A stretch of DNA of 64,000 bases from Nioella halotolerans (GTDB lineage Bacteria > Pseudomonadota > Alphaproteobacteria > Rhodobacterales > Rhodobacteraceae). The stretch lies in contig QVQC01000076.1 in the NCBI GenBank assembly GCA_003428585.1, forward strand, positions 96,661-160,660. The letters run 5' to 3'. The position numbers were made by a program, and so were the translations under genes. This document shows positions 1 to 64,000 of this stretch, in pieces (position 1 is the first letter of the stretch; each line of letters opens with the position of its first letter). The notes under the pieces are model-generated. The model did no database searches and was not told the DNA's origin. It saw only the letters and a program-made list of their open reading frames with translations.

Positions 1-725
1 GCCCGCTCCTCGTCAATCTCAGCGATGAAACCGATCCCGCCAATTCGCTGCGGATGCTGCGGCAATACTCGGTCGACGGGGTGATCGTCGCCTCCTCGAC
101 GCTGCCGCCCAGCTTTGCCGAGGCGTTCCGCGATGCCGGCATGCCGGTCGTCCATTCCTTCGGGCGCTACACGACCAGCCCGCATGTGCATGTCGTGGGC
201 ATCGACAACATCGCCTGCGGACGGATGGCCGCAGAGGCGCTGATCGCGCGCGGCTACGGGCGTGTCGCCTTCATGGGCGGGCCGGAGGCCGCCACCTCGA
301 CGCAGGACCGCGCGCACGGCTTCCTCGCCGCGCTGGCCGAGCATCCCGAAATCGAGGTCACCACGAGCTTTGCCAATGCCTATTCCTTCGACGCGGGCCG
401 GGTGGAGATGACCAAGCTGTTGATGACGGACCCGGCGGAGGCTTATTTCTGCGGCGATGACGTGCTGTCGATCGGCGCCCTTTCCGCCATCGAGGAGGCC
501 GGGCTGCACTGCCCGCGAGATATCGGCATCATCGGGCTGAACGACATGGACATGGCCCGCTGGCAGAACATCGACCTGACCACGATCCGCCAGCCCGTGG
601 CCGAGATCATCTCCGCCTCCATCGACCTTGTCGTGGCCACCATCGAAGCGCCCGGACGCTACCCGGAAACACGCCTGTTTCCGTGCCGGATCGTCGAACG
701 AGGCACCCTGCGCGCCCTGTCCTGA
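1..725 (+). CDS. LacI-family transcriptional regulator, C-terminal part (cut by window edge)
   Basis: The frame is open from the first complete codon at base 3, so the start and the N-terminal helix-turn-helix lie outside the window. The visible 240 residues are the periplasmic-binding-protein-like sensor domain of LacI/GalR repressors: a VDGVIVASS strand, the GYGRVAFMGGPE segment opening the second lobe, YFCGDD and DIGIIGLNDMDMARW, and the closing LTTIRQPVAEI. This domain binds a sugar or sugar-like effector and controls release of the dimer from its operator. The gene ends 7 bp before the convergent oxidoreductase gene of an inositol locus, and a perfect LacI-type palindrome lies at 3920-3935, so it is probably the local iol regulator. 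The family call is firm; the ligand is inferred. Confidence 0.9.
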   Translation, partial: PLLVNLSDETDPANSLRMLRQYSVDGVIVASSTLPPSFAEAFRDAGMPVVHSFGRYTTSPHVHVVGIDNIACGRMAAEALIARGYGRVAFMGGPEAATSTQDRAHGFLAALAEHPEIEVTTSFANAYSFDAGRVEMTKLLMTDPAEAYFCGDDVLSIGALSAIEEAGLHCPRDIGIIGLNDMDMARWQNIDLTTIRQPVAEIISASIDLVVATIEAPGRYPETRLFPCRIVERGTLRALS

Positions 726-731
726 TCTTTG

Positions 732-1862
732 TCAGCGTAGCATAGGCGGGCGCGCGTCGACCCATGCCCCATCCGCCTTGGCCGAGGCGACACAGGCATG
801 AACGGCGGCCATGGACCGCAGCCCGTCCACCGCCAAGGGCAGCGTGCCATGCGCCTCGCCCCGGATCGTGGCGGCTAGGTCCACGTAGATATTGGCCACC
901 GCCAGCGGAAAGCCCTCGGGGTGGGCGATGGGCACCCGACTCAGCCGCCCGGCCTCGTCACTCAGGCCCGCCTCGCCCTTTTCCATGATCTGCGTGCGCC
1001 CGCCCACCGGCGTGAAATAGACTTGGTTGGGCTGTTCCGACGCCCAGCGTAGCCCGCCGGTTTCGCCGAACACCTGCAGGTCGAACCCGTGCTGGCGCCC
1101 GATGGCGACCGAGGAAGTCCAGAGCCGCCCGACCGCGCCGCCCTGCAGGCGGAAATTGACCATCGCGTCATCTTCCAGCACGCGGCTGGGGATGGTGGAG
1201 GCGAAATCGGCCGCGACGCGCTCTACCTCGTCGCCCGCGACGAAGCCGGCCATGTGCAGCGCGTGGATGCCGCAATCGGCGAATTGCCCCGAGACGCCCG
1301 CCATCGCCGGATCGTAGCGCCAGCGCACCCGCGGGTTATCCGCGTCGCCCGCATCTCCGTGGTGGCCGTGGCTGAAATTCGTCACCACCAGCCGCACCTT
1401 GCCGATCTGCCCGGCGGCCACCATGGCGCGCATCTCGCGCACCATCGGGTAGGCGGAATAGCAGTAATTGACGGCGCAGATCCGGCCCGCGGCCTCGGCG
1501 ACGCGCACGATCTCCTCGCCTTCCTCGACGCTCATCGTCATCGGCTTTTCGCACAGGACGTGGAAACCCGCCTCCAGGAACGCCTTGGTGATCTCGAAAT
1601 GGGTGGCGTTCGGGGTGGCCACGGTCACGAGGTCCACCCGGTCGGCACGCCCGCGCTCGCCTTCCAGCATCTCGCGCCAGTCGCCATAGGCACGGTCCGG
1701 CGCCACGCCCAGCCGCTGCGCATAGACGCGGCCCTTGTCCGGGTCGGCATCCAGCGCCCCGGCGGCCAGCGTGAAGTTGCCATCCGCCTGCGCGCCCATG
1801 CGGTGCGCCGGCCCGATCTGGCTGCCTTCGCCGCCGCCGATCATGCCCCAGTTGAGCTTCAT
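732..1862 (-). CDS. Gfo/Idh/MocA family oxidoreductase
   Basis: 376 residues. The N-terminal Rossmann fold starts with WGMIGGGEGSQIG, an unusual glycine-rich loop, and is followed by VDLVTVATPNATHFE and the family's CEKPMTMS motif near residue 110, whose lysine is catalytic. A C-terminal GFO/IDH/MocA alpha/beta domain follows. Enzymes of this family oxidise or epimerise cyclitols and sugars with NAD(P). It is the last gene of a three-gene leftward operon with an IolE-like isomerase/dehydratase and a second Gfo/Idh/MocA enzyme, divergent from iolDCB-iolJ-iolG. A role as an inositol-stereoisomer or related polyol dehydrogenase is therefore likely. The specific substrate cannot be read from the sequence. 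Confidence 0.88.
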   Translation of the reverse strand: MKLNWGMIGGGEGSQIGPAHRMGAQADGNFTLAAGALDADPDKGRVYAQRLGVAPDRAYGDWREMLEGERGRADRVDLVTVATPNATHFEITKAFLEAGFHVLCEKPMTMSVEEGEEIVRVAEAAGRICAVNYCYSAYPMVREMRAMVAAGQIGKVRLVVTNFSHGHHGDAGDADNPRVRWRYDPAMAGVSGQFADCGIHALHMAGFVAGDEVERVAADFASTIPSRVLEDDAMVNFRLQGGAVGRLWTSSVAIGRQHGFDLQVFGETGGLRWASEQPNQVYFTPVGGRTQIMEKGEAGLSDEAGRLSRVPIAHPEGFPLAVANIYVDLAATIRGEAHGTLPLAVDGLRSMAAVHACVASAKADGAWVDARPPMLR

Positions 1863-1874
1863 CCCGTAACCCTT

Positions 1875-2765
1875 TCAGAAACCAATGCTTTCAAGATAGT
1901 CCCGGTTCGCCTTCGCATCTTCCAACGGCGAAACATCCAGTGTCGGGTCGCAATCCTGTTCCACCGTGCACCAGCCCGCGAACCCGGCATCCAGCAGGAT
2001 TTGCCGCACCGTGGGAAAATCCACGTCGCCATGGCCGAGATTGCAGAAGATGCCTTGCCCGCACGCCTCGTAAAACCCGGTGCCCTTCGCGATGACATCC
2101 GCTTTGACAGCGGGGTCTATATCCTTGAAATGCATGTAGGATATCCGGTCCACATGTCGCCGCATGAAGGCCACCGGGTCAAAGCCCGCATAGGAATGGT
2201 GCCCGGTATCGAAGCAGATCTTCAGGATATCCTCGGGCACCTCGTCGAGCAGGCGTTCCAGTTCCGGCTCGAAATCCATGAAGCCGGCGGCGTGGGCGTG
2301 GATTCCCACCGTCAGGCCATACTCCTCCGCCCCCATCCGGGCCACGGTGGCAATACGATCGCGGTAAGCGGACCATTCGCCGGGCTCCATCTGCTCGGCA
2401 TCCTCCGCCCGGCCCGCCGTCGGCGCCCGGCGGGGAGAGATCGAGTCGATCAGCACCAGCTGTTGCGCGCCATGCGCCGACAGCGCCTTGCAGGTGCGCC
2501 GCGCGCCGTCCATCACGTCCTCCCACTGGTCGGGGTCGTGGAAGGCGCGGAACACCACGCCGCCGATCAGCGCCAGCCGGTGTTCGTCCAGCGCCTCCGA
2601 CAGGATCGCGGGATCCTCGGGCATGTAGCCCACCGGGCCAAGCTCGATCCCCTCGTAGCCGGCCGCGGCACACTCTTTCAACACCGAGCGCCACGGCGGG
2701 TTGCGCGGGTCGTCTGCGAATTCCACGCCCCACGAACAGGGGGCATTGCCGATACGGATGGTCAT
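1875..2765 (-). CDS. TIM-barrel sugar isomerase/epimerase-like protein, candidate inosose dehydratase (IolE-like)
   Basis: 296 residues of the AP-endonuclease-2-like TIM-barrel family. Likely metal ligands are visible: the Glu of YEGIELG, the His residues of VGIHAHAAGF, the Asp/His of CFDTGHHSY, the His of ISYMHFKDID, and the Glu of CTVEQD near the C-terminus. The C-terminal pattern (GHGDVDF, then TVEQDCDP, then PLEDAKANRDYL) resembles 2-keto-myo-inositol dehydratase, the step between IolG and IolD. No other IolE candidate lies in the window and the gene sits in the iol locus, so it probably fills that role. An IolI-type inosose isomerase is the alternative. Spacing is 12 bp to the downstream gene and 15 bp from the upstream gene, so it is in the same operon. 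Confidence 0.8.
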   Translation of the reverse strand: MTIRIGNAPCSWGVEFADDPRNPPWRSVLKECAAAGYEGIELGPVGYMPEDPAILSEALDEHRLALIGGVVFRAFHDPDQWEDVMDGARRTCKALSAHGAQQLVLIDSISPRRAPTAGRAEDAEQMEPGEWSAYRDRIATVARMGAEEYGLTVGIHAHAAGFMDFEPELERLLDEVPEDILKICFDTGHHSYAGFDPVAFMRRHVDRISYMHFKDIDPAVKADVIAKGTGFYEACGQGIFCNLGHGDVDFPTVRQILLDAGFAGWCTVEQDCDPTLDVSPLEDAKANRDYLESIGF

Positions 2766-2780
2766 GGGATGCGGGCCCTT

Positions 2781-3893
2781 TCAGTCTTGAACGGTATGCC
2801 AGCCGCCGTCGGCGGCCGCAGTGAAGGCGGTGTCGATCACGCGGGCCACGGAAAGCCCGTCGCGGAAGGTCGGCCAGACCGGCTCGCCGGTTTCGATCGC
2901 GCGCAGGAAATCGCGCGCCTCGATGATGATCTGGTCCTGGTAGCCGGTGCCGTGCCCGGGCCCCTGGCAAAAGGCGAGGTAGTCGGGATGCGCCGGGCCG
3001 GTCAGGACCTTGGTGAAACCGCGCGTCGCCTCCGGCCCCTCGGCGCGGTAAAGCCAGACGGCATTCTGATCCTCCTGGTCGAAGCGGATCGCGCCTTTCG
3101 TGCCGTGGATTTCATAGGCATAGCCCATCTTGCGCCCGGTGGCGACGCGGCTGAAATAGAGATGCCCCATCGCACCCGAGGCGAAGCGCACCATCATCTG
3201 CGCCTGATCGTCATTGTCCACCGTCACCGGTCCGTCCGGGCCGGGGCGCGTGGCATGCAGCGTCTCGGCCTGCGCCGACAGCGCCGCGATGTCGCCCATC
3301 AGCGCCAGCGCACAATTGATCATGTGCGGCGCGAGGTCGCCCAGCGTGCCGTTCGCCCGGCCAGAGGTGCGCCAGTTGGCGGGCGTCTGCGGGTCGGCGA
3401 GGAAGTCCTCGGTGTGTTCGCCGCGAAACCACGTCACCTGCCCGATCGCGCCCTTGGCCAGCAAGCGGCGCACGAACTGCGTCGCCGGGGTGCGCACGTA
3501 GTTGAAGCCGATCATGTTGGGCAGGCCGGCCGCCTCGGCGGCGGCGGTCATGGCCGTCGCGTCCGCAAGCGAGGCGCCCAACGGCTTTTCGCAGAAGACC
3601 GGTTTTCCGGCGGCGAAGGCGGCCTCGGCAATCGCGCGGTGGGTGGCCTGCGGCGCGGCGATCACCACCGCCTCGACGCGCGGATCGGCGACCAACGCCT
3701 GCCAGTCGGGCGCCGCGCGGGCAAAGCCATACGCCGCCCGGTAGCGTTCTGCCGAGGCGGGGCTGCCGGCGGCGATCATCTCCAGCCTTGGGCGCAAGGC
3801 GGTGTCGAACACCGCGCCGACAGCGGCCATCGCCACCGCGTGCGCCTTGCCCATGTAGCCGCCGCCGATCAGACCGATCCCGATTTCCGCCAT
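2781..3893 (-). CDS. Gfo/Idh/MocA family oxidoreductase, first gene of the leftward iol operon
   Basis: 370 residues from the ATG at 3893, which follows a good Shine-Dalgarno sequence (AGGAAAGGCGG). The open frame runs further upstream but would cross the intergenic control region. The N-terminus IGIGLIGGGYMGKAHA is a classic NAD(P)-binding loop, EAVVIAAPQATH closes the Rossmann sheet, and CEKPLG near residue 100 carries the catalytic lysine. The C-terminal domain has the family EIHGTKGAIRF strand. It is the second oxidoreductase of this operon and the third in the iol locus, so it probably handles another inositol isomer (scyllo- or chiro-type) or a related sugar. The palindrome at 3920-3935 lies 27 bp upstream of its start. 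Confidence 0.87.
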   Translation of the reverse strand: MAEIGIGLIGGGYMGKAHAVAMAAVGAVFDTALRPRLEMIAAGSPASAERYRAAYGFARAAPDWQALVADPRVEAVVIAAPQATHRAIAEAAFAAGKPVFCEKPLGASLADATAMTAAAEAAGLPNMIGFNYVRTPATQFVRRLLAKGAIGQVTWFRGEHTEDFLADPQTPANWRTSGRANGTLGDLAPHMINCALALMGDIAALSAQAETLHATRPGPDGPVTVDNDDQAQMMVRFASGAMGHLYFSRVATGRKMGYAYEIHGTKGAIRFDQEDQNAVWLYRAEGPEATRGFTKVLTGPAHPDYLAFCQGPGHGTGYQDQIIIEARDFLRAIETGEPVWPTFRDGLSVARVIDTAFTAAADGGWHTVQD

Positions 3894-3919
3894 GGTGCCG
3901 CCTTTCCTGCAAGACCCGG

Positions 3920-3935
3920 TTGCAACCGGTTGCAA
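3920..3935. promoter_or_regulatory. Perfect 16-bp palindrome, predicted LacI-type operator of the divergent iol operons
   Basis: TTGCAACCGGTTGCAA is identical to its reverse complement and has the central C-G step flanked by TTGCAA arms that is typical of LacI/GalR operators. It lies in the 113-bp region between the divergent starts at 3893 and 4007, where one dimer could repress both operons. The LacI-family gene at the window's left edge is the obvious candidate protein. The palindrome is seen directly; the binding is inferred. Confidence 0.75.
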
Positions 3936-4006
3936 AATTCGTATCCTGAGTCGCGACGACGTGCAACGGCCAATCCGGCCACGAACCGGCGAGAATGGAC
4001 AGCCCG

Positions 4007-5869
4007 ATGACAAGCACACTCCGCCTGACCACGGCGCAGGCCATCGTGAAATACCTGATGAACCAGTTCATCGAGATCGACGGGAAACGGACCCGCATCT
4101 GCGGCGGCGGTTTCGGGATCTTCGGCCACGGCAACGTGCCCTGCCTTGGCGAGGCGCTCTACCCGGTGCGCGACGAGCTGCCGCTCTACCGCGGGCAGAA
4201 CGAACAGAGCATGGGCTTCGCGGCGGCGGGCTTCGCCAAGTATCACCTGCGCCGGCGCTTCATGTTCTGCACCGCCAGCGCCGGGCCCGGCACGGCAAAC
4301 CTGCTGACCGCCTCGGCGCTGGCCCATGCCAACCGCCTGCCGATGCTGATGCTGTGCGGCGATACCTTCCTGACCCGCCTGCCCGACCCGGTGCTGCAGC
4401 AGCTGGAACATTTCGGCAATCCGGCCTTCGGCCTCAATGACGCGTTCCGCGCGGTCACCCGCTACTGGGATCGCATCACCCACCCCGCGCAGGTGATCCA
4501 GAGCCTGCCCGCCGCCCTTGCCACCATGCTCGACCCGGCCGATTGCGGGCCGGCCTTCCTGTCGTTGCCGCAGGACGTGCAGGGCTGGGCCTATGACTAC
4601 CCCGAAACCCTGTTCGAACCCCGCCTCCACCGCATCCGCCGGCAGGCCCCCGACCCGGCCGAACTGGCCGAGGCCGCGGCCGTGCTTCGGGCCGCCGAGC
4701 GCCCGGTTATCGTCGCTGGCGGCGGCGTGCAGTATTCCGGCGCGGCGGCCGAGCTGACAGCCTTCGCCGAGGCGCACGGCATCCCGGTGGTCGAGACGAT
4801 CGCCGGCCGCGCCAACATGCTGGCGACGCATCCGCTGAACATAGGCCCAGTGGGAGTCACCGGGTCCGACAGCGCCAATGCCATTGCCGCCGAGGCCGAT
4901 GTCGTCCTAGCCGTTGGCACGCGGCTGCAGGATTTCACCACCGGGTCATGGACCGCCTTCGCGCAGGATGCGCGGCTGATCGGCCTCAACGTCGGCCGCC
5001 ACGACGCGATGAAGCACCTGTCGCTGCCCGTAGTGGGCGATGCGAAACGGGCGCTGACCGCGCTCGGCCCGGCCCTCGGCAACTACACCGCGCCCGCCGA
5101 ATGGACCGCGAAGGCGCGGTCCGAACGCAAGGCATGGGACGCCTACGTCGCGGACAACGTCGCCCCCGGCAACCGGCCCAATTCCTACGCGCAGGCGATC
5201 GGCGTGGTGAACGACCTCTGCGAACCGCGCGACCGGATCGTGACGGCAGCGGGCGGCCTGCCCGCCGAGGTCACCGCCAACTGGCGCACGCTGGATATCG
5301 GCACCGTGGACGTGGAGTTCGGCTTTTCCTGCATGGGCTACGAGATTGCCGGCGGCTGGGGCGCGCGCATCGCGCAGGCGCAGGCGGAACCCGACAAGGA
5401 TACCATCGTCTTCGTCGGCGACGGCAGCTACCTGTTGCTGAACTCCGACATCTATTCCTCCGTCCTGACGCGGAAAAAGCTGATCGTGCTGGTGCTCGAC
5501 AACGGCGGCTTCGCGGTCATCAACAAGCTGCAGAACAATACCGGGCAGGACAGTTTCAACAACCTGATCGCCGATTGCCCGACCGTGCCGGAGCCCTTCG
5601 CGGTGGATTTCGAGGGCCACGCCCGCGCCATGGGCGCCGATGCCGTTACCGTCGCCAATCCCGCCGAGCTGGCCGAGGCGTTCACCGCCGCGAAAGCGTC
5701 CGACAAGACCACGGTCATCGTCATGCAGGTCGACGCTTACGAAGGCTGGACCGACAAGGGCCACGCCTGGTGGGAAGTCGGCACGGCAGAGGTATCGGAC
5801 AGCGCGACGGTGCTGGAAAAGCACGCGGAGATCGAGGCCGAGCGCGCCAAGCAGCGGCGGGGGGTGTAG
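4007..5869 (+). CDS. iolD: 3D-(3,5/4)-trihydroxycyclohexane-1,2-dione hydrolase
   Basis: About 620 residues. IolD is a thiamine-diphosphate enzyme that opens the six-membered ring of THcHDO to 5-deoxy-glucuronate, the third step of myo-inositol breakdown. The N-terminal pyrimidine-binding domain contains the RGQNEQSMGFAAAGFAK segment with its catalytic glutamate, a central FAD/THDP-fold domain follows, and the C-terminal pyrophosphate domain shows the GDGSYLLLNSDIYSS motif that binds Mg-ThDP. I chose the ATG at 4007 (MTSTLRLTTAQA) because family members start there; an in-frame ATG at 3995 is also possible. It is the first gene of iolDCB-iolJ-iolG, with iolC starting 1 bp after its stop. Confidence 0.95.
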   Translation: MTSTLRLTTAQAIVKYLMNQFIEIDGKRTRICGGGFGIFGHGNVPCLGEALYPVRDELPLYRGQNEQSMGFAAAGFAKYHLRRRFMFCTASAGPGTANLLTASALAHANRLPMLMLCGDTFLTRLPDPVLQQLEHFGNPAFGLNDAFRAVTRYWDRITHPAQVIQSLPAALATMLDPADCGPAFLSLPQDVQGWAYDYPETLFEPRLHRIRRQAPDPAELAEAAAVLRAAERPVIVAGGGVQYSGAAAELTAFAEAHGIPVVETIAGRANMLATHPLNIGPVGVTGSDSANAIAAEADVVLAVGTRLQDFTTGSWTAFAQDARLIGLNVGRHDAMKHLSLPVVGDAKRALTALGPALGNYTAPAEWTAKARSERKAWDAYVADNVAPGNRPNSYAQAIGVVNDLCEPRDRIVTAAGGLPAEVTANWRTLDIGTVDVEFGFSCMGYEIAGGWGARIAQAQAEPDKDTIVFVGDGSYLLLNSDIYSSVLTRKKLIVLVLDNGGFAVINKLQNNTGQDSFNNLIADCPTVPEPFAVDFEGHARAMGADAVTVANPAELAEAFTAAKASDKTTVIVMQVDAYEGWTDKGHAWWEVGTAEVSDSATVLEKHAEIEAERAKQRRGV

Positions 5870-5870
5870 G

Positions 5871-6839
5871 ATGCACCTTGCCGGCAACCGCTTCGTCATC
5901 ATCGGCCGCGCGGGGATGGATTTCTACCCCGACCCGCCCGGCACCAGGACCGAGGACGCGACGCGCTTCGTGTCCTGCCTCGGCGGGTCCTCGGCCAATA
6001 TCGGCGTGGCGATCACCAAGCTTTGCGGGCAGGCCGACCTTGTCACCTGCGTCTCGGACGACGCCATCGGGCGGTTCGCTCTGAACCAGCTCGATCACTA
6101 CGGCATCGGGCGGGCGCATGTGCGCGCCGTGGGCGGCGAGGCGCGCAATTCGCTGGCCGTGGTCGAAACCCGCATGGAAGACCACCAATCCGTCATTTAC
6201 CGCAACGGCGCCGCCGATTTCGAGATGACAGAGGCCGATGTCGAGGCCGTCGATTACACCGCTTACGACGCGCTGATCACCACCGGCACCGTGTTCGCCG
6301 CCGAACCGTCGCGCAGCGCCACCTTCCGCGCCTTCGAGCTTGCCCGCGCCGCAGGTCTGCCGCTGATCTTCGATATCGACTACCGCCCCTATTCGTGGCC
6401 TTCGGCGCAGGTCGCGGCGGATGTCTACAGCCGTGCCGGCGCCATGTGCGACGTGATCGTCGGCAACGATGTCGAATTCGGCTTCATGGCGGGCGACTAT
6501 GATCGCGGCCTCGACAAGGCGCGCGATCTGGTGGCCGGTGGCGCGCAGGTCGCCGTCTACAAGATGGGTGAACAGGGCGCGATCACGATCACGCCGGAGG
6601 GCGAGTTTCGGACCGGCATCTACCGCACCGAGGCGCTGAAACCCACGGGCGCGGGCGACAGTTTCATGGGCGGCCTTGTCGCCGGGCTGGCCGATGGCCT
6701 GCCGTTGCGCGAGGCGGTGCTGCAAGGCTCCGCCGCCGCCGCCATGGTGGTGGCCCGCGTCGGCTGCGCCCCCGCCATGCCCACGCGGGAAGAGCTTGAC
6801 GCGTTTCGCGCCACACAGAACGGTCCCAGCGCGGCCTGA
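5871..6839 (+). CDS. iolC: 5-dehydro-2-deoxygluconokinase
   Basis: 322 residues of the PfkB/ribokinase family. It phosphorylates 5-dehydro-2-deoxy-D-gluconate (DKG) at O6, preparing it for aldol cleavage. The N-terminal FVIIGRAGMDFYPDPPG segment and the CLGGSSANIGVAITKL substrate-binding loop match IolC. The PfkB signature 2 is visible as LKPTGAGDSFMGGLVAGLA around residue 260, with the catalytic aspartate in GAGD. The ATG at 5871 directly follows the iolD stop codon, so translation is probably coupled. The length is normal for IolC; the enzyme is soluble. Confidence 0.94.
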   Translation: MHLAGNRFVIIGRAGMDFYPDPPGTRTEDATRFVSCLGGSSANIGVAITKLCGQADLVTCVSDDAIGRFALNQLDHYGIGRAHVRAVGGEARNSLAVVETRMEDHQSVIYRNGAADFEMTEADVEAVDYTAYDALITTGTVFAAEPSRSATFRAFELARAAGLPLIFDIDYRPYSWPSAQVAADVYSRAGAMCDVIVGNDVEFGFMAGDYDRGLDKARDLVAGGAQVAVYKMGEQGAITITPEGEFRTGIYRTEALKPTGAGDSFMGGLVAGLADGLPLREAVLQGSAAAAMVVARVGCAPAMPTREELDAFRATQNGPSAA

Positions 6840-6850
6840 AAGGAAAGCCC

Positions 6851-7708
6851 ATGCATATCGCGCCCCATGATAACCGCAACCAGCCCATCGTCAATGTGGA
6901 GGATTCCCGCGTTCCGCTGGTCTATTTCAACATCCTGCGGCTCAAGGCCGGGGAGCAATTCGAGTACCGACTGCCCGGCTACGAAACCTGCGTCGTGCCC
7001 GCCACCGGCACCGTGACGGTGGAAACGGGCGGCGAAACCTTCGCCGATATCGGCACCCGCGGCGTCGATGTCTGGGATGGCGACCCCGAAGGCGTCTACG
7101 TGCCCACCGATACCGGGGCCCGCATCACCGCGCGGACCGATACCGAAACCTTCATCGCCGGCGCGAAATACGCCGAAACGCTGAGCCCCTTCGCCGTGCG
7201 CGCGGGCGATCTCGACCTCGTGCAATATGGATCGGACGACACCAAGACGCATCGCAAGATCAAGCATATCCTCGGTGCCGCGCATCACGACCGGGTCGGG
7301 CGGCTTCTTGTATCAGAACTTTTCACCGTCGGCACCGGGGGCTGGTCGGGCTTTCCCAGCCACAAGCACGACACGGACCGGCGGGTTGGCCCCGGGGGGG
7401 AGATGGAAGAGACGCGGCACGACGAATGCTACAACTTCCGTTTCCGGCCCGATTACGGGTCGGGGCTGCAAATGCTGCAACGGGTCGATAACGAACCGGG
7501 CGACGCCTATCACATCATGAACGGCTCCACCGTGCTGATCGACAAGGGCTATCACCCCTGCTGCGTGCTGCCGGGCTACGAGATGTATTACTTCACCATC
7601 CTCGGCGGCCTTTCGCAGCGCAGCCTGAAGCAGTATTTCCAGCCCACCCATGCCGATCAATTGCACACGATCCCCGGCATCATGGACATGGTGGCAAAGT
7701 TCAAATGA
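6851..7708 (+). CDS. iolB: 5-deoxy-glucuronate isomerase
   Basis: 285 residues with the KduI/IolB double-cupin fold. It converts 5-deoxy-D-glucuronate to 2-deoxy-5-keto-D-gluconate, the substrate of IolC. The second cupin carries the metal-binding histidines and glutamate in FPSHKHDTDRR, then EMEETRHDECYNFRF, and a later His in KGYHPCCVLPGYEMYYF. The first half has the EQFEYRLPGYETCVVPATG strand set. The gene starts 11 bp after iolC, behind an AGGAAAG Shine-Dalgarno sequence, and its stop overlaps the start of the following aldolase gene by 4 bp (ATGA). Confidence 0.95.
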   Translation: MHIAPHDNRNQPIVNVEDSRVPLVYFNILRLKAGEQFEYRLPGYETCVVPATGTVTVETGGETFADIGTRGVDVWDGDPEGVYVPTDTGARITARTDTETFIAGAKYAETLSPFAVRAGDLDLVQYGSDDTKTHRKIKHILGAAHHDRVGRLLVSELFTVGTGGWSGFPSHKHDTDRRVGPGGEMEETRHDECYNFRFRPDYGSGLQMLQRVDNEPGDAYHIMNGSTVLIDKGYHPCCVLPGYEMYYFTILGGLSQRSLKQYFQPTHADQLHTIPGIMDMVAKFK

Positions 7709-8544
7709 GCGTCGCAACGCTTTCCGACGTGCTGGCCCCCGCCGTGGAGGGCGGCTATGCGGTGCCCGGCCTCGTCTGCCTTGGATGGGAGGACATGCGC
7801 GCCTATGCCATGGCCGCCGAGGCCGAACGCGCCCCGGTGATCCTTCAGGCCGGGCCGTCCTGCCGGGCGCATACCCCCCTGCCCGTCCTTGGCGCGATGA
7901 TGCGCAATCTTGCCGAAAGCGTCGCGGTGCCGGTGGTGATCCATCTCGACCACGGCTACACGTTCGAGGAATGCCAGCAGGCGCTTGAGGCCGGGTTTAC
8001 CTCGCTCATGTATGACGGATCGCGCCAGCCGCTGGCACAGAACATCGCCGAAACCGCGCGCGTGGCGGCACTGGCCCACGGCGCGGGCATTTCCTGCGAG
8101 GGCGAGATCGGATTCGTCGGCTATGCGGACGGCGAAGGCTCCGCCGGGACCGACCCGGACGAGGCGGCGCGCTTCGCCACCGAAAGCGGCGTCGATGCCA
8201 TGGCGATCAGCGTCGGCAACGTGCACCTGCAACGCGATCACGAGGGCGGCCTCGACGAGGCGCGCATCCGCGCCATCGAGGCGCTGACCGCCACGCCGCT
8301 GGTGATCCACGGCGGATCGGGCGTGCCCGTGGCGCAGCGCCTGCACCTCGCGCAGACCTCGCGCATCGCCAAGGTCAACATCGGCACCGAACTGCGCATG
8401 GCCTTCGGGGCCGCGCTGCGCGCCGCCATCGCCGCCGACCCGGACCGCTTCGACCGGGTGGCGATCCTGAAAGAGACCCACGCCCCGGTGATGGAGGCCG
8501 CGCGCGCCGTCATCCGCGGGCTGGGCGCAAGTGGAAAGGCCTGA
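7705..8544 (+). CDS. iolJ: Class II aldolase, IolJ/FbaA-like (DKGP aldolase candidate)
   Basis: 279 residues of the class II fructose-bisphosphate aldolase family. Zinc ligands are recognisable: the His of VVIHLDHGYTFEE (with the catalytic Asp beside it), the His in ISVGNVHLQRDHEG and the His in LVIHGGSGVP. The phosphate-binding lines IHGGSGVP and KVNIGTELR are also present. In this context it should split 6-phospho-5-dehydro-2-deoxygluconate into malonate semialdehyde and dihydroxyacetone phosphate. It is short of the usual glycolytic FbaA, like IolJ. The ATGA overlap with iolB and the tight run into iolG place it firmly in the operon. Confidence 0.88.
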   Translation: MSVATLSDVLAPAVEGGYAVPGLVCLGWEDMRAYAMAAEAERAPVILQAGPSCRAHTPLPVLGAMMRNLAESVAVPVVIHLDHGYTFEECQQALEAGFTSLMYDGSRQPLAQNIAETARVAALAHGAGISCEGEIGFVGYADGEGSAGTDPDEAARFATESGVDAMAISVGNVHLQRDHEGGLDEARIRAIEALTATPLVIHGGSGVPVAQRLHLAQTSRIAKVNIGTELRMAFGAALRAAIAADPDRFDRVAILKETHAPVMEAARAVIRGLGASGKA

Positions 8545-8545
8545 C

Positions 8546-9544
8546 ATGACCCTTCGCATCGGATTACTGGGCTGCGGCCGCATCGGGCAGGTCCATGCCG
8601 CCAGCATCGCCGCCACAAAGGGCGCAACCCTCACGGCCCTCGCCGACGCCCTGCCCGAGGCCGCCGCGACGCTGGCCCGCGCCACCGGCGCCGAGGCGCG
8701 CGACACCGCCGCGATCCTGGCCGCCCCCGATATCGACGCCGTCGTGGTCGCCACCCCCACCGACAGCCATTTCGACCAGATCCGGCAGGCGGCGGAAAAC
8801 GGCAAGGCGATCTTCTGCGAAAAGCCCGTCGACATGTCGGTCGACAACATCCGCCGCCTTGTCGACATCGTCGCGCGCGCGGGCGTGCCCTTCATGACCG
8901 GGTTCAACCGCCGCTTCGACCCCAGCTTCGCCACCCTGCGCGCCCGGCTGCGCGACGGCGCCATCGGCGCGGTGGAGCTTGCCATCATCACCTCGCGCGA
9001 CCCCGCCCCGCCGCCGATCAGCTATATCGAACGCTCCGGCGGGCTGTTCCGCGACATGATGATCCACGATTTCGACATGGCCCGCTTCCTGATGGGCGAG
9101 GAGTTCACCCGCCTTTCCGCCGTGGGCAGCGCGCTCGTCGACCCCGCGATCGGCGCCGCGGGCGACGTGGATACCGCCGCCGTGACGCTGACCACCGCCT
9201 CGGGCCGGATCTGCCAGATCAGCAATTCGCGCCGCGCCGCTTACGGCTATGACCAGCGCATCGAGGTGCACGGGCAAACCGGCATGCTGCGCGCCGAGAA
9301 CCAGTTGGAAACCAGCGTCGAGATCGCCAATGCGGCGGGCTTCACCCGCGACCCGGCGCAGCACTTCTTCCTCGAACGCTACGAGGCTGCCTACCGCGCC
9401 GAAATGCACGCCTTCGCCCACGCGGTCACCACCGGCACGCCCGCCGATCCGGGGATAGGGGACGGGCTGCGCGCGCAGATCCTCGCCGATGCCGCCACCC
9501 GCTCGCGCGAAACCGGCCAACCCGTCGACCTGCCACCGGAATGA
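8546..9544 (+). CDS. iolG: Inositol 2-dehydrogenase (Gfo/Idh/MocA)
   Basis: 332 residues from the ATG at 8546 (MTLRIGLLGCGRIG), chosen over an upstream in-frame ATG at 8531 because of the GGAAAGG Shine-Dalgarno sequence ending 7 bp before it and the family's usual N-terminus. The NAD-binding loop GLLGCGRIGQVHA, the catalytic-lysine motif CEKPVD near residue 95, and the substrate-site segments GFNRRFDPSF and MMIHDFDMARFLMG are all typical of myo-inositol dehydrogenase. It oxidises myo-inositol to scyllo-inosose, the first step of the pathway encoded here. It ends the rightward operon. Confidence 0.93.
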   Translation: MTLRIGLLGCGRIGQVHAASIAATKGATLTALADALPEAAATLARATGAEARDTAAILAAPDIDAVVVATPTDSHFDQIRQAAENGKAIFCEKPVDMSVDNIRRLVDIVARAGVPFMTGFNRRFDPSFATLRARLRDGAIGAVELAIITSRDPAPPPISYIERSGGLFRDMMIHDFDMARFLMGEEFTRLSAVGSALVDPAIGAAGDVDTAAVTLTTASGRICQISNSRRAAYGYDQRIEVHGQTGMLRAENQLETSVEIANAAGFTRDPAQHFFLERYEAAYRAEMHAFAHAVTTGTPADPGIGDGLRAQILADAATRSRETGQPVDLPPE

Positions 9545-9615
9545 CCGGCCCCGACAGCCTCTTGCCCCCCTTTCGCCGCTGGCCTAGAACGCCCCTGTCA
9601 TAACGGAGGCCCGCC

Positions 9616-11130
9616 ATGCTCGACCTGACCTACGAGACCCCGAAACCGAAAACCATCGCAGGTGCCACGCAGGACTGGGAGCTTGTGATCGGCATGGAGG
9701 TTCACGCGCAGGTCGCCTCGAAGGCCAAGCTCTTCTCCGGCGCCTCCACGCAATTCGGGGCCGAGCCCAATTCCAACGTCGCCTTCGTCGATGCCGGCAT
9801 GCCCGGCATGCTGCCGGTGATCAACGATTTCTGCGTCGAACAGGCGGTGCGCACCGGGCTTGGCCTGAAGGCGAAGATCAACCTGTGGTCGGCCTTCGAC
9901 CGCAAGAATTACTTCTACCCGGACCTGCCGCAGGGCTACCAGATCAGCCAGCTTTACCACCCGCTGGTGGGCGAGGGCGAGGTGCTGGTGGAAATGGGTG
10001 ACCAGACCGCCCGGCTGGTGCGGATCGAGCGTATCCATGTCGAACAGGATGCCGGCAAGTCGATCCACGACATGGACCCGGCCATGTCCTTCGTCGACCT
10101 CAACCGCACCGGCGTCGCGCTGATGGAAATCGTCAGTCGCCCCGACATCCGCGGCCCCGAGGAGGCCGCCGCCTACATCACCAAGCTGCGCCAGATCCTG
10201 CGCTATCTCGGCACCTGCGACGGCAACATGCAGAACGGCAACCTGCGCGCCGATGTCAACGTCTCGATCTGCGCCCCCGGCGCCTACGAACGTTACCGCG
10301 AAACCGGCGATTTCTCGCATCTTGGCACACGGTGCGAGATCAAGAACATGAACTCCATGCGCTTCATCCAAGCCGCCATCGACTACGAGGCGCGCCGCCA
10401 GATCCGCATCGTGGAAGCCGGCGAAGAGGTCGTGCAGGAAACCCGCCTCTACGATCCCGAGAAGGGCGAGACGCGCTCCATGCGCTCCAAGGAAGAGGCG
10501 CATGATTATCGCTATTTCCCCGATCCCGACCTTCTGCCGCTGGAACTGGACCAGACCTGGGTCGATGACATCGCCGCCAACCTGCCGGAACTGCCGGACC
10601 AGAAAAAGGCCCGCTTCATCACCGATTTCGGCCTGTCGGATTATGACGCCAGCGTGCTGACCGCCGAAACCCGCGACGCCGATTTCTTCGAGGCGGTGGC
10701 GGCAAAGGCCGGCGATGGCAAGCTCGCCGCCAACTGGGTGATCAATGAACTCTTCGGTCGGCTGAAAAAAGACGACGCCGATATCACCGACAGCCCCGTT
10801 TCGCCCGACCAGCTTGCCGCGATCATCCGGCTCATCAAGTCGGACGCGATTTCGGGCAAGATCGCCAAGGACCTGTTCGAGATCGTCTATACCGAGGGCG
10901 GCGACCCCGAGGCGATCGTGGACGAGCGCGGCATGAAACAGGTCACCGATACCGGCGCGATCGAGGCCGCGGTGGACGAGATCATCGCCGCCAACCCCGC
11001 GCAGGTGGAAAAGGCCAAGGCGAACCCCAAGCTCGCGGGCTGGTTCGTGGGACAGGTCATGAAGGCCACCGGCGGCAAGGCCAACCCCAAGGCGGTGAAC
11101 GAACTGGTGTCCAAGAAACTGGCAGGCTGA
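9616..11130 (+). CDS. gatB: Asp-tRNA(Asn)/Glu-tRNA(Gln) amidotransferase subunit B
   Basis: 504 residues, the normal length. GatB is the kinase/transamidation subunit of the GatCAB complex, which makes Gln-tRNA(Gln) from misacylated Glu-tRNA(Gln). Seen motifs: [12 protein letters not shown] at the start of the cradle domain, [43 protein letters not shown], and [19 protein letters not shown]. The C-terminal YqeY-like tail ends [17 protein letters not shown], which contacts tRNA. gatA and gatC are not adjacent. A GGAGG Shine-Dalgarno sequence precedes the ATG, and the gene has its own short upstream region after iolG. Confidence 0.97.
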
Positions 11131-11154
11131 TCGCCGCGCCTGTGCTTGCGGCGA
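11131..11154 (+). terminator. Stem-loop directly after gatB
   Basis: TCGCCGC (11131-11137) and GCGGCGA (11148-11154) form a 7-bp perfect stem with a 10-nt loop immediately after the gatB stop codon. There is no T-run, so termination strength is uncertain. Confidence 0.45.
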
Positions 11155-11175
11155 AGGCGGTGCGGGAAGGCTGGC

Positions 11176-11526
11176 TCAGGCCGCGACGATCTCGGCCCGG
11201 CGCCGCACAAGGTATGGATCGTTCAGGAAGGTTCCGAACGGAATCAGCGATGCAACGCCTGCGCGCGCCATGTCCCAACCTGTCCAGCCCGGCCCGCGCA
11301 GCGCCACCAGCATGATCACGATATAGGCCAGAAACGCATATCCATGCACCGGCCCGATGACGGCGACCCAACTTGGATCATCCATGGCGTATTTGATCGG
11401 CATCGCCACGCAAAACAGCAAAATGGTGGTGATCCCTTCGATCAGGGCCGTCACACGGAACAGGGGAAACAGGTATGCACCTGCCCCGCCAGTGGGGAGT
11501 TGCGCAGCTATTCCCGGTTTCTTCAT
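11176..11526 (-). CDS. DUF3817-type small membrane protein
   Basis: 116 residues from the ATG at 11526 (MKKPG); further upstream codons are open but not conserved-looking. Three hydrophobic helices are visible: FRVTALIEGITTILLFCVAMPIK, VIGPVHGYAFLAYIVIMLVAL, and a shorter one around VASLIPFGTFL. The order and the FRVTALIEG, GPVHGYAFLAY and IPFGTFLND motifs match the DUF3817 family of inner-membrane proteins of unknown function. It converges on gatB. No catalytic motif is present. Confidence 0.75.
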   Translation of the reverse strand: MKKPGIAAQLPTGGAGAYLFPLFRVTALIEGITTILLFCVAMPIKYAMDDPSWVAVIGPVHGYAFLAYIVIMLVALRGPGWTGWDMARAGVASLIPFGTFLNDPYLVRRRAEIVAA

Positions 11527-11907
11527 ATCGGCACGACGCTCCTTGCCGGGGGGTCGCCCGGCAGGCGACCGACGATTCCCTAACACGGCCGATCACCTAC
11601 CAAGCCCATCGCCTGCCGCCTACGGCAAGTTTGTCGCGCCCCGACGCGGCCATGGGGCGATTGCGCTGACAACGATCACGCGCCGCGCTTGGCTCATCTC
11701 CTGCTCCCGCCATCTGTGCACCTCGACACCTTGACCATGGTCGCAGGCCATACCTGTGCCCATCGCGTGCGGACGGGGGGTGTACAGGGGGTGCACGGGG
11801 GGTGTACCCGGGGCGCCATGCCATCACGTCCGCCACGGCAAGGCTTTTACAGCCGGGGGTTTAGTCGCTAACCTGCCGCCGCACGGATTTCTGACAAGAG
11901 GCACGTC
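11527..11907. other. 381-bp gap between DUF3817 and DUF4177 genes
   Basis: No convincing gene. It must hold the promoter of the leftward DUF3817 gene and that of the rightward DUF4177 gene. Its only clear structure is the short G-rich direct repeat at 11775-11808. Confidence 0.6.
11775..11808 (+). repeat. Three imperfect G-rich tandem repeats
   Basis: Three head-to-tail units, GGGGGGTGTACA, GGGGGTGCAC and GGGGGGTGTACC, each combine a G5-6 run with a GTGYAC half-palindrome. They lie 100 bp upstream of the DUF4177 gene. Function unknown. Confidence 0.6.
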
Positions 11908-12312
11908 ATGCCGATATTCGAATACAAGGTTGTTCCCGCCCCCACCAAGGGCGTCAAGGAGCGGGGGCTGAAACGGCCCGAAGACCGCTTCGCGCTGGCG
12001 CTCTCGCAGGTGATGAACGCGCTTGGCGCCGAGGGGTGGGAGTATATCCGCGCCGATATCCTGCCGGCGCAGGAACGCTCGGGGCTGGCCTCGAAACAGA
12101 CGGTCTATCACACCTTGCTTGTGTTCCGCCGACCCCTCGCAGATTCGGACACCGCCACGCTGCCCGACATGGCCGAAACGCCGGCGCCCCTCGCCCTCGA
12201 TTCCCCCGCATCGGAGCCGGAGCCGCCGACCCCCGCGGCCGACGGCGACGCGCCGTCAGATGCGGCGCCTGAACCGCAAGAAGATGATCGCCCGCCCCTT
12301 GCGGCACAATGA
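11908..12312 (+). CDS. DUF4177 domain protein with acidic proline-rich tail
   Basis: 134 residues. The first 75 or so form the DUF4177 fold: FEYKVVPAP at the N-terminus, then a helix (RFALALSQVMNALGAEGWEYI) and strands ending in HTLLVFRRP. The GAEGWEYI segment is the family hallmark. From about residue 78 the protein becomes an unstructured tail rich in Pro, Ala, Asp and Glu, which is not part of the domain. No signal peptide is seen, so it is cytoplasmic. Function unknown for the family. Confidence 0.85.
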   Translation: MPIFEYKVVPAPTKGVKERGLKRPEDRFALALSQVMNALGAEGWEYIRADILPAQERSGLASKQTVYHTLLVFRRPLADSDTATLPDMAETPAPLALDSPASEPEPPTPAADGDAPSDAAPEPQEDDRPPLAAQ

Positions 12313-12637
12313 ACGGCAACCGCGGGAAGCCGTTCAAGATATTGGTTTCATTGGGTAAGGCGGAACGGCGCGACAGGTCGACAGGGCGCCGTCGGACAGG
12401 CCGCGCGCGGTTCGCATCCGCGCGCGCCCTGATGCTGGGCCACGACGGGGCAGCTTTCATGTTCCCAACGCCAAGTGGCATGCGCCCCGGCCCACTCGCC
12501 CCTTGATGGTGCCACGCGGCGTCTGCCTGCCCGCCGGGCCGGTTTTCACGCGCCGGCCCAAGAATTTATGCCCGGCCCTCTTCAATCCGGCGCGAAAAAC
12601 TCTAGACTGCTTCCTCCGAGTCGAGAAGGGATGCCCC
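12313..12637. other. 325-bp gap upstream of the J-domain gene, with one hairpin
   Basis: No gene is supported. A 7-bp inverted repeat, GGGCCGG (12536-12542) and CCGGCCC (12553-12559) with a 10-nt loop, lies about 80 bp before the J-domain start. The rest shows nothing I can interpret. Confidence 0.5.
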
Positions 12638-13267
12638 ATGGCGAATGATGACCCGTTCAACTTCGATCTGCGCGTCTCCACGGACAAGAAGAAGCGCCGG
12701 GGCGGCCGGCGCGGCATGTCCGGCGCTTTCGAAACCTCGCAACGCGTCTGCGAGCATCCCGGCTGCGACAAGCCGGGCCAGTACCGCGCGCCCAAGGCGC
12801 CTGACGTGCTCGACGATTACTACTGGTTCTGCCGCGAACATGTGCGCGAATACAACCTGAAATGGAATTTCTTCGAAGGCACGACCGAGGCCGAGATGGA
12901 AGCCCAAATGGACCGCGCCCGCGTCTGGGACCGGCCGACGAAGACTTTCAAGAAATCGGTCGAGGAACGGGCCTGGTCGCGGCTTGGCGTCGACGATCCG
13001 CACCAGGTCCTGGGCGAGAACGCCACCCGCAACCCCGGCAAGAGCAGCCCGACTGGCGGTCGCCGCCTGCCCCCGCCCGAGCGCCGTGCAATCGAAATCC
13101 TTGAGGCCAAGGATCACTGGACGAAGGCGGAGGTGCGCAAGGCCTACAAGGCGCTGATCAAGGTGCTGCACCCGGACATGAACGGCGGCGACCGCAGCCA
13201 GGAAGAGCAGTTGCAACTCGTGGTCTGGGCATGGGACCAGATCAAGGACAGCCGCAACTTCAAGTGA
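12638..13267 (+). CDS. J-domain protein with N-terminal Cys/His zinc-knuckle-like motif
   Basis: 209 residues from the ATG at 12638, which follows a GAGAAGGG Shine-Dalgarno sequence. The C-terminal 60 residues are a J domain: helix II (KAEVRKAYKALIKVL) leads into the HPD signature in LHPDMNGGDR, then helix III (EEQLQLVVWAWDQIK). That is the surface that stimulates DnaK. The middle of the protein carries VCEHPGC and, about 30 residues on, WFCREHV, which could make a C-C-C-H metal site. The N-terminus is basic (KKKRRGGRRG). J domains are usually N-terminal, so this is a type III co-chaperone. The client is unknown. Confidence 0.9.
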   Translation: MANDDPFNFDLRVSTDKKKRRGGRRGMSGAFETSQRVCEHPGCDKPGQYRAPKAPDVLDDYYWFCREHVREYNLKWNFFEGTTEAEMEAQMDRARVWDRPTKTFKKSVEERAWSRLGVDDPHQVLGENATRNPGKSSPTGGRRLPPPERRAIEILEAKDHWTKAEVRKAYKALIKVLHPDMNGGDRSQEEQLQLVVWAWDQIKDSRNFK

Positions 13268-13393
13268 CGCCCCGTCGCCGGGGCGACCGTGACGCGCGCC
13301 GGGCGTCCCCTTCTTTGCGGACATTCCCCGCAGGCGGCGTTGCAACCCGGCGGCGTGTTGCTACCGTGGCGCGGCCCGAAACAGGACACAGCC

Positions 13394-14332
13394 ATGCCCC
13401 GCAAGATCATCATCGACACCGACCCCGGACAGGACGACGCCGTAGCCATCCTTCTGGCCCTTGCCAGCCCCGAGGAAATCGACCTTCTGGGCATCGCCGC
13501 CGTCGCCGGAAACGTGCCGCTGGGCCTGACCGCGACGAACGCCCGCAAGGTCTGCGAGGTGGCCGGCCGGGCGGATGTGCAGGTCTTCGCGGGCTGCGAC
13601 CGGCCGCTGGCCCACAGCCTCGTCACGGCGGAACATGTCCATGGCAAGACCGGGCTCGATGGCCCTGACCTGCCCGACCCGCAGATGCCCCTGCAACCTC
13701 GGCACGGCGTTGATTTCATCATCGACACGCTGCGCGAAGAGGCACCGGGCAAGGTCACGCTCTGCCCGCTTGGCCCCCTGACCAATATTGCGACGGCACT
13801 GCAAAAAGCCCCCGACATCGCCCCCCGCGTGCAGGAAATCGTGCTCATGGGCGGGGCCTATTTCGAGGTGGGCAACATCACCCCGGCAGCAGAATTCAAC
13901 ATTTACGTCGATCCGGAGGCCGCTGAAACCGTGTTCAAATCCGGCATTCCACTGACCGTGATGCCGCTCGACGTGACACACAAGGCGCTGGTAACCCCCC
14001 CGCGCAACGAGGCGTTTCGCGCGCTCGGCACGCATCCCGGCCGCGTGGTTGCCGAATGGACCGATTTCTTCGAACGCTTCGACAAGGAAAAATACGGCAG
14101 CCAGGGTGCGCCGCTGCACGATCCCACGGTGATCGCCTACCTGATCCGGCCCGACCTCTTCGCAGGGCGCCACATCAACGTGGAGATCGAGACGCAATCG
14201 CCGCTGACCCGCGGCATGACCGTCGCCGACTGGTGGCGTGTCACGGATCGGGCGCCGAACGCGATGTTCATGGGTGATCTCGACGCCGAAAGGTTCTTTT
14301 CCCTGCTGACGGAGCGTATCGGGCGGCTCTGA
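13394..14332 (+). CDS. Inosine-uridine preferring nucleoside hydrolase family protein
   Basis: 312 residues from the ATG at 13394 (MPRKIIIDTDPGQDDA). The Asp cluster DTDPGQDDA is the calcium-binding catalytic signature of nucleoside hydrolases, which split ribonucleosides into base and ribose. Further family segments: LCPLGPLTNIATAL, VLMGGAYFEVGNITPAAEFNIYVDPEAA, and HDPTVIAYLI, whose His-Asp pair completes the active site. It is cytoplasmic with no signal peptide. The gene stands alone between the J-domain gene and selO, so the preferred nucleoside cannot be inferred from context. Confidence 0.93.
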   Translation: MPRKIIIDTDPGQDDAVAILLALASPEEIDLLGIAAVAGNVPLGLTATNARKVCEVAGRADVQVFAGCDRPLAHSLVTAEHVHGKTGLDGPDLPDPQMPLQPRHGVDFIIDTLREEAPGKVTLCPLGPLTNIATALQKAPDIAPRVQEIVLMGGAYFEVGNITPAAEFNIYVDPEAAETVFKSGIPLTVMPLDVTHKALVTPPRNEAFRALGTHPGRVVAEWTDFFERFDKEKYGSQGAPLHDPTVIAYLIRPDLFAGRHINVEIETQSPLTRGMTVADWWRVTDRAPNAMFMGDLDAERFFSLLTERIGRL

Positions 14333-14386
14333 CCCTCTGGTATCGCGGCCGCGCGCGATTACCTTAGGGGAACGAAAGGAGCGCCC

Positions 14387-15829
14387 ATGCAGATCGCCTT
14401 CGACAATTCCTATGCCCGCCTGCCCGACCGGTTCTATGCCACCCTCGCGCCGACCCCGGTCGAAAAGCCGTCACTCATCAAGGTAAACGAGCCGCTCGCC
14501 CGTGACCTCGGGCTCGACCCCGTTGCGCTCACAACCCCCGAGGGCCTCGCGGTTCTGGCCGGCAACAAGGTTCCGAAGGGGGCCAGCCCGCTGGCGCAAG
14601 CCTATGCCGGGCACCAGTTCGGCGGCTGGGTGCCGCAGCTTGGCGACGGGCGCGCGGTGCTTCTCGGCGAGGTGATCGACCGCCACGGGCAGCGGCGCGA
14701 CATCCAGCTCAAGGGTTCCGGCCCGACGCCGTTTTCGCGCCGGGGCGACGGGCGCGCCTGGCTTGGCCCCGTCCTGCGCGAATACGTGGTCAGCGAAGCG
14801 ATGCAGGCGCTTGGCATTCCCACGACTCGGGCGCTCGCCGCCGTCGCCACGGGGGAGCCGGTCTACCGCGAACGCGCCTTTCCCGGCGCGGTGCTGACCC
14901 GCGTGGCCAGTTCCCATATCCGCGTCGGCACCTTCCAGTATTTCGCCGCGCGCGGCGACGAAGAGGCGCTGCGCGCGCTGACCGATCATGCCATGGCCCG
15001 CCACTACCCGCAGGCGGAAACCCCGCTCGACCTGCTGTCAGCGGTGGTGGCCGCACAGGCGCGGCTGATCGCGCACTGGATGGGGGTGGGCTTCATCCAC
15101 GGGGTGATGAACACCGACAACATGTCCATCGCCGGCGAGACCATCGACTACGGCCCCTGCGCCTTCATGGATGCCTATCACCCGGACCAGGTGTTTTCCT
15201 CGATCGACCGGATGGGGCGCTACGCCTATCGTCGCCAGCCGGAAATCGCGGTCTGGAACCTTGCGCAATTCGCAACGGCCCTGCTGCCGATCATGGGCAT
15301 GGACCACAAGGAGGCCGTGGCGGTCGCCACCCGCGAGGTCGAGGGCTTCGCCGATCTGTTCACCGCCGCATGGGAAGAGGTCTTCGCCGCCAAGCTGGGA
15401 TTCGCGCGGCTGGACGAGGCGCGCGCCGCGCTGGCCTATGACCTTCTGGCGCGCATGGCGCGGGGCAAGGCGGATTTCACCCAGGTGTTCCGGTCACTGT
15501 CCGGCGTTGATCCGTCGCTTGCGCGCGACGAGTTCGGTGATCAAACGGCGCTTGATGACTGGCTGCCGCGCTGGCAGGCACATCTGGACGAGGAGGGCAC
15601 GGACGACGCCACCCGACGCGCGCGGATGCAGGCCGCCAACCCTGCCTTCATCCCGCGCAATCACCGCGTCGAGCAGGCCATCGCGGCGGCGGTCGCCGGC
15701 GATTTCACCCCGTTCGAGCGGCTGACATTGGTCCTCGCGACACCCTATACCGACCAGCCCGACCATGCCGATCTGATGGCCGCCCCCGCCCCGGAGGAAG
15801 AGGTGCCGGCGACGTTCTGCGGCACCTGA
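14387..15829 (+). CDS. selO: Protein adenylyltransferase SelO (YdiU/UPF0061)
   Basis: 480 residues, the same size as E. coli YdiU. SelO is a pseudokinase-fold enzyme that transfers AMP to protein Ser/Thr/Tyr. Seen: [23 protein letters not shown] (nucleotide loop), [29 protein letters not shown], and the catalytic region [28 protein letters not shown] with its Asn/Asp metal ligands. Cys258 in GPCAFMD and Cys478 three residues from the C-terminus (FCGT) match the E. coli redox disulfide pair; in eukaryotic homologues the C-terminal position is selenocysteine. The start follows an AAAGGAG Shine-Dalgarno sequence. Confidence 0.96.
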
Positions 15830-16067
15830 CGCCCCTGAAGCAGAGGTCTGCACCTGACACGGGTTCCCCGACTTGCCTTGGGTGCAGCCTGCTTCGCCGA
15901 ACGCCTCAAGAGCCGCCATCTGCAGGGAGTGGCGTTCGCCAAGCCATCGCTGGTTCACGACAGCGGATCTTCAGGCGACATGCGGCGAATTCGGGTTCTG
16001 GGCCCCGATCGAGCGGTCGGATAGACTGCAATATTTCGCATGAAGTGGTTCAGTGGCAGCCGGGCGA

Positions 16068-17102
16068 TCACGTCACCGGCAAGGCGCGAACGTCGTTGAT
16101 CATGGCATTGCGGCCTGCCAAGTCCGAGGCGAACTGCATCAGAGTTTTCTCCGCATCAACTGGCACCCAATACGGCCGGCCCTGGAAGGCGGTCTTGAGG
16201 GTCAGGCGCGGGAACAGAACCGCCAGATAGTCCGGCATGATCACCAGATGCGGCGGTTCGAGACCATGACGCTCAGACACCGCGATCAGCGCCGTGCGCA
16301 GCTTTTCGGTCAGAAACCGTTTCGCGGCTTCAGGATCGGAACTGAACAGGTAGAACTTGGCGTCAAAACCTGGATCGTGCGTCTCGAAGGGTGTGAGACC
16401 GTGCACCTTTGCAGGAGTGTTGCGCAAAACGTCATAGGGGGTCTTGCCGACACCCACAATCAGCGGCGCGTCCTTCGCCGCAGTCTCGACTTCGACCATG
16501 TCGGTGTAAAGAATGGGATAGTCCCGACCGTCTCTGCGCGTTCTCGGGTTTTCAACGGCCGAATACTTGATGGCCATGCACGACAGCGCCAGATCGCGAC
16601 CGTCCCGGTGGCCTGTGAGACGGTCGGACACATCGACCTTGATGATCTTGCCGAAAAGCCGGAGCGCATTGAGCCGCTCGACATCAGGCGGCGGCATAGA
16701 CACATGGGCGAAGCCGGAGAGGCGCTCGGCCAAGACCTGGCCAAACCCTTCGCGCATCTGCTTTTGCCATTCCGACGCCGGGGCCCGAGCCGCCACGCCC
16801 CAGCCGATGAGCCCGCCCGCAAGCGCCAGGATCACCGGAATACCCAACCCCATCCCGGGCACAAAAACCAGAAGCACGGGCGACAGCCCAAGTGGCACCA
16901 TAAGCCGCGCGCGCCCATCGATCTGCTCTACCGTTTCCTGACGCCGCTTCTCCAGTCGCTGTGCCTCCGGTTCAAGTGACGGAAGCAAGTCGGCGCGCAA
17001 TTCCTCTGGCAACTCCACCTCGACCTTCGGCTCCGGGTAAATCCCAGAAACCTGTCGCGCCCAGTGTTTGGTAAAGGAAAACCGTCGCCATACGTCCAGC
17101 AT
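16068..17102 (-). CDS. DUF3137-like membrane protein
   Basis: 344 residues from the ATG at 17102 (MLDVWRRFSFTKH), which follows a strong GAGGAAGGA Shine-Dalgarno sequence. A basic coiled segment (ELRADLLPSLEPEAQRLEKRRQETVEQ) precedes two hydrophobic helices near residues 65-100 (GLSPVLLVFVPGMGLGIPVILALAGGLIGWG in part). A long soluble C-terminal domain follows, with PILYTDMVEVETAAKD and FPRLTLKTAFQGRPYW. This layout resembles DUF3137 proteins, whose function is unknown. Base composition is visibly less GC-rich than its neighbours, which may reflect transfer. The gene has no operon partners. Confidence 0.7.
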   Translation of the reverse strand: MLDVWRRFSFTKHWARQVSGIYPEPKVEVELPEELRADLLPSLEPEAQRLEKRRQETVEQIDGRARLMVPLGLSPVLLVFVPGMGLGIPVILALAGGLIGWGVAARAPASEWQKQMREGFGQVLAERLSGFAHVSMPPPDVERLNALRLFGKIIKVDVSDRLTGHRDGRDLALSCMAIKYSAVENPRTRRDGRDYPILYTDMVEVETAAKDAPLIVGVGKTPYDVLRNTPAKVHGLTPFETHDPGFDAKFYLFSSDPEAAKRFLTEKLRTALIAVSERHGLEPPHLVIMPDYLAVLFPRLTLKTAFQGRPYWVPVDAEKTLMQFASDLAGRNAMINDVRALPVT

Positions 17103-17452
17103 GCATACAGTTCCTTCCTCAGGGTCCGTGATACATGTCCGGACATTGATCAGTAGTACAAGTCGCAGATGCACGCTCTCGGAGTGTTTCAGGTTTGCGG
17201 GCACAATTCAACGCGGAGGGTCGGGACACGGTTCCGCCAAGCGCAAGGCCGTGCCATGCGCTCAGAATGAACGTTACAATTGACATGCTTGGGGGTGTTT
17301 GCACTCGCGGCGACGGTTAGCTATCGAGGATGTGGAAACTCGATTGCACCCGCCCCGGGCAGACTGCCACCATCCGGCCATTTCCCTCGAAAACGCAGGA
17401 CAAGACTGTGACAGCCTGATCCTGCCGTCTATCTTGCGGCAGGCGACGGTCA
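17103..17452. other. 350-bp gap between two leftward genes
   Basis: No gene is supported. It contains the leader of the DUF3137-like gene on one side and the terminator-like hairpin of the YjdF-like gene (17421-17443) on the other. The middle is moderately AT-rich, with no repeat I can name. Confidence 0.5.
17421..17443 (-). terminator. Stem-loop after the YjdF-like gene
   Basis: CCTGCCG (17421-17427) pairs perfectly with CGGCAGG (17437-17443) across a 9-nt loop, 9 bp past the end of the leftward gene. No clear T-run follows. Confidence 0.45.
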
Positions 17453-18121
17453 CTAACCCCTGCCGCCGAACCGCCGAAACAGCCGCCGGTTGAGCGCCAC
17501 GAACTCGTCGAGCAACGCCGCGAAGGATCCGAGCGCCCGACCCCGCATGTAAAGCGCGCCCATGGCGCCGCCGAAGCCGGCCCCGATCACGTCGACGATA
17601 AGATCGCCCATTGTGTCCATCAACCCCGATTTCTGCATGTTCATGCCGAAGACCTGGTCCATCGCGAACTCGAAGATTTCCCACAGAACGCCGATCATCA
17701 CCCCGAAGGACATCGCCAGCACCCCGATGGCCCATGGCGGCGCGGCATAGCGGTCGCCCTCGAACAGGATGAAGACCAGCAGGAAACCGGCGATCCCGAA
17801 ACCGATGGCCGACAGCCCGTGCAGCGCGATATCCCACCACCACAATCGTTCGTAGAAATCGAACGCCTCGCCCATGAAGATCGAGGCAAAGACGAAGAGC
17901 ACCGCGACCGCGACGATACTGCGCGGCAGCCGGATATCCAGACGCGACGCAAGGAACAGCGGCAACATCGACAGACCAAGCGTGCCCGCCGCCACGTAGG
18001 CCGCCAGCCAACGGCCCGTGATCAGCGCCGCCAGAAGCTCCACCGCCAGCCCGCCCCAGATCAGAAGGGTCAGGCGGCTCTGGTCCTTCAGCGCGGCGAG
18101 GATGTGACGGGGTGAGGTCAT
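17453..18121 (-). CDS. YjdF-like polytopic inner-membrane protein
   Basis: 222 residues from the ATG at 18121 (MTSPRHILAALK). Six hydrophobic segments are visible, including LTLLIWGGLAVELLAALI, SIVAVAVLFVFASIFMGEAF and FGIAGFLLVFILF. Conserved polar residues lie at FDFYERLWWWDIALHGLSAI, where the His and Asp are embedded in a membrane context, and at GVLWEIFEFAMDQVFG. This matches the E. coli YjdF family of uncharacterised membrane proteins. It is divergent from the endonuclease/phosphatase gene at 18199. Confidence 0.72.
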   Translation of the reverse strand: MTSPRHILAALKDQSRLTLLIWGGLAVELLAALITGRWLAAYVAAGTLGLSMLPLFLASRLDIRLPRSIVAVAVLFVFASIFMGEAFDFYERLWWWDIALHGLSAIGFGIAGFLLVFILFEGDRYAAPPWAIGVLAMSFGVMIGVLWEIFEFAMDQVFGMNMQKSGLMDTMGDLIVDVIGAGFGGAMGALYMRGRALGSFAALLDEFVALNRRLFRRFGGRG

Positions 18122-18198
18122 GCACGAATGATAGGCAATCGGGGTCCGCGCGCAATGGCGGGGCTTGCGCGCGGGCCTGAGCGCGGCAAACTGGCACC

Positions 18199-18921
18199 AT
18201 GCCGTTCCCACCCCCCACGGCACCCGGCCATGTCCGGGTGGCCAGTTACAATATCCGCAAGTGCATCGGGCTCGATCGCCGCCGCGACCCGCATCGCATC
18301 GCGCGGGTTCTACACGCGCTCGGCGCCGGGATCGTGGCCCTGCAGGAATCCGACAAGCGCCTGCCGCCACGCGCCGCCGCCCTGCCACGCGAGGTTATCC
18401 TGTCCGAAACCGGCCTGATCCCGGCCCGCGTGGCGACAACCTCTGTCAGCCTCGGCTGGCACGGCAACGCGCTGCTGCTTGGCCCTGACTGGCGGATGGA
18501 GCATCTGCACCGCCTGCCCCTGCCGGGGCTGGAGCCGCGCGGCGCGCTGATCGGCGACCTTGTCGGCCCCGCGGGACCGCTGCGCGTCGTCGCCACCCAT
18601 CTCGGCCTGCGCCGGCGCGACCGGCAGCGGCAGATGACGCAGATCATGGCCAGCCTCAACCGCGCCCCCGCCCGGCCCACGGTCCTTCTGGGCGATCTCA
18701 ACGAATGGGCGCCGCATGCGGGCTTCGCGCCGCTCGACCCGTTCTTTACCCTGCACAATCCCGGTCGCAGCTTTCACGCCCGCCGGCCCGTCGCGGCGCT
18801 TGACCGGGTGGCGACGGGGCCGGGATTGTCTGTCACCGCGATGGGCGTCTGCCGGTCGGGCGAGGCCGGGCGCGGGTCGGATCACCTGCCTATCTGGGCC
18901 GACCTCGCGCCGGGCGGTTGA
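18199..18921 (+). CDS. Endonuclease/exonuclease/phosphatase family protein
   Basis: 240 residues. The fold's metal and catalytic motifs are all present: VASYNIRKCIG (Asn), VALQESDKRL (Glu), VVATHLGL (His), LLGDLNEWAP (Asp and Asn), and GSDHLPIWADL at the end (Asp-His). These are the active-site signatures of DNase I-like nucleases and phosphodiesterases. No signal peptide is evident. The last 32 bp overlap the 3' end of the convergent EamA transporter gene. Substrate unknown; a lipid or nucleotide phosphodiesterase is as likely as a nuclease. Confidence 0.9.
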   Translation: MPFPPPTAPGHVRVASYNIRKCIGLDRRRDPHRIARVLHALGAGIVALQESDKRLPPRAAALPREVILSETGLIPARVATTSVSLGWHGNALLLGPDWRMEHLHRLPLPGLEPRGALIGDLVGPAGPLRVVATHLGLRRRDRQRQMTQIMASLNRAPARPTVLLGDLNEWAPHAGFAPLDPFFTLHNPGRSFHARRPVAALDRVATGPGLSVTAMGVCRSGEAGRGSDHLPIWADLAPGG

Positions 18922-19786
18922 TCAGCAAAAGCCCGGCACAGACCAGCCCCAGCGACAGCCACACGCCAAGCCCGATCGCCTCGCCCAGCAGCGCCCAGCC
19001 CAGCACCACGCCAAGGATCGGGGTCAGGAAGCTGAACGAGGCCACCGAAGCGGCCGGGTAGATCGCCAGCAGCCGGAACCAGAACAGGAAGCCGAGCGAG
19101 GCGATGGCAACGATCTGGAAAGCCAGCAGGCCGAAATGATAGGGTTCAAGATCGCGGATAAGCGGCCCGGCCCACAGCGACAGCAGCAGCAATAGCGGCG
19201 CCGAAACTGCCAGTTGCCAGAGAAGCTGCATCTCCGGCGTCGCGCCGCGGATCGGCGTCACCCGCGCGGTCAGCGCGATCCCCGCCCAGCACAAGGCCGC
19301 CCCCAGCGCCAGCGCGTCGCCCAGAAGGCTCGCCTCGCCCGCCGCGCCCCGGTTGAGCACCGCAATCGCCACCCCGGCAAGCGCCAAGCCCTGCCCGGCC
19401 AGTTTCATCGGCGACAACCGCTCCCCCGGCAGCAGCAGATGCGCCGCGAAGCCCAGCCAGACCGGCATCGAGTAGAACAGGATCGAGGTGCGCGCGACCG
19501 TCGTCAGGTCGAGCGCGAAGAACAAACAGGTGAATTCCAGCGCGAAAAGCGCGCCAAGCGCGATACCGGCGGGCACCGTGCCGGGCACCACCGTCAACCG
19601 CACCCCGCGCAGCCGCATCCAGACCAGCAACACGCCAAGCGCCCCGACAGAGCGCAAACCGGCCATGAACACCGGCTGAAAGCCGTCATTGCCCAGCTTG
19701 ATCGCCACTTGGTTGATCCCCAGAAGCAGGGCGAAAACGCTCAGCGAGACCGCGCCAAAGAGGTCGATATGCGGCTTGCGCTCCAT
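18890..19786 (-). CDS. EamA (DMT) family transporter
   Basis: 298 residues from the ATG at 19786 (MERKPHIDLFG), which has an AAGGA Shine-Dalgarno sequence at 6-bp spacing; an ATG 6 bp upstream has none. Ten hydrophobic helices arranged as two EamA repeats can be followed: LLLGINQVAIKLG and GVLLVWMRL in the first half, ATPEMQLLWQLAVSAPLLLLLSLW and SFSFLTPILGVVLGWALLGE in the second. The SFLTPILGVVLGW segment is the family hallmark. These are proton-coupled exporters of metabolites or amino acids. The 3' end overlaps the convergent nuclease-family gene. Confidence 0.88.
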   Translation of the reverse strand: MERKPHIDLFGAVSLSVFALLLGINQVAIKLGNDGFQPVFMAGLRSVGALGVLLVWMRLRGVRLTVVPGTVPAGIALGALFALEFTCLFFALDLTTVARTSILFYSMPVWLGFAAHLLLPGERLSPMKLAGQGLALAGVAIAVLNRGAAGEASLLGDALALGAALCWAGIALTARVTPIRGATPEMQLLWQLAVSAPLLLLLSLWAGPLIRDLEPYHFGLLAFQIVAIASLGFLFWFRLLAIYPAASVASFSFLTPILGVVLGWALLGEAIGLGVWLSLGLVCAGLLLINRPARGRPR

Positions 19787-19965
19787 GTCCATTCCTTCAC
19801 ACGTGAACCATTCGCCAAACAGACCCGGCACAGGGGCAGTGTCAAGCGCCCCGCCGCCGGTGACATGGCGCCGCGGTTTTCCCGACGGGTTCACTGCGAA
19901 AGGGCTTTCCGACTCCGGCCCTGATCGGCTAGACCCCACCCCCAAGACGATCGAAGGGGGCGCCG

Positions 19966-20376
19966 ATGCCCGAGACCATCGAACAGCGCTGCGAGGCCAA
20001 GGGCCTGCGGATGACCGGCCAGCGGCGGGTGATCGCGCAGGTGCTCGACGGATCGACGGATCACCCTGACGTGGAGGAACTTCACGCGCGCGCCAGCGGT
20101 CGGGACCCCAACATTTCCATCGCCACGGTCTATCGCACCGTGAAGCTTTTCGAGGAGGCGGGGATCCTCGAAAAGCTGGAATTCGGCGACGGGCGGGCGC
20201 GCTACGAGGACGCCGAGCGCGACCACCACGACCACCTGATCGACATGCAAAGCGGCGAGGTGATCGAGTTCGTGGACCCCGAGATCGAGGCGCTGCAGGA
20301 GCGGATCGCCGCGAAACTGGGCTACCGCCTGATGGGGCACAAGCTGGAACTCTACGGCGTGCCGATCCGAAAATAG
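19966..20376 (+). CDS. fur: Fur-family metalloregulator (Fur/Mur type)
   Basis: 136 residues. The N-terminal winged helix reads KGLRMTGQRRVIAQVL and ISIATVYRTVKLFEEAGI. The metal-sensing part has the histidine cluster HHDHLID and the dimerisation helix IEALQERIAAKLGYRL followed by HKLELYGVP. The Cys-x2-Cys pairs that form the structural zinc site in enterobacterial Fur are absent; only one Cys is present, at residue 9. This is typical of alphaproteobacterial Fur, which often senses manganese (Mur). The gene is single, divergent from the EamA transporter. Confidence 0.93.
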   Translation: MPETIEQRCEAKGLRMTGQRRVIAQVLDGSTDHPDVEELHARASGRDPNISIATVYRTVKLFEEAGILEKLEFGDGRARYEDAERDHHDHLIDMQSGEVIEFVDPEIEALQERIAAKLGYRLMGHKLELYGVPIRK

Positions 20377-20436
20377 GGCTGGACCCGCCCCCGCAAAGAA
20401 GATCAAACCGGGGCGACACAAGCCAAGGCTCACCCC

Positions 20437-21330
20437 ATGTTCTCCGCTTCCGACAACTTGCGTGGCATCGTTCTGATGGTGCTGGCGATGGCCGGCTTCG
20501 CGCTTGGCGATGTCGGGATCAAGCTGCTTTCCGGCGCGGTGCCGCCGGGACAGATCATGGGCACGGTCGGTCTTGCCGGAACGCTCGTCTTCGGGCTTTG
20601 GGCGCGGGCACGGGGCCGGCCGCTGTTTCCGGCCGCGATCCGGCACCGGGCCGTGGCGCTGCGCTTCGTGGCCGAGATGGTGGCCGGGGTCGGCATGATC
20701 CTTGCGCTGACGCTGAACCCGCTGTCTCTGGTCACCGCGATCCTGCAGGCCGCGCCGCTGGTGGTGACGATGGGGGCGGCGAAAGTGTTCGGCGAGGCGG
20801 TGGGCCTCAGACGCTGGAGCGCGATCCTTGTCGGCATCCTTGGCGTCCTGATCATCCTGCGCCCCGGTTTCGCGGGCTTCTCGCTCGATGCGCTGTGGAT
20901 CATCGTCGCCATGCTCGGGCTTGCGGCGCGCGATCTGGCCACCCGGGCCGCGCCGGCCAGCCTCGACACCCTGCAACTGTCCACGGTCGGCTTCTTCGCG
21001 CTGGTGCCCGCCGGTCTGGCCCTGTCGCTTTTCGGGCCGTCCCCGGTCTGGCCCACGCCGGGGGACTGGGGAACTCTGGCCTTCACCCTGCTGGCCACGA
21101 TCGGCGGCTACTACGCCATTACCGCCGCGATGCGGGTGGGCGAGATCGGGGCGGTCACGCCGCTGCGGTATTCGCGGCTGATCTTCGGGATGATCCTCGG
21201 CATGGTGATCTTCGGGGAACGGCCCGATCTCCTGTCCTATGTCGGGGCGGCGCTGATCCTCGGGGCGGGGCTTTACGCCGCGTGGCGCGAGCAGCAAATC
21301 GCGCGCCGAGCGGCCCGCGCCGCGACCTGA
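20437..21330 (+). CDS. EamA (DMT) family transporter
   Basis: 297 residues with ten predicted membrane helices in two EamA repeats. Visible segments: GIVLMVLAMAGFALGDVGIKLL (helix 1), LRFVAEMVAGVGMILALTLNPLSLVTAILQAAPLVVTMGAAKVFGE (helices 3-5), WSAILVGILGVLIILRPG, and EIGAVTPLRYSRLIFGMILGMVIFGERP in the second half. It is distinct from the transporter at 18890 and not a recent duplicate. The start is 60 bp after fur, so co-transcription is possible. The transported compound cannot be told. Confidence 0.9.
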   Translation: MFSASDNLRGIVLMVLAMAGFALGDVGIKLLSGAVPPGQIMGTVGLAGTLVFGLWARARGRPLFPAAIRHRAVALRFVAEMVAGVGMILALTLNPLSLVTAILQAAPLVVTMGAAKVFGEAVGLRRWSAILVGILGVLIILRPGFAGFSLDALWIIVAMLGLAARDLATRAAPASLDTLQLSTVGFFALVPAGLALSLFGPSPVWPTPGDWGTLAFTLLATIGGYYAITAAMRVGEIGAVTPLRYSRLIFGMILGMVIFGERPDLLSYVGAALILGAGLYAAWREQQIARRAARAAT

Positions 21331-21347
21331 CGCCCCGGGGCGTGCCT

Positions 21348-21361
21348 TGTTGGCGCAAACA
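21348..21361. promoter_or_regulatory. LacI-type operator-like site 1 upstream of eno
   Basis: TGTTGGCGCAAACA has the form TGTT-N-GCGC-N-AACA, a dyad centred on C-G. It lies 127 bp before the enolase start and exactly 40 bp from a second copy. Confidence 0.5.
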
Positions 21362-21387
21362 CCCGCCACACCCCGTGAAACAAGGTT

Positions 21388-21401
21388 TGTTAGCGCTACC
21401 A
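21388..21401. promoter_or_regulatory. LacI-type operator-like site 2 upstream of eno
   Basis: TGTTAGCGCTACCA differs from the perfect dyad TGTTAGCGCTAACA at one base. It resembles sites of CceR-like LacI regulators of central carbon genes in alphaproteobacteria (from memory). It sits just upstream of the predicted eno promoter. Confidence 0.5.
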
Positions 21402-21408
21402 TGAATGG

Positions 21409-22749
<1,341 letters not shown>

Positions 22750-22752
22750 GCG

Positions 22753-23751
22753 ATGAAACGGGGTCTGCGCTGGGGGGCTTATGTCGTGGCGGCGCTGCTG
22801 TTCTTGGCAGTCGCGCTCTACCTTTCGACGATGGGCGATCATCCCGTTGCGGCGACCGTGACGGACGATGACAGCCTGCCGCGGATCGAGGTCGGCGGCG
22901 TCACGCTGCATGGTGAAAGCCATGGCGATCCCGCCGATCCCGCCATCGTCGTTCTGCATGGCGGCCCCGGGGGCGACTACCGCTCGCTCCGTCCGCTTTC
23001 GGCGCTGTCGGACCGGTTCCACGTCACCTTCTACGATCAGCGCGGCGCCGGCCTGTCGCAACGGGTGCCGGCCGGGGCGCTCACGCTTGACACCCATCTC
23101 GACGAACTGGCCACCCTGCTCGATCAGGTCAGCCCGGACGCGCCGGCGATCCTGATCGGCCATTCCTGGGGGGCGATGCTGGCAAGCGGCTTTCTCGGGC
23201 GTCACCCTGACCGGGTGGCGCAGGCGGTGCTGATCGAACCGGGTTTCCTGTCGGCACAGGCTGCCGTGGAGTGGAATGCCCACATGCGCGGAATCCTCCG
23301 CCAACCGCTGATGCGGTGGCGTGCGCTGCGCACCGGCTTCGCGGCATCACATGTGGAGGGGCCGGACGCCGACGCATCGGCCGACTACCTGATCGGGCGA
23401 ATGATGCAGTTCCTCGCCTCCCACCCTGACAGCGGCTATACTTGCAATGACGCGCCTTACGACAGCCCGACATGGCGCGCCGGGGCGACCGGCAGCCAGG
23501 CCTTCGCAGACAGCGCCACGCCGCACGACCTGGATTCGCTTGGCCAGAACGCGGATCGGTTCGGTGGCCCGGTTCTGATCCTGACCGGCGCCTGCAGCAC
23601 GTGGATCGGCGAGGAGGTGCAACGCCGGAACCTCGCCTATTTCAGCGACGCGCGGCTCGAGGTGATAGAACGCGCCGGGCACGACACGGTCGATGACGCG
23701 CCCGAGGCGACGCTGCACGCGATCCGCGGATTCCTCGCGGCAGGCCGGTAG
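22753..23751 (+). CDS. Alpha/beta hydrolase, proline iminopeptidase-like, membrane-anchored
   Basis: 332 residues. The N-terminus GLRWGAYVVAALLFLAVALYL is a single membrane helix, so the catalytic domain is likely periplasmic. Hydrolase signatures: oxyanion motif VVLHGGPGGDYRS, FYDQRGAGLSQR, nucleophile elbow GHSWGAML (Ser), and a late His in RAGHDTVDD. The HGGPGGD and DQRGAGLS pair is typical of proline iminopeptidases and related peptidase S33 enzymes. The start lies 3 bp after eno, so it is co-transcribed with it, though no metabolic link is obvious. Confidence 0.85.
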   Translation: MKRGLRWGAYVVAALLFLAVALYLSTMGDHPVAATVTDDDSLPRIEVGGVTLHGESHGDPADPAIVVLHGGPGGDYRSLRPLSALSDRFHVTFYDQRGAGLSQRVPAGALTLDTHLDELATLLDQVSPDAPAILIGHSWGAMLASGFLGRHPDRVAQAVLIEPGFLSAQAAVEWNAHMRGILRQPLMRWRALRTGFAASHVEGPDADASADYLIGRMMQFLASHPDSGYTCNDAPYDSPTWRAGATGSQAFADSATPHDLDSLGQNADRFGGPVLILTGACSTWIGEEVQRRNLAYFSDARLEVIERAGHDTVDDAPEATLHAIRGFLAAGR

Positions 23752-23842
23752 AAGGGGCGCGGGAACGTGCCATCTTGACGCAACGCCCCCTTTGACAGCC
23801 TGCGCCCGGCGCGCTTTCATCCGAGGCGGGAGGAGACGGGCC

Positions 23843-24235
23843 ATGCCCCTGCATATCCTGATCGGTCTGGTGGTCGTCGGCATCGTGGGCATCGCGGTGC
23901 TGACATGGGCGTTCGGCCTGTCCACCCCCTTGCGCTTCGCGGACGAGGCGCAGGCCCGCGCGGCCTGGCTGCGCCACTGGCCGGAGGATCGCGTGGCGGC
24001 GGTTCACATCGCGCCCGATGGTGCCGCCGCGCTGATCGAGACGGATCGCGGTGCCGGTGTCGTCTTCGCCATGGGCGCCGACAGCACGGGCCATCGGCTC
24101 GACGGCGCCGAGATCCGTGAAACGCCCACCGGCCTGCGCATCCACTTTCACGATTTCGCCACCCCGCGCCTTGATGTGACGCTGCCGCCGGGGGCCCGCG
24201 CCCGGTGGCGCGAAACCCTGTCGGAGGCTGTATGA
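23843..24235 (+). CDS. Small membrane-anchored protein of unknown function
   Basis: 130 residues from the ATG at 23843, preceded by GGGAGGAG. One N-terminal membrane helix (LHILIGLVVVGIVGIAVLTWAFGL) is followed by a soluble domain rich in beta strands, ending LDVTLPPGARARWRETLSEAV. I recognise no family. Its stop overlaps the start of the sterol desaturase family gene by 4 bp (ATGA), so the two are translationally coupled and may act together at the membrane. Confidence 0.72.
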   Translation: MPLHILIGLVVVGIVGIAVLTWAFGLSTPLRFADEAQARAAWLRHWPEDRVAAVHIAPDGAAALIETDRGAGVVFAMGADSTGHRLDGAEIRETPTGLRIHFHDFATPRLDVTLPPGARARWRETLSEAV

Positions 24236-25161
24236 CCGATCTTTTGACCTATCCCGATGTCGTCCAGTTCGCGGTGCCCGTCTTCATCGCCGCGATCCTG
24301 ATCGAGCTTTTGTGGATCATCTTCAAGGGCAAGGGCGGGCGCTATGAAACCCGCGACGCGGTAACCTCGCTGATCATGGGGGCGGGCAATGTCGCCAGCG
24401 GCATCGTGCTCGGCTTTCTTGCATGGGGTTTCTTCATGGTGCTGTGGCGGATCACGCCGCTCGACCTTGGCACCGCGTGGTGGGTGGTGGCGCTGTGCTT
24501 CGTGCTCGACGACCTGCGCTATTACTGGGTGCACCGCTTCGGCCACCGGATACGCTGGGTCTGGGCCAGCCACGTCAACCACCATTCCAGCCAGCACTAC
24601 AACCTGACCACCGCGTTGCGACAGACATGGACCGGCACCTTTACCTTCATGATGGTGGTGCGCGCACCGCTGATCCTGCTGGGCTTTCACCCGGCGATGG
24701 TGCTGTTCGTCGGCGGGCTGAACCTGATCTACCAGTTCTGGATCCATACCGAGGCGATCGGCAAGATGCCCCGCTGGTTCGAGGCGGTGATGAACACGCC
24801 AAGCCACCACCGGGTGCATCACGGGCGCAACGCCCGCTACCTCGATTGCAACTACGCCGGCGTGTTCATCGTCTGGGACAAGCTTTTCGGCACCTTCGTG
24901 CCCGAACAGGTGGAGGAGCGCCCCGATTACGGGCTTGTCCACAACCTTGGCACCTTCAACCCGATCCGCGTCGCCTTTCACGAATGGGTTGGGATGTTCC
25001 GCGACATGGCGCAGCCGGGGCTCAGGCTGCGCGACCGGCTGATGTATGCCATTGCGCCCCCGGGCTGGAGCCATGACGGAAGCCGCCAGACCTCGGACGG
25101 GATCAAGCGCAGCCACTTGCAACGCCACCCGGAGGATCGCGGCACGCCGGGCTTCGAGTAG
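24232..25161 (+). CDS. Sterol desaturase / fatty acid hydroxylase family membrane protein
   Basis: 309 residues from the ATG at 24232, overlapping the previous stop. The eight-histidine di-iron motif of the family is clear: HRFGHR (HxxxH), HVNHHSSQHYN (HxxHH), a single His in IHTEAIG, and HHRVHHGRN (HxxHH type). Four hydrophobic stretches flank these motifs. Such enzymes hydroxylate or desaturate lipids, for example sterols, ceramides or ornithine lipids, using O2. In marine alphaproteobacteria a lipid substrate is most likely. Nothing nearby fixes which one. Confidence 0.92.
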   Translation: MTDLLTYPDVVQFAVPVFIAAILIELLWIIFKGKGGRYETRDAVTSLIMGAGNVASGIVLGFLAWGFFMVLWRITPLDLGTAWWVVALCFVLDDLRYYWVHRFGHRIRWVWASHVNHHSSQHYNLTTALRQTWTGTFTFMMVVRAPLILLGFHPAMVLFVGGLNLIYQFWIHTEAIGKMPRWFEAVMNTPSHHRVHHGRNARYLDCNYAGVFIVWDKLFGTFVPEQVEERPDYGLVHNLGTFNPIRVAFHEWVGMFRDMAQPGLRLRDRLMYAIAPPGWSHDGSRQTSDGIKRSHLQRHPEDRGTPGFE

Positions 25162-25220
25162 CCCTTGCCTTGGCCCTGCATTTGCCTACCCTGCCCGAGA
25201 CGGCACGCGACAGGAGCGAC

Positions 25221-25640
25221 ATGACCGCCGACCAGATCATCGCCGAACTGGAGTTGGCCCCGCACCCCGAGGGCGGGCACTACCGCCAGACATGGGCGGC
25301 CGGAAACGACGGCCGGCCCACGGCGACCTGCATCTATTTCCTGCTGACGGCGGACGAGGTCAGCCATTGGCACCGCGTCGATGCCGCCGAGATCTGGCTC
25401 TACCATGCCGGCGCGCCGCTGGTCCTGTCGATCAGCGACACCGAGGCGGGACCGGCACAAGATCACCTGCTGACCCCGGATCTTGCGCAGGGCCGCCCGC
25501 AGGTTCTCGTGCCCGCGCATCACTGGCAGGCGGCGCGCAGCACCGGTGACTTCACGCTGGTCAGTTGCGCGGTCTCGCCGGGATTCCGGTTCGACGGGTT
25601 CGAGCTTGCCGCGCCCGGTTTCGACATCCCGAGGGGCTGA
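25221..25640 (+). CDS. DUF985 cupin-like protein
   Basis: 139 residues from the ATG at 25221, behind a CAGGAG Shine-Dalgarno sequence. The N-terminal LAPHPEGGHYRQTW, the core TCIYFLLTADEVSHWHRVDAAEIWLYHAGAP in part, and the closing VSCAVSPGFRFDGFELA strands are typical of the DUF985 RmlC-like cupins. The His pair in SHWHR and the Glu of AEIW would bind a metal in related cupins. It is a small cytoplasmic protein; substrate unknown. The preceding gene ends 59 bp upstream. Confidence 0.88.
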   Translation: MTADQIIAELELAPHPEGGHYRQTWAAGNDGRPTATCIYFLLTADEVSHWHRVDAAEIWLYHAGAPLVLSISDTEAGPAQDHLLTPDLAQGRPQVLVPAHHWQAARSTGDFTLVSCAVSPGFRFDGFELAAPGFDIPRG

Positions 25641-25859
25641 GATGGCGGGCGCCGGGATCGACCACAAGGCCGCCCTCGCCGCGCTGCCCGCTACCCGCAA
25701 GGCCTGACCAGCACTGGAGCAGAATGCCCTTCCGTTGCTTTGTGCCGGGCGGACAGCCAATGGCACGGTCCCGGCGCGCGGCCGGCGCTCCTATGTAATC
25801 TCTTATTGGTCAGGGACCGCTGACGGTGTCATATGAGCCCCTTAGGTCCGGACTTCCGG

Positions 25860-26306
25860 TTAACCAGCAAAGAGTGTCCCGACAAGATTGATGCCGTGGT
25901 CTCCGAGCCATGTCATCGCAACGCCGTCAAAGGCCAAATGATCCAACCCCACCAACATCGCGATGGCGAGAAACATCCGCACAGGGGCAACCACGAAATT
26001 AGCAGCAACCCTCGCGCCTATCACGACCACGAAAAAGCCAAGCAAGGCTGCGATATAGGCAAAATCCTCGGGAGCATGTGCGCTGTAGGCGAGCAACCCG
26101 CCGATCCCGCCAGCGATCAAGATGAAAGATTGGGCCGAACCGGATAGCTGTATGCCTCGACCCCCTCCTCCGCCTCCTCCGGTGCCACCCACGAAGCCGA
26201 ATCCTTTGCAGCGCGGGCACTGAATGCTCGCCTCGGCATTGCTATAGGCCGGGCCTCCATGCGAATTGATGTACCGATTTCCCAAGCATTGAGGGCAAGT
26301 CGCCAT
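25860..26306 (-). CDS. DnaJ-type zinc-ribbon membrane protein (orphan)
   Basis: 148 residues. The N-terminus carries two CxxCxG motifs, CPQCLGNRYI and CPRCKGFGFV, spaced 22 residues apart, which is one zinc site of the DnaJ cysteine-rich domain type. A poly-glycine linker (GGTGGGGGGGRG) follows. Then come three hydrophobic helices: SFILIAGGIGGLLAYSA, FAYIAALLGFFVVVIGARVAAN and VRMFLAIAMLVGLDHLAF. I know of no named family with this combination. Base composition is lower in GC than its neighbours, hinting at transfer. It stands alone, with over 200 bp of gene-free DNA on each side. Confidence 0.75.
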   Translation of the reverse strand: MATCPQCLGNRYINSHGGPAYSNAEASIQCPRCKGFGFVGGTGGGGGGGRGIQLSGSAQSFILIAGGIGGLLAYSAHAPEDFAYIAALLGFFVVVIGARVAANFVVAPVRMFLAIAMLVGLDHLAFDGVAMTWLGDHGINLVGTLFAG

Positions 26307-26547
26307 GTCCCTCTCCCGAATTCCAAGTCCGTCGGGAAACGGTGGCGCATCTCGCGGCGTCTGACGTGTCCCAAATTCTGCCCGTTTGTCGTGCTCAACG
26401 CTAGCGCAAGTTGCGGCGATTTTCCAGCCGGTTCACACGACCGACCAACAATGGGGCGGGTGCATCTGGATGGCCACCGTGCGGATGCCAGGAAACGCGT
26501 CGGGGCGGCCCGCGTGGAGCCGCCCCGTATAGATCCGTGTCGCCCTA

Positions 26548-29298
26548 TCAGGCGGCGGATTTGGCAAGGTTGCGCAGCACGTAATGCAGCACACCGCCAT
26601 GTTCGATATACTCGATCTCGATCGCGGTATCGATCCGGCACTTGAGCGTGATCTCCTTCACCGTGCCATCGGCATAGGTGATCGCGCAGAGCACCTCCTG
26701 CTGCGGCTCGATCGTGTCCAGCCCCTTGATCGACACGCTTTCCTCGCCCGTCAGGCCCAGCGACTTGCGGGAGTCACCGCCGGTGAACTCGAACGGGATG
26801 ACACCCATGCCAACGAGGTTGGAGCGGTGGATGCGCTCGAAACTTTCGGCGATCACGGCCTTGACGCCCAGCAGGTTGGTGCCCTTGGCGGCCCAGTCGC
26901 GGCTGGACCCGGCGCCGTATTGTTCCCCGCCGAAGACGACAAGCGGCGTCCCCTCTTCCTGGTAGGCCATGGCGGCATCATAGATAGAGGTCTGTTCGCC
27001 GTCGGGGCCCTTGGTATAACCGCCCTCGACACCGTCCAGCATCTCGTTCTTGATGCGGATATTGGCGAATGTGCCGCGCATCATCACCTCGTGGTTGCCG
27101 CGCCGGCTGCCGTAGGAGTTGAACTCGCGCACCGGCACCTGCCGCTCGACCAGGTATTTGCCCGCCGGGGTGGATTCCTTGAAGCTGCCCGCCGGGCTGA
27201 TGTGGTCGGTGGTCACCATGTCGCCCAGAACCGCCAGAACGCGCGCGCCCTCGATGTTGGAGATCGTGCCCGGATCCTTGCCCATACCCCGGAAATAGGG
27301 CGGGTTCTGGATGTAGGTCGAGGAAGCGGGCCAGTCATACGTCTCGCCACCGGTCACCTCGACGCTTTGCCACATCTCGTCGCCCTTGAAGACATCGGCG
27401 TACTTCGACTGGAACGCCTCGCGCGTGACGGTCTGTTCGACCAGTTCGGCGATTTCCTTCTGGGTCGGCCAGATGTCCTTCATGTAGACATCGTTGCCGT
27501 CCTTGTCCTGACCCAGCGGTTCGGTCGTCAGGTCGATATTCATGTCGCCGGCGAGCGCATAGGCGACGACAAGCGGCGGCGAGGCTAGGTAGTTGGCCCG
27601 CACGTCGGGCGAAATCCGGCCCTCGAAGTTGCGGTTGCCCGACAGGACCGAGGTGGCGATCAGGTCGCCATCGGCAATTGCCTTGCTGAGTTCCGGCTGG
27701 ATCGGACCAGAATTGCCGATACAGGTGGTGCAGCCATAGCCCACAAGGTTGAAGCCGATGGCGTCCAGATGTTCCTGAAGGCCCGACGCCTCAAGATACT
27801 GCGTCACGACCTGAGAGCCGGGCGCCAGCGACGTCTTCACCCAAGGTTTGCGGTTAAGACCCAGTTCGTTGGCTTTCTTCGCCACCAGCCCCGCCCCGAT
27901 CATCACATAGGGGTTGGAGGTATTGGTGCAGGACGTGATCGACGCGATCACCACGGACCCGTCGCGCAGGGTGTAATCCTCACCATCGACAGAAACCGTC
28001 TTGCGGACATCGTTCTCGGCAATGTTCATATCCCCTTCGGCGGCCATGTCGCGCGCCTCATCCGAGATATCCATGCCACGATATTCACCGACGACCTTGT
28101 AGAAGGACTTCGATGCCTGATCGAGCGTGACGTAATCCTGCGGCCGCTTGGGACCGGAGATGGCGGGCACGATCTCGCCCATGTCGAGGTGCAGCGTATC
28201 GGTGTAGACCGGCGCGTAATCCGGCCCGCGCCAGAACCCGTTTTCCTTGGCATAGGCCTCGACCAGCGCGATGCGGTCCTCGTCGCGGCCGGTCTGGCGC
28301 AGGTAGCGCAGGGTTTCGTCATCGATGGGGAAGAAGCCGCAGGTGGCCCCGTATTCCGGCGCCATGTTGGCGATGGTCGCCCGGTCTGCCAGCGGCAGGT
28401 GGTCGAGCCCGTCGCCGTAGAATTCCACGAACTTGCCGACAACGCCCTTGGCGCGCAGCATCTCCACGACCTTGAGCACGAGGTCGGTGCCGGTGGTGCC
28501 TTCCATCATCGCGCCGGTCAGCTCGAATCCCACGACCTCGGGGATCAGCATCGAGATCGGCTGGCCCAGCATCGCGGCCTCCGCCTCGATCCCGCCGACG
28601 CCCCAGCCCAGAACCGCGACGCCGTTGATCATGGTGGTGTGGCTGTCGGTGCCGACCAGCGTGTCGGGATAGGCCACGGTCTCGCCGTTCTGGTCCTGGT
28701 CGGTCCAGACGGTCTGGGCGAGGTATTCGAGGTTCACCTGGTGGCAGATGCCGGTGCCCGGCGGCACGACGCGGAAATTGTTGAACGCGGTCTGGCCCCA
28801 CTTGAGGAAGGTGTAGCGTTCCATGTTGCGTTCATACTCGCGGTCCACGTTCATCTGGAAGGCGCGCGGGTTGCCGAAATGGTCGATCATGACGGAGTGG
28901 TCGATGACCAGGTCGACGGGATTGAGCGGGTTGATCTTCTGCGCGTCGCCGCCAAGCGCCTTGATGCCGTCGCGCATCGCGGCAAGGTCGACCACCGCCG
29001 GAACGCCGGTGAAATCCTGCATCAGGACACGGGCGGGACGGTAGGCCAGTTCCCGGTTGCCCTTGCCACCATTCGCGGCCCAGTCGGAAAACGCCCGGAT
29101 ATCGTCGAGGGTGACGGTCTTGCCATCCTCGAAACGCAGCATGTTTTCCAGCACCACCTTCAGCGCGGCGGGAAGCTTGGAGAAATCGCCAAGACCCGCG
29201 GCCTCGGCCGCGGGGATGGAGTAATAGGCAACGGACTGGTCGCCAACCGTAAGGGTCTTACGGGTCTTGGCGCTGTCCTGACCGACAGTAATGGGCAT
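26548..29298 (-). CDS. acnA: Aconitate hydratase A
   Basis: 916 residues from the ATG at 29298 (MPITVGQDSAKT), behind a GGGAGG Shine-Dalgarno sequence. Aconitase converts citrate to isocitrate through a [4Fe-4S] cluster. Seen: LMQDFTGVPAVVDLAAMRD, the substrate/cluster region VGTDSHTTMINGVAVLGWGVGGIEAEAAML in part, the cluster cysteine in ITSCTNTSNP, the paired cysteines in GCTTCIGNSG, and the swivel-domain motif GGEQYGAGSSRDWAAKG. The length is normal for alphaproteobacterial AcnA. It is divergent from ccmA; a 6-4-6 dyad lies between them at 29392-29407. Confidence 0.97.
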   Translation of the reverse strand: MPITVGQDSAKTRKTLTVGDQSVAYYSIPAAEAAGLGDFSKLPAALKVVLENMLRFEDGKTVTLDDIRAFSDWAANGGKGNRELAYRPARVLMQDFTGVPAVVDLAAMRDGIKALGGDAQKINPLNPVDLVIDHSVMIDHFGNPRAFQMNVDREYERNMERYTFLKWGQTAFNNFRVVPPGTGICHQVNLEYLAQTVWTDQDQNGETVAYPDTLVGTDSHTTMINGVAVLGWGVGGIEAEAAMLGQPISMLIPEVVGFELTGAMMEGTTGTDLVLKVVEMLRAKGVVGKFVEFYGDGLDHLPLADRATIANMAPEYGATCGFFPIDDETLRYLRQTGRDEDRIALVEAYAKENGFWRGPDYAPVYTDTLHLDMGEIVPAISGPKRPQDYVTLDQASKSFYKVVGEYRGMDISDEARDMAAEGDMNIAENDVRKTVSVDGEDYTLRDGSVVIASITSCTNTSNPYVMIGAGLVAKKANELGLNRKPWVKTSLAPGSQVVTQYLEASGLQEHLDAIGFNLVGYGCTTCIGNSGPIQPELSKAIADGDLIATSVLSGNRNFEGRISPDVRANYLASPPLVVAYALAGDMNIDLTTEPLGQDKDGNDVYMKDIWPTQKEIAELVEQTVTREAFQSKYADVFKGDEMWQSVEVTGGETYDWPASSTYIQNPPYFRGMGKDPGTISNIEGARVLAVLGDMVTTDHISPAGSFKESTPAGKYLVERQVPVREFNSYGSRRGNHEVMMRGTFANIRIKNEMLDGVEGGYTKGPDGEQTSIYDAAMAYQEEGTPLVVFGGEQYGAGSSRDWAAKGTNLLGVKAVIAESFERIHRSNLVGMGVIPFEFTGGDSRKSLGLTGEESVSIKGLDTIEPQQEVLCAITYADGTVKEITLKCRIDTAIEIEYIEHGGVLHYVLRNLAKSAA

Positions 29299-29391
29299 GG
29301 GGGGCCTCCCTCGTGTCAAACGATGTGGGTAAGTGCTGGCCTTGGCTATGCCAGTATAGACAGGCCCGATCAAGGGGGGTGCGGCGATTTT

Positions 29392-29407
29392 GTATGCCGT
29401 TGCATAC
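29392..29407. promoter_or_regulatory. Inverted repeat between acnA and ccmA
   Basis: GTATGC-CGTT-GCATAC is a perfect 6-bp dyad with a 4-bp spacer, 94 bp upstream of acnA and 120 bp upstream of ccmA. It looks like an operator for a dimeric regulator, which I cannot name. Confidence 0.45.
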
Positions 29408-29526
29408 TGATTTGAAAGCGACTCGCGGGGCCGCTGCCGGGGTTTCGCGCGGCGCCGGCAGCTGCGCTGTTTTGGATCGCGCCGGGCGCTTCCCCGCACC
29501 GGCACGATGCGCTACGGCTTGGCGCC

Positions 29527-30162
29527 ATGAGTCTCGACGTCCAGTCCCTTGCCTGCGCCCGCGGTGGCGTGCGGATCCTTGCCGGGGTCAGCTTTGCCGT
29601 CGCGCGCGGCGAGGCGCTTATCCTGCGCGGCCCCAACGGGTCGGGCAAGACGACGCTGTTGCGCACGCTGGCCGGGCTGACGCCGCCGCTGTCGGGCAAG
29701 GTGGCGGCCCCGCCCGAGGGGGTCGCCTATGCCGGGCATGCCGACGGGCTCAAGGCACAGCTTTCGGTGGCCGAGAACCTCGCCTTCTGGGCGGGGGTGT
29801 TCGGCGCGACGGGGATCAGCGCCGCCGTCGACGCCTTCGACCTCGCGGAGTTGCTGGACCGCCCGGCTGGCAACCTGTCGGCAGGGCAGAAACGGCGGCT
29901 GTCGCTGGCGCGGCTGTTGGTCACCGGGCGGCCGGTCTGGTGCCTGGATGAGCCCACCGTGTCGCTGGACGTGGACAACGTGGCCCGCTTCGCCCGCGCG
30001 GTAGGCACGCATCTGGCGGCCGGCGGCGCGGCGGTGATCGCCACCCATATCGACCTTGGCCTGCCGGGCGCGAAGAGCCTCGACATCACGCCGTTCACCC
30101 GCGCGCACCAGCCTCGCAGGCCGCATCACGACGACCCCTTCCTGTCGGAGGGCGCGCTGTGA
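29527..30162 (+). CDS. ccmA: Heme exporter ATP-binding protein CcmA
   Basis: 211 residues. The ATPase of the CcmABCD complex that releases holo-CcmE during system I cytochrome c maturation. Walker [18 protein letters not shown], the CcmA-typical [21 protein letters not shown], signature [16 protein letters not shown], Walker [13 protein letters not shown] and the H-loop histidine in IATHIDL are all visible. The stop overlaps ccmB by 4 bp. The start is set by the [15 protein letters not shown]-terminus that fits the family. Confidence 0.96.
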
Positions 30163-30815
30163 AGGGGCTTCTTCTGCGCGATCTGCGCCTTGCGATCCGG
30201 GCCGGGGGGGGCTTTGGCCTCGGTCTGGCATTCTTCCTGATCGTCACGGTGCTGATGCCCTTCGGGATCGGGCCGGAGACCGGGATCATCACCGCGGTCG
30301 CGCCGGGCATCCTGTGGGTGGGCGCGCTGCTGGCCTGCCTCCTGTCGCTCGACAGGATCTTCGCGCTCGACTGGGAAGACGGCTCGCTGGAACTGCTGGC
30401 GACGTCGCCCCTGCCGCTGGAGGCGCTGGCCGGCGTCAAGGCGCTGGCCCACTGGTTGACCACCGGCCTGCCGCTGGTCGCCGCGGCGCCGGTGCTGGCG
30501 GTGCTGCTGAACCTGCCCGTGCCGGGGTTCGGCTGGCTCATCGCGTCGCTCGCGGTGGGAACGCCGGCCCTATCGGCCATCGGCACATTCGGCGCGGCAC
30601 TGACCGTTGGGGTGAAGCGCGGCGGACTTCTTTTATCCCTTCTTGTACTGCCGCTTTACGTGCCCACGCTTCTGTTCGGGGCCGAGGTGGCGCGGCGCGG
30701 GGCGCAGGGGCTGGATGCGCTGACCCCGCTTGCCTTGCTGGCAGGGATATCGCTATTGGCGCTTGCGGCGATGCCTTTCGCCGCGGCCGCCGCCCTCCGC
30801 GTCAATCTGCGCTAG
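30159..30815 (+). CDS. ccmB: Heme exporter protein CcmB
   Basis: 218 residues with six hydrophobic helices and short loops. CcmB is the permease partner of CcmA. The family segments [32 protein letters not shown], the [25 protein letters not shown] cytoplasmic loop, and [13 protein letters not shown] are visible. The ATG overlaps the ccmA stop by 4 bp, so the two subunits are made together. ccmC follows after 56 bp. Confidence 0.95.
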
Positions 30816-30834
30816 GGGCGTGGCACGCCTACCT

Positions 30835-30851
30835 ATTGTTAGCGCAACAAT
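30835..30851. promoter_or_regulatory. Dyad between ccmB and ccmC
   Basis: ATTGTT-AGCGC-AACAAT has perfect 6-bp arms. A second, smaller inverted repeat (GGCGT-GGC-ACGCC, 30817-30829) lies just before it. The dyad is 20 bp before the ccmC start, where it could act as an operator or as an mRNA hairpin. Confidence 0.35.
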
Positions 30852-30871
30852 CGCAACGTAAGTTCGGGCGC

Positions 30872-31600
30872 ATGTCGATCTGGGAATACGCAAATCCACG
30901 CAAGTTCATGGCCACCTCGGGCGCGTTGCTGCCCTGGGTCTCCGCGCTTGCCGCGATACTGGTCGTGGGCGGCCTTGTCTGGGGGTTCTTCTTCACCCCC
31001 GACGATTTTCGCATGGGATCCTCGGTGAAGGTCATCTACATTCACGTGCCCACCGCGATCATGGGGTCGAGCGCGTGGTTCATGATGCTGGTCACGTCGC
31101 TGATCTGGCTGATCCGGCGCCACCATGTCAGCGCGCTTGCCGCCAAGGCCGCCGCACCGGTGGGCATGGTCTTTACCCTGATCGGCCTGATCACCGGCGC
31201 GATCTGGGGCCAGCCGATGTGGGGAACGTGGTGGGAGTGGGACCCGCGCCTGACCGCGTTCCTAGTGCTGTTCCTGTTCTATCTTGGCTACATGGCCCTG
31301 TGGGAGGCGATCGAGAACCCTGACGCGGCAGCCGACCTCACCTCGGTCCTGTGTCTTGTCGGCACGGTCTTCGCGGTGATCTCGCGCTACGCGCTGGTGT
31401 TCTGGAACCAGGGACTGCACCAGGGCGCGTCGCTGAGCCTCGACCCGGAGCAGAACGTGGCCGATGTCTTCGCCTACCCGCTCTGGACCTGTATCATCGG
31501 CTTTCTGTTTCTCTTCCTCGCGCTCGTGCTTTATCGCACCCGGACGGAGATTCGCGCCCGCCGCCTGAGGGCGCTTATCCAGCGCGAAAGGATGGCATGA
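30872..31600 (+). CDS. ccmC: Heme ABC transporter permease CcmC
   Basis: 242 residues from the ATG at 30872 (MSIWEYANPRKFM). CcmC presents heme to CcmE. The tryptophan-rich periplasmic WWD-type loop is seen in GAIWGQPMWGTWWEWDPRLT; conserved heme-ligand histidines lie in VIYIHVPTAIMG and NQGLHQGASLS. Six membrane helices fit the family. The stop TGA overlaps the ccmD start region (ATGATG). Confidence 0.96.
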   Translation: MSIWEYANPRKFMATSGALLPWVSALAAILVVGGLVWGFFFTPDDFRMGSSVKVIYIHVPTAIMGSSAWFMMLVTSLIWLIRRHHVSALAAKAAAPVGMVFTLIGLITGAIWGQPMWGTWWEWDPRLTAFLVLFLFYLGYMALWEAIENPDAAADLTSVLCLVGTVFAVISRYALVFWNQGLHQGASLSLDPEQNVADVFAYPLWTCIIGFLFLFLALVLYRTRTEIRARRLRALIQRERMA

Positions 31601-31755
31601 TGCCCGATCTCGGACGCTACGCAACCGAAGTCCTGTCCGCCTACGCGGTGACGTTCCTGCTTGTCGCCGTCCTGATCGGGGCCTCCGTCTGGAAGGCGCG
31701 CAAGGTGCTGCGCCAATTGCGCGAGGCCGAGAACCGCCGCGGGAGTTCGACATGA
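31597..31755 (+). CDS. ccmD: Heme exporter protein CcmD
   Basis: 52 residues (MMPDLGRYATEVLSAYAVT, then a single membrane helix FLLVAVLIGASVW and a basic tail KARKVLRQLREAENRR). CcmD is a small single-helix protein that stabilises CcmC-CcmE. Size, the GRYATEVLSAY motif before the helix, and position between ccmC and ccmG support the call. Either of two adjacent ATG codons (31597 or 31600) can be the start. It overlaps both neighbours by 4 bp. Confidence 0.9.
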   Translation: MMPDLGRYATEVLSAYAVTFLLVAVLIGASVWKARKVLRQLREAENRRGSST

Positions 31756-32336
31756 AATTCAACTGGCTCATGGCCTTGCCGCTGCTTCTGGCGGTCGGCT
31801 TCTTCGGTGTCACGGCCGCGCAACTGCTGACCACGCAGGGCGATCAGGCGCGCGGGGTGGATACCAACGCCCTGCCATCGACGCGGCAGGGCAACCCGGC
31901 GCCAACGCTCGACCTGCAACCGCTGGCCCGGTTCGAGGGGCTTGCGCGGGAAGACCTTGAGGGCAACGGCCTCATCATCCTGAACTTCTGGGCGAGCTGG
32001 TGCCCCCCCTGCCGGGCCGAGCATCCGACGCTCACGGCGCTGGCGGAGGCTGGCAATCCGCTTTTCGGCGTGAACTACCGCGACCAGCCCGCGCAGGCGC
32101 TGTCGTTCCTCGACGAACTCGGCAACCCCTATGACCGGATCGGGGCCGACCCCGAAGCGCGCACCGGGCGCGACTGGGGCGTCGTGGCGATGCCGGAGAC
32201 CTTCTTCATCAACGACGAGGGCGTGGTGGTGCTGCATTTCCGCGGTCCCGTCGTGCAGCGCAGCCTGCAAAACCAGGTGATCCCGGCGCTGGCCGAGGCG
32301 GGGTATGAGCTGCAATTGCCGGGGCAGGCAGAGTAA
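31752..32336 (+). CDS. ccmG: Thiol:disulfide interchange protein CcmG (DsbE)
   Basis: 194 residues. An N-terminal membrane anchor (LMALPLLLAVGFFGVTAAQLL) tethers a thioredoxin fold in the periplasm. The active site FWASWCPPCRAEHP keeps the apocytochrome CxxCH cysteines reduced. The CcmG-specific GVNYRDQPAQALSFLDELGNPYDRIGAD in part and the cis-proline motif GVVAMPETFFINDEG are present. It ends the ccmABCDG operon; ccmE, ccmF and ccmH are not in the window. Confidence 0.96.
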   Translation: MKFNWLMALPLLLAVGFFGVTAAQLLTTQGDQARGVDTNALPSTRQGNPAPTLDLQPLARFEGLAREDLEGNGLIILNFWASWCPPCRAEHPTLTALAEAGNPLFGVNYRDQPAQALSFLDELGNPYDRIGADPEARTGRDWGVVAMPETFFINDEGVVVLHFRGPVVQRSLQNQVIPALAEAGYELQLPGQAE

Positions 32337-32364
32337 CCTCGGCGGTCACCGGCCCCGGGGCCGC

Positions 32365-32739
32365 TCATTCGGCAAGACAGGCGTCGATCAACACCCTGTG
32401 CGCCTGCCCGACATTGCCCAGCCGGAGTCTCAGCGCCTCGGCGTCCTGTCCGGCCGCGCGGGCCACGGCAGCGACCGCCAGACGCCACGCATCCGCGAAG
32501 CTGGTGCCGGTGGCAAGTTCGTCGAGGTATGTGGCCGCGGTCGCACGATAGAGCCGGTGATCCGCGGCCGCCGTCTCTGCGGCGAGGGCTTCGGCGCTGC
32601 ACTGGCAGGCCACCTCCGGCCAGCCCTGATGACGGCACAGCGCCACCGCCGCGTCCGGCACGGACTCGGCCACGGCGCCCCAAGACAGCACCGTCGACAG
32701 CGCGGCAGCGATGACAGCCGTTCGGTCCGAAAGCCCCAT
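32365..32739 (-). CDS. Small secreted cysteine-containing protein, unknown
   Basis: 124 residues from the ATG at 32739 (MGLSDRTAVIAAALSTVLSWGAVAESV), chosen for its good signal peptide with cleavage near AVA-ES and for the upstream AGGAAAGGAAG. The mature part is a helical, alanine-rich domain. It has ALCRHQGWPEVACQCSAEAL (Cys-x8-Cys-x-Cys) and a fourth Cys near the C-terminus (IDACLAE). It has no CxxCH heme motif. It converges on ccmG with a 28-bp gap. No family recognised. Confidence 0.65.
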   Translation of the reverse strand: MGLSDRTAVIAAALSTVLSWGAVAESVPDAAVALCRHQGWPEVACQCSAEALAAETAAADHRLYRATAATYLDELATGTSFADAWRLAVAAVARAAGQDAEALRLRLGNVGQAHRVLIDACLAE

Positions 32740-32888
32740 CCCGATCTTCCTTTCCTCCTGCCTGCCCGCCACGTGGGACAGTCTCCCTGTTTTGGGCAAT
32801 GCCGCGCGCAGCGTCCAAGCAAATGTTGTGGCCATGGCGCGCATGGCCTATCCAGTCACGAAGTTATGAACAGGAAAGGACCGGCCCC

Positions 32889-34178
32889 ATGACCGACGCC
32901 CCCAGCTACGGCTTCGACACGCTTCAGATCCACGCCGGCGCCCGGCCCGACCCGGCCACCGGCGCGCGGCAGGTGCCGATCTACCAGACCACCGCCTACG
33001 TGTTCCGCGATGCCGAACATGCCGCGGCGCTCTTCAACCTTCAGGAAGTTGGCTACATCTATTCGCGCCTGACCAACCCCACCGTCGCCGCGCTTCAGGA
33101 ACGCATGGCGACGCTGGAGGGCGGCGCCGGCGCGGTCTGCTGTTCCTCGGGCCACGCGGCGCAGATCATGGCTCTGTTCCCGCTGATGGGTCCGGGGCTG
33201 AACGTGGTGGTCTCGACGCGCCTTTACGGTGGCTCGATCACGCAGTTCAGCCAAACGATCAAGCGCTTCGGCTGGTCGGCAACCTTCGTCGATTTCGACG
33301 ACATGGAAGCAGTCGCGGCGGCGATCGACGAGAACACCCGCGCAATCTTCTGCGAATCCATCGCCAATCCCGGCGGCTATGTCACCGATCTGGACGCCGC
33401 CGCGAAGGTGGCGAATGACGCGGGCCTGCCGCTGATCGTCGACAATACCTCGGCCACGCCCTACCTGTGCCGCCCGATCGACCATGGCGCGACGCTGGTC
33501 GTGCATTCGATGACGAAATTCCTCACCGGCAACGGCACCGTCACCGGCGGCTGCGTGGTGGATTCGGGCAATTTCGACTGGTCCGCCTCGGGCAAGTTCC
33601 CCTCCCTGTCCGAACCGGAGCCGGCCTATCACGGCCTCAAGTTCCACGAGACCTTCGGCCCGCTCGCCTTCACCTTCCACGGCATCGCCATCGGCCTGCG
33701 CGACCTTGGCATGACGCTGAACCCGCAGGCGGCGCATTACACGCTGATGGGGATCGAGACGCTTTCCTTACGCATGCAGCGCCATGTCGAGAACGCCGAG
33801 AAAGTCGCCGGCTGGCTGGAATCGCATCCGGCGGTAGAGGCCGTGACCTATGCCGGGCTGCCCTCCTCGCCGTCACATGAAAAGATGACGCGCATCTGCC
33901 CCAAGGGCGCGGGCGGCCTGTTCACCGTGGCGCTGAAATCGGGCTACGAGGGCTGTGTCAAATTCGTCGACAGCCTCGAGTTGTTCAGCCACGTGGCAAA
34001 CCTCGGGGACACGCGGTCGCTGGTGATCCACTCGGCCTCCACCACGCACCGGCAGTTGACGGAAGACCAGCAGGTCGCCGCCGGCGCCGCGCCGAACGTT
34101 GTGCGCATTTCCATCGGAATCGAGGATGCCGACGACCTGATCCGCGACCTCGACCAGGCGTTGAACGCGTCGGCCTGA
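32889..34178 (+). CDS. metY: O-acetylhomoserine sulfhydrylase (Cys/Met metabolism PLP enzyme)
   Basis: 429 residues from the ATG at 32889 (MTDAPSYGFDTLQIHAGARPD). The long form and N-terminus FDTLQIHAGARPDPATGARQVPIYQTTAYVF fit O-acetylhomoserine aminocarboxypropyltransferase, which makes homocysteine from O-acetylhomoserine and sulfide. PLP contacts: YSRLTNPTV, SSGHAAQI, DNTSATPYLCRP, and the Schiff-base lysine in VVHSMTKFLTGNGTVTGG. The C-terminal SLVIHSASTTHRQL is typical. It fits the downstream sulfide-producing operon. It converges on the Lrp gene at 34200 across a shared terminator. Confidence 0.93.
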   Translation: MTDAPSYGFDTLQIHAGARPDPATGARQVPIYQTTAYVFRDAEHAAALFNLQEVGYIYSRLTNPTVAALQERMATLEGGAGAVCCSSGHAAQIMALFPLMGPGLNVVVSTRLYGGSITQFSQTIKRFGWSATFVDFDDMEAVAAAIDENTRAIFCESIANPGGYVTDLDAAAKVANDAGLPLIVDNTSATPYLCRPIDHGATLVVHSMTKFLTGNGTVTGGCVVDSGNFDWSASGKFPSLSEPEPAYHGLKFHETFGPLAFTFHGIAIGLRDLGMTLNPQAAHYTLMGIETLSLRMQRHVENAEKVAGWLESHPAVEAVTYAGLPSSPSHEKMTRICPKGAGGLFTVALKSGYEGCVKFVDSLELFSHVANLGDTRSLVIHSASTTHRQLTEDQQVAAGAAPNVVRISIGIEDADDLIRDLDQALNASA

Positions 34179-34187
34179 GGCAACACC

Positions 34188-34214
34188 GGCAGGGGGCTAT
34201 CACGGCCCCCTGCC
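34188..34214. terminator. Bidirectional terminator-like hairpin between metY and lrp
   Basis: GGCAGGGGGC (34188-34197) and GCCCCCTGCC (34205-34214) pair perfectly with a 7-nt loop. The right arm covers the last codons of the convergent Lrp gene, so the structure can end both transcripts. Confidence 0.7.
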
Positions 34215-34691
34215 CCGTTCCGCCTCCGTTTCAAGCGGCAGAAGCGTGGTGGACTTGATTTCCTCCATGCTGAGAAGCGCGGTCACGTTGTGGATGCGCA
34301 CCTCGGAAATCAGCGCCTGGTAGAACCGGTCATAGGCGCGCGCATTGGGCACGCGCACCTTCAGGATATAGTCGATATCGCCGGCCAGCCGGTGCGCCTC
34401 CAGAACTTCGGGCCGGCTTTGCAGCGCGCGCAGGAATGTGTCCTGCCAGCCCGCCTCATGTTCCGAGGTGCGCACGAGGACGAAAAAACAGGCCTCCAGC
34501 CCCAATGCCTCGGCATCGAGCAGCACCGTCTGCCGCCCGATGATCCCGGCCTCGCGCATCTTGCGGATCCGGGTCCAGACCGGGGTCTTGGACGATCCCA
34601 CAACGCGCGCAATCTCTTCCAGCGACTGGCTGGCATCCTCCTGCAACGCGGCAAGGATCTTCCGGTCGAGCGTGTCGATCTGAGCGACCAT
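34200..34691 (-). CDS. Lrp/AsnC family transcriptional regulator
   Basis: 163 residues from the ATG at 34691 (MVAQIDTLDRKIL), which has an AGGTG upstream. An in-frame TTG at 34709 is less likely. The helix-turn-helix reads QSLEEIARVVGSSKTPVWTRIRKMREAGIIG, and the RAM effector domain follows: CFFVLVRTSEHEAGWQDTFLRAL in part, VLEAHRLAGDIDYILKVRV and MEEIKSTTLLPLE. Effector and targets are not known; position between metY and the cys operon makes an amino-acid or sulfur role plausible. Confidence 0.92.
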   Translation of the reverse strand: MVAQIDTLDRKILAALQEDASQSLEEIARVVGSSKTPVWTRIRKMREAGIIGRQTVLLDAEALGLEACFFVLVRTSEHEAGWQDTFLRALQSRPEVLEAHRLAGDIDYILKVRVPNARAYDRFYQALISEVRIHNVTALLSMEEIKSTTLLPLETEAERGRGP

Positions 34692-34844
34692 GTGGCACCT
34701 GTCGGACAAGGAAAGTTTTTCTGTATCGCCCCGTTCCTAAGACAGGTTTCCCAGAGCGCAAGACATTTTCAACACTCACAGGAACAAGAACACTGTTTTT
34801 CCCCTGCAGCACGGCACAGTGAACCCCCGGGCCACCACGACGGT

Positions 34845-34858
34845 TTGATACAGATCAA
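34845..34858. promoter_or_regulatory. Perfect FNR/FnrL box
   Basis: TTGAT-ACAG-ATCAA matches the FNR consensus TTGAT-N4-ATCAA at all ten defined bases. Its centre is 64 bp before the DUF6455 ATG at 34916. A weak -10 (TACTTT, 34884-34889) follows at a distance that suits activation from near -41.5 to -44. Confidence 0.8.
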
Positions 34859-34915
34859 TGCAAATGCAACGAGTATCAGCGCCTACTTTTCCCGGACCGA
34901 CATCAGGAGGACGAG

Positions 34916-35164
34916 ATGGGCTTGTTTGGCAAGATCGACGAGAGCGCCGGGCTGGTGCATGACATGGCCGACCGGCTGGATGTGGACCTGACCCATCTGG
35001 GCGGGCACAGCGCCGAGGCAACGGCCCTGAAGTATCGGCAGGTCGTGCTCTCCTGCACGGCGTGCCGCCACCACGACGCATGCCGCCACCTGCTGGACGC
35101 GAGCCCCCGGCTCGACGACGCGCCCGACTATTGCCGGAACCGCGATGTCATGGTGCGGGGCTAG
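34916..35164 (+). CDS. DUF6455 family four-cysteine protein
   Basis: 82 residues. Cys47, Cys50, Cys56 and Cys73 form C-x2-C-x5-C-x16-C (LSCTACRHHDAC, then PDYCRN), a likely metal or iron-sulfur site. The first 40 residues form a helical N-terminus (MGLFGKIDESAGLVHDMADRL). This matches the small DUF6455 proteins common in Rhodobacteraceae, of unknown function. The start follows CAGGAGG. The perfect FNR box upstream says the gene is turned on (or off) under low oxygen. It is single, divergent from lrp. Confidence 0.85.
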   Translation: MGLFGKIDESAGLVHDMADRLDVDLTHLGGHSAEATALKYRQVVLSCTACRHHDACRHLLDASPRLDDAPDYCRNRDVMVRG

Positions 35165-35262
35165 GTCCGGCGCGCATTTCCGCCGGCCGGTCGACAGCGC
35201 GTGCCAAGGGCGAGCGCCGCATCGAACGGATGGCCGCAAATCCAGGGGGGATTGGAACTTTG

Positions 35263-35290
35263 TTCATGTATCCCGCAAATATTGCATGAA
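35263..35290. promoter_or_regulatory. Interrupted dyad upstream of the cysG operon
   Basis: TTCATG (35263-35268) and CATGAA (35285-35290) are inverted repeats 16 bp apart; a smaller GCAA-ATA-TTGC dyad (35275-35285) is nested inside. The AT-rich setting about 90 bp before cysG suggests a regulator site, perhaps of a LysR-type or sulfur regulator. Confidence 0.4.
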
Positions 35291-35378
35291 ATTTTCCTTA
35301 TTGGCGAACTGACATAGCCGAAAAACAGGAAGATGTCCTATATTTCTGGTGACCCTTACCGCCACGCGGAGTCCCCAG

Positions 35379-36779
35379 ATGAAGCATTTTCCGATTTTCC
35401 TCGCTGTTGAGCACCGGCGTATCCTGCTGGAGGGTGGCGGTGATGCGGCCCTTGCCAAGCTACGGCTTCTGCTCAAGACCGAGGCGCGGATCGAGGTCTT
35501 TGCCGATGCGCCCGCCCCAGAGATCGCCGATTGGGCGGATACCGGGAAGCTGATGCTGCGCCGGCGCGAATTGCGCCCCTGCGATCTGCCCGGCGCGGCG
35601 CTGGTCTATGCCGCGGGCGAAGACCCGGCGCGCGACGCCCGCATCAAGCGACTGGCCGAGGCGGCGGGCGTGCTGGTCAATATCGTCGACAACCTTGCCG
35701 ACAGCGCCTTCATCACGCCGGCCATGGTCGACCGCGATCCGGTGACCGTGGCCATCGGCACCGAGGGCGCCGCCCCGGTGCTGGCCCGCGCCATCAAGCG
35801 CGACCTTGAGGAGCGGCTGCCGGCGACGCTTGGCCCGCTGGCGCGCATTGGCAAGGCGTTTCGCAGCACCGCCGAGGCCCTGCCCTTCGGCCGCAAGCGC
35901 CGCGATTTCTGGGCCGATTACTACTTTTTCGAAGGGCCCGGCGCCCTTGCCGATGACGGGCCGCAAGGCGCGGAAGAGGTCCTGCATCGCCTCCTCGCGC
36001 GCCACCTGGACGCCCCGGCCCGCGCCGGCCACGTCGCGCTTGTCGGCGCAGGCCCGGGCGACCCGGAGCTTCTGACCCTGAAGGCGCGCAAGGCGCTGGA
36101 TGCGGCCGATGTCGTCATCCATGACCGGCTGGTCGCGCCGGAAATCCTCGAACTGGCCCGGCGCGAGGCCACGCTGATCGACGCCGGCAAGCAGGGCTTT
36201 GGCCGCCACACCCCGCAAGAGGAGATCGCGCGCCAGATGATCGCCCATGCCGGAGACGGCGCGCAGGTCGTGCGGCTCAAGTCCGGCGATCCCGTCATCT
36301 ACGGCCGCCTCGACGAGGAGATCGAGGCGCTGGAGGCCGCCGGCGTCGCGTGGTCCATCGTCCCCGGTATCACCGCCGCCTCCGCCGCCGCCGCGAGTAT
36401 CGGCCGGAGCCTGACGCGGCGCGGCCGCAACTCCGCGCTTCGGGTGCTGACCGGGCACGACACCGAGGGCTTTGCCGAACAGGACTGGGCGGCGCTGGCC
36501 CGCCCGGGAACCGTCGCCGCCATTTACATGGCCAAGCGCGGCGCGCGGTTCCTGCAGGGGCGGCTTCTGATGCACGGCGCGGCGGCCACGACGCCGGTGA
36601 CCATCGTGGCAAACGCCTCGCGCCCCGATCAGCGCAATATCGCCAGCACGCTTGCCACGCTCGCCGCCGATCTCGACGATGCCACGCTGTCCGGCCCAGC
36701 CATCATCCTTTACGGCCTCTCGCCCCGCGCCGCCGAGGCCCGCCTGCCAGAGCTTCAGGAGCTTGCCCATGCCCCGTGA
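35379..36779 (+). CDS. cysG: Siroheme synthase (CysG)
   Basis: 466 residues from the ATG at 35379 (MKHFPIFLAVEHRR), preceded by GGAG. The N-terminal half is the precorrin-2 dehydrogenase/ferrochelatase (an atypical dinucleotide-binding start, ILLEGGGDAALAKLRLLL). The C-terminal half is uroporphyrinogen-III methyltransferase: HVALVGAGPGDPELLTLKARKALDAAD in part, RLKSGDPVIYGR, VPGITAASAAAASIG, LTRRG and TVAIYMAKRG. It makes the siroheme used by the sulfite reductase two genes downstream. First gene of the operon; its stop overlaps the next gene by 11 bp. Confidence 0.96.
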   Translation: MKHFPIFLAVEHRRILLEGGGDAALAKLRLLLKTEARIEVFADAPAPEIADWADTGKLMLRRRELRPCDLPGAALVYAAGEDPARDARIKRLAEAAGVLVNIVDNLADSAFITPAMVDRDPVTVAIGTEGAAPVLARAIKRDLEERLPATLGPLARIGKAFRSTAEALPFGRKRRDFWADYYFFEGPGALADDGPQGAEEVLHRLLARHLDAPARAGHVALVGAGPGDPELLTLKARKALDAADVVIHDRLVAPEILELARREATLIDAGKQGFGRHTPQEEIARQMIAHAGDGAQVVRLKSGDPVIYGRLDEEIEALEAAGVAWSIVPGITAASAAAASIGRSLTRRGRNSALRVLTGHDTEGFAEQDWAALARPGTVAAIYMAKRGARFLQGRLLMHGAAATTPVTIVANASRPDQRNIASTLATLAADLDDATLSGPAIILYGLSPRAAEARLPELQELAHAP

Positions 36780-37068
36780 ATTCACCCCCAAGGTCGTGAC
36801 CGCCAACCACCTGCTGGACGGCGATGTCGTCTACCTGACCGCCGATGAGCGCTGGAGCCGCCGCCACGAGGAGGCCGAGTTGCTGACCGACGAGGCGCAT
36901 GCCACGATCCGCCTGCTCGACGCGCAAAGGCAGGTCGATACGGTCGTCGGCGCCTATCTCGCCGATGCCCGGCCTGGCCCACGTGGCCCCGAACCCACCC
37001 ATTTCCGCGAGGTGTTCCGCACCCGCGGCCCCTCCAACTACGCCCATGGCAAGCAGGTGGAGCTTTAA
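36769..37068 (+). CDS. DUF2849 domain protein
   Basis: 99 residues. Family marks: FTPKVVTANHLLDGDVVYL, WSRRHEEAELLTDEA and a C-terminal HFREVFRTRGPSNY. DUF2849 proteins occur almost only between siroheme synthase and the sulfite reductase in alphaproteobacteria. It has no cysteines or obvious catalytic residues, so an assembly or partner role for the reductase is more likely than an enzyme. The start at 36769 overlaps cysG by 11 bp, and its stop is 1 bp from the reductase start. Confidence 0.9.
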   Translation: MPREFTPKVVTANHLLDGDVVYLTADERWSRRHEEAELLTDEAHATIRLLDAQRQVDTVVGAYLADARPGPRGPEPTHFREVFRTRGPSNYAHGKQVEL

Positions 37069-37069
37069 G

Positions 37070-38737
37070 ATGTATCGCTATAACGACTTCGAACGCGATT
37101 TCCTGGCCGAGCGCAACCGCCAGTTCCGCTCGCAGGTGGAACGGCGCATCGACGGCGCGCTGACCGAGGAAGAGTTCAAGCCGCTGCGCCTGATGAACGG
37201 GCTTTACCTGCAACTGCATGCCTACATGCTGCGGGTGGCGATCCCCTATGGCACGCTGAACGGCGCGCAGATGCGGCAACTGGCCCATGTGGCCGAAAGG
37301 TGGGACAAGGGCTATGGCCATTTCACCACCCGCCAGAACATCCAGTACAACTGGCCGCGCCTGCGCGACGTGCCCGACATGCTCGACGCGCTGGCCGAGG
37401 TCGGCCTGCACGCCATCCAGACCAGCGGTAACACCATCCGCAACGTGACGGCCGACCATTTCGCGGGCGCCGCCGCCGACGAGGTGGCCGACCCCCGCCC
37501 GGTGGCCGAGCTGATCCGGCAATGGTCCACCGACCACCCGGAATTCCAGTTCATGCCGCGCAAGTTCAAGATCGCGATCACCGGCGCGCCGAATGACCGC
37601 GCGGTCACGGCCGCGCATGATATCGGGCTGCGCATCGTCGAACGGGACGGCCAGATCGGCTATACCGTGCTGGTCGGCGGCGGGCTGGGCCGCACGCCGA
37701 TGATCGGCAAGGTGCTGGCCGACTTCATCCCCGTAGAGGACTTGCTGCCCTATCTGGAGGCCACCGTCGCCGTGTGGAACGCGATCGGCCGACGCGACAA
37801 CAAGTTCAAGGCGCGCATCAAGATCCTCGTTCACGAATTCGGGCTAGACAACCTGCGCGAGGAGGTCGAGCAGGAATTCGCCCTGCGCAGGCCCATCTAC
37901 GCCGGCGGCGGCGACATGGCGCTGCTGGACGAGATCGCGGGCCATTTCGCCCCCACCGCCTTAGAGGTCGCCCCGACGGGCGCCTATGACGCGGCCCATG
38001 CCAATGACCCGGTGTTCCGCGCCTGGGCCGATACCAACCTCGCCCCGCACCGGGCCGAGGGGTATGCCATCGTGACCATATCGCTCAAGAAACAGGGGGA
38101 TACGCCGGGCGATGCCACGGCGGACCAGATGCGCGTCATGGCCGACCTCGCGGAGCGCTACGCCCATGACGAGCTGCGCATCAGCCATGAACAGAACGTC
38201 ATCCTGCCGCATGTCCACAAGCGCCACCTGCCCGCGATCCACGCGGGTCTGAAGGCGGCGGGACTGGCCACCGCGAATATCGGGCTGATTTCCGACATCA
38301 TCGCCTGCCCCGGCATGGATTACTGCGCATTGGCCACGGCCCGCTCGATCCCCGTGGCGCAAGACATCGCGACCCGCTTCGAGGAGCTGAAGCTGGAACA
38401 CGATGTCGGGCCGCTCAAGATCAAGATCTCGGGCTGCATCAATGCCTGCGGGCATCACCACGTCGGCCATATCGGTATTCTCGGACTCGACCGGGCGGGG
38501 GTGGAAAACTACCAGATCACCCTTGGCGGCGACGGCACCGAGGATGCGGCGATCGGCACGCGCACCGGGCCGGGCTTCGCCTATGACGAGATCGTGAACG
38601 CCGTGGAAACGATCCTCAAGACCTACCTTGCGTTGCGAGAAGACCCGTCCGAGACCTTCCTTCAGACCTATCGCCGCCTTGGCATCGCCCCGTTCAAGGC
38701 CGCGCTCTACCCGGAGGCCAAGACCCGTGCCGCTTGA
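37070..38737 (+). CDS. cysI: Nitrite/sulfite reductase, siroheme- and 4Fe-4S-dependent
   Basis: 555 residues from the ATG at 37070 (MYRYNDFERDFL). Two ferrodoxin-like/active-site repeats: the N-terminal WDKGYGHFTTRQNIQYNWPRL in part and the C-terminal half. The four cluster cysteines are in IIACPGMDYCALATARS (Cys-x5-Cys) and GCINACGHHHVGHIG (Cys-x3-Cys); the last Cys also bridges to siroheme. In this setting, between siroheme synthase and APS reductase, it is the assimilatory sulfite reductase, reducing sulfite to sulfide. Electrons probably come from ferredoxin. A nitrite role cannot be excluded from sequence alone. Confidence 0.95.
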   Translation: MYRYNDFERDFLAERNRQFRSQVERRIDGALTEEEFKPLRLMNGLYLQLHAYMLRVAIPYGTLNGAQMRQLAHVAERWDKGYGHFTTRQNIQYNWPRLRDVPDMLDALAEVGLHAIQTSGNTIRNVTADHFAGAAADEVADPRPVAELIRQWSTDHPEFQFMPRKFKIAITGAPNDRAVTAAHDIGLRIVERDGQIGYTVLVGGGLGRTPMIGKVLADFIPVEDLLPYLEATVAVWNAIGRRDNKFKARIKILVHEFGLDNLREEVEQEFALRRPIYAGGGDMALLDEIAGHFAPTALEVAPTGAYDAAHANDPVFRAWADTNLAPHRAEGYAIVTISLKKQGDTPGDATADQMRVMADLAERYAHDELRISHEQNVILPHVHKRHLPAIHAGLKAAGLATANIGLISDIIACPGMDYCALATARSIPVAQDIATRFEELKLEHDVGPLKIKISGCINACGHHHVGHIGILGLDRAGVENYQITLGGDGTEDAAIGTRTGPGFAYDEIVNAVETILKTYLALREDPSETFLQTYRRLGIAPFKAALYPEAKTRAA

Positions 38738-39476
38738 TGCGCCGATAGGATCGCTTGCCGGCTGGGTCGCGGGGCTCAATGCGCGCTACAAGCATCACTC
38801 CGCCACGGCCGTGATGGACCGCGCGTTGAAAGATCCCGACCTTGGCCGGATCGCCTTGGTCAGTTCTTTCGGCGCGGAATCCGTTGTGCTTTTGCACATG
38901 GTATCGGTGATCGACCCGGCCACGCCGGTGCTGTTCATCGACACGCAGATGCTGTTTCCCGAAACGCTGACCTACCAACAGGAGGTCGCCTCCTATCTGG
39001 AATTGCAAGACGTGCGCACGATCCATGCCAGCCAGATCGCCCTGCTTGCGGGCGACCCCGATGGCACCCTGCACCAGCGCGACACCGATGCCTGCTGCGA
39101 CCTGCGCAAGGTGCGCCCGATGGAGGCCGCGCTGGCCCCCTTCGACAGCTGGATCACCGGGCGCAAGCGGTTCCAGTCCGGCACCCGCGCGGCACTCGAC
39201 TTCTTCGAAACGGAGGGCGAGATCCGCATCAAGATCAACCCGCTGGCCCACTGGGCGCCCGAGGATGTGCAGGACTACATGGTCAACAACCGCCTGCCCC
39301 GCCACCCGCTGGTGTCGAGAGGGTATCCCTCGCTCGGCTGCGCGCCCTGCACCAGCCCCGTGAACCCCGGCGAGGATCCGCGCGCCGGCCGTTGGCGGGG
39401 GGAGGAAAAGGACGAATGCGGCATCCATTTCATCGACGGCAAGATGGTCCGCGGCCCCCTGAAAGACGCCTCGTAA
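38727..39476 (+). CDS. cysH: Adenylylsulfate (APS) reductase, assimilatory
   Basis: 249 residues from a GTG start at 38727, behind GGAGG and overlapping the cysI stop by 11 bp. The four cysteines that bind the [4Fe-4S] cluster of APS-type enzymes are seen: ACCDLRKVRPM (Cys-Cys) and SLGCAPCTSPV (Cys-x2-Cys). The catalytic Cys sits in KDECGIHF. The PP-loop-like SSFGAESVVLLHMV holds the adenylate. It reduces APS to sulfite with thioredoxin. The presence of the cluster cysteines argues against a PAPS-only enzyme. Confidence 0.94.
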   Translation: MPLDAPIGSLAGWVAGLNARYKHHSATAVMDRALKDPDLGRIALVSSFGAESVVLLHMVSVIDPATPVLFIDTQMLFPETLTYQQEVASYLELQDVRTIHASQIALLAGDPDGTLHQRDTDACCDLRKVRPMEAALAPFDSWITGRKRFQSGTRAALDFFETEGEIRIKINPLAHWAPEDVQDYMVNNRLPRHPLVSRGYPSLGCAPCTSPVNPGEDPRAGRWRGEEKDECGIHFIDGKMVRGPLKDAS

Positions 39477-39487
39477 GGAGCGATGAC

Positions 39488-39892
39488 ATGAAAGACCTCG
39501 TGGCCTCGAAGGTCGTGACAGAGACCGTTCTGGTGACCGACGCGGGCTTTTGCCCCGCCGATGGCGCCGAGATGCTGGACCTTGTGCCGGACGCCGACCG
39601 CGCGACACTGGCCCGTGCAGCGGCCGGCACTGTGCCCATCCGCATCGCGTTCGCCAGCTTCTCGGACGGGCGTGGCTTCACCCTCGCCCGGCGCCTGCGG
39701 CAGATGGGCTTTGCCGGGCGGCTGCGCGCATCCGGCCACGTGCTGGCCGATCAATACGCCATGGCACGCCGGTCGGGCTTCGACGAGGTGGAAATCGACG
39801 CCGCCCTCGCCGCCCGCCAGCCCGAGGACCAGTGGCGCGCGCGCGCCGATTGGCGGGCCCATGACCATCGGTCGCGGTTGCGGTGCCCGTGA
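39488..39892 (+). CDS. DUF934 domain protein
   Basis: 134 residues from the ATG at 39488, behind TAAGGAG. Family motifs: RIAFASFSDGRGFTLARRLRQMGFAGRLRASGHVLADQY in part, and EVEIDAALAARQPEDQW. DUF934 genes accompany sulfite reductase operons in proteobacteria; the function is not established, though an oxidoreductase-accessory role is often suggested. It is the last gene of the cysG-DUF2849-cysI-cysH-DUF934 run; fpr follows after 71 bp with its own leader. Confidence 0.9.
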   Translation: MKDLVASKVVTETVLVTDAGFCPADGAEMLDLVPDADRATLARAAAGTVPIRIAFASFSDGRGFTLARRLRQMGFAGRLRASGHVLADQYAMARRSGFDEVEIDAALAARQPEDQWRARADWRAHDHRSRLRCP

Positions 39893-39905
39893 CACGGCCC
39901 TTTTC

Positions 39906-39919
39906 CTGACCTACATCAA
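39906..39919. promoter_or_regulatory. Imperfect FNR-like site upstream of fpr
   Basis: CTGAC-CTAC-ATCAA matches TTGAY-N4-ATCAA except for the first base. It lies 45 bp before the fpr start, a possible position for an FNR/CRP-family regulator. The evidence is weak. Confidence 0.25.
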
Positions 39920-39963
39920 GGCTTAATAGAGGAGTCGGCCGTAAACAGGCCGAGATTGCCCAA

Positions 39964-40812
39964 ATGACCGAGCATAATCCCGTGACAGACGCCACCGCCG
40001 TTAAAGTGCCCACCCTGCCCGACGCCCAGACCGTCACGGCGGTGCAGCACTATACCGACCGCCTGTTTTCCTTCCGCTGCACCCGGCCTGCATCCTTGCG
40101 GTTCCGCTCGGGCGAGTTCGTGATGATCGGCCTGATGGGCGACCCCGACCCCAAGACCGGCAAGCAGAAACCGCTGCTGCGGGCCTATTCCATCGCCTCG
40201 CCGTCATGGGACGAGGAACTGGAATTCTATTCCATCAAGGTGCCCGATGGCCCGCTGACCAGCCGTTTGCAGCACATCCAGCCCGGCGACCAGATCATCC
40301 TGCGGCCCAAGCCGGTGGGCACGCTGGTGCATGATGCGCTGTTGCCGGGGCGCCGGATCTGGTTCTTTGCCACCGGCACCGGCTTTGCCCCCTTCGCCAG
40401 CCTCTTGCGCGATCCGCAGACCTATGCCGATTACGAGGAAGTCATCATCACCCATACCTGCCGCGAGGCGGGGGAACTGACCTATGGCCGCGAGATCATC
40501 GAGAGCCTGAAGGATGATGAGCTTCTTAACGAGGTGATCGGCGACGGCTTCTGGAAGAAAATCCGCTACTACCCCACCACCACCCGCGAGGAGAGCGCCA
40601 AGATGGGCCGTATCACCGACCTGATGCGCTCCGGCGAGGCGTTCGCCGATCTCGGTGTCGCGCCACTGACCCCGGAAACCGACCGCGCGATGATCTGCGG
40701 CAACCTTGCCTTCAACCTTGAATTGAAGGCGATGCTGGAAGATTACGGGCTGGAGGAAGGCGCGAATTCCGACCCGAAAACCTACGTGGTGGAAAAAGCC
40801 TTCCTCGACTGA
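39964..40812 (+). CDS. fpr: Ferredoxin--NADP(+) reductase
   Basis: 282 residues. The FAD-binding domain shows LLRAYSIASPSWDEELEFYSIKVPDGPLTSRLQHIQPGD in part (RAYS for FAD), and the NADP domain shows FATGTGFAPFASLLRDP, ITHTCREAGELTYG, and the C-terminal AMICGNLAFNLELK with ending TYVVEKAFLD. Fpr passes electrons between NADPH and ferredoxin or flavodoxin. Next to the sulfite reductase operon it may supply the reduced ferredoxin. The protein is soluble. Confidence 0.95.
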   Translation: MTEHNPVTDATAVKVPTLPDAQTVTAVQHYTDRLFSFRCTRPASLRFRSGEFVMIGLMGDPDPKTGKQKPLLRAYSIASPSWDEELEFYSIKVPDGPLTSRLQHIQPGDQIILRPKPVGTLVHDALLPGRRIWFFATGTGFAPFASLLRDPQTYADYEEVIITHTCREAGELTYGREIIESLKDDELLNEVIGDGFWKKIRYYPTTTREESAKMGRITDLMRSGEAFADLGVAPLTPETDRAMICGNLAFNLELKAMLEDYGLEEGANSDPKTYVVEKAFLD

Positions 40813-40833
40813 GCCGTGGCATCGCGTTGCGTG

Positions 40834-40867
40834 GGTCGCGCGGGGCCTTTGACTCGGCCGCGCGACC
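40834..40867 (+). terminator. GC-rich hairpin between fpr and psd
   Basis: GGTCGCGCGGGGCC (40834-40847) pairs with GGCCGCGCGACC (40856-40867), leaving a two-G bulge in the left arm and an 8-nt loop. It lies 22 bp after the fpr stop; no T-run follows, so it may be a weak terminator or a processing site. Confidence 0.5.
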
Positions 40868-40911
40868 GTCTAGAAGGGCTGGACCCTGACCCGACCCCGA
40901 GGCGCCCGCCG

Positions 40912-41592
40912 ATGACCATGCTTGGCACTTTCCTCAAACCGATGCACCGCGAGGGCGTGCCCTTCGTCGCCATTTTCGCGGTGGTGACGTTGGGCCTGTT
41001 CCTGCTTTACACGCCGCTTGGCTGGATCGGTGTCGGGCTGACGATCTGGTGTTATTACTTCTTCCGCGATCCCGAACGCGTGCCGCCCACCCGCGCGGGG
41101 CTCGTCCTCAGCCCTGCCGACGGGGTCGTGTTGCTGCTGGAACCGGCCGTGCCCCCGGCGGAGCTTGGCCTCGGCGATGCGCCGCTGACCCGGATCAGCA
41201 TTTTCATGAGCGTTTTCAACTGCCACGTGAACCGCAGCCCGGTTTCGGGCCGGGTCGGCGCCATCGCCTACCGCCCCGGCAAGTTCTTCAATGCCTCGCT
41301 CGACAAGGCCAGCACCGACAACGAACGCAACAGCCTGCGGCTCGACATGGCGGACGGGCGCAGCCTTGTCGTGGTGCAGATCGCCGGGTTGGTCGCGCGC
41401 CGTATCGTGTCCTTCACCCGCGAGGGCGCCGCCTTGCAGGCGGGGGAGCGGTTCGGGCTGATCCGTTTCGGCTCGCGCCTCGATGTCTACCTGCCCGACG
41501 GGGAAGCGCCGCTGGTCGAGATCGGCCAGACCATGGTCGCGGGCGAAACGGTGCTGGCCGACCTCGCCGCCCCGGCGCAGCCAGAGGGCTGA
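40912..41592 (+). CDS. psd: Phosphatidylserine decarboxylase proenzyme, short form
   Basis: 226 residues from the ATG at 40912. This is the short PSD type of alphaproteobacteria. Two N-terminal hydrophobic stretches ([29 protein letters not shown]) anchor it, then [37 protein letters not shown] and [11 protein letters not shown]. The self-cleavage site is the Gly-Ser of [13 protein letters not shown] near residue 190, which forms the pyruvoyl group. It converts phosphatidylserine to phosphatidylethanolamine. pssA, which makes its substrate, starts 3 bp downstream. Confidence 0.96.
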
Positions 41593-41595
41593 GCC

Positions 41596-42351
41596 ATGCC
41601 GGAGCCGCGCGATAAGTCCCCGGCCGAGCTGGCGCTGATCCAGCTTCTGCCCAACATGATCACCATCGCGGCGATCTGTGCCGGGCTGACGGCGATCCGC
41701 TTCGGCTTTCAGGGCGATTTCGTGCGTTCCGTGCAACTGATCCTTGCCGCCTGCGTCCTTGACGGGGTCGACGGGCGGCTTGCCCGGCTGCTCAACAGCG
41801 ACAGCAAGATGGGGGCGGAGCTTGATTCGCTGGCCGATTTCCTGAATTTCGGCGTCGCGCCGCCACTGGTGCTGTATTTCTGGACGCTTCAGGACATGCG
41901 CAGCGCCGGCTGGCTGACGGTGCTGGTCTTCGCGGTCTGCTGCGTGGTGCGGCTGGCCCGGTTCAACGTCGCCAGCAAGGACGAGGAGGCGCGCGACGAC
42001 GGCGCGTTTTTCACCGGCATCCCGGCCCCCGCCGGGGCCATGTTGGTGTTCCTGCCGATGTTCATCTCGTTTGCCTTCTCGGACGCACCGCTGTTGCCCG
42101 ATGCGCTCATCTGCCTCTACATGGTGGGGATCGGCCTCTTGATGATCAGCCGCATCCCGGTATGGTCCTTCAAGACCACCCGGATTTCGCGCCAAAACGT
42201 GAAATTCGTGCTGGTGGGGTTCGCCTTTATCGGCGCGGCGGTGCTGACTTTCGCGTGGATCACGCTGGTCGCGCTCTGTCTGGCCTATATCGGGCTTGTC
42301 ATCTGGGCGATGCTGTCGCCCGGCACATCCAAAACAGACACGAAAGCCTGA
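41596..42351 (+). CDS. pssA: CDP-diacylglycerol--serine O-phosphatidyltransferase
   Basis: 251 residues with about eight membrane helices. The CDP-alcohol phosphatidyltransferase motif D-G-x2-D-G-x2-A-R-x8-G-x3-D-x3-D is complete in DGVDGRLARLLN, then GAELDSLADFLNFG. It makes phosphatidylserine from CDP-diacylglycerol and serine at the inner membrane. It lies between psd and the phospholipid methyltransferase, an operon for PE and PC synthesis. The start 3 bp after psd suggests coupled translation. Confidence 0.96.
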   Translation: MPEPRDKSPAELALIQLLPNMITIAAICAGLTAIRFGFQGDFVRSVQLILAACVLDGVDGRLARLLNSDSKMGAELDSLADFLNFGVAPPLVLYFWTLQDMRSAGWLTVLVFAVCCVVRLARFNVASKDEEARDDGAFFTGIPAPAGAMLVFLPMFISFAFSDAPLLPDALICLYMVGIGLLMISRIPVWSFKTTRISRQNVKFVLVGFAFIGAAVLTFAWITLVALCLAYIGLVIWAMLSPGTSKTDTKA

Positions 42352-42352
42352 G

Positions 42353-42967
42353 ATGGAACTCAACGCGGTTCGCAATTCCTACGCCCGCTGGGCGCCGATC
42401 TACGATCAGACCTTCGGCCGACTGACCAATGCCGGCCGGCGGCGCAGCGTGGCGTACATCAATCAATACACCGGCACGGTGCTGGAGGTCGGCGTCGGAA
42501 CCGGCCTGTCGCTGCCCCACTACAAGCCCGACCTCGCCGTCACCGGCATCGACTTCAGCGAGGAGATGCTGGACAAGGCGCGTGACAAGGTGCGGTTGCG
42601 AAAGCTCGATCACGTCACCGAGTTGCGCCAGATGGATGCCCGCACCCTCGATTTCCCCGACGATCACTTCGACACGGTGACCGCGATGCACGTGCTGTCC
42701 GTGGTGCCGGAGCCCGAGCGCGTGATGTCCGAGATCGCCCGCGTCTGCAAACCCGGCGGACAGGTGGTGATTGCCAATCACTTCGCCCGCGAACGGGGCT
42801 TTCTGGCGATTCTGGAACGACTGACCGCGCCTCTGGAAAACGTGCTGGGCTGGCATTCCGATTTCGCGATCGAGAGGGTCTTGCAAGATCCCCGCCTGTC
42901 GGTGGACCTGAACCGCCCGCACCCGCCCTTCGGGATGATGACCTTTCTCGTGCTGCGCAAGGCGTGA
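42353..42967 (+). CDS. pmtA: Phosphatidylethanolamine N-methyltransferase, PmtA type
   Basis: 204 residues of class I SAM methyltransferase. SAM motif I is VLEVGVGTGLSLPHY, motif II VTGIDFSEEMLDKAR, and later FDTVTAMHVLSVVPEPERVMSEIARVCKPGGQVV in part. The N-terminus MELNAVRNSYARWAPIYDQTFG matches Rhodobacter PmtA, which methylates phosphatidylethanolamine three times to phosphatidylcholine. The gene starts 1 bp after pssA, completing a PS-PE-PC route. It has no membrane helix, but an amphipathic N-terminus is likely to dock on the membrane. Confidence 0.88.
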   Translation: MELNAVRNSYARWAPIYDQTFGRLTNAGRRRSVAYINQYTGTVLEVGVGTGLSLPHYKPDLAVTGIDFSEEMLDKARDKVRLRKLDHVTELRQMDARTLDFPDDHFDTVTAMHVLSVVPEPERVMSEIARVCKPGGQVVIANHFARERGFLAILERLTAPLENVLGWHSDFAIERVLQDPRLSVDLNRPHPPFGMMTFLVLRKA

Positions 42968-42999
42968 GGCCACCGGCCCGGCGCGTCCCCGAAAGAAAA

Positions 43000-43025
43000 C
43001 AGGCGCGACCGCGGGGTCACGCCTG
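43000..43025 (-). terminator. Rho-independent terminator of infC (may serve pmtA too)
   Basis: CAGGCG-c-GACC (43000-43010) pairs with GGTC-a-CGCCTG (43015-43025), one mismatch, 4-nt loop. Read leftward it is followed by TTTTCTTTC, a good U-run for infC. It also lies 33 bp after the pmtA stop. Confidence 0.8.
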
Positions 43026-43052
43026 ACTTTGCCCGGATGACGGACGCGCAGG

Positions 43053-43595
43053 CTACTTCACCGGCCCGATCATCATCACCATCTGTCGACCTTCCATCTT
43101 CGGCATGTTCTCGACCTTGCCAAGCTCTTTCACGTCCTCGGCCACCCGTTCAAGCAATTCGCGCCCGAGGTTCTGGTGCGCCATTTCACGGCCGCGGAAG
43201 CGCAGGGTCACCTTTACCTTGTCGCCGGCTTCAAGGAAGCGGATGACGTTGCGCATCTTGACGTCGTAGTCATGCGTATCGGTGTTGGGGCGAAACTTCA
43301 CCTCCTTCACCTCGATCGTCTTCTGCTTCTTGCGGGCTTCGGACTCGCGCTTTTGCTGTTCATACTTGAACTTGCCGAAATCCATGATCTTGCATACGGG
43401 CGGCGTGGCGTTCGGCGAAATCTCGACAAGGTCCAGGCCGGCCTGTTCGGCCAGTTCCATGGCGCGCGCGGGTGTCACCACGCCGATGTTCTCACCTTCT
43501 GCACCGATCAGGCGAAGTTCGGGGGCGCGGATGCGATCATTCACGCGGGGGCCAGTGTCGCGCGTCGGGGGCGCGTTGTGCGGTCTGCGGGCTAT
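43053..43595 (-). CDS. infC: Translation initiation factor IF-3, apparent AUA start
   Basis: 180 residues if started at the ATA at 43595. IF-3 binds the 30S subunit and rejects non-canonical start codons. The family is clear: [52 protein letters not shown] in part, and [20 protein letters not shown]. The only usual start codon is a GTG at 43544, but it has no Shine-Dalgarno sequence and would remove [16 protein letters not shown], a stretch alphaproteobacterial IF-3 proteins normally have. AGAAGGA (43604-43610) sits 8 nt before the ATA. E. coli infC likewise uses a rare start (AUU) for autocontrol. An ATT at 43604 overlaps the Shine-Dalgarno sequence and is less likely. Confidence 0.9.
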
Positions 43596-43613
43596 CGGTG
43601 AAATCCTTCTATT

Positions 43614-43631
43614 GCTACCAATTGCGGTAGC
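43614..43631 (-). promoter_or_regulatory. Inverted repeat in the infC leader
   Basis: GCTACC (43614-43619) and GGTAGC (43626-43631) can form a 6-bp hairpin whose 3' arm ends 3 nt before the infC Shine-Dalgarno sequence on the leftward transcript. It could influence initiation. Confidence 0.4.
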
Positions 43632-43780
43632 TGAGGGTATCGCTGCCGCTGACGCTATTCAAGGCGAAACCCGCCGGGTTGCCGCAAGTTTAACTGGCCC
43701 GTGCGCGAACGCATTGCGCCGCACTGCAACGCGGCATAGAGAGACGGAGCATCAATATTGACATCGGATCGGAGTTTCCA

Positions 43781-44698
43781 ATGTACCGCGCCCTCATTAT
43801 CGTCATCATCCTCGCAACGATCGGCATCGCCGGCTACGTGCTGAGCCCGCTAAGCGACCCGCAACCCGAGGAACCGCCCGCCCCCGCCACCGAAGACACG
43901 GCCGACACACCGCAGGCAGAGCCGGACCCTGTCGAGGAGACCGTAGAAGAAACCGTCGATGAGGTCGTCGAGCAGGCCGAGGACGCCGCCGACACGGCAC
44001 AAGACACCGCGCAGGACGCCGTGGAAGAGGTCGAGTCGGCTGTCGAGGAGATGGAAACGCAGGCCGGCGAGATCCTCGAGCAGGTCACCGGTGATGCGCA
44101 AGACGCCGCCGGGGATGGCGCCGGGATGACCGAAGGCGCCACCGAAGAGGCGATCGAGGAGACCACGGAGGCCGCCGAGGCAACCGAAGAAGCGGTCGAA
44201 GATGCGGCCACCACCGCCGGGGACACCGCCGAAACCGTCGTGGAAGAAACCACCGAAGCCGCCGGCGACGCTGCGGAAGCAACCGAGGGCGCCGTCGAGG
44301 ACATGGGCGACGCCACCGAAGAGGCTGCCGAGGAGACCGGCGCTGCCACCGAGGAGGCCGTCGAAGCGGTTGTCGAGGAGACAACCGAAGCAGCGGAAGC
44401 GACCGAGGACGCCGCCGAAACGGTCACCGAGGAGACAACCGAAGCAGCGGAGGCGACCGAGGAGGCCAGCGATGCCGCCCCGGCCGAGGAAACAGCCCCG
44501 GCAGGTGAACAAGAGGCGGCTGCCGACCCGCTGAGCGTGGAAGGCTTCGACGCCGATGCCGCCCTTGCCGCGGTCGAGGACGCCGATCTGTCGGCCATTG
44601 CCCGCATCGCCCTGATGCAGGCCATCGAACGCGCCCGCGACAATCCCGATCAGGTGGCCGAGGTCGTCTCGCGCCTGCAAAACGCGCTTGGCCAGTAG
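43781..44698 (+). CDS. Acidic Glu/Ala/Thr-repeat membrane-anchored protein
   Basis: 305 residues, preceded by a GGAG Shine-Dalgarno sequence. An N-terminal membrane helix (ALIIVIILATIGIAGYVL) is followed by about 220 residues of low-complexity sequence with a very acidic, Ala/Thr/Glu-rich heptad-like pattern (units such as EETTEAAEATEEA repeated with variation), and a distinct C-terminal domain of about 50 residues (FDADAALAAVEDADLSAIA, then ALMQAIERARDNPDQV). The repeat should form long amphipathic or coiled helices. No family known to me; a periplasmic spacer or stress-type protein is a guess. It is divergent from infC and followed by a strong terminator. Confidence 0.8.
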   Translation: MYRALIIVIILATIGIAGYVLSPLSDPQPEEPPAPATEDTADTPQAEPDPVEETVEETVDEVVEQAEDAADTAQDTAQDAVEEVESAVEEMETQAGEILEQVTGDAQDAAGDGAGMTEGATEEAIEETTEAAEATEEAVEDAATTAGDTAETVVEETTEAAGDAAEATEGAVEDMGDATEEAAEETGAATEEAVEAVVEETTEAAEATEDAAETVTEETTEAAEATEEASDAAPAEETAPAGEQEAAADPLSVEGFDADAALAAVEDADLSAIARIALMQAIERARDNPDQVAEVVSRLQNALGQ

Positions 44699-44720
44699 TC
44701 ACGCGCGCCCCGCGAACAGG

Positions 44721-44748
44721 AAAACCCCGCGCCGTGGCGCGGGGTTTT
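44721..44748. terminator. Strong bidirectional rho-independent terminator
   Basis: AAAACCCCGCGCC (44721-44733) and GGCGCGGGGTTTT (44736-44748) form a 13-bp perfect inverted repeat, followed by more T residues. It separates the acidic protein gene from the convergent cox operon and can serve both. Confidence 0.92.
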
Positions 44749-44771
44749 TTCATGGCCGGCCAGGGCGGCGA

Positions 44772-45560
44772 TCAGCAGGCAGCGACGGCCCGCTTGGTCA
44801 GCACCTTCACGAGGTTGGCGCGGTATGCCGCGGAGCCATGGAGGTCCGAGATCATGCCATCCGGCGACACCGCTAGCCCGGCGACCGCATCGGGCGTGAA
44901 ATCGGCGGACAGGGCCTCCTCCGCCGCGGTCCAGCGAAAGACACCCTCCTCCGACGCGCCGGTCACCGCGACACGCACCGCGCCCGGGAATTTCGCCACG
45001 AAAACCCCGGTCAGCGCGAACCGCGAGGCCGGTTGCAGGAACTTCTGGTAGCTCGCCGCCTCCGGCACCGGGAATTTCACCTCGGTGATGATTTCGCCGT
45101 CGTCGAGCGCGGTGGTGAACATGCCATCAAAGAAGTCATCCGCCACGATCTCGCGCGCATTGGTCACGATGGTCGCGCCCGAGGCCAGAACCGCCGCCGG
45201 GTAGCACGCCGCCGGGTCGTTGTTGGCAAGGCTGCCGCCGATCGTGCCCCGGTTGCGCACCGCCGGGTCGCCGATCTGGCCGGCCAGATGCGCCAGCGCC
45301 GGGTAGTTGTCGGCCGCCTCCGCCGCGACCGTGGCATGGGTGGTGGCGCCACCGATACAGACCCGGCCCGCATCGTCCATGCACACGCCCTGCATTTCGG
45401 GCACCCCCGACAGGCTGACCAGAACCTCCGGCGCGGCAAGGCGTTGCTTCATCGTCGGCAACAGGGTTTGCCCGCCCCCGAGGGCCTGCGCCTCTTCGGC
45501 CCCGAGCGCGGCGACCGCGTCGGCGATGGTGCCGGGGCGTTTGAACTCGAATTCATACAT
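44772..45560 (-). CDS. coxM: Molybdenum hydroxylase FAD subunit (CoxM-like)
   Basis: 262 residues. The medium subunit of xanthine dehydrogenase/CO dehydrogenase-type enzymes carries FAD and passes electrons out. Seen: [17 protein letters not shown]-binding [13 protein letters not shown], and [27 protein letters not shown] in part, where the TIGGS/NDPA segment contacts FAD. The C-terminal domain contains [21 protein letters not shown] in part. Last gene of the leftward operon, 22 bp after coxL. Confidence 0.93.
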
Positions 45561-45582
45561 CTCGTCTCTCCTTGTCCCTGGC

Positions 45583-47943
<2,361 letters not shown>

Positions 47944-48006
47944 GGCCGTCCTCCCTGTTGTCGTCATGTGTGGGTGGGCGCCCGTGGTGTCACGGGCGCC
48001 GCACCT

Positions 48007-48369
48007 TCAGAACTTGTTGAAGATCTCGGCATAGGCCTCGATCAGGTCGCCCGGCTCATTCCCATCCCCCGTGGTATGGGCCGTGGCGAACGGATGCGCT
48101 TGACCGCCGAAAACCGGGCAGATGACCGAGATGTCGGCGATAAGCGGCGGGATGTTCCAGCCAAAGGTGCTCCACTCCCCCTGGCTGATATCGGGGTTGT
48201 CGTCGCCACCCGAGGCCGCGAGGATTTCCAGCGCCTGGCGCGCCTGCGACAGGCACTGCGCTTGCGTGGCAACGGGGTCCAGTTCGATATTGGCGAAGTG
48301 ATCCGCCTGCGCATGGGCGCCCCCGGCAATGAGGCAAAGCGTCGAGGCAAGGCCCAAGACAGCTTTCAT
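48007..48369 (-). CDS. Secreted two-cysteine protein, paralogue B, in the cox operon
   Basis: 120 residues from the ATG at 48369. The signal peptide MKAVLGLASTLCLIAGGAHA is cleaved near AHA-QA. The mature part has QCLSQARQAL, FGWNIPPLIADISVICPVF and a C-terminal helix ending EAYAEIFNKF. Its motif order (Cys-x3-Ala-Arg-x-Ala, then aromatic-Gly-Trp-x-x-Pro-Pro, then a second Cys) is shared with the gene immediately upstream, so the two look like diverged tandem duplicates. No family recognised. The two mature cysteines may form a disulfide. Confidence 0.75.
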   Translation of the reverse strand: MKAVLGLASTLCLIAGGAHAQADHFANIELDPVATQAQCLSQARQALEILAASGGDDNPDISQGEWSTFGWNIPPLIADISVICPVFGGQAHPFATAHTTGDGNEPGDLIEAYAEIFNKF

Positions 48370-48404
48370 GCCGGTCCCCCGCCCTGCATCATTGCCTCGC
48401 GCGC

Positions 48405-48791
48405 TCATTTGCTACCCCCGATGGGCGTGGTGCCGTCGAGCATGTCCATGAACAATTCGACCGTTTGCAGCCGGGTTCCATCCTCGTCCAGGCTGTAGCC
48501 CGTGATGGTCGCAGTGTAGCGGGCCTGATCTTCGCTGCAGACGATGGCGACCTGTGTCTGGCCCGGCGGGACATCCCAGCCATAGACTGAAAAGCTTGCC
48601 TCGCCCGTATCGGGCTGCATGCCATAGCTTGCGAAATGCGCATTCATCGCGCGGCGCGCCGTGTCCATGCATTCGACATCGGACATGAACCCGTTGACAT
48701 AGCCGGATGAAAACCCTTCCGCTTGCGCAATGGCCGGGGCAAAGGCAGCGGCGACAACCGCCATGCCCCCCAGTAGCGCGGCGCGTTTCAC
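48405..48791 (-). CDS. Secreted two-cysteine protein, paralogue A, in the cox operon
   Basis: 128 residues from a GTG at 48791 that overlaps the coxS stop (GTGA), so translation is coupled. The signal peptide ([23 protein letters not shown]) cleaves near AQA-EG. The mature part shows [27 protein letters not shown] and [12 protein letters not shown], with two cysteines in the same places as the paralogue at 48007. Both are predicted periplasmic, while the hydroxylase they travel with is cytoplasmic. Function unknown. Confidence 0.75.
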
Positions 48792-49273
48792 TCCGCAGCG
48801 ACGTCCGCCACGCTCTGCCCGCTGGCGGCCATGATAGCCTTGATAATATTGTGATACCCAGTGCAACGACATATATTTCCCTCCAAATACTTGCGGATTT
48901 CGGACTCGGTCGGCGACGGGTTTTCAGCCAGCAGGGCGGCGGCGCTCATCACCATGCCCGGCGTGCAGAATCCGCATTGCAGCCCGTGATGATCCTGAAA
49001 TGCCTGCTGGATCACCGACAACGAGCCGTCGGGGTTCGCCATGCCCTCGATCGTTTTTATCTCTGCCCCCTCAGCCTCGGCTGCCAGCATCGTGCAGCTT
49101 TTGACCGCCTTGCCATCGACGTGGACGACGCAAGCCCCGCACTGGCTGGTATCGCAGCCCACATGCGTGCCGGTCAGGCGCAGCCCCTCGCGGATGAAAT
49201 CGGACAGGAGCGTGCGCCCCTCGACTGCGCCGGAAACGGATTTGCCGTTCACCGTCATCGTGACCTTGGTCAT
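48788..49273 (-). CDS. coxS: Molybdenum hydroxylase iron-sulfur subunit (CoxS-like)
   Basis: 161 residues from the ATG at 49273, behind GGGAGGA. The N-terminal plant-type [2Fe-2S] ferredoxin domain has [12 protein letters not shown] and KSCTML; the C-terminal four-helix [2Fe-2S] domain has [10 protein letters not shown] and [12 protein letters not shown]. It relays electrons from the Mo cofactor in CoxL to FAD in CoxM. Subunit order here is S, two small genes, L, M. The 98-bp region upstream, before the molybdopterin-binding gene, may hold a second promoter. Confidence 0.96.
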
Positions 49274-49371
49274 GAAATCCTCCCTTGGTTTTGATTTATC
49301 CAAACACGGAATCGGTTCCGCACAAACGAAATTCTTGCCACCACACTCAAAGGGTGCATTCGGGCACGGCG

Positions 49372-50385
49372 CTACCCTTTAGAGTTGCGCCGCTCTCGCG
49401 GCTGCGGGCGCGAGGGGATTTCCTTGAGCAGCCCGCCCACCCCCATCGCCGCGATATCCGCGCCGCTCACCGGGACCCCGCAGGCCACCCGTTCCAGCAC
49501 CCAGTCGGCGCCGTTGAGCGCGGGCGAGCGCGCACAGCCCGGCAGGCCGATCACCGGCGCCGCGCCGATCTGGCCCAGAAACAGCAGGTTGCCGGGGTCA
49601 ACCGGCATGCCGAACCGGGTGATCGTGCCGCCGGCATCGACCACGGCGGCAGGCGCCACATCGTGGATATCGGAAGTGGCCGAGGCGGTGAGAATGAGCC
49701 GCAACGCACCGCCGAGCTCGCCAAGCGCCGCCGCGATGGCGGCCCTGTCATGGGCGACGATCCGCAGGTCGGCCAGCGTGACGCCCAGTGCCTCCAGCCG
49801 CCCGGCGACAGCGCGGATGCCCTTGTCATCGCGGCCGACCGGCGCGCCCGGCACTTCCGTGACGATCAGCCCGGCGCTTTCGAGGTCCACGGGCCGCACC
49901 AACAGCGCCCCGCGCGCCGCCTCTTCCGCGCCCTTAAGCGCGTCATCGGCCACGCCGTAAGAGATGATCTTGACCGTGCCCACCATCATCCCCGGCCAAG
50001 CACGCTGCATGGGCGCCACGGTGGCCAGCGTGATCATCGGATCGACGAGGTTGAGCGACGCGATCGCGCCTTCGTCGAACGCGACGATTCCGGGCCGGTC
50101 GGCGCGGATGTTCACGCGGCCGGTGAACGCCGCCTCGACCCGCAGCCCTGCCTTGCCCGGATCGGGCACGAGCGCGCGGGCCAACCGGGCGGCGGCGGCG
50201 TTCTCCTCGACATCGCCGGGGTCCAGCCGCGCGACCGTGACCTGCGTCACCCCCGCCCCGGTCAGCGTGGCGACATCTTCCGCCGTCAGCACCCGCCCCT
50301 TGCGCAGCCGACCGCCCGGCACCTTAAACGAATGGGCGAGGATCGCGCCCTCGGCCTCCGCGACGGGAACGGGGCCGAACCTCAT
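49372..50385 (-). CDS. Molybdopterin-binding protein (MoeA/MogA-domain like)
   Basis: 337 residues. The N-terminal part resembles the MoeA lead-in ([42 protein letters not shown] in part). The second half is a MoCF-biosynthesis/MogA-type domain: [21 protein letters not shown] in part, [37 protein letters not shown] in part, where GMPVDPGN and GLPGCARS are the pterin-binding loops. Proteins like this often travel with xdhC and form II cox genes and act in loading or sulfuration of the molybdenum cofactor. It overlaps xdhC by 4 bp. Confidence 0.85.
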
Positions 50386-51365
50386 GGCCGGCGCAGCCGC
50401 GCGGTGATCTCGGCCATGATCGACAGCGCGATTTCCGCCGGCCCCTGCGCCCCGATATCAAGCCCGACCGGCGCGTGAATCCGGGCGATCCGGTCCTCCT
50501 CCACCCCGGCCGCGCGCAAACGGTCCACCCGCTTGGCATGGGTCCGGGTCGATCCGAGGCAGCCAAGGTAGAAACACGGCGAGTCGAGCGCTGTCAGGAT
50601 CGCCGGGTCGTCGAGCTTGGGATCGTGGGTCAGCGTCACGACGGCGGTGCGCGGATCGAGCCCGTATGCCGACAGCGCCGCGTCCGGCCAGTCATCGACG
50701 ATGGTTTCGCCGGGAAAGCGCGCCGCGGCGCCGAAGGCGGGGCGCGGGTCGATCAGCACCGGGTCATAGCCCGCCAGCCGCGCCATCGGCACCAGCGCCT
50801 GCGCGATATGGACCGCGCCGACGATGGCCATGCGCAGGGGCGGGTTGTGGATACCGACGAACCAGTCGCCCTCGAAGCCGGACCTGTCGCGGCGCAGGCG
50901 CTCGGCGATCTCGGCGTCCAGCGCGTCGCCGGGGCCGGCGGTCAGCCGTCGCGCGCCGGTATCGGGGTTGACCAGATAGGCCACCTGCCGGCGCGCCGAC
51001 CGGGCATCGACGAGCGCCTCCAGAAGTTCCACGGGCAGCACCTTGCCGACCGGTTCCACCAGCACCCGGATGCGCCCGCCGCAGGCCAGCCCGACCGCGA
51101 AGGCCTGTTCATCGGCGACCCCGAATTCCAGAAGCGTCGCCTCCTCCTTTTCAAGGCACTCCACCGCCTCGACCACAACCGCGCCCTCGACGCAGCCACC
51201 CGAGACAGAGCCTTCCATGTCGCCGGCGCCGGAAATCGCCAACTGGCTGCCCACCGGGCGTGGCGCGCTGCCCCATGTCTCCACCACCGTGGCCAGCACC
51301 GCGCCCTTGCCCTGCCGGTGCCAGTCGAGCGCGATTTCGGGGATGCGGTCATAGCTGGGGGTCAT
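50382..51365 (-). CDS. XdhC/CoxI family molybdenum cofactor maturation protein
   Basis: 327 residues from the ATG at 51365 (MTPSYDRIPEIA). The N-terminal XdhC domain has ATVVETWGSAPRPVGSQLAISGAGDMEGSVSGGCVEGAVV in part, with the conserved Cys in GGCVEG and a second in GLACGG. The C-terminal Rossmann-like domain has MAIVGAVHIAQAL, VLIDPRPAF and YLGCLGSTRTHAKR. XdhC binds and protects the sulfurated cofactor for insertion into molybdenum hydroxylases. As first gene of the leftward cox operon it should serve CoxL. The 192 bp before it carry the operon promoter. Confidence 0.92.
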   Translation of the reverse strand: MTPSYDRIPEIALDWHRQGKGAVLATVVETWGSAPRPVGSQLAISGAGDMEGSVSGGCVEGAVVVEAVECLEKEEATLLEFGVADEQAFAVGLACGGRIRVLVEPVGKVLPVELLEALVDARSARRQVAYLVNPDTGARRLTAGPGDALDAEIAERLRRDRSGFEGDWFVGIHNPPLRMAIVGAVHIAQALVPMARLAGYDPVLIDPRPAFGAAARFPGETIVDDWPDAALSAYGLDPRTAVVTLTHDPKLDDPAILTALDSPCFYLGCLGSTRTHAKRVDRLRAAGVEEDRIARIHAPVGLDIGAQGPAEIALSIMAEITARLRRP

Positions 51366-51557
51366 GGCGGGCGCTCCTGTTGCACGGAACAGGGTTGTGC
51401 GCGCCCCGGCGCGTGTCAACCGCACATTGGCCAAACATTGACCACGACCGGCTCACATCTGCATCATGGCGGGCCATTCACCGGAAACAGGGGCAAAGCC
51501 GCTTGACCGGGTCGCGGGGATCGGGCATCGCGCCTTGGCACAGGATCGGAGGCGCGC

Positions 51558-52136
51558 ATGATCCGCGGATTATACGACTGGACGATCAGCCTTGCGGGGC
51601 ACCGCTATGCGCTGCTGGCGCTGGCGGTCATTTCCTTTGTCGAAAGCTCCGTCTTCCCGATCCCGCCGGATATCCTGATGATCCCGATGATCATCGCGGC
51701 CCCGCGCCGCGCCTTCCTGATCGCGTCGGTTTGCCTCGTCTCCTCCGTTCTGGGGGGGCTTGCGGGCTATTACATCGGTTATGGCCTCTTCGAGAGCGTC
51801 GGCCGCCCGGTCCTGGAGTTCTACGGCAAGGACAGCTATTTCGAGGAATTCCGCGCCCGCTACAATGAATGGGGCGCGTGGACGGTGCTGGTCGCGGGCG
51901 TCACGCCGTTTCCCTACAAGGTCATCACCATCATGTCGGGGGTCACGCAACTCAATATCTGGGTGTTCATGCTGTCGAGCGTCATTGCGCGCGGGCTGCG
52001 GTTCTTCGTCGTCGCGGCGCTTCTGTGGAAATTCGGGGAACCGATCCGTGATTTCATCGAGAAACGCCTCGGCTTGATGTTCACGCTCTTCGTGATATTG
52101 CTGGCGGGCGGTTTCTACTTGGTGAAATACCTGTGA
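51558..52136 (+). CDS. YqaA/DedA-like membrane protein
   Basis: 192 residues, with hydrophobic segments at ALLALAVISFVESSVFPIPPDIL in part, AFLIASVCLVSSVLGGLAGYYIG in part, WTVLVAGVTPFPYKVITIMSG in part and LMFTLFVILLAGGFYLV. The FPIPPD and GVTPFPYKVITI motifs are the re-entrant-loop marks of the YqaA branch of DedA/SNARE-associated proteins, thought to move lipids across the membrane. Its stop overlaps the dsbB start by 4 bp (GTGACG frame shift), so the two are co-expressed. Confidence 0.85.
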   Translation: MIRGLYDWTISLAGHRYALLALAVISFVESSVFPIPPDILMIPMIIAAPRRAFLIASVCLVSSVLGGLAGYYIGYGLFESVGRPVLEFYGKDSYFEEFRARYNEWGAWTVLVAGVTPFPYKVITIMSGVTQLNIWVFMLSSVIARGLRFFVVAALLWKFGEPIRDFIEKRLGLMFTLFVILLAGGFYLVKYL

Positions 52137-52615
52137 CGATGCTTTCCTCCCTCTCGCGGCGGGCGCTGCTGATCCTTGTCGGGCTCGGCTCTGCCGCACT
52201 GTTCTTCGGGGCGCTGTTCTTCCAGTTCGTGATCGGGCTGGAGCCGTGCTCGATGTGCTTCTGGCAACGCTGGCCGCACAGGCTGGGGATCGTGATCGGC
52301 GTCATCGGCGGGATCTTTCCCAAGGCACTCGTGGCATGGGCGGGCGCGCTGAACATGGCCGTCTCCACCGGGCTGGGGGCGTTCCATTCGGGGGTGGAAC
52401 GCGGCTGGTGGGACGGCCCGGCCTCCTGCACGTCGCGCGGGGTGGACCTGATGAATTCCGAATGCGGGTTGCTCGACCCCGATTGCGGCACGCCGGTTGT
52501 GCTTTGCGATGAAATCCCGTGGCAGATGCTCGGGCTGTCGATGGCCAATTACAACGCGATCATCTCGCTTGTCTTCCTCGGGCTCTGCGTTATCGCAGCG
52601 CGGCGGGCCGCCTGA
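52133..52615 (+). CDS. dsbB: Disulfide bond formation protein B
   Basis: 160 residues with four membrane helices. DsbB reoxidises DsbA and passes electrons to quinone. The first redox pair is Cys-x2-Cys in GLEPCSMCFWQRWPH near residue 40, and the second periplasmic loop has several cysteines (PASCTSRG, NSECGLL, DPDCGTPVVLCDEIPWQ), including the pair that contacts DsbA. The conserved Gln-Arg after CSMC supports quinone binding. The gene appears to start GTG at 52133 overlapping the preceding stop. Confidence 0.9.
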   Translation: MTMLSSLSRRALLILVGLGSAALFFGALFFQFVIGLEPCSMCFWQRWPHRLGIVIGVIGGIFPKALVAWAGALNMAVSTGLGAFHSGVERGWWDGPASCTSRGVDLMNSECGLLDPDCGTPVVLCDEIPWQMLGLSMANYNAIISLVFLGLCVIAARRAA

Positions 52616-52834
52616 CCGCCGCGCGTTTCCCCCGGGGCGGCGCGGACTGCGCCCGCCCTCCTGCCAAGCGCAGGCCTATGGCATGGCAGGCGCACGGTCG
52701 GCTGTGCCCGACCGGTTGCAACGCGGTCCAAATCAGACGATTCCCCCTATACAATCGGCGCCCACGGGCGTAGATATCCGGCTTTGCGCGCGCGACCAAC
52801 GCGCGCCGCGCCAGACCTGACGGACGCCTCCCCC

Positions 52835-54898
52835 ATGATCACGACCCTCTCCGATGCCCTTGCCGAACGTGGCTACGAAACCCTGACCGACGTGCAGGAG
52901 GCCGTGACCAAGCCGGAGCTTGAGGACGCCGACCTGCTGGTCTCGGCGCAGACCGGATCGGGCAAGACCGTGGGGTTCGGCCTTGCCATCGCGAAAACGC
53001 TGATGGGCGTTGAAGAGACCTTGCCGCGCGCCGGTGTGCCGATGGCCCTTGTCGTCGCGCCGACGCGTGAACTGGCGTTCCAGGTCATGCGCGAATTGCG
53101 CTGGCTCTACGCCAAGGCGAACGCGCAGGTGGCCTCCTGCGTCGGCGGCATGGATTTCCGGGATGAGCGCCGCACGCTGGAACGCGGCGCGCATATCGTC
53201 GTCGGCACGCCCGGCCGCTTGCGCGACCACATCCAGCGCGGCACGCTGGACATGTCGGGCCTGCGCGCCATCGTTCTGGACGAGGCCGACGAGATGCTCG
53301 ACCTCGGCTTTCGCGAAGACCTCGAATTCATGCTGGCCGAGGCGCCCGAGGACCGGCGCACGCTGATGTTTTCGGCCACCGTGCCGGCGACGATCGCGAC
53401 CCTTGCCAAGACCTACCAGCGCGACGCGGTGCGGGTCACGACCGGGGGCGGGGGCAAGCAGCATGCCGACATCACCTACAACGCGCTGCGCGTGGCCGAG
53501 GCGGACGTGGAACACGCCATCATCAACCTTTTGCGCTATCACGACGGCAAGAAGGCCATCGTCTTCGCCAACACCCGCGCCATGGTCGCCCGGCTGACGA
53601 CCCGGTTCGCCAATCGCGGTTTTTCGGTGGTCAGCCTGTCGGGCGAACTCAGCCAGCAGGAACGCAGCCATGCCCTGCAAGCGATGCGCGACGGGCGGGC
53701 CAAGGTCTGCGTGGCCACCGACGTGGCGGCGCGCGGCATCGACCTGCCCGATCTGGAACTGGTGATCCATGCCGACCTGCCGTCGAACACGGAATCCCTC
53801 CTGCACCGGTCGGGCCGAACGGGGCGCGCCGGGCGCAAGGGGCTGTCGGCGCTGATCGTGCCGATGAAGGCGGTGAAAAAGGCCGAGCGTCTGCTGAAAT
53901 GGGCCAAGATCACCGCCGAATGGACCGCGCCGCCCTCGGCCGACGATATCCTGCGGATGGATGAGGATCGGCTTTTGTCCGATCCCGTCTGGTCCGACGA
54001 TGTCAGCGAAGACGAAGCCGCCTTCGCCGCCCGCCTGCTGGCCTTGCATGACGCAACCACCATCGCCGCGGCCTACCTGCGCCTGTTCCGCAGCAACCAT
54101 TCCGCGCCCGAGGAACTGTCGCCGCCCGACGCCGCCCCGGCCCCGCGCGAACGCAAGCCGTTCGGCCCCAGCCGCTGGGTCGCGCTGTCCGTCGGCGCCG
54201 AGGACCGGGCCGAGGCGCGCTGGCTCCTGCCGCTTCTGTGCCGGGCCGGAAAGCTCGACAAGACCGCCATCGGCGCGATCCGCGTGCAACCGACCGAGAC
54301 CTTCGTGGAACTGACCGAGGCCAGCCTCGACGGTTTTCTCGCCGCGCTTGGCGACGGGGCGGAACTCGACGAGGGCATCACCGTGCGCAAGCTCGAGTCC
54401 GCGCCCGACCTTGGCCCGGTGCCGCGCAAGCCCCGCCACGACGCCCCGCGCGGCAAACCCGGCCCGCGCGGCGACACCCCCCGGCACGAGACGCAAGGCA
54501 AGCCACCCCGGCGGCGCAGCCCCGAAGAGGCCGCCGCGCACGACGCCTATGTCAAGGACTCCGTCAAACCCTACGCCAAACCCAAGGGCGGCGGCGACGG
54601 GCCAAAGGGCAAACCCCACCGCAAGGGATCCGGCCCCGGCGACAAGCCCGGCGATGCCCCCAAGACGCCGCGCAAGGCGAAGGCGGATGGCAGCAAGCCA
54701 CACGGGGACACGCCGAAGGGCCACAAGCCTGAAGCCAAGCCGCGCGCCTCGGCCAAGCCGCACGGCACGGACAAACCCACCGCCCGCCCCTCGGCCGCCG
54801 ATCCCTCCAAGCGGTTCGAGCGGCCCGGCGGGGCGAAGCCAAGGGGTAAACCCCCACGCAAGGGCAGCAGCCAGCCGCCGCGCCGACCCAAGGGCTGA
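52835..54898 (+). CDS. DEAD-box RNA helicase with long basic tail
   Basis: 687 residues from the ATG at 52835 (MITTLSDALAERGY). Helicase motifs: Q-motif region, Walker A AQTGSGKTV (residues 38-46), PTRELAFQV, TPGRLRDHI, DEAD at 149-152, SAT at 180-182, then GVATD-type VCVATDVAARGIDLP and HRSGRTGRAGRKG. A DbpA-type RNA-binding domain follows (RWVALSVGAEDRAEARWLLPLL in part, near residue 460). The final 145 residues are a low-complexity tail of Lys, Pro, Gly and Arg, likely disordered and RNA-binding. It is probably involved in ribosome assembly or mRNA turnover. Confidence 0.95.
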   Translation: MITTLSDALAERGYETLTDVQEAVTKPELEDADLLVSAQTGSGKTVGFGLAIAKTLMGVEETLPRAGVPMALVVAPTRELAFQVMRELRWLYAKANAQVASCVGGMDFRDERRTLERGAHIVVGTPGRLRDHIQRGTLDMSGLRAIVLDEADEMLDLGFREDLEFMLAEAPEDRRTLMFSATVPATIATLAKTYQRDAVRVTTGGGGKQHADITYNALRVAEADVEHAIINLLRYHDGKKAIVFANTRAMVARLTTRFANRGFSVVSLSGELSQQERSHALQAMRDGRAKVCVATDVAARGIDLPDLELVIHADLPSNTESLLHRSGRTGRAGRKGLSALIVPMKAVKKAERLLKWAKITAEWTAPPSADDILRMDEDRLLSDPVWSDDVSEDEAAFAARLLALHDATTIAAAYLRLFRSNHSAPEELSPPDAAPAPRERKPFGPSRWVALSVGAEDRAEARWLLPLLCRAGKLDKTAIGAIRVQPTETFVELTEASLDGFLAALGDGAELDEGITVRKLESAPDLGPVPRKPRHDAPRGKPGPRGDTPRHETQGKPPRRRSPEEAAAHDAYVKDSVKPYAKPKGGGDGPKGKPHRKGSGPGDKPGDAPKTPRKAKADGSKPHGDTPKGHKPEAKPRASAKPHGTDKPTARPSAADPSKRFERPGGAKPRGKPPRKGSSQPPRRPKG

Positions 54899-55339
54899 TC
54901 ACACACGGCTGTAGCGGCTGGTGGACAGAAGCAGGCTGGTTTCCGATGTGCTCACCCCCTCCAGCCGCCGGATGTCGCGCAATACCGCATCGAGGTCTTC
55001 CAGCGTCGCGGTGCCCAGCTCCACGATCAGGTCCCATTTGCCATTGGTGGCATGGACCGCCTGCACCTCGCGCCGGCCCGACAGCTGCCGCCGGATCCGG
55101 TCCATCCCCGGCCCCTCGATTCCCAGCATGGTCAGCGCGCGCACCGGGCTTTGCGCCAGATCCCCGCGCGTGACCACGGTAAAGCCGCGGATCTCCCCGA
55201 CATTCGACAGCCGCGCCATCCGGGCACGCACCGTGGCGCGTGTCACCCCAAGCTCCACCGACAGGTCAGAGACCGAGGCCCGCCCGTCGCGCCGCAGCGC
55301 TGCAAGCAGGCGACGGTCGGTATCGTCCATTTCGATCAT
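54899..55339 (-). CDS. Lrp/AsnC family regulator next to arginase
   Basis: 146 residues. HTH: ASVSDLSVELGVTRATVRARMARLSNVGEIRG in part; the RAM domain follows (VRALTMLGIEGPGMDRIRRQL in part, VQAVHATNGKWDLIVELGTATLEDLDAVLRDIRRLEGV in part). The N-terminus MIEMDDTDRRLLAALRRD is standard. It is divergent from arginase and ornithine cyclodeaminase, so it likely senses arginine or ornithine and controls them. Phased GATCAYT repeats lie at its promoter. It ends 1 bp from the helicase stop. Confidence 0.93.
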   Translation of the reverse strand: MIEMDDTDRRLLAALRRDGRASVSDLSVELGVTRATVRARMARLSNVGEIRGFTVVTRGDLAQSPVRALTMLGIEGPGMDRIRRQLSGRREVQAVHATNGKWDLIVELGTATLEDLDAVLRDIRRLEGVSTSETSLLLSTSRYSRV

Positions 55340-55382
55340 TTATGTTGCCCGAATTGATCATTCTTGTCCCATACTGATCACT
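55334..55382. promoter_or_regulatory. Three phased GATCAYT repeats, candidate Lrp-type sites
   Basis: GATCATT (55334-55340), GATCATT (55356-55362) and GATCACT (55376-55382) recur at 22- and 20-bp spacing, about two helix turns; the latter two are inside TGATCA palindromes. They span the lrp start and the lrp-arginase interval. A possible -10 (TATAGA, 55384-55389) for arginase follows at once. Confidence 0.5.
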
Positions 55383-55451
55383 TTATAGACTTCTGTCCAA
55401 TCCGATTCGGGCGCTATCAGGACTGCACCCGCGCAATGGAAAGAGCCGAAC

Positions 55452-56381
55452 ATGTCGACACCCCCCTGCCTTCTGATCGGCGCCCCCGTGGATAGCGGCA
55501 AGCGCGCCAATGGCTGCCTGATGGGCCCCGATGCCTATCGCACCGCCGGGCTGGCCGGCCAGTTGGCCAGCCTTGGCCTTGAGGTGTGCGACCTTGGCAA
55601 TGTCGCCCCGGCCCGGCTGCGCGACCTGCCAGAGCAAGGCAAAGTTCACGGCCTCGCCGAAACCGTCGCCTGGACCGAGGCGCTGGTCCCCGCGGCGCGC
55701 GACGCGGTGGCGACCGGTTTTCCGATCTTCATGGGCGGCGATCACAGCCTGTCGCTGGGCACCGTGGCGGGCGTGGCGGAGCATGCGCACGCACAGGGCC
55801 GGCCGCAATTCGTGCTATGGCTCGACGCGCATTCCGATTTCCACACGCCGGCAACCAGCGCCTCGGGCAACCTGCACGGCACGCCGGTGGGCTACGTCAC
55901 CGGGCTGCCGGGGTTCGATGCCTTCCCGACGCTGGCCGCGCCGGTGCCGGAGGAAAACGTCTGTCTTCTGGGCCTGCGCTCCGTCGATACGGCGGAGCGT
56001 GCGGCGCTCGCCCGCACCCGGGTCGACCGCCACGACATGCGCGCCATCGACGAACACGGCATCGCCGCGCCGCTGCGCGCCTTCCTCGACCGTGTGACGG
56101 CGGCGAACGGCCTGCTGCATGTCTCGCTCGACGTGGATTTCCTCGACCCCGCCATCGCGCCCGCCGTGGGCACCACCGTGCCCGGCGGCGCCAGCTTCCG
56201 CGAGGCGCATCTGGTCATGGAAATCCTGCACGATTCCGGGCGTGTCACCTCGCTCGACCTCGTGGAACTCAACCCCTTCCTCGACGACCGGGGCCGCACC
56301 GCCAGCCTGATGGTCGATCTGGCCGCCTCGCTTATGGGCCGCCGCGTCTTCGACCGCCCGACACGGAGTTTCGCCGCATGA
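55452..56381 (+). CDS. rocF: Arginase
   Basis: 309 residues of the ureohydrolase family. Arginase cleaves arginine to ornithine and urea with a dinuclear manganese centre. Metal ligands are seen in FMGGDHSLSLGTV (Gly-Gly-Asp-His-Ser), WLDAHSDFHTP (Asp-x-His-x-Asp) and VSLDVDFLDPAIAP (Asp-x-Asp). The N-terminal LIGAPVDSGKRANGCLMGPDAYRTAGL in part supports arginase over agmatinase. The stop overlaps the ornithine cyclodeaminase start by 4 bp, so its product is handed straight on. Confidence 0.95.
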   Translation: MSTPPCLLIGAPVDSGKRANGCLMGPDAYRTAGLAGQLASLGLEVCDLGNVAPARLRDLPEQGKVHGLAETVAWTEALVPAARDAVATGFPIFMGGDHSLSLGTVAGVAEHAHAQGRPQFVLWLDAHSDFHTPATSASGNLHGTPVGYVTGLPGFDAFPTLAAPVPEENVCLLGLRSVDTAERAALARTRVDRHDMRAIDEHGIAAPLRAFLDRVTAANGLLHVSLDVDFLDPAIAPAVGTTVPGGASFREAHLVMEILHDSGRVTSLDLVELNPFLDDRGRTASLMVDLAASLMGRRVFDRPTRSFAA

Positions 56382-57433
56382 AGACCTTGCCCCAACCCTC
56401 TGATCGCGCGTTCGTTCCCTTCGTCTCCGTCGCCAACATGATGCGGCTTGTCCATACGATCGGGCTGGAGCGGATGCTGTTGGAACTGGCCGATTACATC
56501 GAGGAGGATTTCCGCCGCTGGCGGCTTTTCGACAAGACGCCGCGGGTGGCGGCGCATTCGGCGCAGGGCGTGATTGAACTGATGCCGACCTCGGACGGCA
56601 CGCAATACGCCTTCAAATACGTCAACGGCCATCCGACCAACACCAAATCGGGTTTGCAGACCGTGACCGCCTTCGGCCTTCTGGCCGATGTATCAACGGG
56701 ATATCCGACGTTGTTGACGGAAATGACGTTGCTGACGGCGATCCGCACCGCCGCGACCTCGGCCATGGTGGCCCGCCACCTCGCGCCCGAGGGCGCCCGC
56801 TGCATGGCGATGATCGGCAATGGCGCGCAATCGGAATTCCAGTCGCTGGCCATGAAGGCGGTTCTGGGGATCGACACGGTGCGCCTTTACGACATCGACC
56901 GCGGCGCGACGGAAAAGGCCGCGCACAACCTTGCCGGACACGGGCTCAAGGTCGTGCAATGCGCAACACCCGAGCAGGCGATGGAAGGCGCCCAGATCAT
57001 CACCACCTGCACCGCCGACAAGCAATTCGCCACCATCCTCAGCGACAACATGGTCGGCGCGGGCGTGCATATCAACGCCATCGGCGGCGACTGCCCCGGC
57101 AAGACGGAACTGGCCCCGGCGATCCTGCACCGCGCCGCGATCTTCGTGGAATACCCGCCGCAAACCCGCGTCGAAGGCGAGATCCAGCAACTGGACCCGG
57201 ACCACCCGGTAACGGAGCTATGGAAAGTGATGACCGGCGAGGCCGCGGGGCGCACATCGCCGGGCCAGATCACGCTGTTCGACTCCGTGGGCTTCGCCAT
57301 CGAGGATTTCTCCGCGCTGCGCTATGTGCGCGACCGGCTCGACGGGACCGCGCTTTACCAGCAGCTTGACATGCTGGCCGACCCGGACGACCCGCGTGAC
57401 CTCTTTGGCATGCTCCAACGCGCAACGCCCTGA
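56378..57433 (+). CDS. Ornithine cyclodeaminase
   Basis: 351 residues from the ATG at 56378 ([17 protein letters not shown]), overlapping arginase. It turns ornithine into proline with loss of ammonia, using bound NAD. Seen: [26 protein letters not shown] in part (substrate lysine), [24 protein letters not shown] in part (catalytic Arg and NAD region), [14 protein letters not shown] (Rossmann loop), and [14 protein letters not shown] with the Asp that acts as acid/base. With rocF it forms an arginine-to-proline route. Confidence 0.94.
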
Positions 57434-57533
57434 CAGGCTTGACAGTCGCGCGCGGCTGGGCCACCTCTGCGCGCGAACAATATACCCGCAACCGGGCGTT
57501 CCGTGGGCGCCAAACCGACGAGGAGCTTTCGGC

Positions 57534-59501
57534 ATGCCCGACACTGCCCAAGCCGTCCCCCAGATTTCCCTGACCTTCCCAGATGGCAACGCGCGCGAAT
57601 TCGCGGCCGGCGTAACGCCTGCCGAAGTGGCCGAAAGCATCTCCAAGTCGCTGTCGAAAAAAGCGATCTCGGCCAGCGTGAACGGCGCCCACTGGGATCT
57701 GCAATGGCCGATCGAGACCGATGCGCAGATCGCCATCCACACGATGGCCGACGACACACAGGCGCTGGAACTGATCCGCCATGACGCCGCGCACATCATG
57801 GCCCGCGCGGTGCAGGAAATCTGGCCCGAGGTAAAGGTCACCATCGGCCCGGTAATCGAGAATGGCTGGTATTACGATTTCGACCGCGAGGAGCCGTTCA
57901 CGCCGGAGGACCTCGGCCGCATCGAGGCGAAGATGAAAGAGATCATCAACCGCCGCGATCCGGTAACAACCGAGATCTGGGAGCGCGACCGCGCGGTCAA
58001 GTATTATCAAGCGAACAACGAGCCTTACAAGGTGGAGTTGATCGAGGCGATCCCCGGCGACCAGCCGCTGCGCATGTATTGGCACGGCCACTGGCAGGAT
58101 CTTTGCCGCGGCCCGCACCTGCAGCATACCGGGCAGGTGCCCGCGGATGCGTTCAAGCTGATGCATGTCGCCGGCGCCTATTGGCGGGGCGACAGCGACC
58201 GGGCCATGCTGCAACGCATCTACGGCGTCGCCTTCAAGAACAAGCAGGATCTGAAGGCCCATCTGACCATGCTGGAGGAAGCCGCCAAGCGCGACCACCG
58301 CAAGCTGGGCCGCGAGATGGACCTCTTCCACATGCAGGAGGAGGCGCCGGGACAGATCTTCTGGCACCCCAACGGTTGGACGATCTACACCACGCTTCAG
58401 GATTACATGCGCCGCCGGCAGACAAGCGGCGGCTATGTCGAGGTGAACACCCCGCAGGTCGTGGACCGCCGTCTTTGGGAAGAGTCGGGCCATTGGGACA
58501 AGTACCAGGACCACATGTTCATCGTCGAGGTCGACGAGGAGCATGCGCGCGAGAAATCGGTGAACGCCCTGAAACCGATGAACTGCCCGTGCCATGTACA
58601 GATCTACAACCAAGGGCTGAAATCCTACCGCGACCTGCCGCTGCGCATGGCCGAGTTCGGATCGTGCAACCGGTATGAGCCATCGGGCGCGCTGCACGGG
58701 ATCATGCGGGTGCGCGGCTTCACGCAGGATGACGCGCATATCTTCTGCACCGAGGAGCAGATCGAAAGCGAGACGCTGCGCTATATCGAATTCCTCTCGG
58801 ACATCTACCGCGACCTCGGCTTTCCCGATTTCAAGGTGAAATTCTCCGACCGGCCAGAGACGCGCGCCGGGTCGGACGCGATCTGGGACAAGGCCGAAAC
58901 GGCGCTACTGGCCGCGACCCGCAAGGCCGGGATCGAGCCGGAGCTTAACCCCGGCGAAGGCGCCTTCTACGGGCCGAAGCTGGAATTCGTGCTGACCGAC
59001 GCCATCGGGCGCGACTGGCAATGCGGCACCCACCAAGTGGATTTCGTGCTGCCGGACCGGCTGGACGCGACCTATATCGGCGAGGATGGCGCCAAGCACC
59101 GCCCGGTCATGCTGCACCGCGCGACGCTGGGCAGTTTCGAGCGCTTCATCGGCATCCTGATCGAGGAACATGCCGGCAAGCTGCCCTTCTGGCTGGCACC
59201 GCGGCAGGTCGTCGTCGCCTCCATCGTCTCGGAGGCCGACGATTACGTGCACGAGGTCGTGGCCGCGTTACGCAAGGCCGGCGTCCGGGCCGAGGCCGAT
59301 ATCCGCAACGAGAAGATCAACTACAAGGTGCGCGAGCATTCCGTCGGCAAGGTGCCGGTCATCCTCGCCATCGGCCGCAAAGAGGTTGAGGATCGCAGCA
59401 CAACCCTGCGCCGTCTGGGGGAAAAACAAACATCGGTCGTGGCGCTGGACGAGGTGATTTCAAACCTTGCCGCCGAGGCCGTGCCGCCGGACCTGCGCTG
59501 A
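57534..59501 (+). CDS. thrS: Threonyl-tRNA synthetase
   Basis: 655 residues from the ATG at 57534, behind GAGGAG. Domains in order: TGS ([18 protein letters not shown]), the editing domain with [16 protein letters not shown] and later [10 protein letters not shown], the class II catalytic core with motif 2 [35 protein letters not shown] in part, zinc ligands in [10 protein letters not shown] and [11 protein letters not shown], motif 3 [22 protein letters not shown] in part, and the anticodon-binding domain at the end. It charges tRNA(Thr). Single gene downstream of the arginine genes. Confidence 0.98.
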
Positions 59502-59568
59502 TCCAAGTCAAGGACAACCCGGGGGCTGGAGGCGCTGCTCCTCCGTGCCCCGGGGCATCCCCGCGCGC

Positions 59569-59937
59569 TCAGAAATGGCTGACTTCCTCGTCGGGCCGCC
59601 CGGCGGCAAGGGCCAGCACGCCACCAAGACCGCACAGCGCGATCGGGAACATGGTGAAAACCCCGAAGCCGAAGGCGTAATACATCCCCGCCGCCGACAG
59701 CAGCAGGAAAATCCCGCCCCATAACGCGCGGGCCCGCGCCATCGCGCCACCCGCAAGCGCGAGGATCGGCGCGATCAGGCTCGCGGCCCGGATCAGTTCG
59801 GGGTTCTCCACTTGGCGGGCGAGATCCGGCACCTCGCCATACCAGTCGATGAAGGTGACATAGCCGTAGCCGAAAAAGCCGACGATCATCCCCAGAAGGC
59901 CGCCGATAATCCCCAGAACGAGGGCCGCGTTGCGCAT
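59569..59937 (-). CDS. Small four-helix membrane protein, unknown
   Basis: 122 residues with four hydrophobic helices: ALVLGIIGGLLGMIVGFFGYGYV, IRAASLIAPILALAGGAM, LWGGIFLLLSAAGMYYAFGFGVF and MFPIALCGLGGVLALAAG. A GAAGGAG Shine-Dalgarno sequence precedes the ATG. The layout resembles DUF4064-like membrane proteins, but I would not assign a family. It converges on thrS and is divergent from the bufferin operon. Confidence 0.75.
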   Translation of the reverse strand: MRNAALVLGIIGGLLGMIVGFFGYGYVTFIDWYGEVPDLARQVENPELIRAASLIAPILALAGGAMARARALWGGIFLLLSAAGMYYAFGFGVFTMFPIALCGLGGVLALAAGRPDEEVSHF

Positions 59938-60312
59938 GGGTTGGCTCCTTCAAGTCTTGCGATACCGGTCCGAAATAAGGGTGGCGACACCAAACGCCAA
60001 GGGGAAGACGGCAAAGGTTCCAAAGTGACGCCTTGGCGCCGGATTTGAAACATTCCCGTTTCGGAAGGTTTGAAAACCGTTCCGCCCGGTGCATACCAGA
60101 TATGTCCGTCAACACTCAACTATCTGATATTGAAATCCCTTTCCAGGAAAACGGCAGTCGGCCCGGATTCACGCCCCCCTGACACGGTTTCACGCCCTCG
60201 TGCATGACGGGCCTGTGATTGGCCAGTGAACACCCCGGCCGCCTATCCCTTGGTCATCGCCCTGCACAGGGGCGATCCAAGATTGTCATCAGCTTCAAGG
60301 GAGCTTCCCAAC
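59938..60312. other. 375-bp gap upstream of the bufferin operon
   Basis: No gene is supported. It holds the promoters of the leftward membrane protein and the rightward bufA, and the bufA leader with the strong hairpin at 60249-60281. I found no convincing ECF sigma-factor promoter, though such operons are often ECF-controlled. Confidence 0.6.
60249..60281 (+). promoter_or_regulatory. Hairpin in the bufA 5' leader
   Basis: CTTGG-tc-ATCGCCC (60249-60262) pairs with GGGCGAT-CCAAG (60270-60281), a 12-bp stem with a 2-nt bulge and a 7-nt loop. It ends 31 nt before the bufA ATG. There is no T-run, so it fits an mRNA-stabilising or regulatory structure better than a terminator. Confidence 0.6.
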
Positions 60313-60675
60313 ATGTCGACTCAAATGAAATCGCTGGCCCTGATGGGCGCCGTCGCCGCAGCACTTGGCTCTGTCGGTGCGACAGACGTTCAGGCGCAGG
60401 AAATGGAGAAGTGCTACGGCGTCTCGCTCGCCGGTGAGAACGACTGCGCCGCCGGCCCCGGCACCACCTGCGCCGGCACCTCGACCATCGACTATCAGGG
60501 CAACGCGTGGACGCTCGTGCCGACCGGCACCTGCGAATCCATGGAGCTGCCCGGCGACCGCCAAGGCTACACCGAAGCGTCGCTGGAAGCGGACGGCTAC
60601 AACGGCATCCAGCGTGACCTGCCCGGTGACCTCTCGAATGACGTGCTGTCCGGCTACCTGCCGGTCGAATCCTGA
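60313..60675 (+). CDS. bufA: Bufferin-type RiPP precursor (DUF2282, BufA1-like) with C-terminal extension
   Basis: 120 residues from the ATG at 60313, behind AAGGGAG. The signal peptide ([23 protein letters not shown]) is cleaved near VQA-QE. The core has the DUF2282 pattern with four cysteines, Cys34, Cys45, Cys53 and Cys74, in [19 protein letters not shown] and VPTGTCESM. In characterised bufferins an MNIO enzyme modifies core cysteines and the product binds copper in the periplasm. Odd point: about 45 residues follow the last Cys, acidic and with a repeated LPGD (LPGDRQG, LPGDLSN); family members I recall end soon after TCE. bufB follows after a hairpin. Confidence 0.92.
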
Positions 60676-60696
60676 TCGCGCCGCGAAACTGATCCT

Positions 60697-60727
60697 TTCG
60701 GGACCCGGGCAACCACCGGGTCCCGAA
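60697..60727 (+). terminator. Strong intercistronic hairpin between bufA and bufB
   Basis: TTCGGGACCCGG (60697-60708) and CCGGGTCCCGAA (60716-60727) form a perfect 12-bp stem with a 7-nt loop, 21 bp after the bufA stop. No T-run follows. It probably blocks 3' decay or attenuates, giving more bufA than bufB mRNA. Confidence 0.75.
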
Positions 60728-60755
60728 CCGTGCCATGACCACAAGGACCGGCAAA

Positions 60756-61610
60756 ATGTATGACATCGCCCGCGAAAACCGCCTGCCCGACCGGGTGGGA
60801 ATCGGATACAAATGTCAGCATTTCAATGCGTTGATGGAGGCGCCCGGCCCGGTACACTGGCTGGAAGTGCATGCCGAGAACTACATGGGCGACGGTGGCC
60901 GCCCGATCGCGCAATTGCGCGCGCTTTCCGAACGCTTCCCGATCTCCGTTCACGGTGTTGGCCTTTCGATCGGCGGCGAGGGCCCGCTCGACCCCGAGCA
61001 TCTCGCGCGGCTACGCCACCTGTGCGACTGGCTTGGGCCGGCCAGCTTTTCCGAACATCTGGCATGGTCCACCCATGGCGACCATTTCCTCAACGACCTT
61101 CTGCCCCTGCCCTACACGGAGGCGACGCTGGCCCGCGTCTGCACCCATATCGACACGCTGCAAGAGGCGATCGGGCGGCAGATGCTGCTGGAAAACCCCT
61201 CCACCTACCTCGCCTTCGAAAACTCCACGATGGACGAGGTCACCTTCCTTTCGGAGATCGCCAAGCGCACCGGCTGCGGCCTTTTGCTCGACGTCAACAA
61301 CGTCTTCGTGTCCGCCACCAACCAGAACTGGGACCCTGTCGCCTATATCGACGCCTTCCCGCTGGCCCAGGTCGGCGAGATCCACCTCGGCGGCCATGAC
61401 GAGGAGGAGGACGAGCACGGCGCGCCGCTGCTGATCGACAGCCACGGACGCGAGGTCGTCGACCCGGTCTGGACCCTCTACGCCCACACCATCGCCCGCG
61501 CCGGCGCCAAGCCGACGCTGATCGAATGGGATACCGACGTGCCGGATTTCCCTGTGCTGGCGGCCGAGGCCGCCCGCGCCGCCTCCCTTTTACATCCCGC
61601 GACGGCCTGA
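60756..61610 (+). CDS. bufB: MNIO-family (DUF692) bufferin-modifying enzyme
   Basis: 284 residues from the ATG at 60756, which has AAGGA 8 nt upstream; an ATG at 60735 lacks one. DUF692 enzymes are TIM barrels with a multinuclear iron site that oxidise cysteines of peptide precursors. Candidate ligands: His66 (SVHGVGLS), Glu100-His101 (FSEHLAW), His110 ([13 protein letters not shown]), Glu146 (LLENPSTYL), Asp179 and Asn182 ([12 protein letters not shown]), His210 (EIHLGGH), Glu257 (LIEWDTDVP). Next to bufA and bufC this is the maturase. Confidence 0.95.
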
Positions 61611-61613
61611 TCC

Positions 61614-62360
61614 ATGACCCAGCGCGATTTCACCGCCGCCATCCTCGATCCCGCCCGGCCAGTGCCCGAGGGGCTGACCGACCCGCAGGGTCGACCCGCC
61701 CTGCGCCGGTTCAACGTCTACCGCAACAACGTCGCGGCCTCGCTGACCGACGCGCTGGAAACCGGCTTTCCCGCCCTTCTGAAGTTGCTCGGGCCGGACT
61801 ATTTCCGCAGCCTCGCGGCGCTCTTCCTGCGCGCGCACCCGCCGCGCTCGCGGATCCTGTCGCATTACGGGGCCGAGATGCCGGCCTTCCTTGCCGCGTT
61901 CGAACCGCTGGCGAAATACCCCTACCTTGCCGATGTCGCGCGGCTGGAACTGGCGCTGCGCCGATCCTACCACGCCGCCGATGCCGCGCCGCTGGCCACA
62001 GGCGGGCTCGACCCCGCCGCGCTGATGGCGCTGACCCCACGTCTTGCCCCCGCGACCATGATCCTGTCCTCGCCACACCCGGTGCTCGGCATCTGGCGCC
62101 ACAACATGGACCCGGACGCCCCGCGCCCTGCCCCGCGCGCCGAGGCGGTGCTGATCGCCCGCCCCGGTTTCGACCCGGTGCCGCACCTCCTGCCCGCCGG
62201 CGGGCCCGCCCTGGCCGGGGCGCTCGACGGGCGCACCACGCTTGGCCTTGCCCTTGAACGCGCGGTCGCGGCCGTGCCGGGGATGGACGTTTCCGCCGTG
62301 CTGACCCTCATGCTCAGCACCGGCGCCCTGACCCTTTCCGATACGGGAGACACCCCATGA
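61614..62360 (+). CDS. bufC: DUF2063 (HvfC/BufC N-terminal domain) partner protein
   Basis: 248 residues, starting 3 bp after bufB. The N-terminal DUF2063 domain reads RRFNVYRNNVAASLTDALETGFPALLKLLG in part, then YFRSLAALFLRAHPPRSRIL and LADVARLELALRRSYHA, all typical of this helical partner that binds the precursor and delivers it to the MNIO enzyme. The C-terminal half is a less conserved domain. It overlaps the DoxX gene by 4 bp (ATGA). Confidence 0.93.
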   Translation: MTQRDFTAAILDPARPVPEGLTDPQGRPALRRFNVYRNNVAASLTDALETGFPALLKLLGPDYFRSLAALFLRAHPPRSRILSHYGAEMPAFLAAFEPLAKYPYLADVARLELALRRSYHAADAAPLATGGLDPAALMALTPRLAPATMILSSPHPVLGIWRHNMDPDAPRPAPRAEAVLIARPGFDPVPHLLPAGGPALAGALDGRTTLGLALERAVAAVPGMDVSAVLTLMLSTGALTLSDTGDTP

Positions 62361-62926
62361 ACGCCCTGAACTCACTGCATGACAAGGTTTTCGAGGCTGT
62401 CGAGCACCGGCTTGCCCCGGTGCTGATGCCCAGCCTCGCGCGGCTTATCTTTGCCGGGACGCTACTGGTCTATTTCTGGAATTCCGGCCTGACCAAGCTT
62501 GGCGACGGGGTCGCCGGGATCGTCCAGCCCGGGTTCAACGCCTATGCGCAGGTGCTGCCCCGCATCGCCGAGTCGGTCAGCTACGATGCCAGCCAGATCG
62601 GGTTCGGCTGGAAACTGGTCGTGCTGGCGGGCACATGGGCGGAATTCATCCTCCCCGCCCTGCTGATCCTCGGCCTGTTCACTCGGCTGGCCGCCCTTGG
62701 CATGATCGGCTTCGTCGTGGTGCAAAGCTACGTCGACATCGTCGGCCACAACGCGGATGCCAGCACCATCGGCAGTTGGTTCGACGCCACCTCCGATAGC
62801 CTGATCCTCGACCAGCGCGCGTTCTGGGTGTTCCTGTTGCTCTTCCTCGTGGTCCGGGGCGCTGGGCCGCTCTCGCTTGACGCGGTTCTGCGTGGGCGCG
62901 CCGCGCCTCAGACCAGCGCCGCCTGA
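62357..62926 (+). CDS. DoxX family membrane protein of the bufferin operon
   Basis: 189 residues with four membrane helices. DoxX motifs: ARLIFAGTLLVYFWNSGLTKL in part, the loop with PGFNAYAQVLPRIAE, TWAEFILPALLILGLFTRLAALGMIGFVVVQ in part, and FWVFLLLFLVVRGAGPLSLDAVL in part. DoxX proteins often close DUF2282/DUF692/DUF2063 operons and may reoxidise or supply electrons at the membrane. Its last 19 bp overlap the convergent ArsC-like gene. Confidence 0.92.
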   Translation: MNALNSLHDKVFEAVEHRLAPVLMPSLARLIFAGTLLVYFWNSGLTKLGDGVAGIVQPGFNAYAQVLPRIAESVSYDASQIGFGWKLVVLAGTWAEFILPALLILGLFTRLAALGMIGFVVVQSYVDIVGHNADASTIGSWFDATSDSLILDQRAFWVFLLLFLVVRGAGPLSLDAVLRGRAAPQTSAA

Positions 62927-63234
62927 ACCGCCTTGCCCCAGCCAAGGTAAAGCGTCCCGTCATCGGCCCGGATGACGGGGCGTTTCATCAGGGTGGGATG
63001 CGCGCGAAGCAGGTCCAGCGGGTCGCCCGCCCGCGCATCCTCCGACAGGCCGCGCCAGGTGGTCGACCGCCGGTTCACCAGGTCCGCGCCGAACGCATCG
63101 TGAAACGCGGCCAGAACCTCGGGCGCCAGCGGCTCCGCGCGCAGGTCATGGAACCGCACCGCGTGGCCCGCCGCCTCCAGCGCCTTTGCAGCCTTGCGGC
63201 ACGTGTCGCATGTCCTGATCCCGTAAAGCTCCAT
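62908..63234 (-). CDS. ArsC/Spx family thioredoxin-fold protein
   Basis: 108 residues from the ATG at 63234 (MELYGIRTCDTCRKAAKAL), behind GGAGGCGG. The Cys-x2-Cys in CDTCRKA, the HDLRAEPL strand, and RRSTTWRGLSEDAR plus LMKRPVI are typical of the ArsC/YffB/Spx superfamily. The TLMKRPVIRADDGTLYLGW segment keeps the cis-proline and Arg. It lacks the ArsC arsenate-binding loop arginine pattern, so it is more like YffB, a glutathione-dependent reductase-like protein. It converges on the bufferin operon. Confidence 0.88.
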   Translation of the reverse strand: MELYGIRTCDTCRKAAKALEAAGHAVRFHDLRAEPLAPEVLAAFHDAFGADLVNRRSTTWRGLSEDARAGDPLDLLRAHPTLMKRPVIRADDGTLYLGWGKAVQAALV

Positions 63235-63444
63235 CCTGCCGCCTCCTTGAGCATCGCCGGTCACAATCCCGCAAACCGGCCCGAAATTTCTTGCGTTTTG
63301 GGCAAAGCACCGCATTTTCGGTATCGTGACAACAAGATTTCACGCAAGCGGGCTCTCAAGAAGGCCGGCGGGGATCCTCTGTCGGCACCATCCCGCCGCG
63401 CGCGACGTGGGCGGACAAGACTGGACTTGAGAAGGAAGACGGAT

Positions 63445-63651
63445 ATGCCCACTGGCACCGTGAAATGGTTCAACACCACCAAAGGTTACGGCTTCATCGC
63501 GCCCGATGCGGGCGGCAAGGACGTGTTCGTGCACATCTCTGCCGTCGAGCGATCGGGCCTCACCGGGCTCGCCGACAACGAAAAGGTCGGGTACGAGCTG
63601 CAAGAAGGCCGCGACGGCCGCGAATCGGCGGTGGAGTTGCAGAAACTCTGA
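63445..63651 (+). CDS. Cold-shock domain protein (CspA family)
   Basis: 68 residues. Beta-barrel cold-shock domain with RNP1 KGYGFIAPD and RNP2 VFVHISAVE; the start MPTGTVKWFNTTKGYGF is typical. It binds single-stranded RNA and melts structures. A GAAGGA Shine-Dalgarno sequence precedes the ATG. The 210-bp upstream region gives room for a long leader, as common for cold-shock mRNAs. Confidence 0.95.
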   Translation: MPTGTVKWFNTTKGYGFIAPDAGGKDVFVHISAVERSGLTGLADNEKVGYELQEGRDGRESAVELQKL

Positions 63652-63677
63652 ACCATCCGGGATCGCTGGACACTTTC

Positions 63678-63709
63678 GATGCGCCGCGGGGGACACCTCG
63701 CGGCGCATC
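63678..63709 (+). terminator. Terminator-like hairpin after the cold-shock gene
   Basis: GATGCGCCGCG (63678-63688) and CGCGGCGCATC (63699-63709) form a perfect 11-bp stem with a 10-nt loop, 27 bp after the stop codon. Only a short TTCGTT follows. Confidence 0.65.
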
Positions 63710-63747
63710 TTCGTTGCGGGGGTCGGTTTCCCGTGGCCCGGAGGGCG

Positions 63748-63842
63748 GTGGGCAGAACTGCCCAGCTTACGGTTGCTGACGCCCTTGTTCCGCGCGGGGT
63801 GGGGATTGAGGGATTGTAGGGTGGGCAGTCTGCCCACCCTAC
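63748..63842. repeat. Pair of REP-like palindromic repeats
   Basis: TGGGCAG-AA-CTGCCCA (63749-63764) and TGGGCAG-T-CTGCCCA (63822-63836) are two copies of the same palindrome 73 bp apart. The second is extended by GTAGGG/CCCTAC to a 12-bp stem (63816-63842). This GTAGGGTGGGCA type is a common intergenic REP-like family. Confidence 0.65.
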
Positions 63843-64000
63843 GTTTGGTGAGATTTCCAAGTATACAAAACCTCATGCCCACCATCCGTTCCACCGAATA
63901 AAAACCTAGAGGGCAACTCCTTGAAGAATACATGAGCTGAAGGCTTATCCCCTTCACTCCGGTCCTACATGATGTTGAATTTTCGGCGTTGCAGGGTGCG

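Follow-up and report, generated by a model that had tools for sequence, protein, structure and literature searches.

The bufferin operon of Nioella halotolerans is preceded by a conserved DNA element made of two dyads placed in tandem, an arrangement found upstream of most of the related operons that we compared in the Rhodobacteraceae and, in its strict form, nearly confined there to bufferin promoters. What appears to be new is this promoter element, the gene set being of an already known kind. That the element is conserved DNA is well supported by the comparison of sequences, while its function is one that we infer. The operon lies in a 64,000-nucleotide stretch of contig QVQC01000076.1, referred to here as the window, and the positions given below are those of that stretch.

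A complete Buf1-type operon

As read from its sequence, the gene cluster is an ordinary, complete, and well-assigned Buf1-type bufferin operon, in which bufA, bufB, bufC, and doxX follow one another on the + strand (Table 1). The initial annotation had described a complete bufferin-type operon encoding a DUF2282 precursor, an MNIO enzyme, a DUF2063 partner, and a DoxX protein, and this description is borne out, with all four proteins exceeding the cut-offs of their Pfam families (DUF2282, MbnB_TglH_ChrH, DUF2063, and DoxX); a profile search for DUF2282, DUF692, and DUF2063, named there as a check, matched PF10048, PF05114, and PF09836. The gene positions and the intergenic gaps of 80, 3, and −4 bp given at that time hold if bufB starts at 60756, where an AAGGA sequence lies at a plausible distance as judged by eye; the longest bufB reading frame starts at 60735, and the gap to bufA is then 59 bp. 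Against the NCBIfam "bufferin maturase" model NF050167 (MNIO_BufB), BufB scored 380.5 bits with a cut-off of 310. The NCBIfam models for HvfB, HvfC, and HvfX also matched proteins of the operon, all below their own cut-offs, with HvfX matching DoxX. No NCBIfam model matched BufA, and PHROGs gave nothing for BufA or DoxX. In a search of the 3.5-Mb genome, DUF2282 and MNIO each gave a single gene, and both of these belong to the window operon. The order ABC was present in 77 of 80 named loci, with doxX in order (ABCD) in 57 and as ABC in 20; the window ends where its contig ends, so the view downstream of doxX reaches about 1 kb.

Table 1 Features of the bufferin operon and its upstream region, in window positions
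Feature	Position	Strand	Remarks
Distal dyad, TCACG-N4-CGTGC	60190..60203	+	Tandem operator-like element; zero-mismatch site of the loose pattern
Proximal dyad, TGACG-N4-TGTGA	60205..60218	+	Dyad starts 15 bp apart
−35-like hexamer, TTGGCC	60219..60224	+	T60220 is the column with T in 89/89 dyad-positive rows
−10-like hexamer, TATCCC	60244..60249	+	Putative; weak in Nioella halotolerans; TANNNT in some relatives
Stem-loop, 8 bp, 5-nt loop	60256..60276	+	At the predicted mRNA 5′ end
bufA	60313..60675	+	120-aa DUF2282 precursor; PF10048 E 1.1e-24, 86.6 bits, cut-off 22.4
bufB, MNIO enzyme	60756..61610	+	PF05114 (MbnB_TglH_ChrH) E 2.3e-105; NF050167 MNIO_BufB
bufC, DUF2063 partner with a second, RRE-like domain	61614..62360	+	PF09836 E 9.2e-26
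doxX, membrane protein	62357..62926	+	PF07681 E 9.8e-9

The four-cysteine DUF2282 core attributed to BufA is confirmed both by the PF10048 match and by a cysteine spacing of 11-8-21, which was identical in all 133 distinct precursors, a set gathered by matching the first Cys motif and requiring at least four Cys. Judged by eye, the N-terminus of BufA has a positive charge, a hydrophobic stretch, and an AQA-type end, and looks signal-peptide-like; the AlphaFold2 model, of fair quality with a mean pLDDT of 70, places a helix at residues 6–19 with low confidence. The length of the tail after the fourth cysteine is bimodal, with 19–29 residues in 103 of the 133 precursors and 40–70 residues in 30. 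With 46 residues and an extra acidic stretch, the tail of the window BufA is of the long type, and it is longer than the tail of Caulobacter Buf1 precursors as described in the available portions of PMC12452194 and PMC3511200. Several long-tailed relatives have Met/Asp/Glu-rich ends and the window tail contains one Met; a metal-binding role of the long tails is only a thought.

The MNIO ligand motifs reported for BufB were also recovered when BufB was aligned with 3BWW, which has a diiron site and is closely related to HvfB (PMC13419390, available portion), as the alignment covers most of the BufB length with the iron-ligand motifs aligned, alongside the NF050167 score above cut-off. The same portion of that source gives N175, D242, and H244 as essential residues of HvfB, and BufB keeps the motifs that apparently hold them, LDVNN (185–189) and D-S-H (235–237), in a mapping made by motif and without the HvfB sequence. 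When a BufC profile was compared with the PDB by sequence, no match was obtained, and it was the fold comparison that gave matches. Using the AlphaFold2 model of BufC (mean pLDDT 94), the only Foldseek matches with E < 0.001 were two entries for TglI, which is the partner protein in TglHI, and the DUF2063-RRE protein NGO1945; the alignment with TglI in TglHI (8hci_A) had an E of 3.3e-6 and a TM of 0.57–0.61 over 224 columns, and that with NGO1945 (3dee) an E of 6.8e-4 and a TM of 0.55–0.66 over 218 columns. The model thus suggests an RRE-like domain in BufC. The bufferin assignment is supported by the sequence and fold tests, with the signal peptide judged by eye.

Two known systems provide the nearest comparisons for the gene set. 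Buf1 operons, for example Caulobacter CC3254-CC3257, are alike in the four families, gene order, four cysteines, signal-peptide-like start, and DoxX, as far as the available text of PMC12452194 and PMC3511200 goes. The captophorins fontiphorin, oxazolin, and gonophorin, as described in the available portion of PMC13097082, are alike in the pair of an MNIO enzyme and PME1 (DUF2063-RRE) and in the expected 5-thiooxazole, whereas their precursor is built of EGKCG repeats and that of the window is a DUF2282 protein, and the HvfC and HvfX models stay below cut-off for the window proteins.

A tandem-dyad element upstream of bufA

In aligned bufA upstream regions, a conserved block was apparent that consists of two TNACR-N4-YGTNA dyads, 15 bp apart. 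From 92 loci, of which 4 had no pattern-detected bufA, 67 non-redundant upstream regions were obtained after repeats were merged, and 52 of these, including that of the window, reached a tandem score of at least 15/20, compared to 2 of 2010 dinucleotide shuffles; the remaining 15 fell below this threshold. At a spacing of 15 bp, 43 loci scored at least 16, and at every other spacing from 10 to 30 bp no more than 8 loci did so. The second dyad is followed by N-T-G-G, and the column with the invariant T (Table 1) was absent from the score by which the dyad-positive rows had been selected. Among the 89 dyad-positive rows, TANNNT starts 24–25 nt beyond the second dyad in 35, and no other single offset has it in more than 7. 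A generic sigma-70 promoter scan of the window upstream region found no promoter. The proximal dyad lies just 5′ of the −35-like hexamer, as would be expected for the site of a class II activator.

It is this position of the element, and only this, that suggests activation rather than repression. Repressors, too, typically bind paired palindromes. The dyads would therefore suit a repressor operator as well, bound by a metal-sensing protein beside the −35 and released under stress, and the sequence itself gives no clue to the sign of the regulation. We regard such an operator as unlikely, given that the second dyad stops just 5′ of the −35-like hexamer and leaves both the −35-like and −10-like hexamers uncovered, and that the promoter is weak by consensus, which suits an activator.

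Each dyad could alternatively fold into a hairpin with 5 bp in its stem and 4 nt in its loop, so that the pair might represent RNA hairpins in the leader in place of DNA sites. However, 22 of 178 cells show a non-pairing A-C combination at the fifth dyad pair, which argues for a protein site in DNA and against an RNA stem; it is the letters that are conserved and not the pairing, and the promoter-like region lies downstream of the dyads. A pair of RNA hairpins is thus hardly credible, and we continue with the dyads as binding sites in DNA.

Searching the genome of N. halotolerans with a loose tandem pattern gave one zero-mismatch site, that of the window dyads. When up to 2 mismatches were allowed, there were 57 sites, compared to 24 with the reversed control. 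In the accessible literature on bufferins, DUF692, DUF2282 in Rhodobacterales, sigma-F, and copper, PMC10141476 included, we found no description of the element.

Specificity and spread of the element

With a strict exact pattern, 47 sites were found in 46 of 248 family genomes, and none with the reversed control. Within about 140 bp upstream of bufA lie 44 of the 47 (29 of 30 placed by script, plus 15 of 17 others, 14 by coordinates and one by script), a rate that is not independent, as the pattern was derived from bufA promoters, some of them belonging to the genomes searched; the scarcity of other sites and the result of the reversed control are independent of that derivation. The copy in the window is slightly divergent and is missed by the strict pattern. 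When a similar, slightly different pattern was applied to 385 genomes of the class, one match was obtained, in a family member and at bufA, and there were no matches in the 380 genomes outside Rhodobacteraceae, which had been taken regardless of bufA presence; of the 5 family genomes sampled, 1 was matched, so this pattern is insensitive, and the result shows the absence of strict copies only.

The three exact sites that are not at bufA were inspected as candidates for a regulon beyond bufA, and the lead was dropped. One site (G117) lies before an L,D-transpeptidase-like gene and another (G195) before an MsrA-like gene and inside a short repeat, both genes having been named by eye, and the third (G123) is probably in coding DNA. 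The L,D-transpeptidase-like gene was followed as a possible second target and then dropped: it was located by a short motif in 14 of 30 loci, two of them at unlikely positions, and none of these 14 scored above 13/20.

Relatives of bufA are present in 178 of the 248 sampled family genomes. Among the 79 dyad-type loci, thrS is directly upstream in 63, and the flanks contain an arsC-like gene near 69 and a cold-shock gene near 68, an arrangement that is shared by the window operon. The dyad-type operon thus mostly keeps to a single conserved address, a pattern suggestive of vertical descent.

Dyads and NrsF linkage largely separate two operon lineages

As given in the available portions of the sources, the bufferin operons of Caulobacter are sigma-F dependent (PMC3511200, PMC8224329), the sigma-F promoter is GTAACC-N16-CGAA (PMC3511200), and a sigF mutant is copper-sensitive (PMC8224329). 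The earlier reading of the window had pointed out that no ECF sigma factor is encoded nearby, had raised the possibility of a different control, and had suggested a genome search for such a factor with a matching promoter; these points are upheld by the results. The genome of N. halotolerans has 8 Sigma70_r4_2 matches, 6 of them over the cut-off, and none of the 8 is on the contig of the operon. NrsF was not found in this genome, with 12 of 18 candidates scored, and the best sigma-F site in the region 59938–60312 has 3 mismatches of 10. Compared to the Caulobacter Buf1 operons, as far as their partial descriptions go, the window operon therefore has a tandem-dyad promoter region typical of its family in place of an NrsF gene and a good GTAACC-N16-CGAA site. 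A sigma-F-type ECF factor encoded elsewhere in the genome might still run the operon, and the dependence of the Caulobacter operons, the six Sigma70_r4_2 genes over the cut-off, and three relatives at the thrS address that carry a sigma-F-like site without linked NrsF would all fit such a factor. With NrsF not found among the candidates scored and no upstream site with fewer than 3 mismatches, we hold this to be very improbable, and the sigma-F/NrsF system of Caulobacter is most likely not in control of the operon.

Across the family, NrsF scored above cut-off in 35 of 248 genomes. To compare promoters with linkage, 147 loci were reduced to 134 by merging 10 repeats and leaving out 3 loci without a pattern-detected bufA (L212, L214, and L269), of which L212 and L214 have an NrsF match; 123 of the 134 are longer than 6 kb, and the short locus of the window is outside the 123. 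Flank size differs by locus, being either about 3 kb upstream and 5 kb downstream or up to 6 kb on each side, and the NrsF test was run with reading frames from five NrsF loci, probably including antisense ones, so that a match marks nearness to an NrsF locus and not a verified gene. NrsF was nearby in 15 of the 123 loci, one of which reaches the dyad threshold, and among the 108 loci without linked NrsF, 79 reach it and 29 do not (Fisher p 9e-7), a contrast mainly between two operon lineages, as the rows are not independent. When up to 1 mismatch was allowed, sigma-F-like sites were found in 6 of the 15 NrsF-linked loci versus 5 of the 108 others; when up to 2 were allowed, the counts were 11 of 15 versus 23 of 108.

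In a quick tree of BufB, comprising 122 of the 123 loci, a group of 101 (SH-aLRT 97) contained every one of the 79 dyad rows, and 13 of 14 NrsF-type rows fell in a dyad-less side group of 20 with a weak support of 39. None of the 15 NrsF-linked loci lies directly after thrS, where the dyad loci usually are. Dyads and NrsF linkage thus hardly ever occur together, which for the most part reflects the split into two operon lineages. At the thrS address, three loci (L089, L236, and L249, two of them from Tabrizicola) have a sigma-F-like site, a dyad score below threshold, and no linked NrsF, which looks like a promoter replaced in place. At the thresholds used, 25 loci have neither a dyad nor a sigma-F-like site, and 6 of these have a dyad score of 14.

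Candidate regulators

Among described boxes, the closest to the dyads that we found belongs to AgrR, a member of the OmpR family that regulates silver resistance in Cupriavidus. The available portion of PMC7380067 gives the AgrR box as ATKACA-N4-TGTMAT, an inverted repeat of 6-4-6 form to which a further copy of the half-site is added, placed as for a type II activator; according to the same source, CopR and PcoR recognize an inverted repeat contained within 16 bp. The dyads are like the AgrR/CopR/PcoR boxes in the 4-bp spacer, the core ACR-N4-YGT, and the placement adjacent to the −35, but here there are two complete dyads 15 bp apart, with other outer bases. This likeness in core, spacer, and placement would favor a copper response regulator from the OmpR family, similar in type to CopR, PcoR, and AgrR, as the binding protein. 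Against it, 1 of 248 family genomes has a match over the TIGR01387 cut-off, and the genome of N. halotolerans gave no match at 1e-60 with 11 of 35 candidates scored, a classical member of this regulator family thus not being found there. Its eight OmpR-type regulators over the Pfam cut-off are at most 41% identical to five CusR-like proteins of relatives (one of the five being over the TIGR01387 cut-off), and the best single dyad upstream of the eight scores 8/10. CusR/CopR as the regulator is accordingly unsupported, with no classical match and none of the eight standing out, and we judge a regulator of this type distinctly improbable.

A stem-loop at the predicted 5′ end

Folded alone, the leader of the window has a z of −1.97, with 11 of 200 shuffles folding equally well. 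A first look at whole leaders showed a mild excess of stems, with 22% of shuffles reaching the observed median, and a clear peak in stem start positions. Within a set start range, 67 of 89 leaders had a stem score of at least 12, compared to a mean of 13.7 and a maximum of 25 in 100 shuffled sets and to 11 of 89 leaders in a control stretch further along, a contrast that is somewhat flattered by the choice of the start range after the first look. There are 65 different left arms among these stems, indicating that position is kept while sequence changes. At gathering scores, Rfam had no match in the whole window. On the simplest reading, the stem-loop would be a stabilizer of the 5′ end.

Proposed model and implications

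Taken as a whole, a Buf1 operon with a putative class II activator on tandem dyads and a stem-loop leader is the model that we consider probable. BufA would be made with a Sec-type signal peptide, BufC would present the substrate to BufB, and BufB would oxidize the two central cysteines to thiooxazoles, chemical steps that are carried over from homologues. The modified product may then act in the periplasm by binding copper, and copper buffering would be its likely role by analogy with the systems described in the available portions of PMC12452194 and PMC8224329; DoxX would have an undefined accessory role. An unlinked, dimeric DNA-binding activator probably binds both dyads upstream of the weak −35 in a class II arrangement and would switch the operon on under metal stress, with the transcript starting with a stem-loop that may stabilize the mRNA. 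At this stage, not only the activator and its inducer but also the hexamers of the promoter and the function of the stem-loop are putative.

A wider proposal is offered more tentatively, as one that falls just short of an even call: that an undescribed metal-stress regulator of the Rhodobacteraceae, unlinked to the operon and nearly dedicated to it, reads palindromes 15 bp apart and replaces sigma-F at the thrS-locus bufferin operon, where the leader would keep the structure of its 5′-terminal stem-loop while its sequence changes.

The bufferin operon is widespread in the Rhodobacteraceae, a main marine bacterial family, where it often occupies the same address, and this different and specific promoter element precedes most of the copies examined. 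The element provides a short DNA probe for fishing out the regulator and makes it possible to test directly if bufferins are produced in the Rhodobacteraceae in response to copper or to other stress.

Conserved address and variants of the buf operon

The order thrS, buf operon, arsC-like gene and cold-shock gene is conserved across many family members. No Pfam match was obtained for the 122-aa ORF between thrS and bufA, and its relatives were present in the flank examined at 47 of the 79 dyad-type bufferin loci, with a position downstream of the buf operon at some such loci.

Coordinates of the address and of a tandem dyad away from bufA
Feature	Position	Strand	Context
thrS	window 57324-59501		upstream end of conserved address
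122-aa membrane-protein-like ORF	window 59569-59937	(-)	between thrS and bufA
arsC-like gene	window 62908-63315		after buf operon
cold-shock gene	window 63445-63651		after arsC-like gene
exact tandem dyad, single site	L159:4017-4044, genome G117	(-)	upstream of L,D-transpeptidase-like gene

The L,D-transpeptidase-like gene behind the G117 dyad has a signal-like start, and the dyad was absent from the 14 promoters examined of its relatives. G117 had no bufA among the matches listed for family genomes.

In the BufB tree, bufB from a record labelled Novosphingobium sp. MW5 forms a very short branch with Pararhodobacter zhoushanensis bufB (the two being loci L217 and L219), a sequence closeness that a wrong label, contamination or recent transfer could explain.

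A tandem pair of bufA matches lies at G012:C18:55402-56011. Some long-tailed precursors (L005, L006, L052 and L254) carry Met/Asp/Glu-rich C-terminal tails, for example MMDEMMEEEEMDS, which might bind metal.
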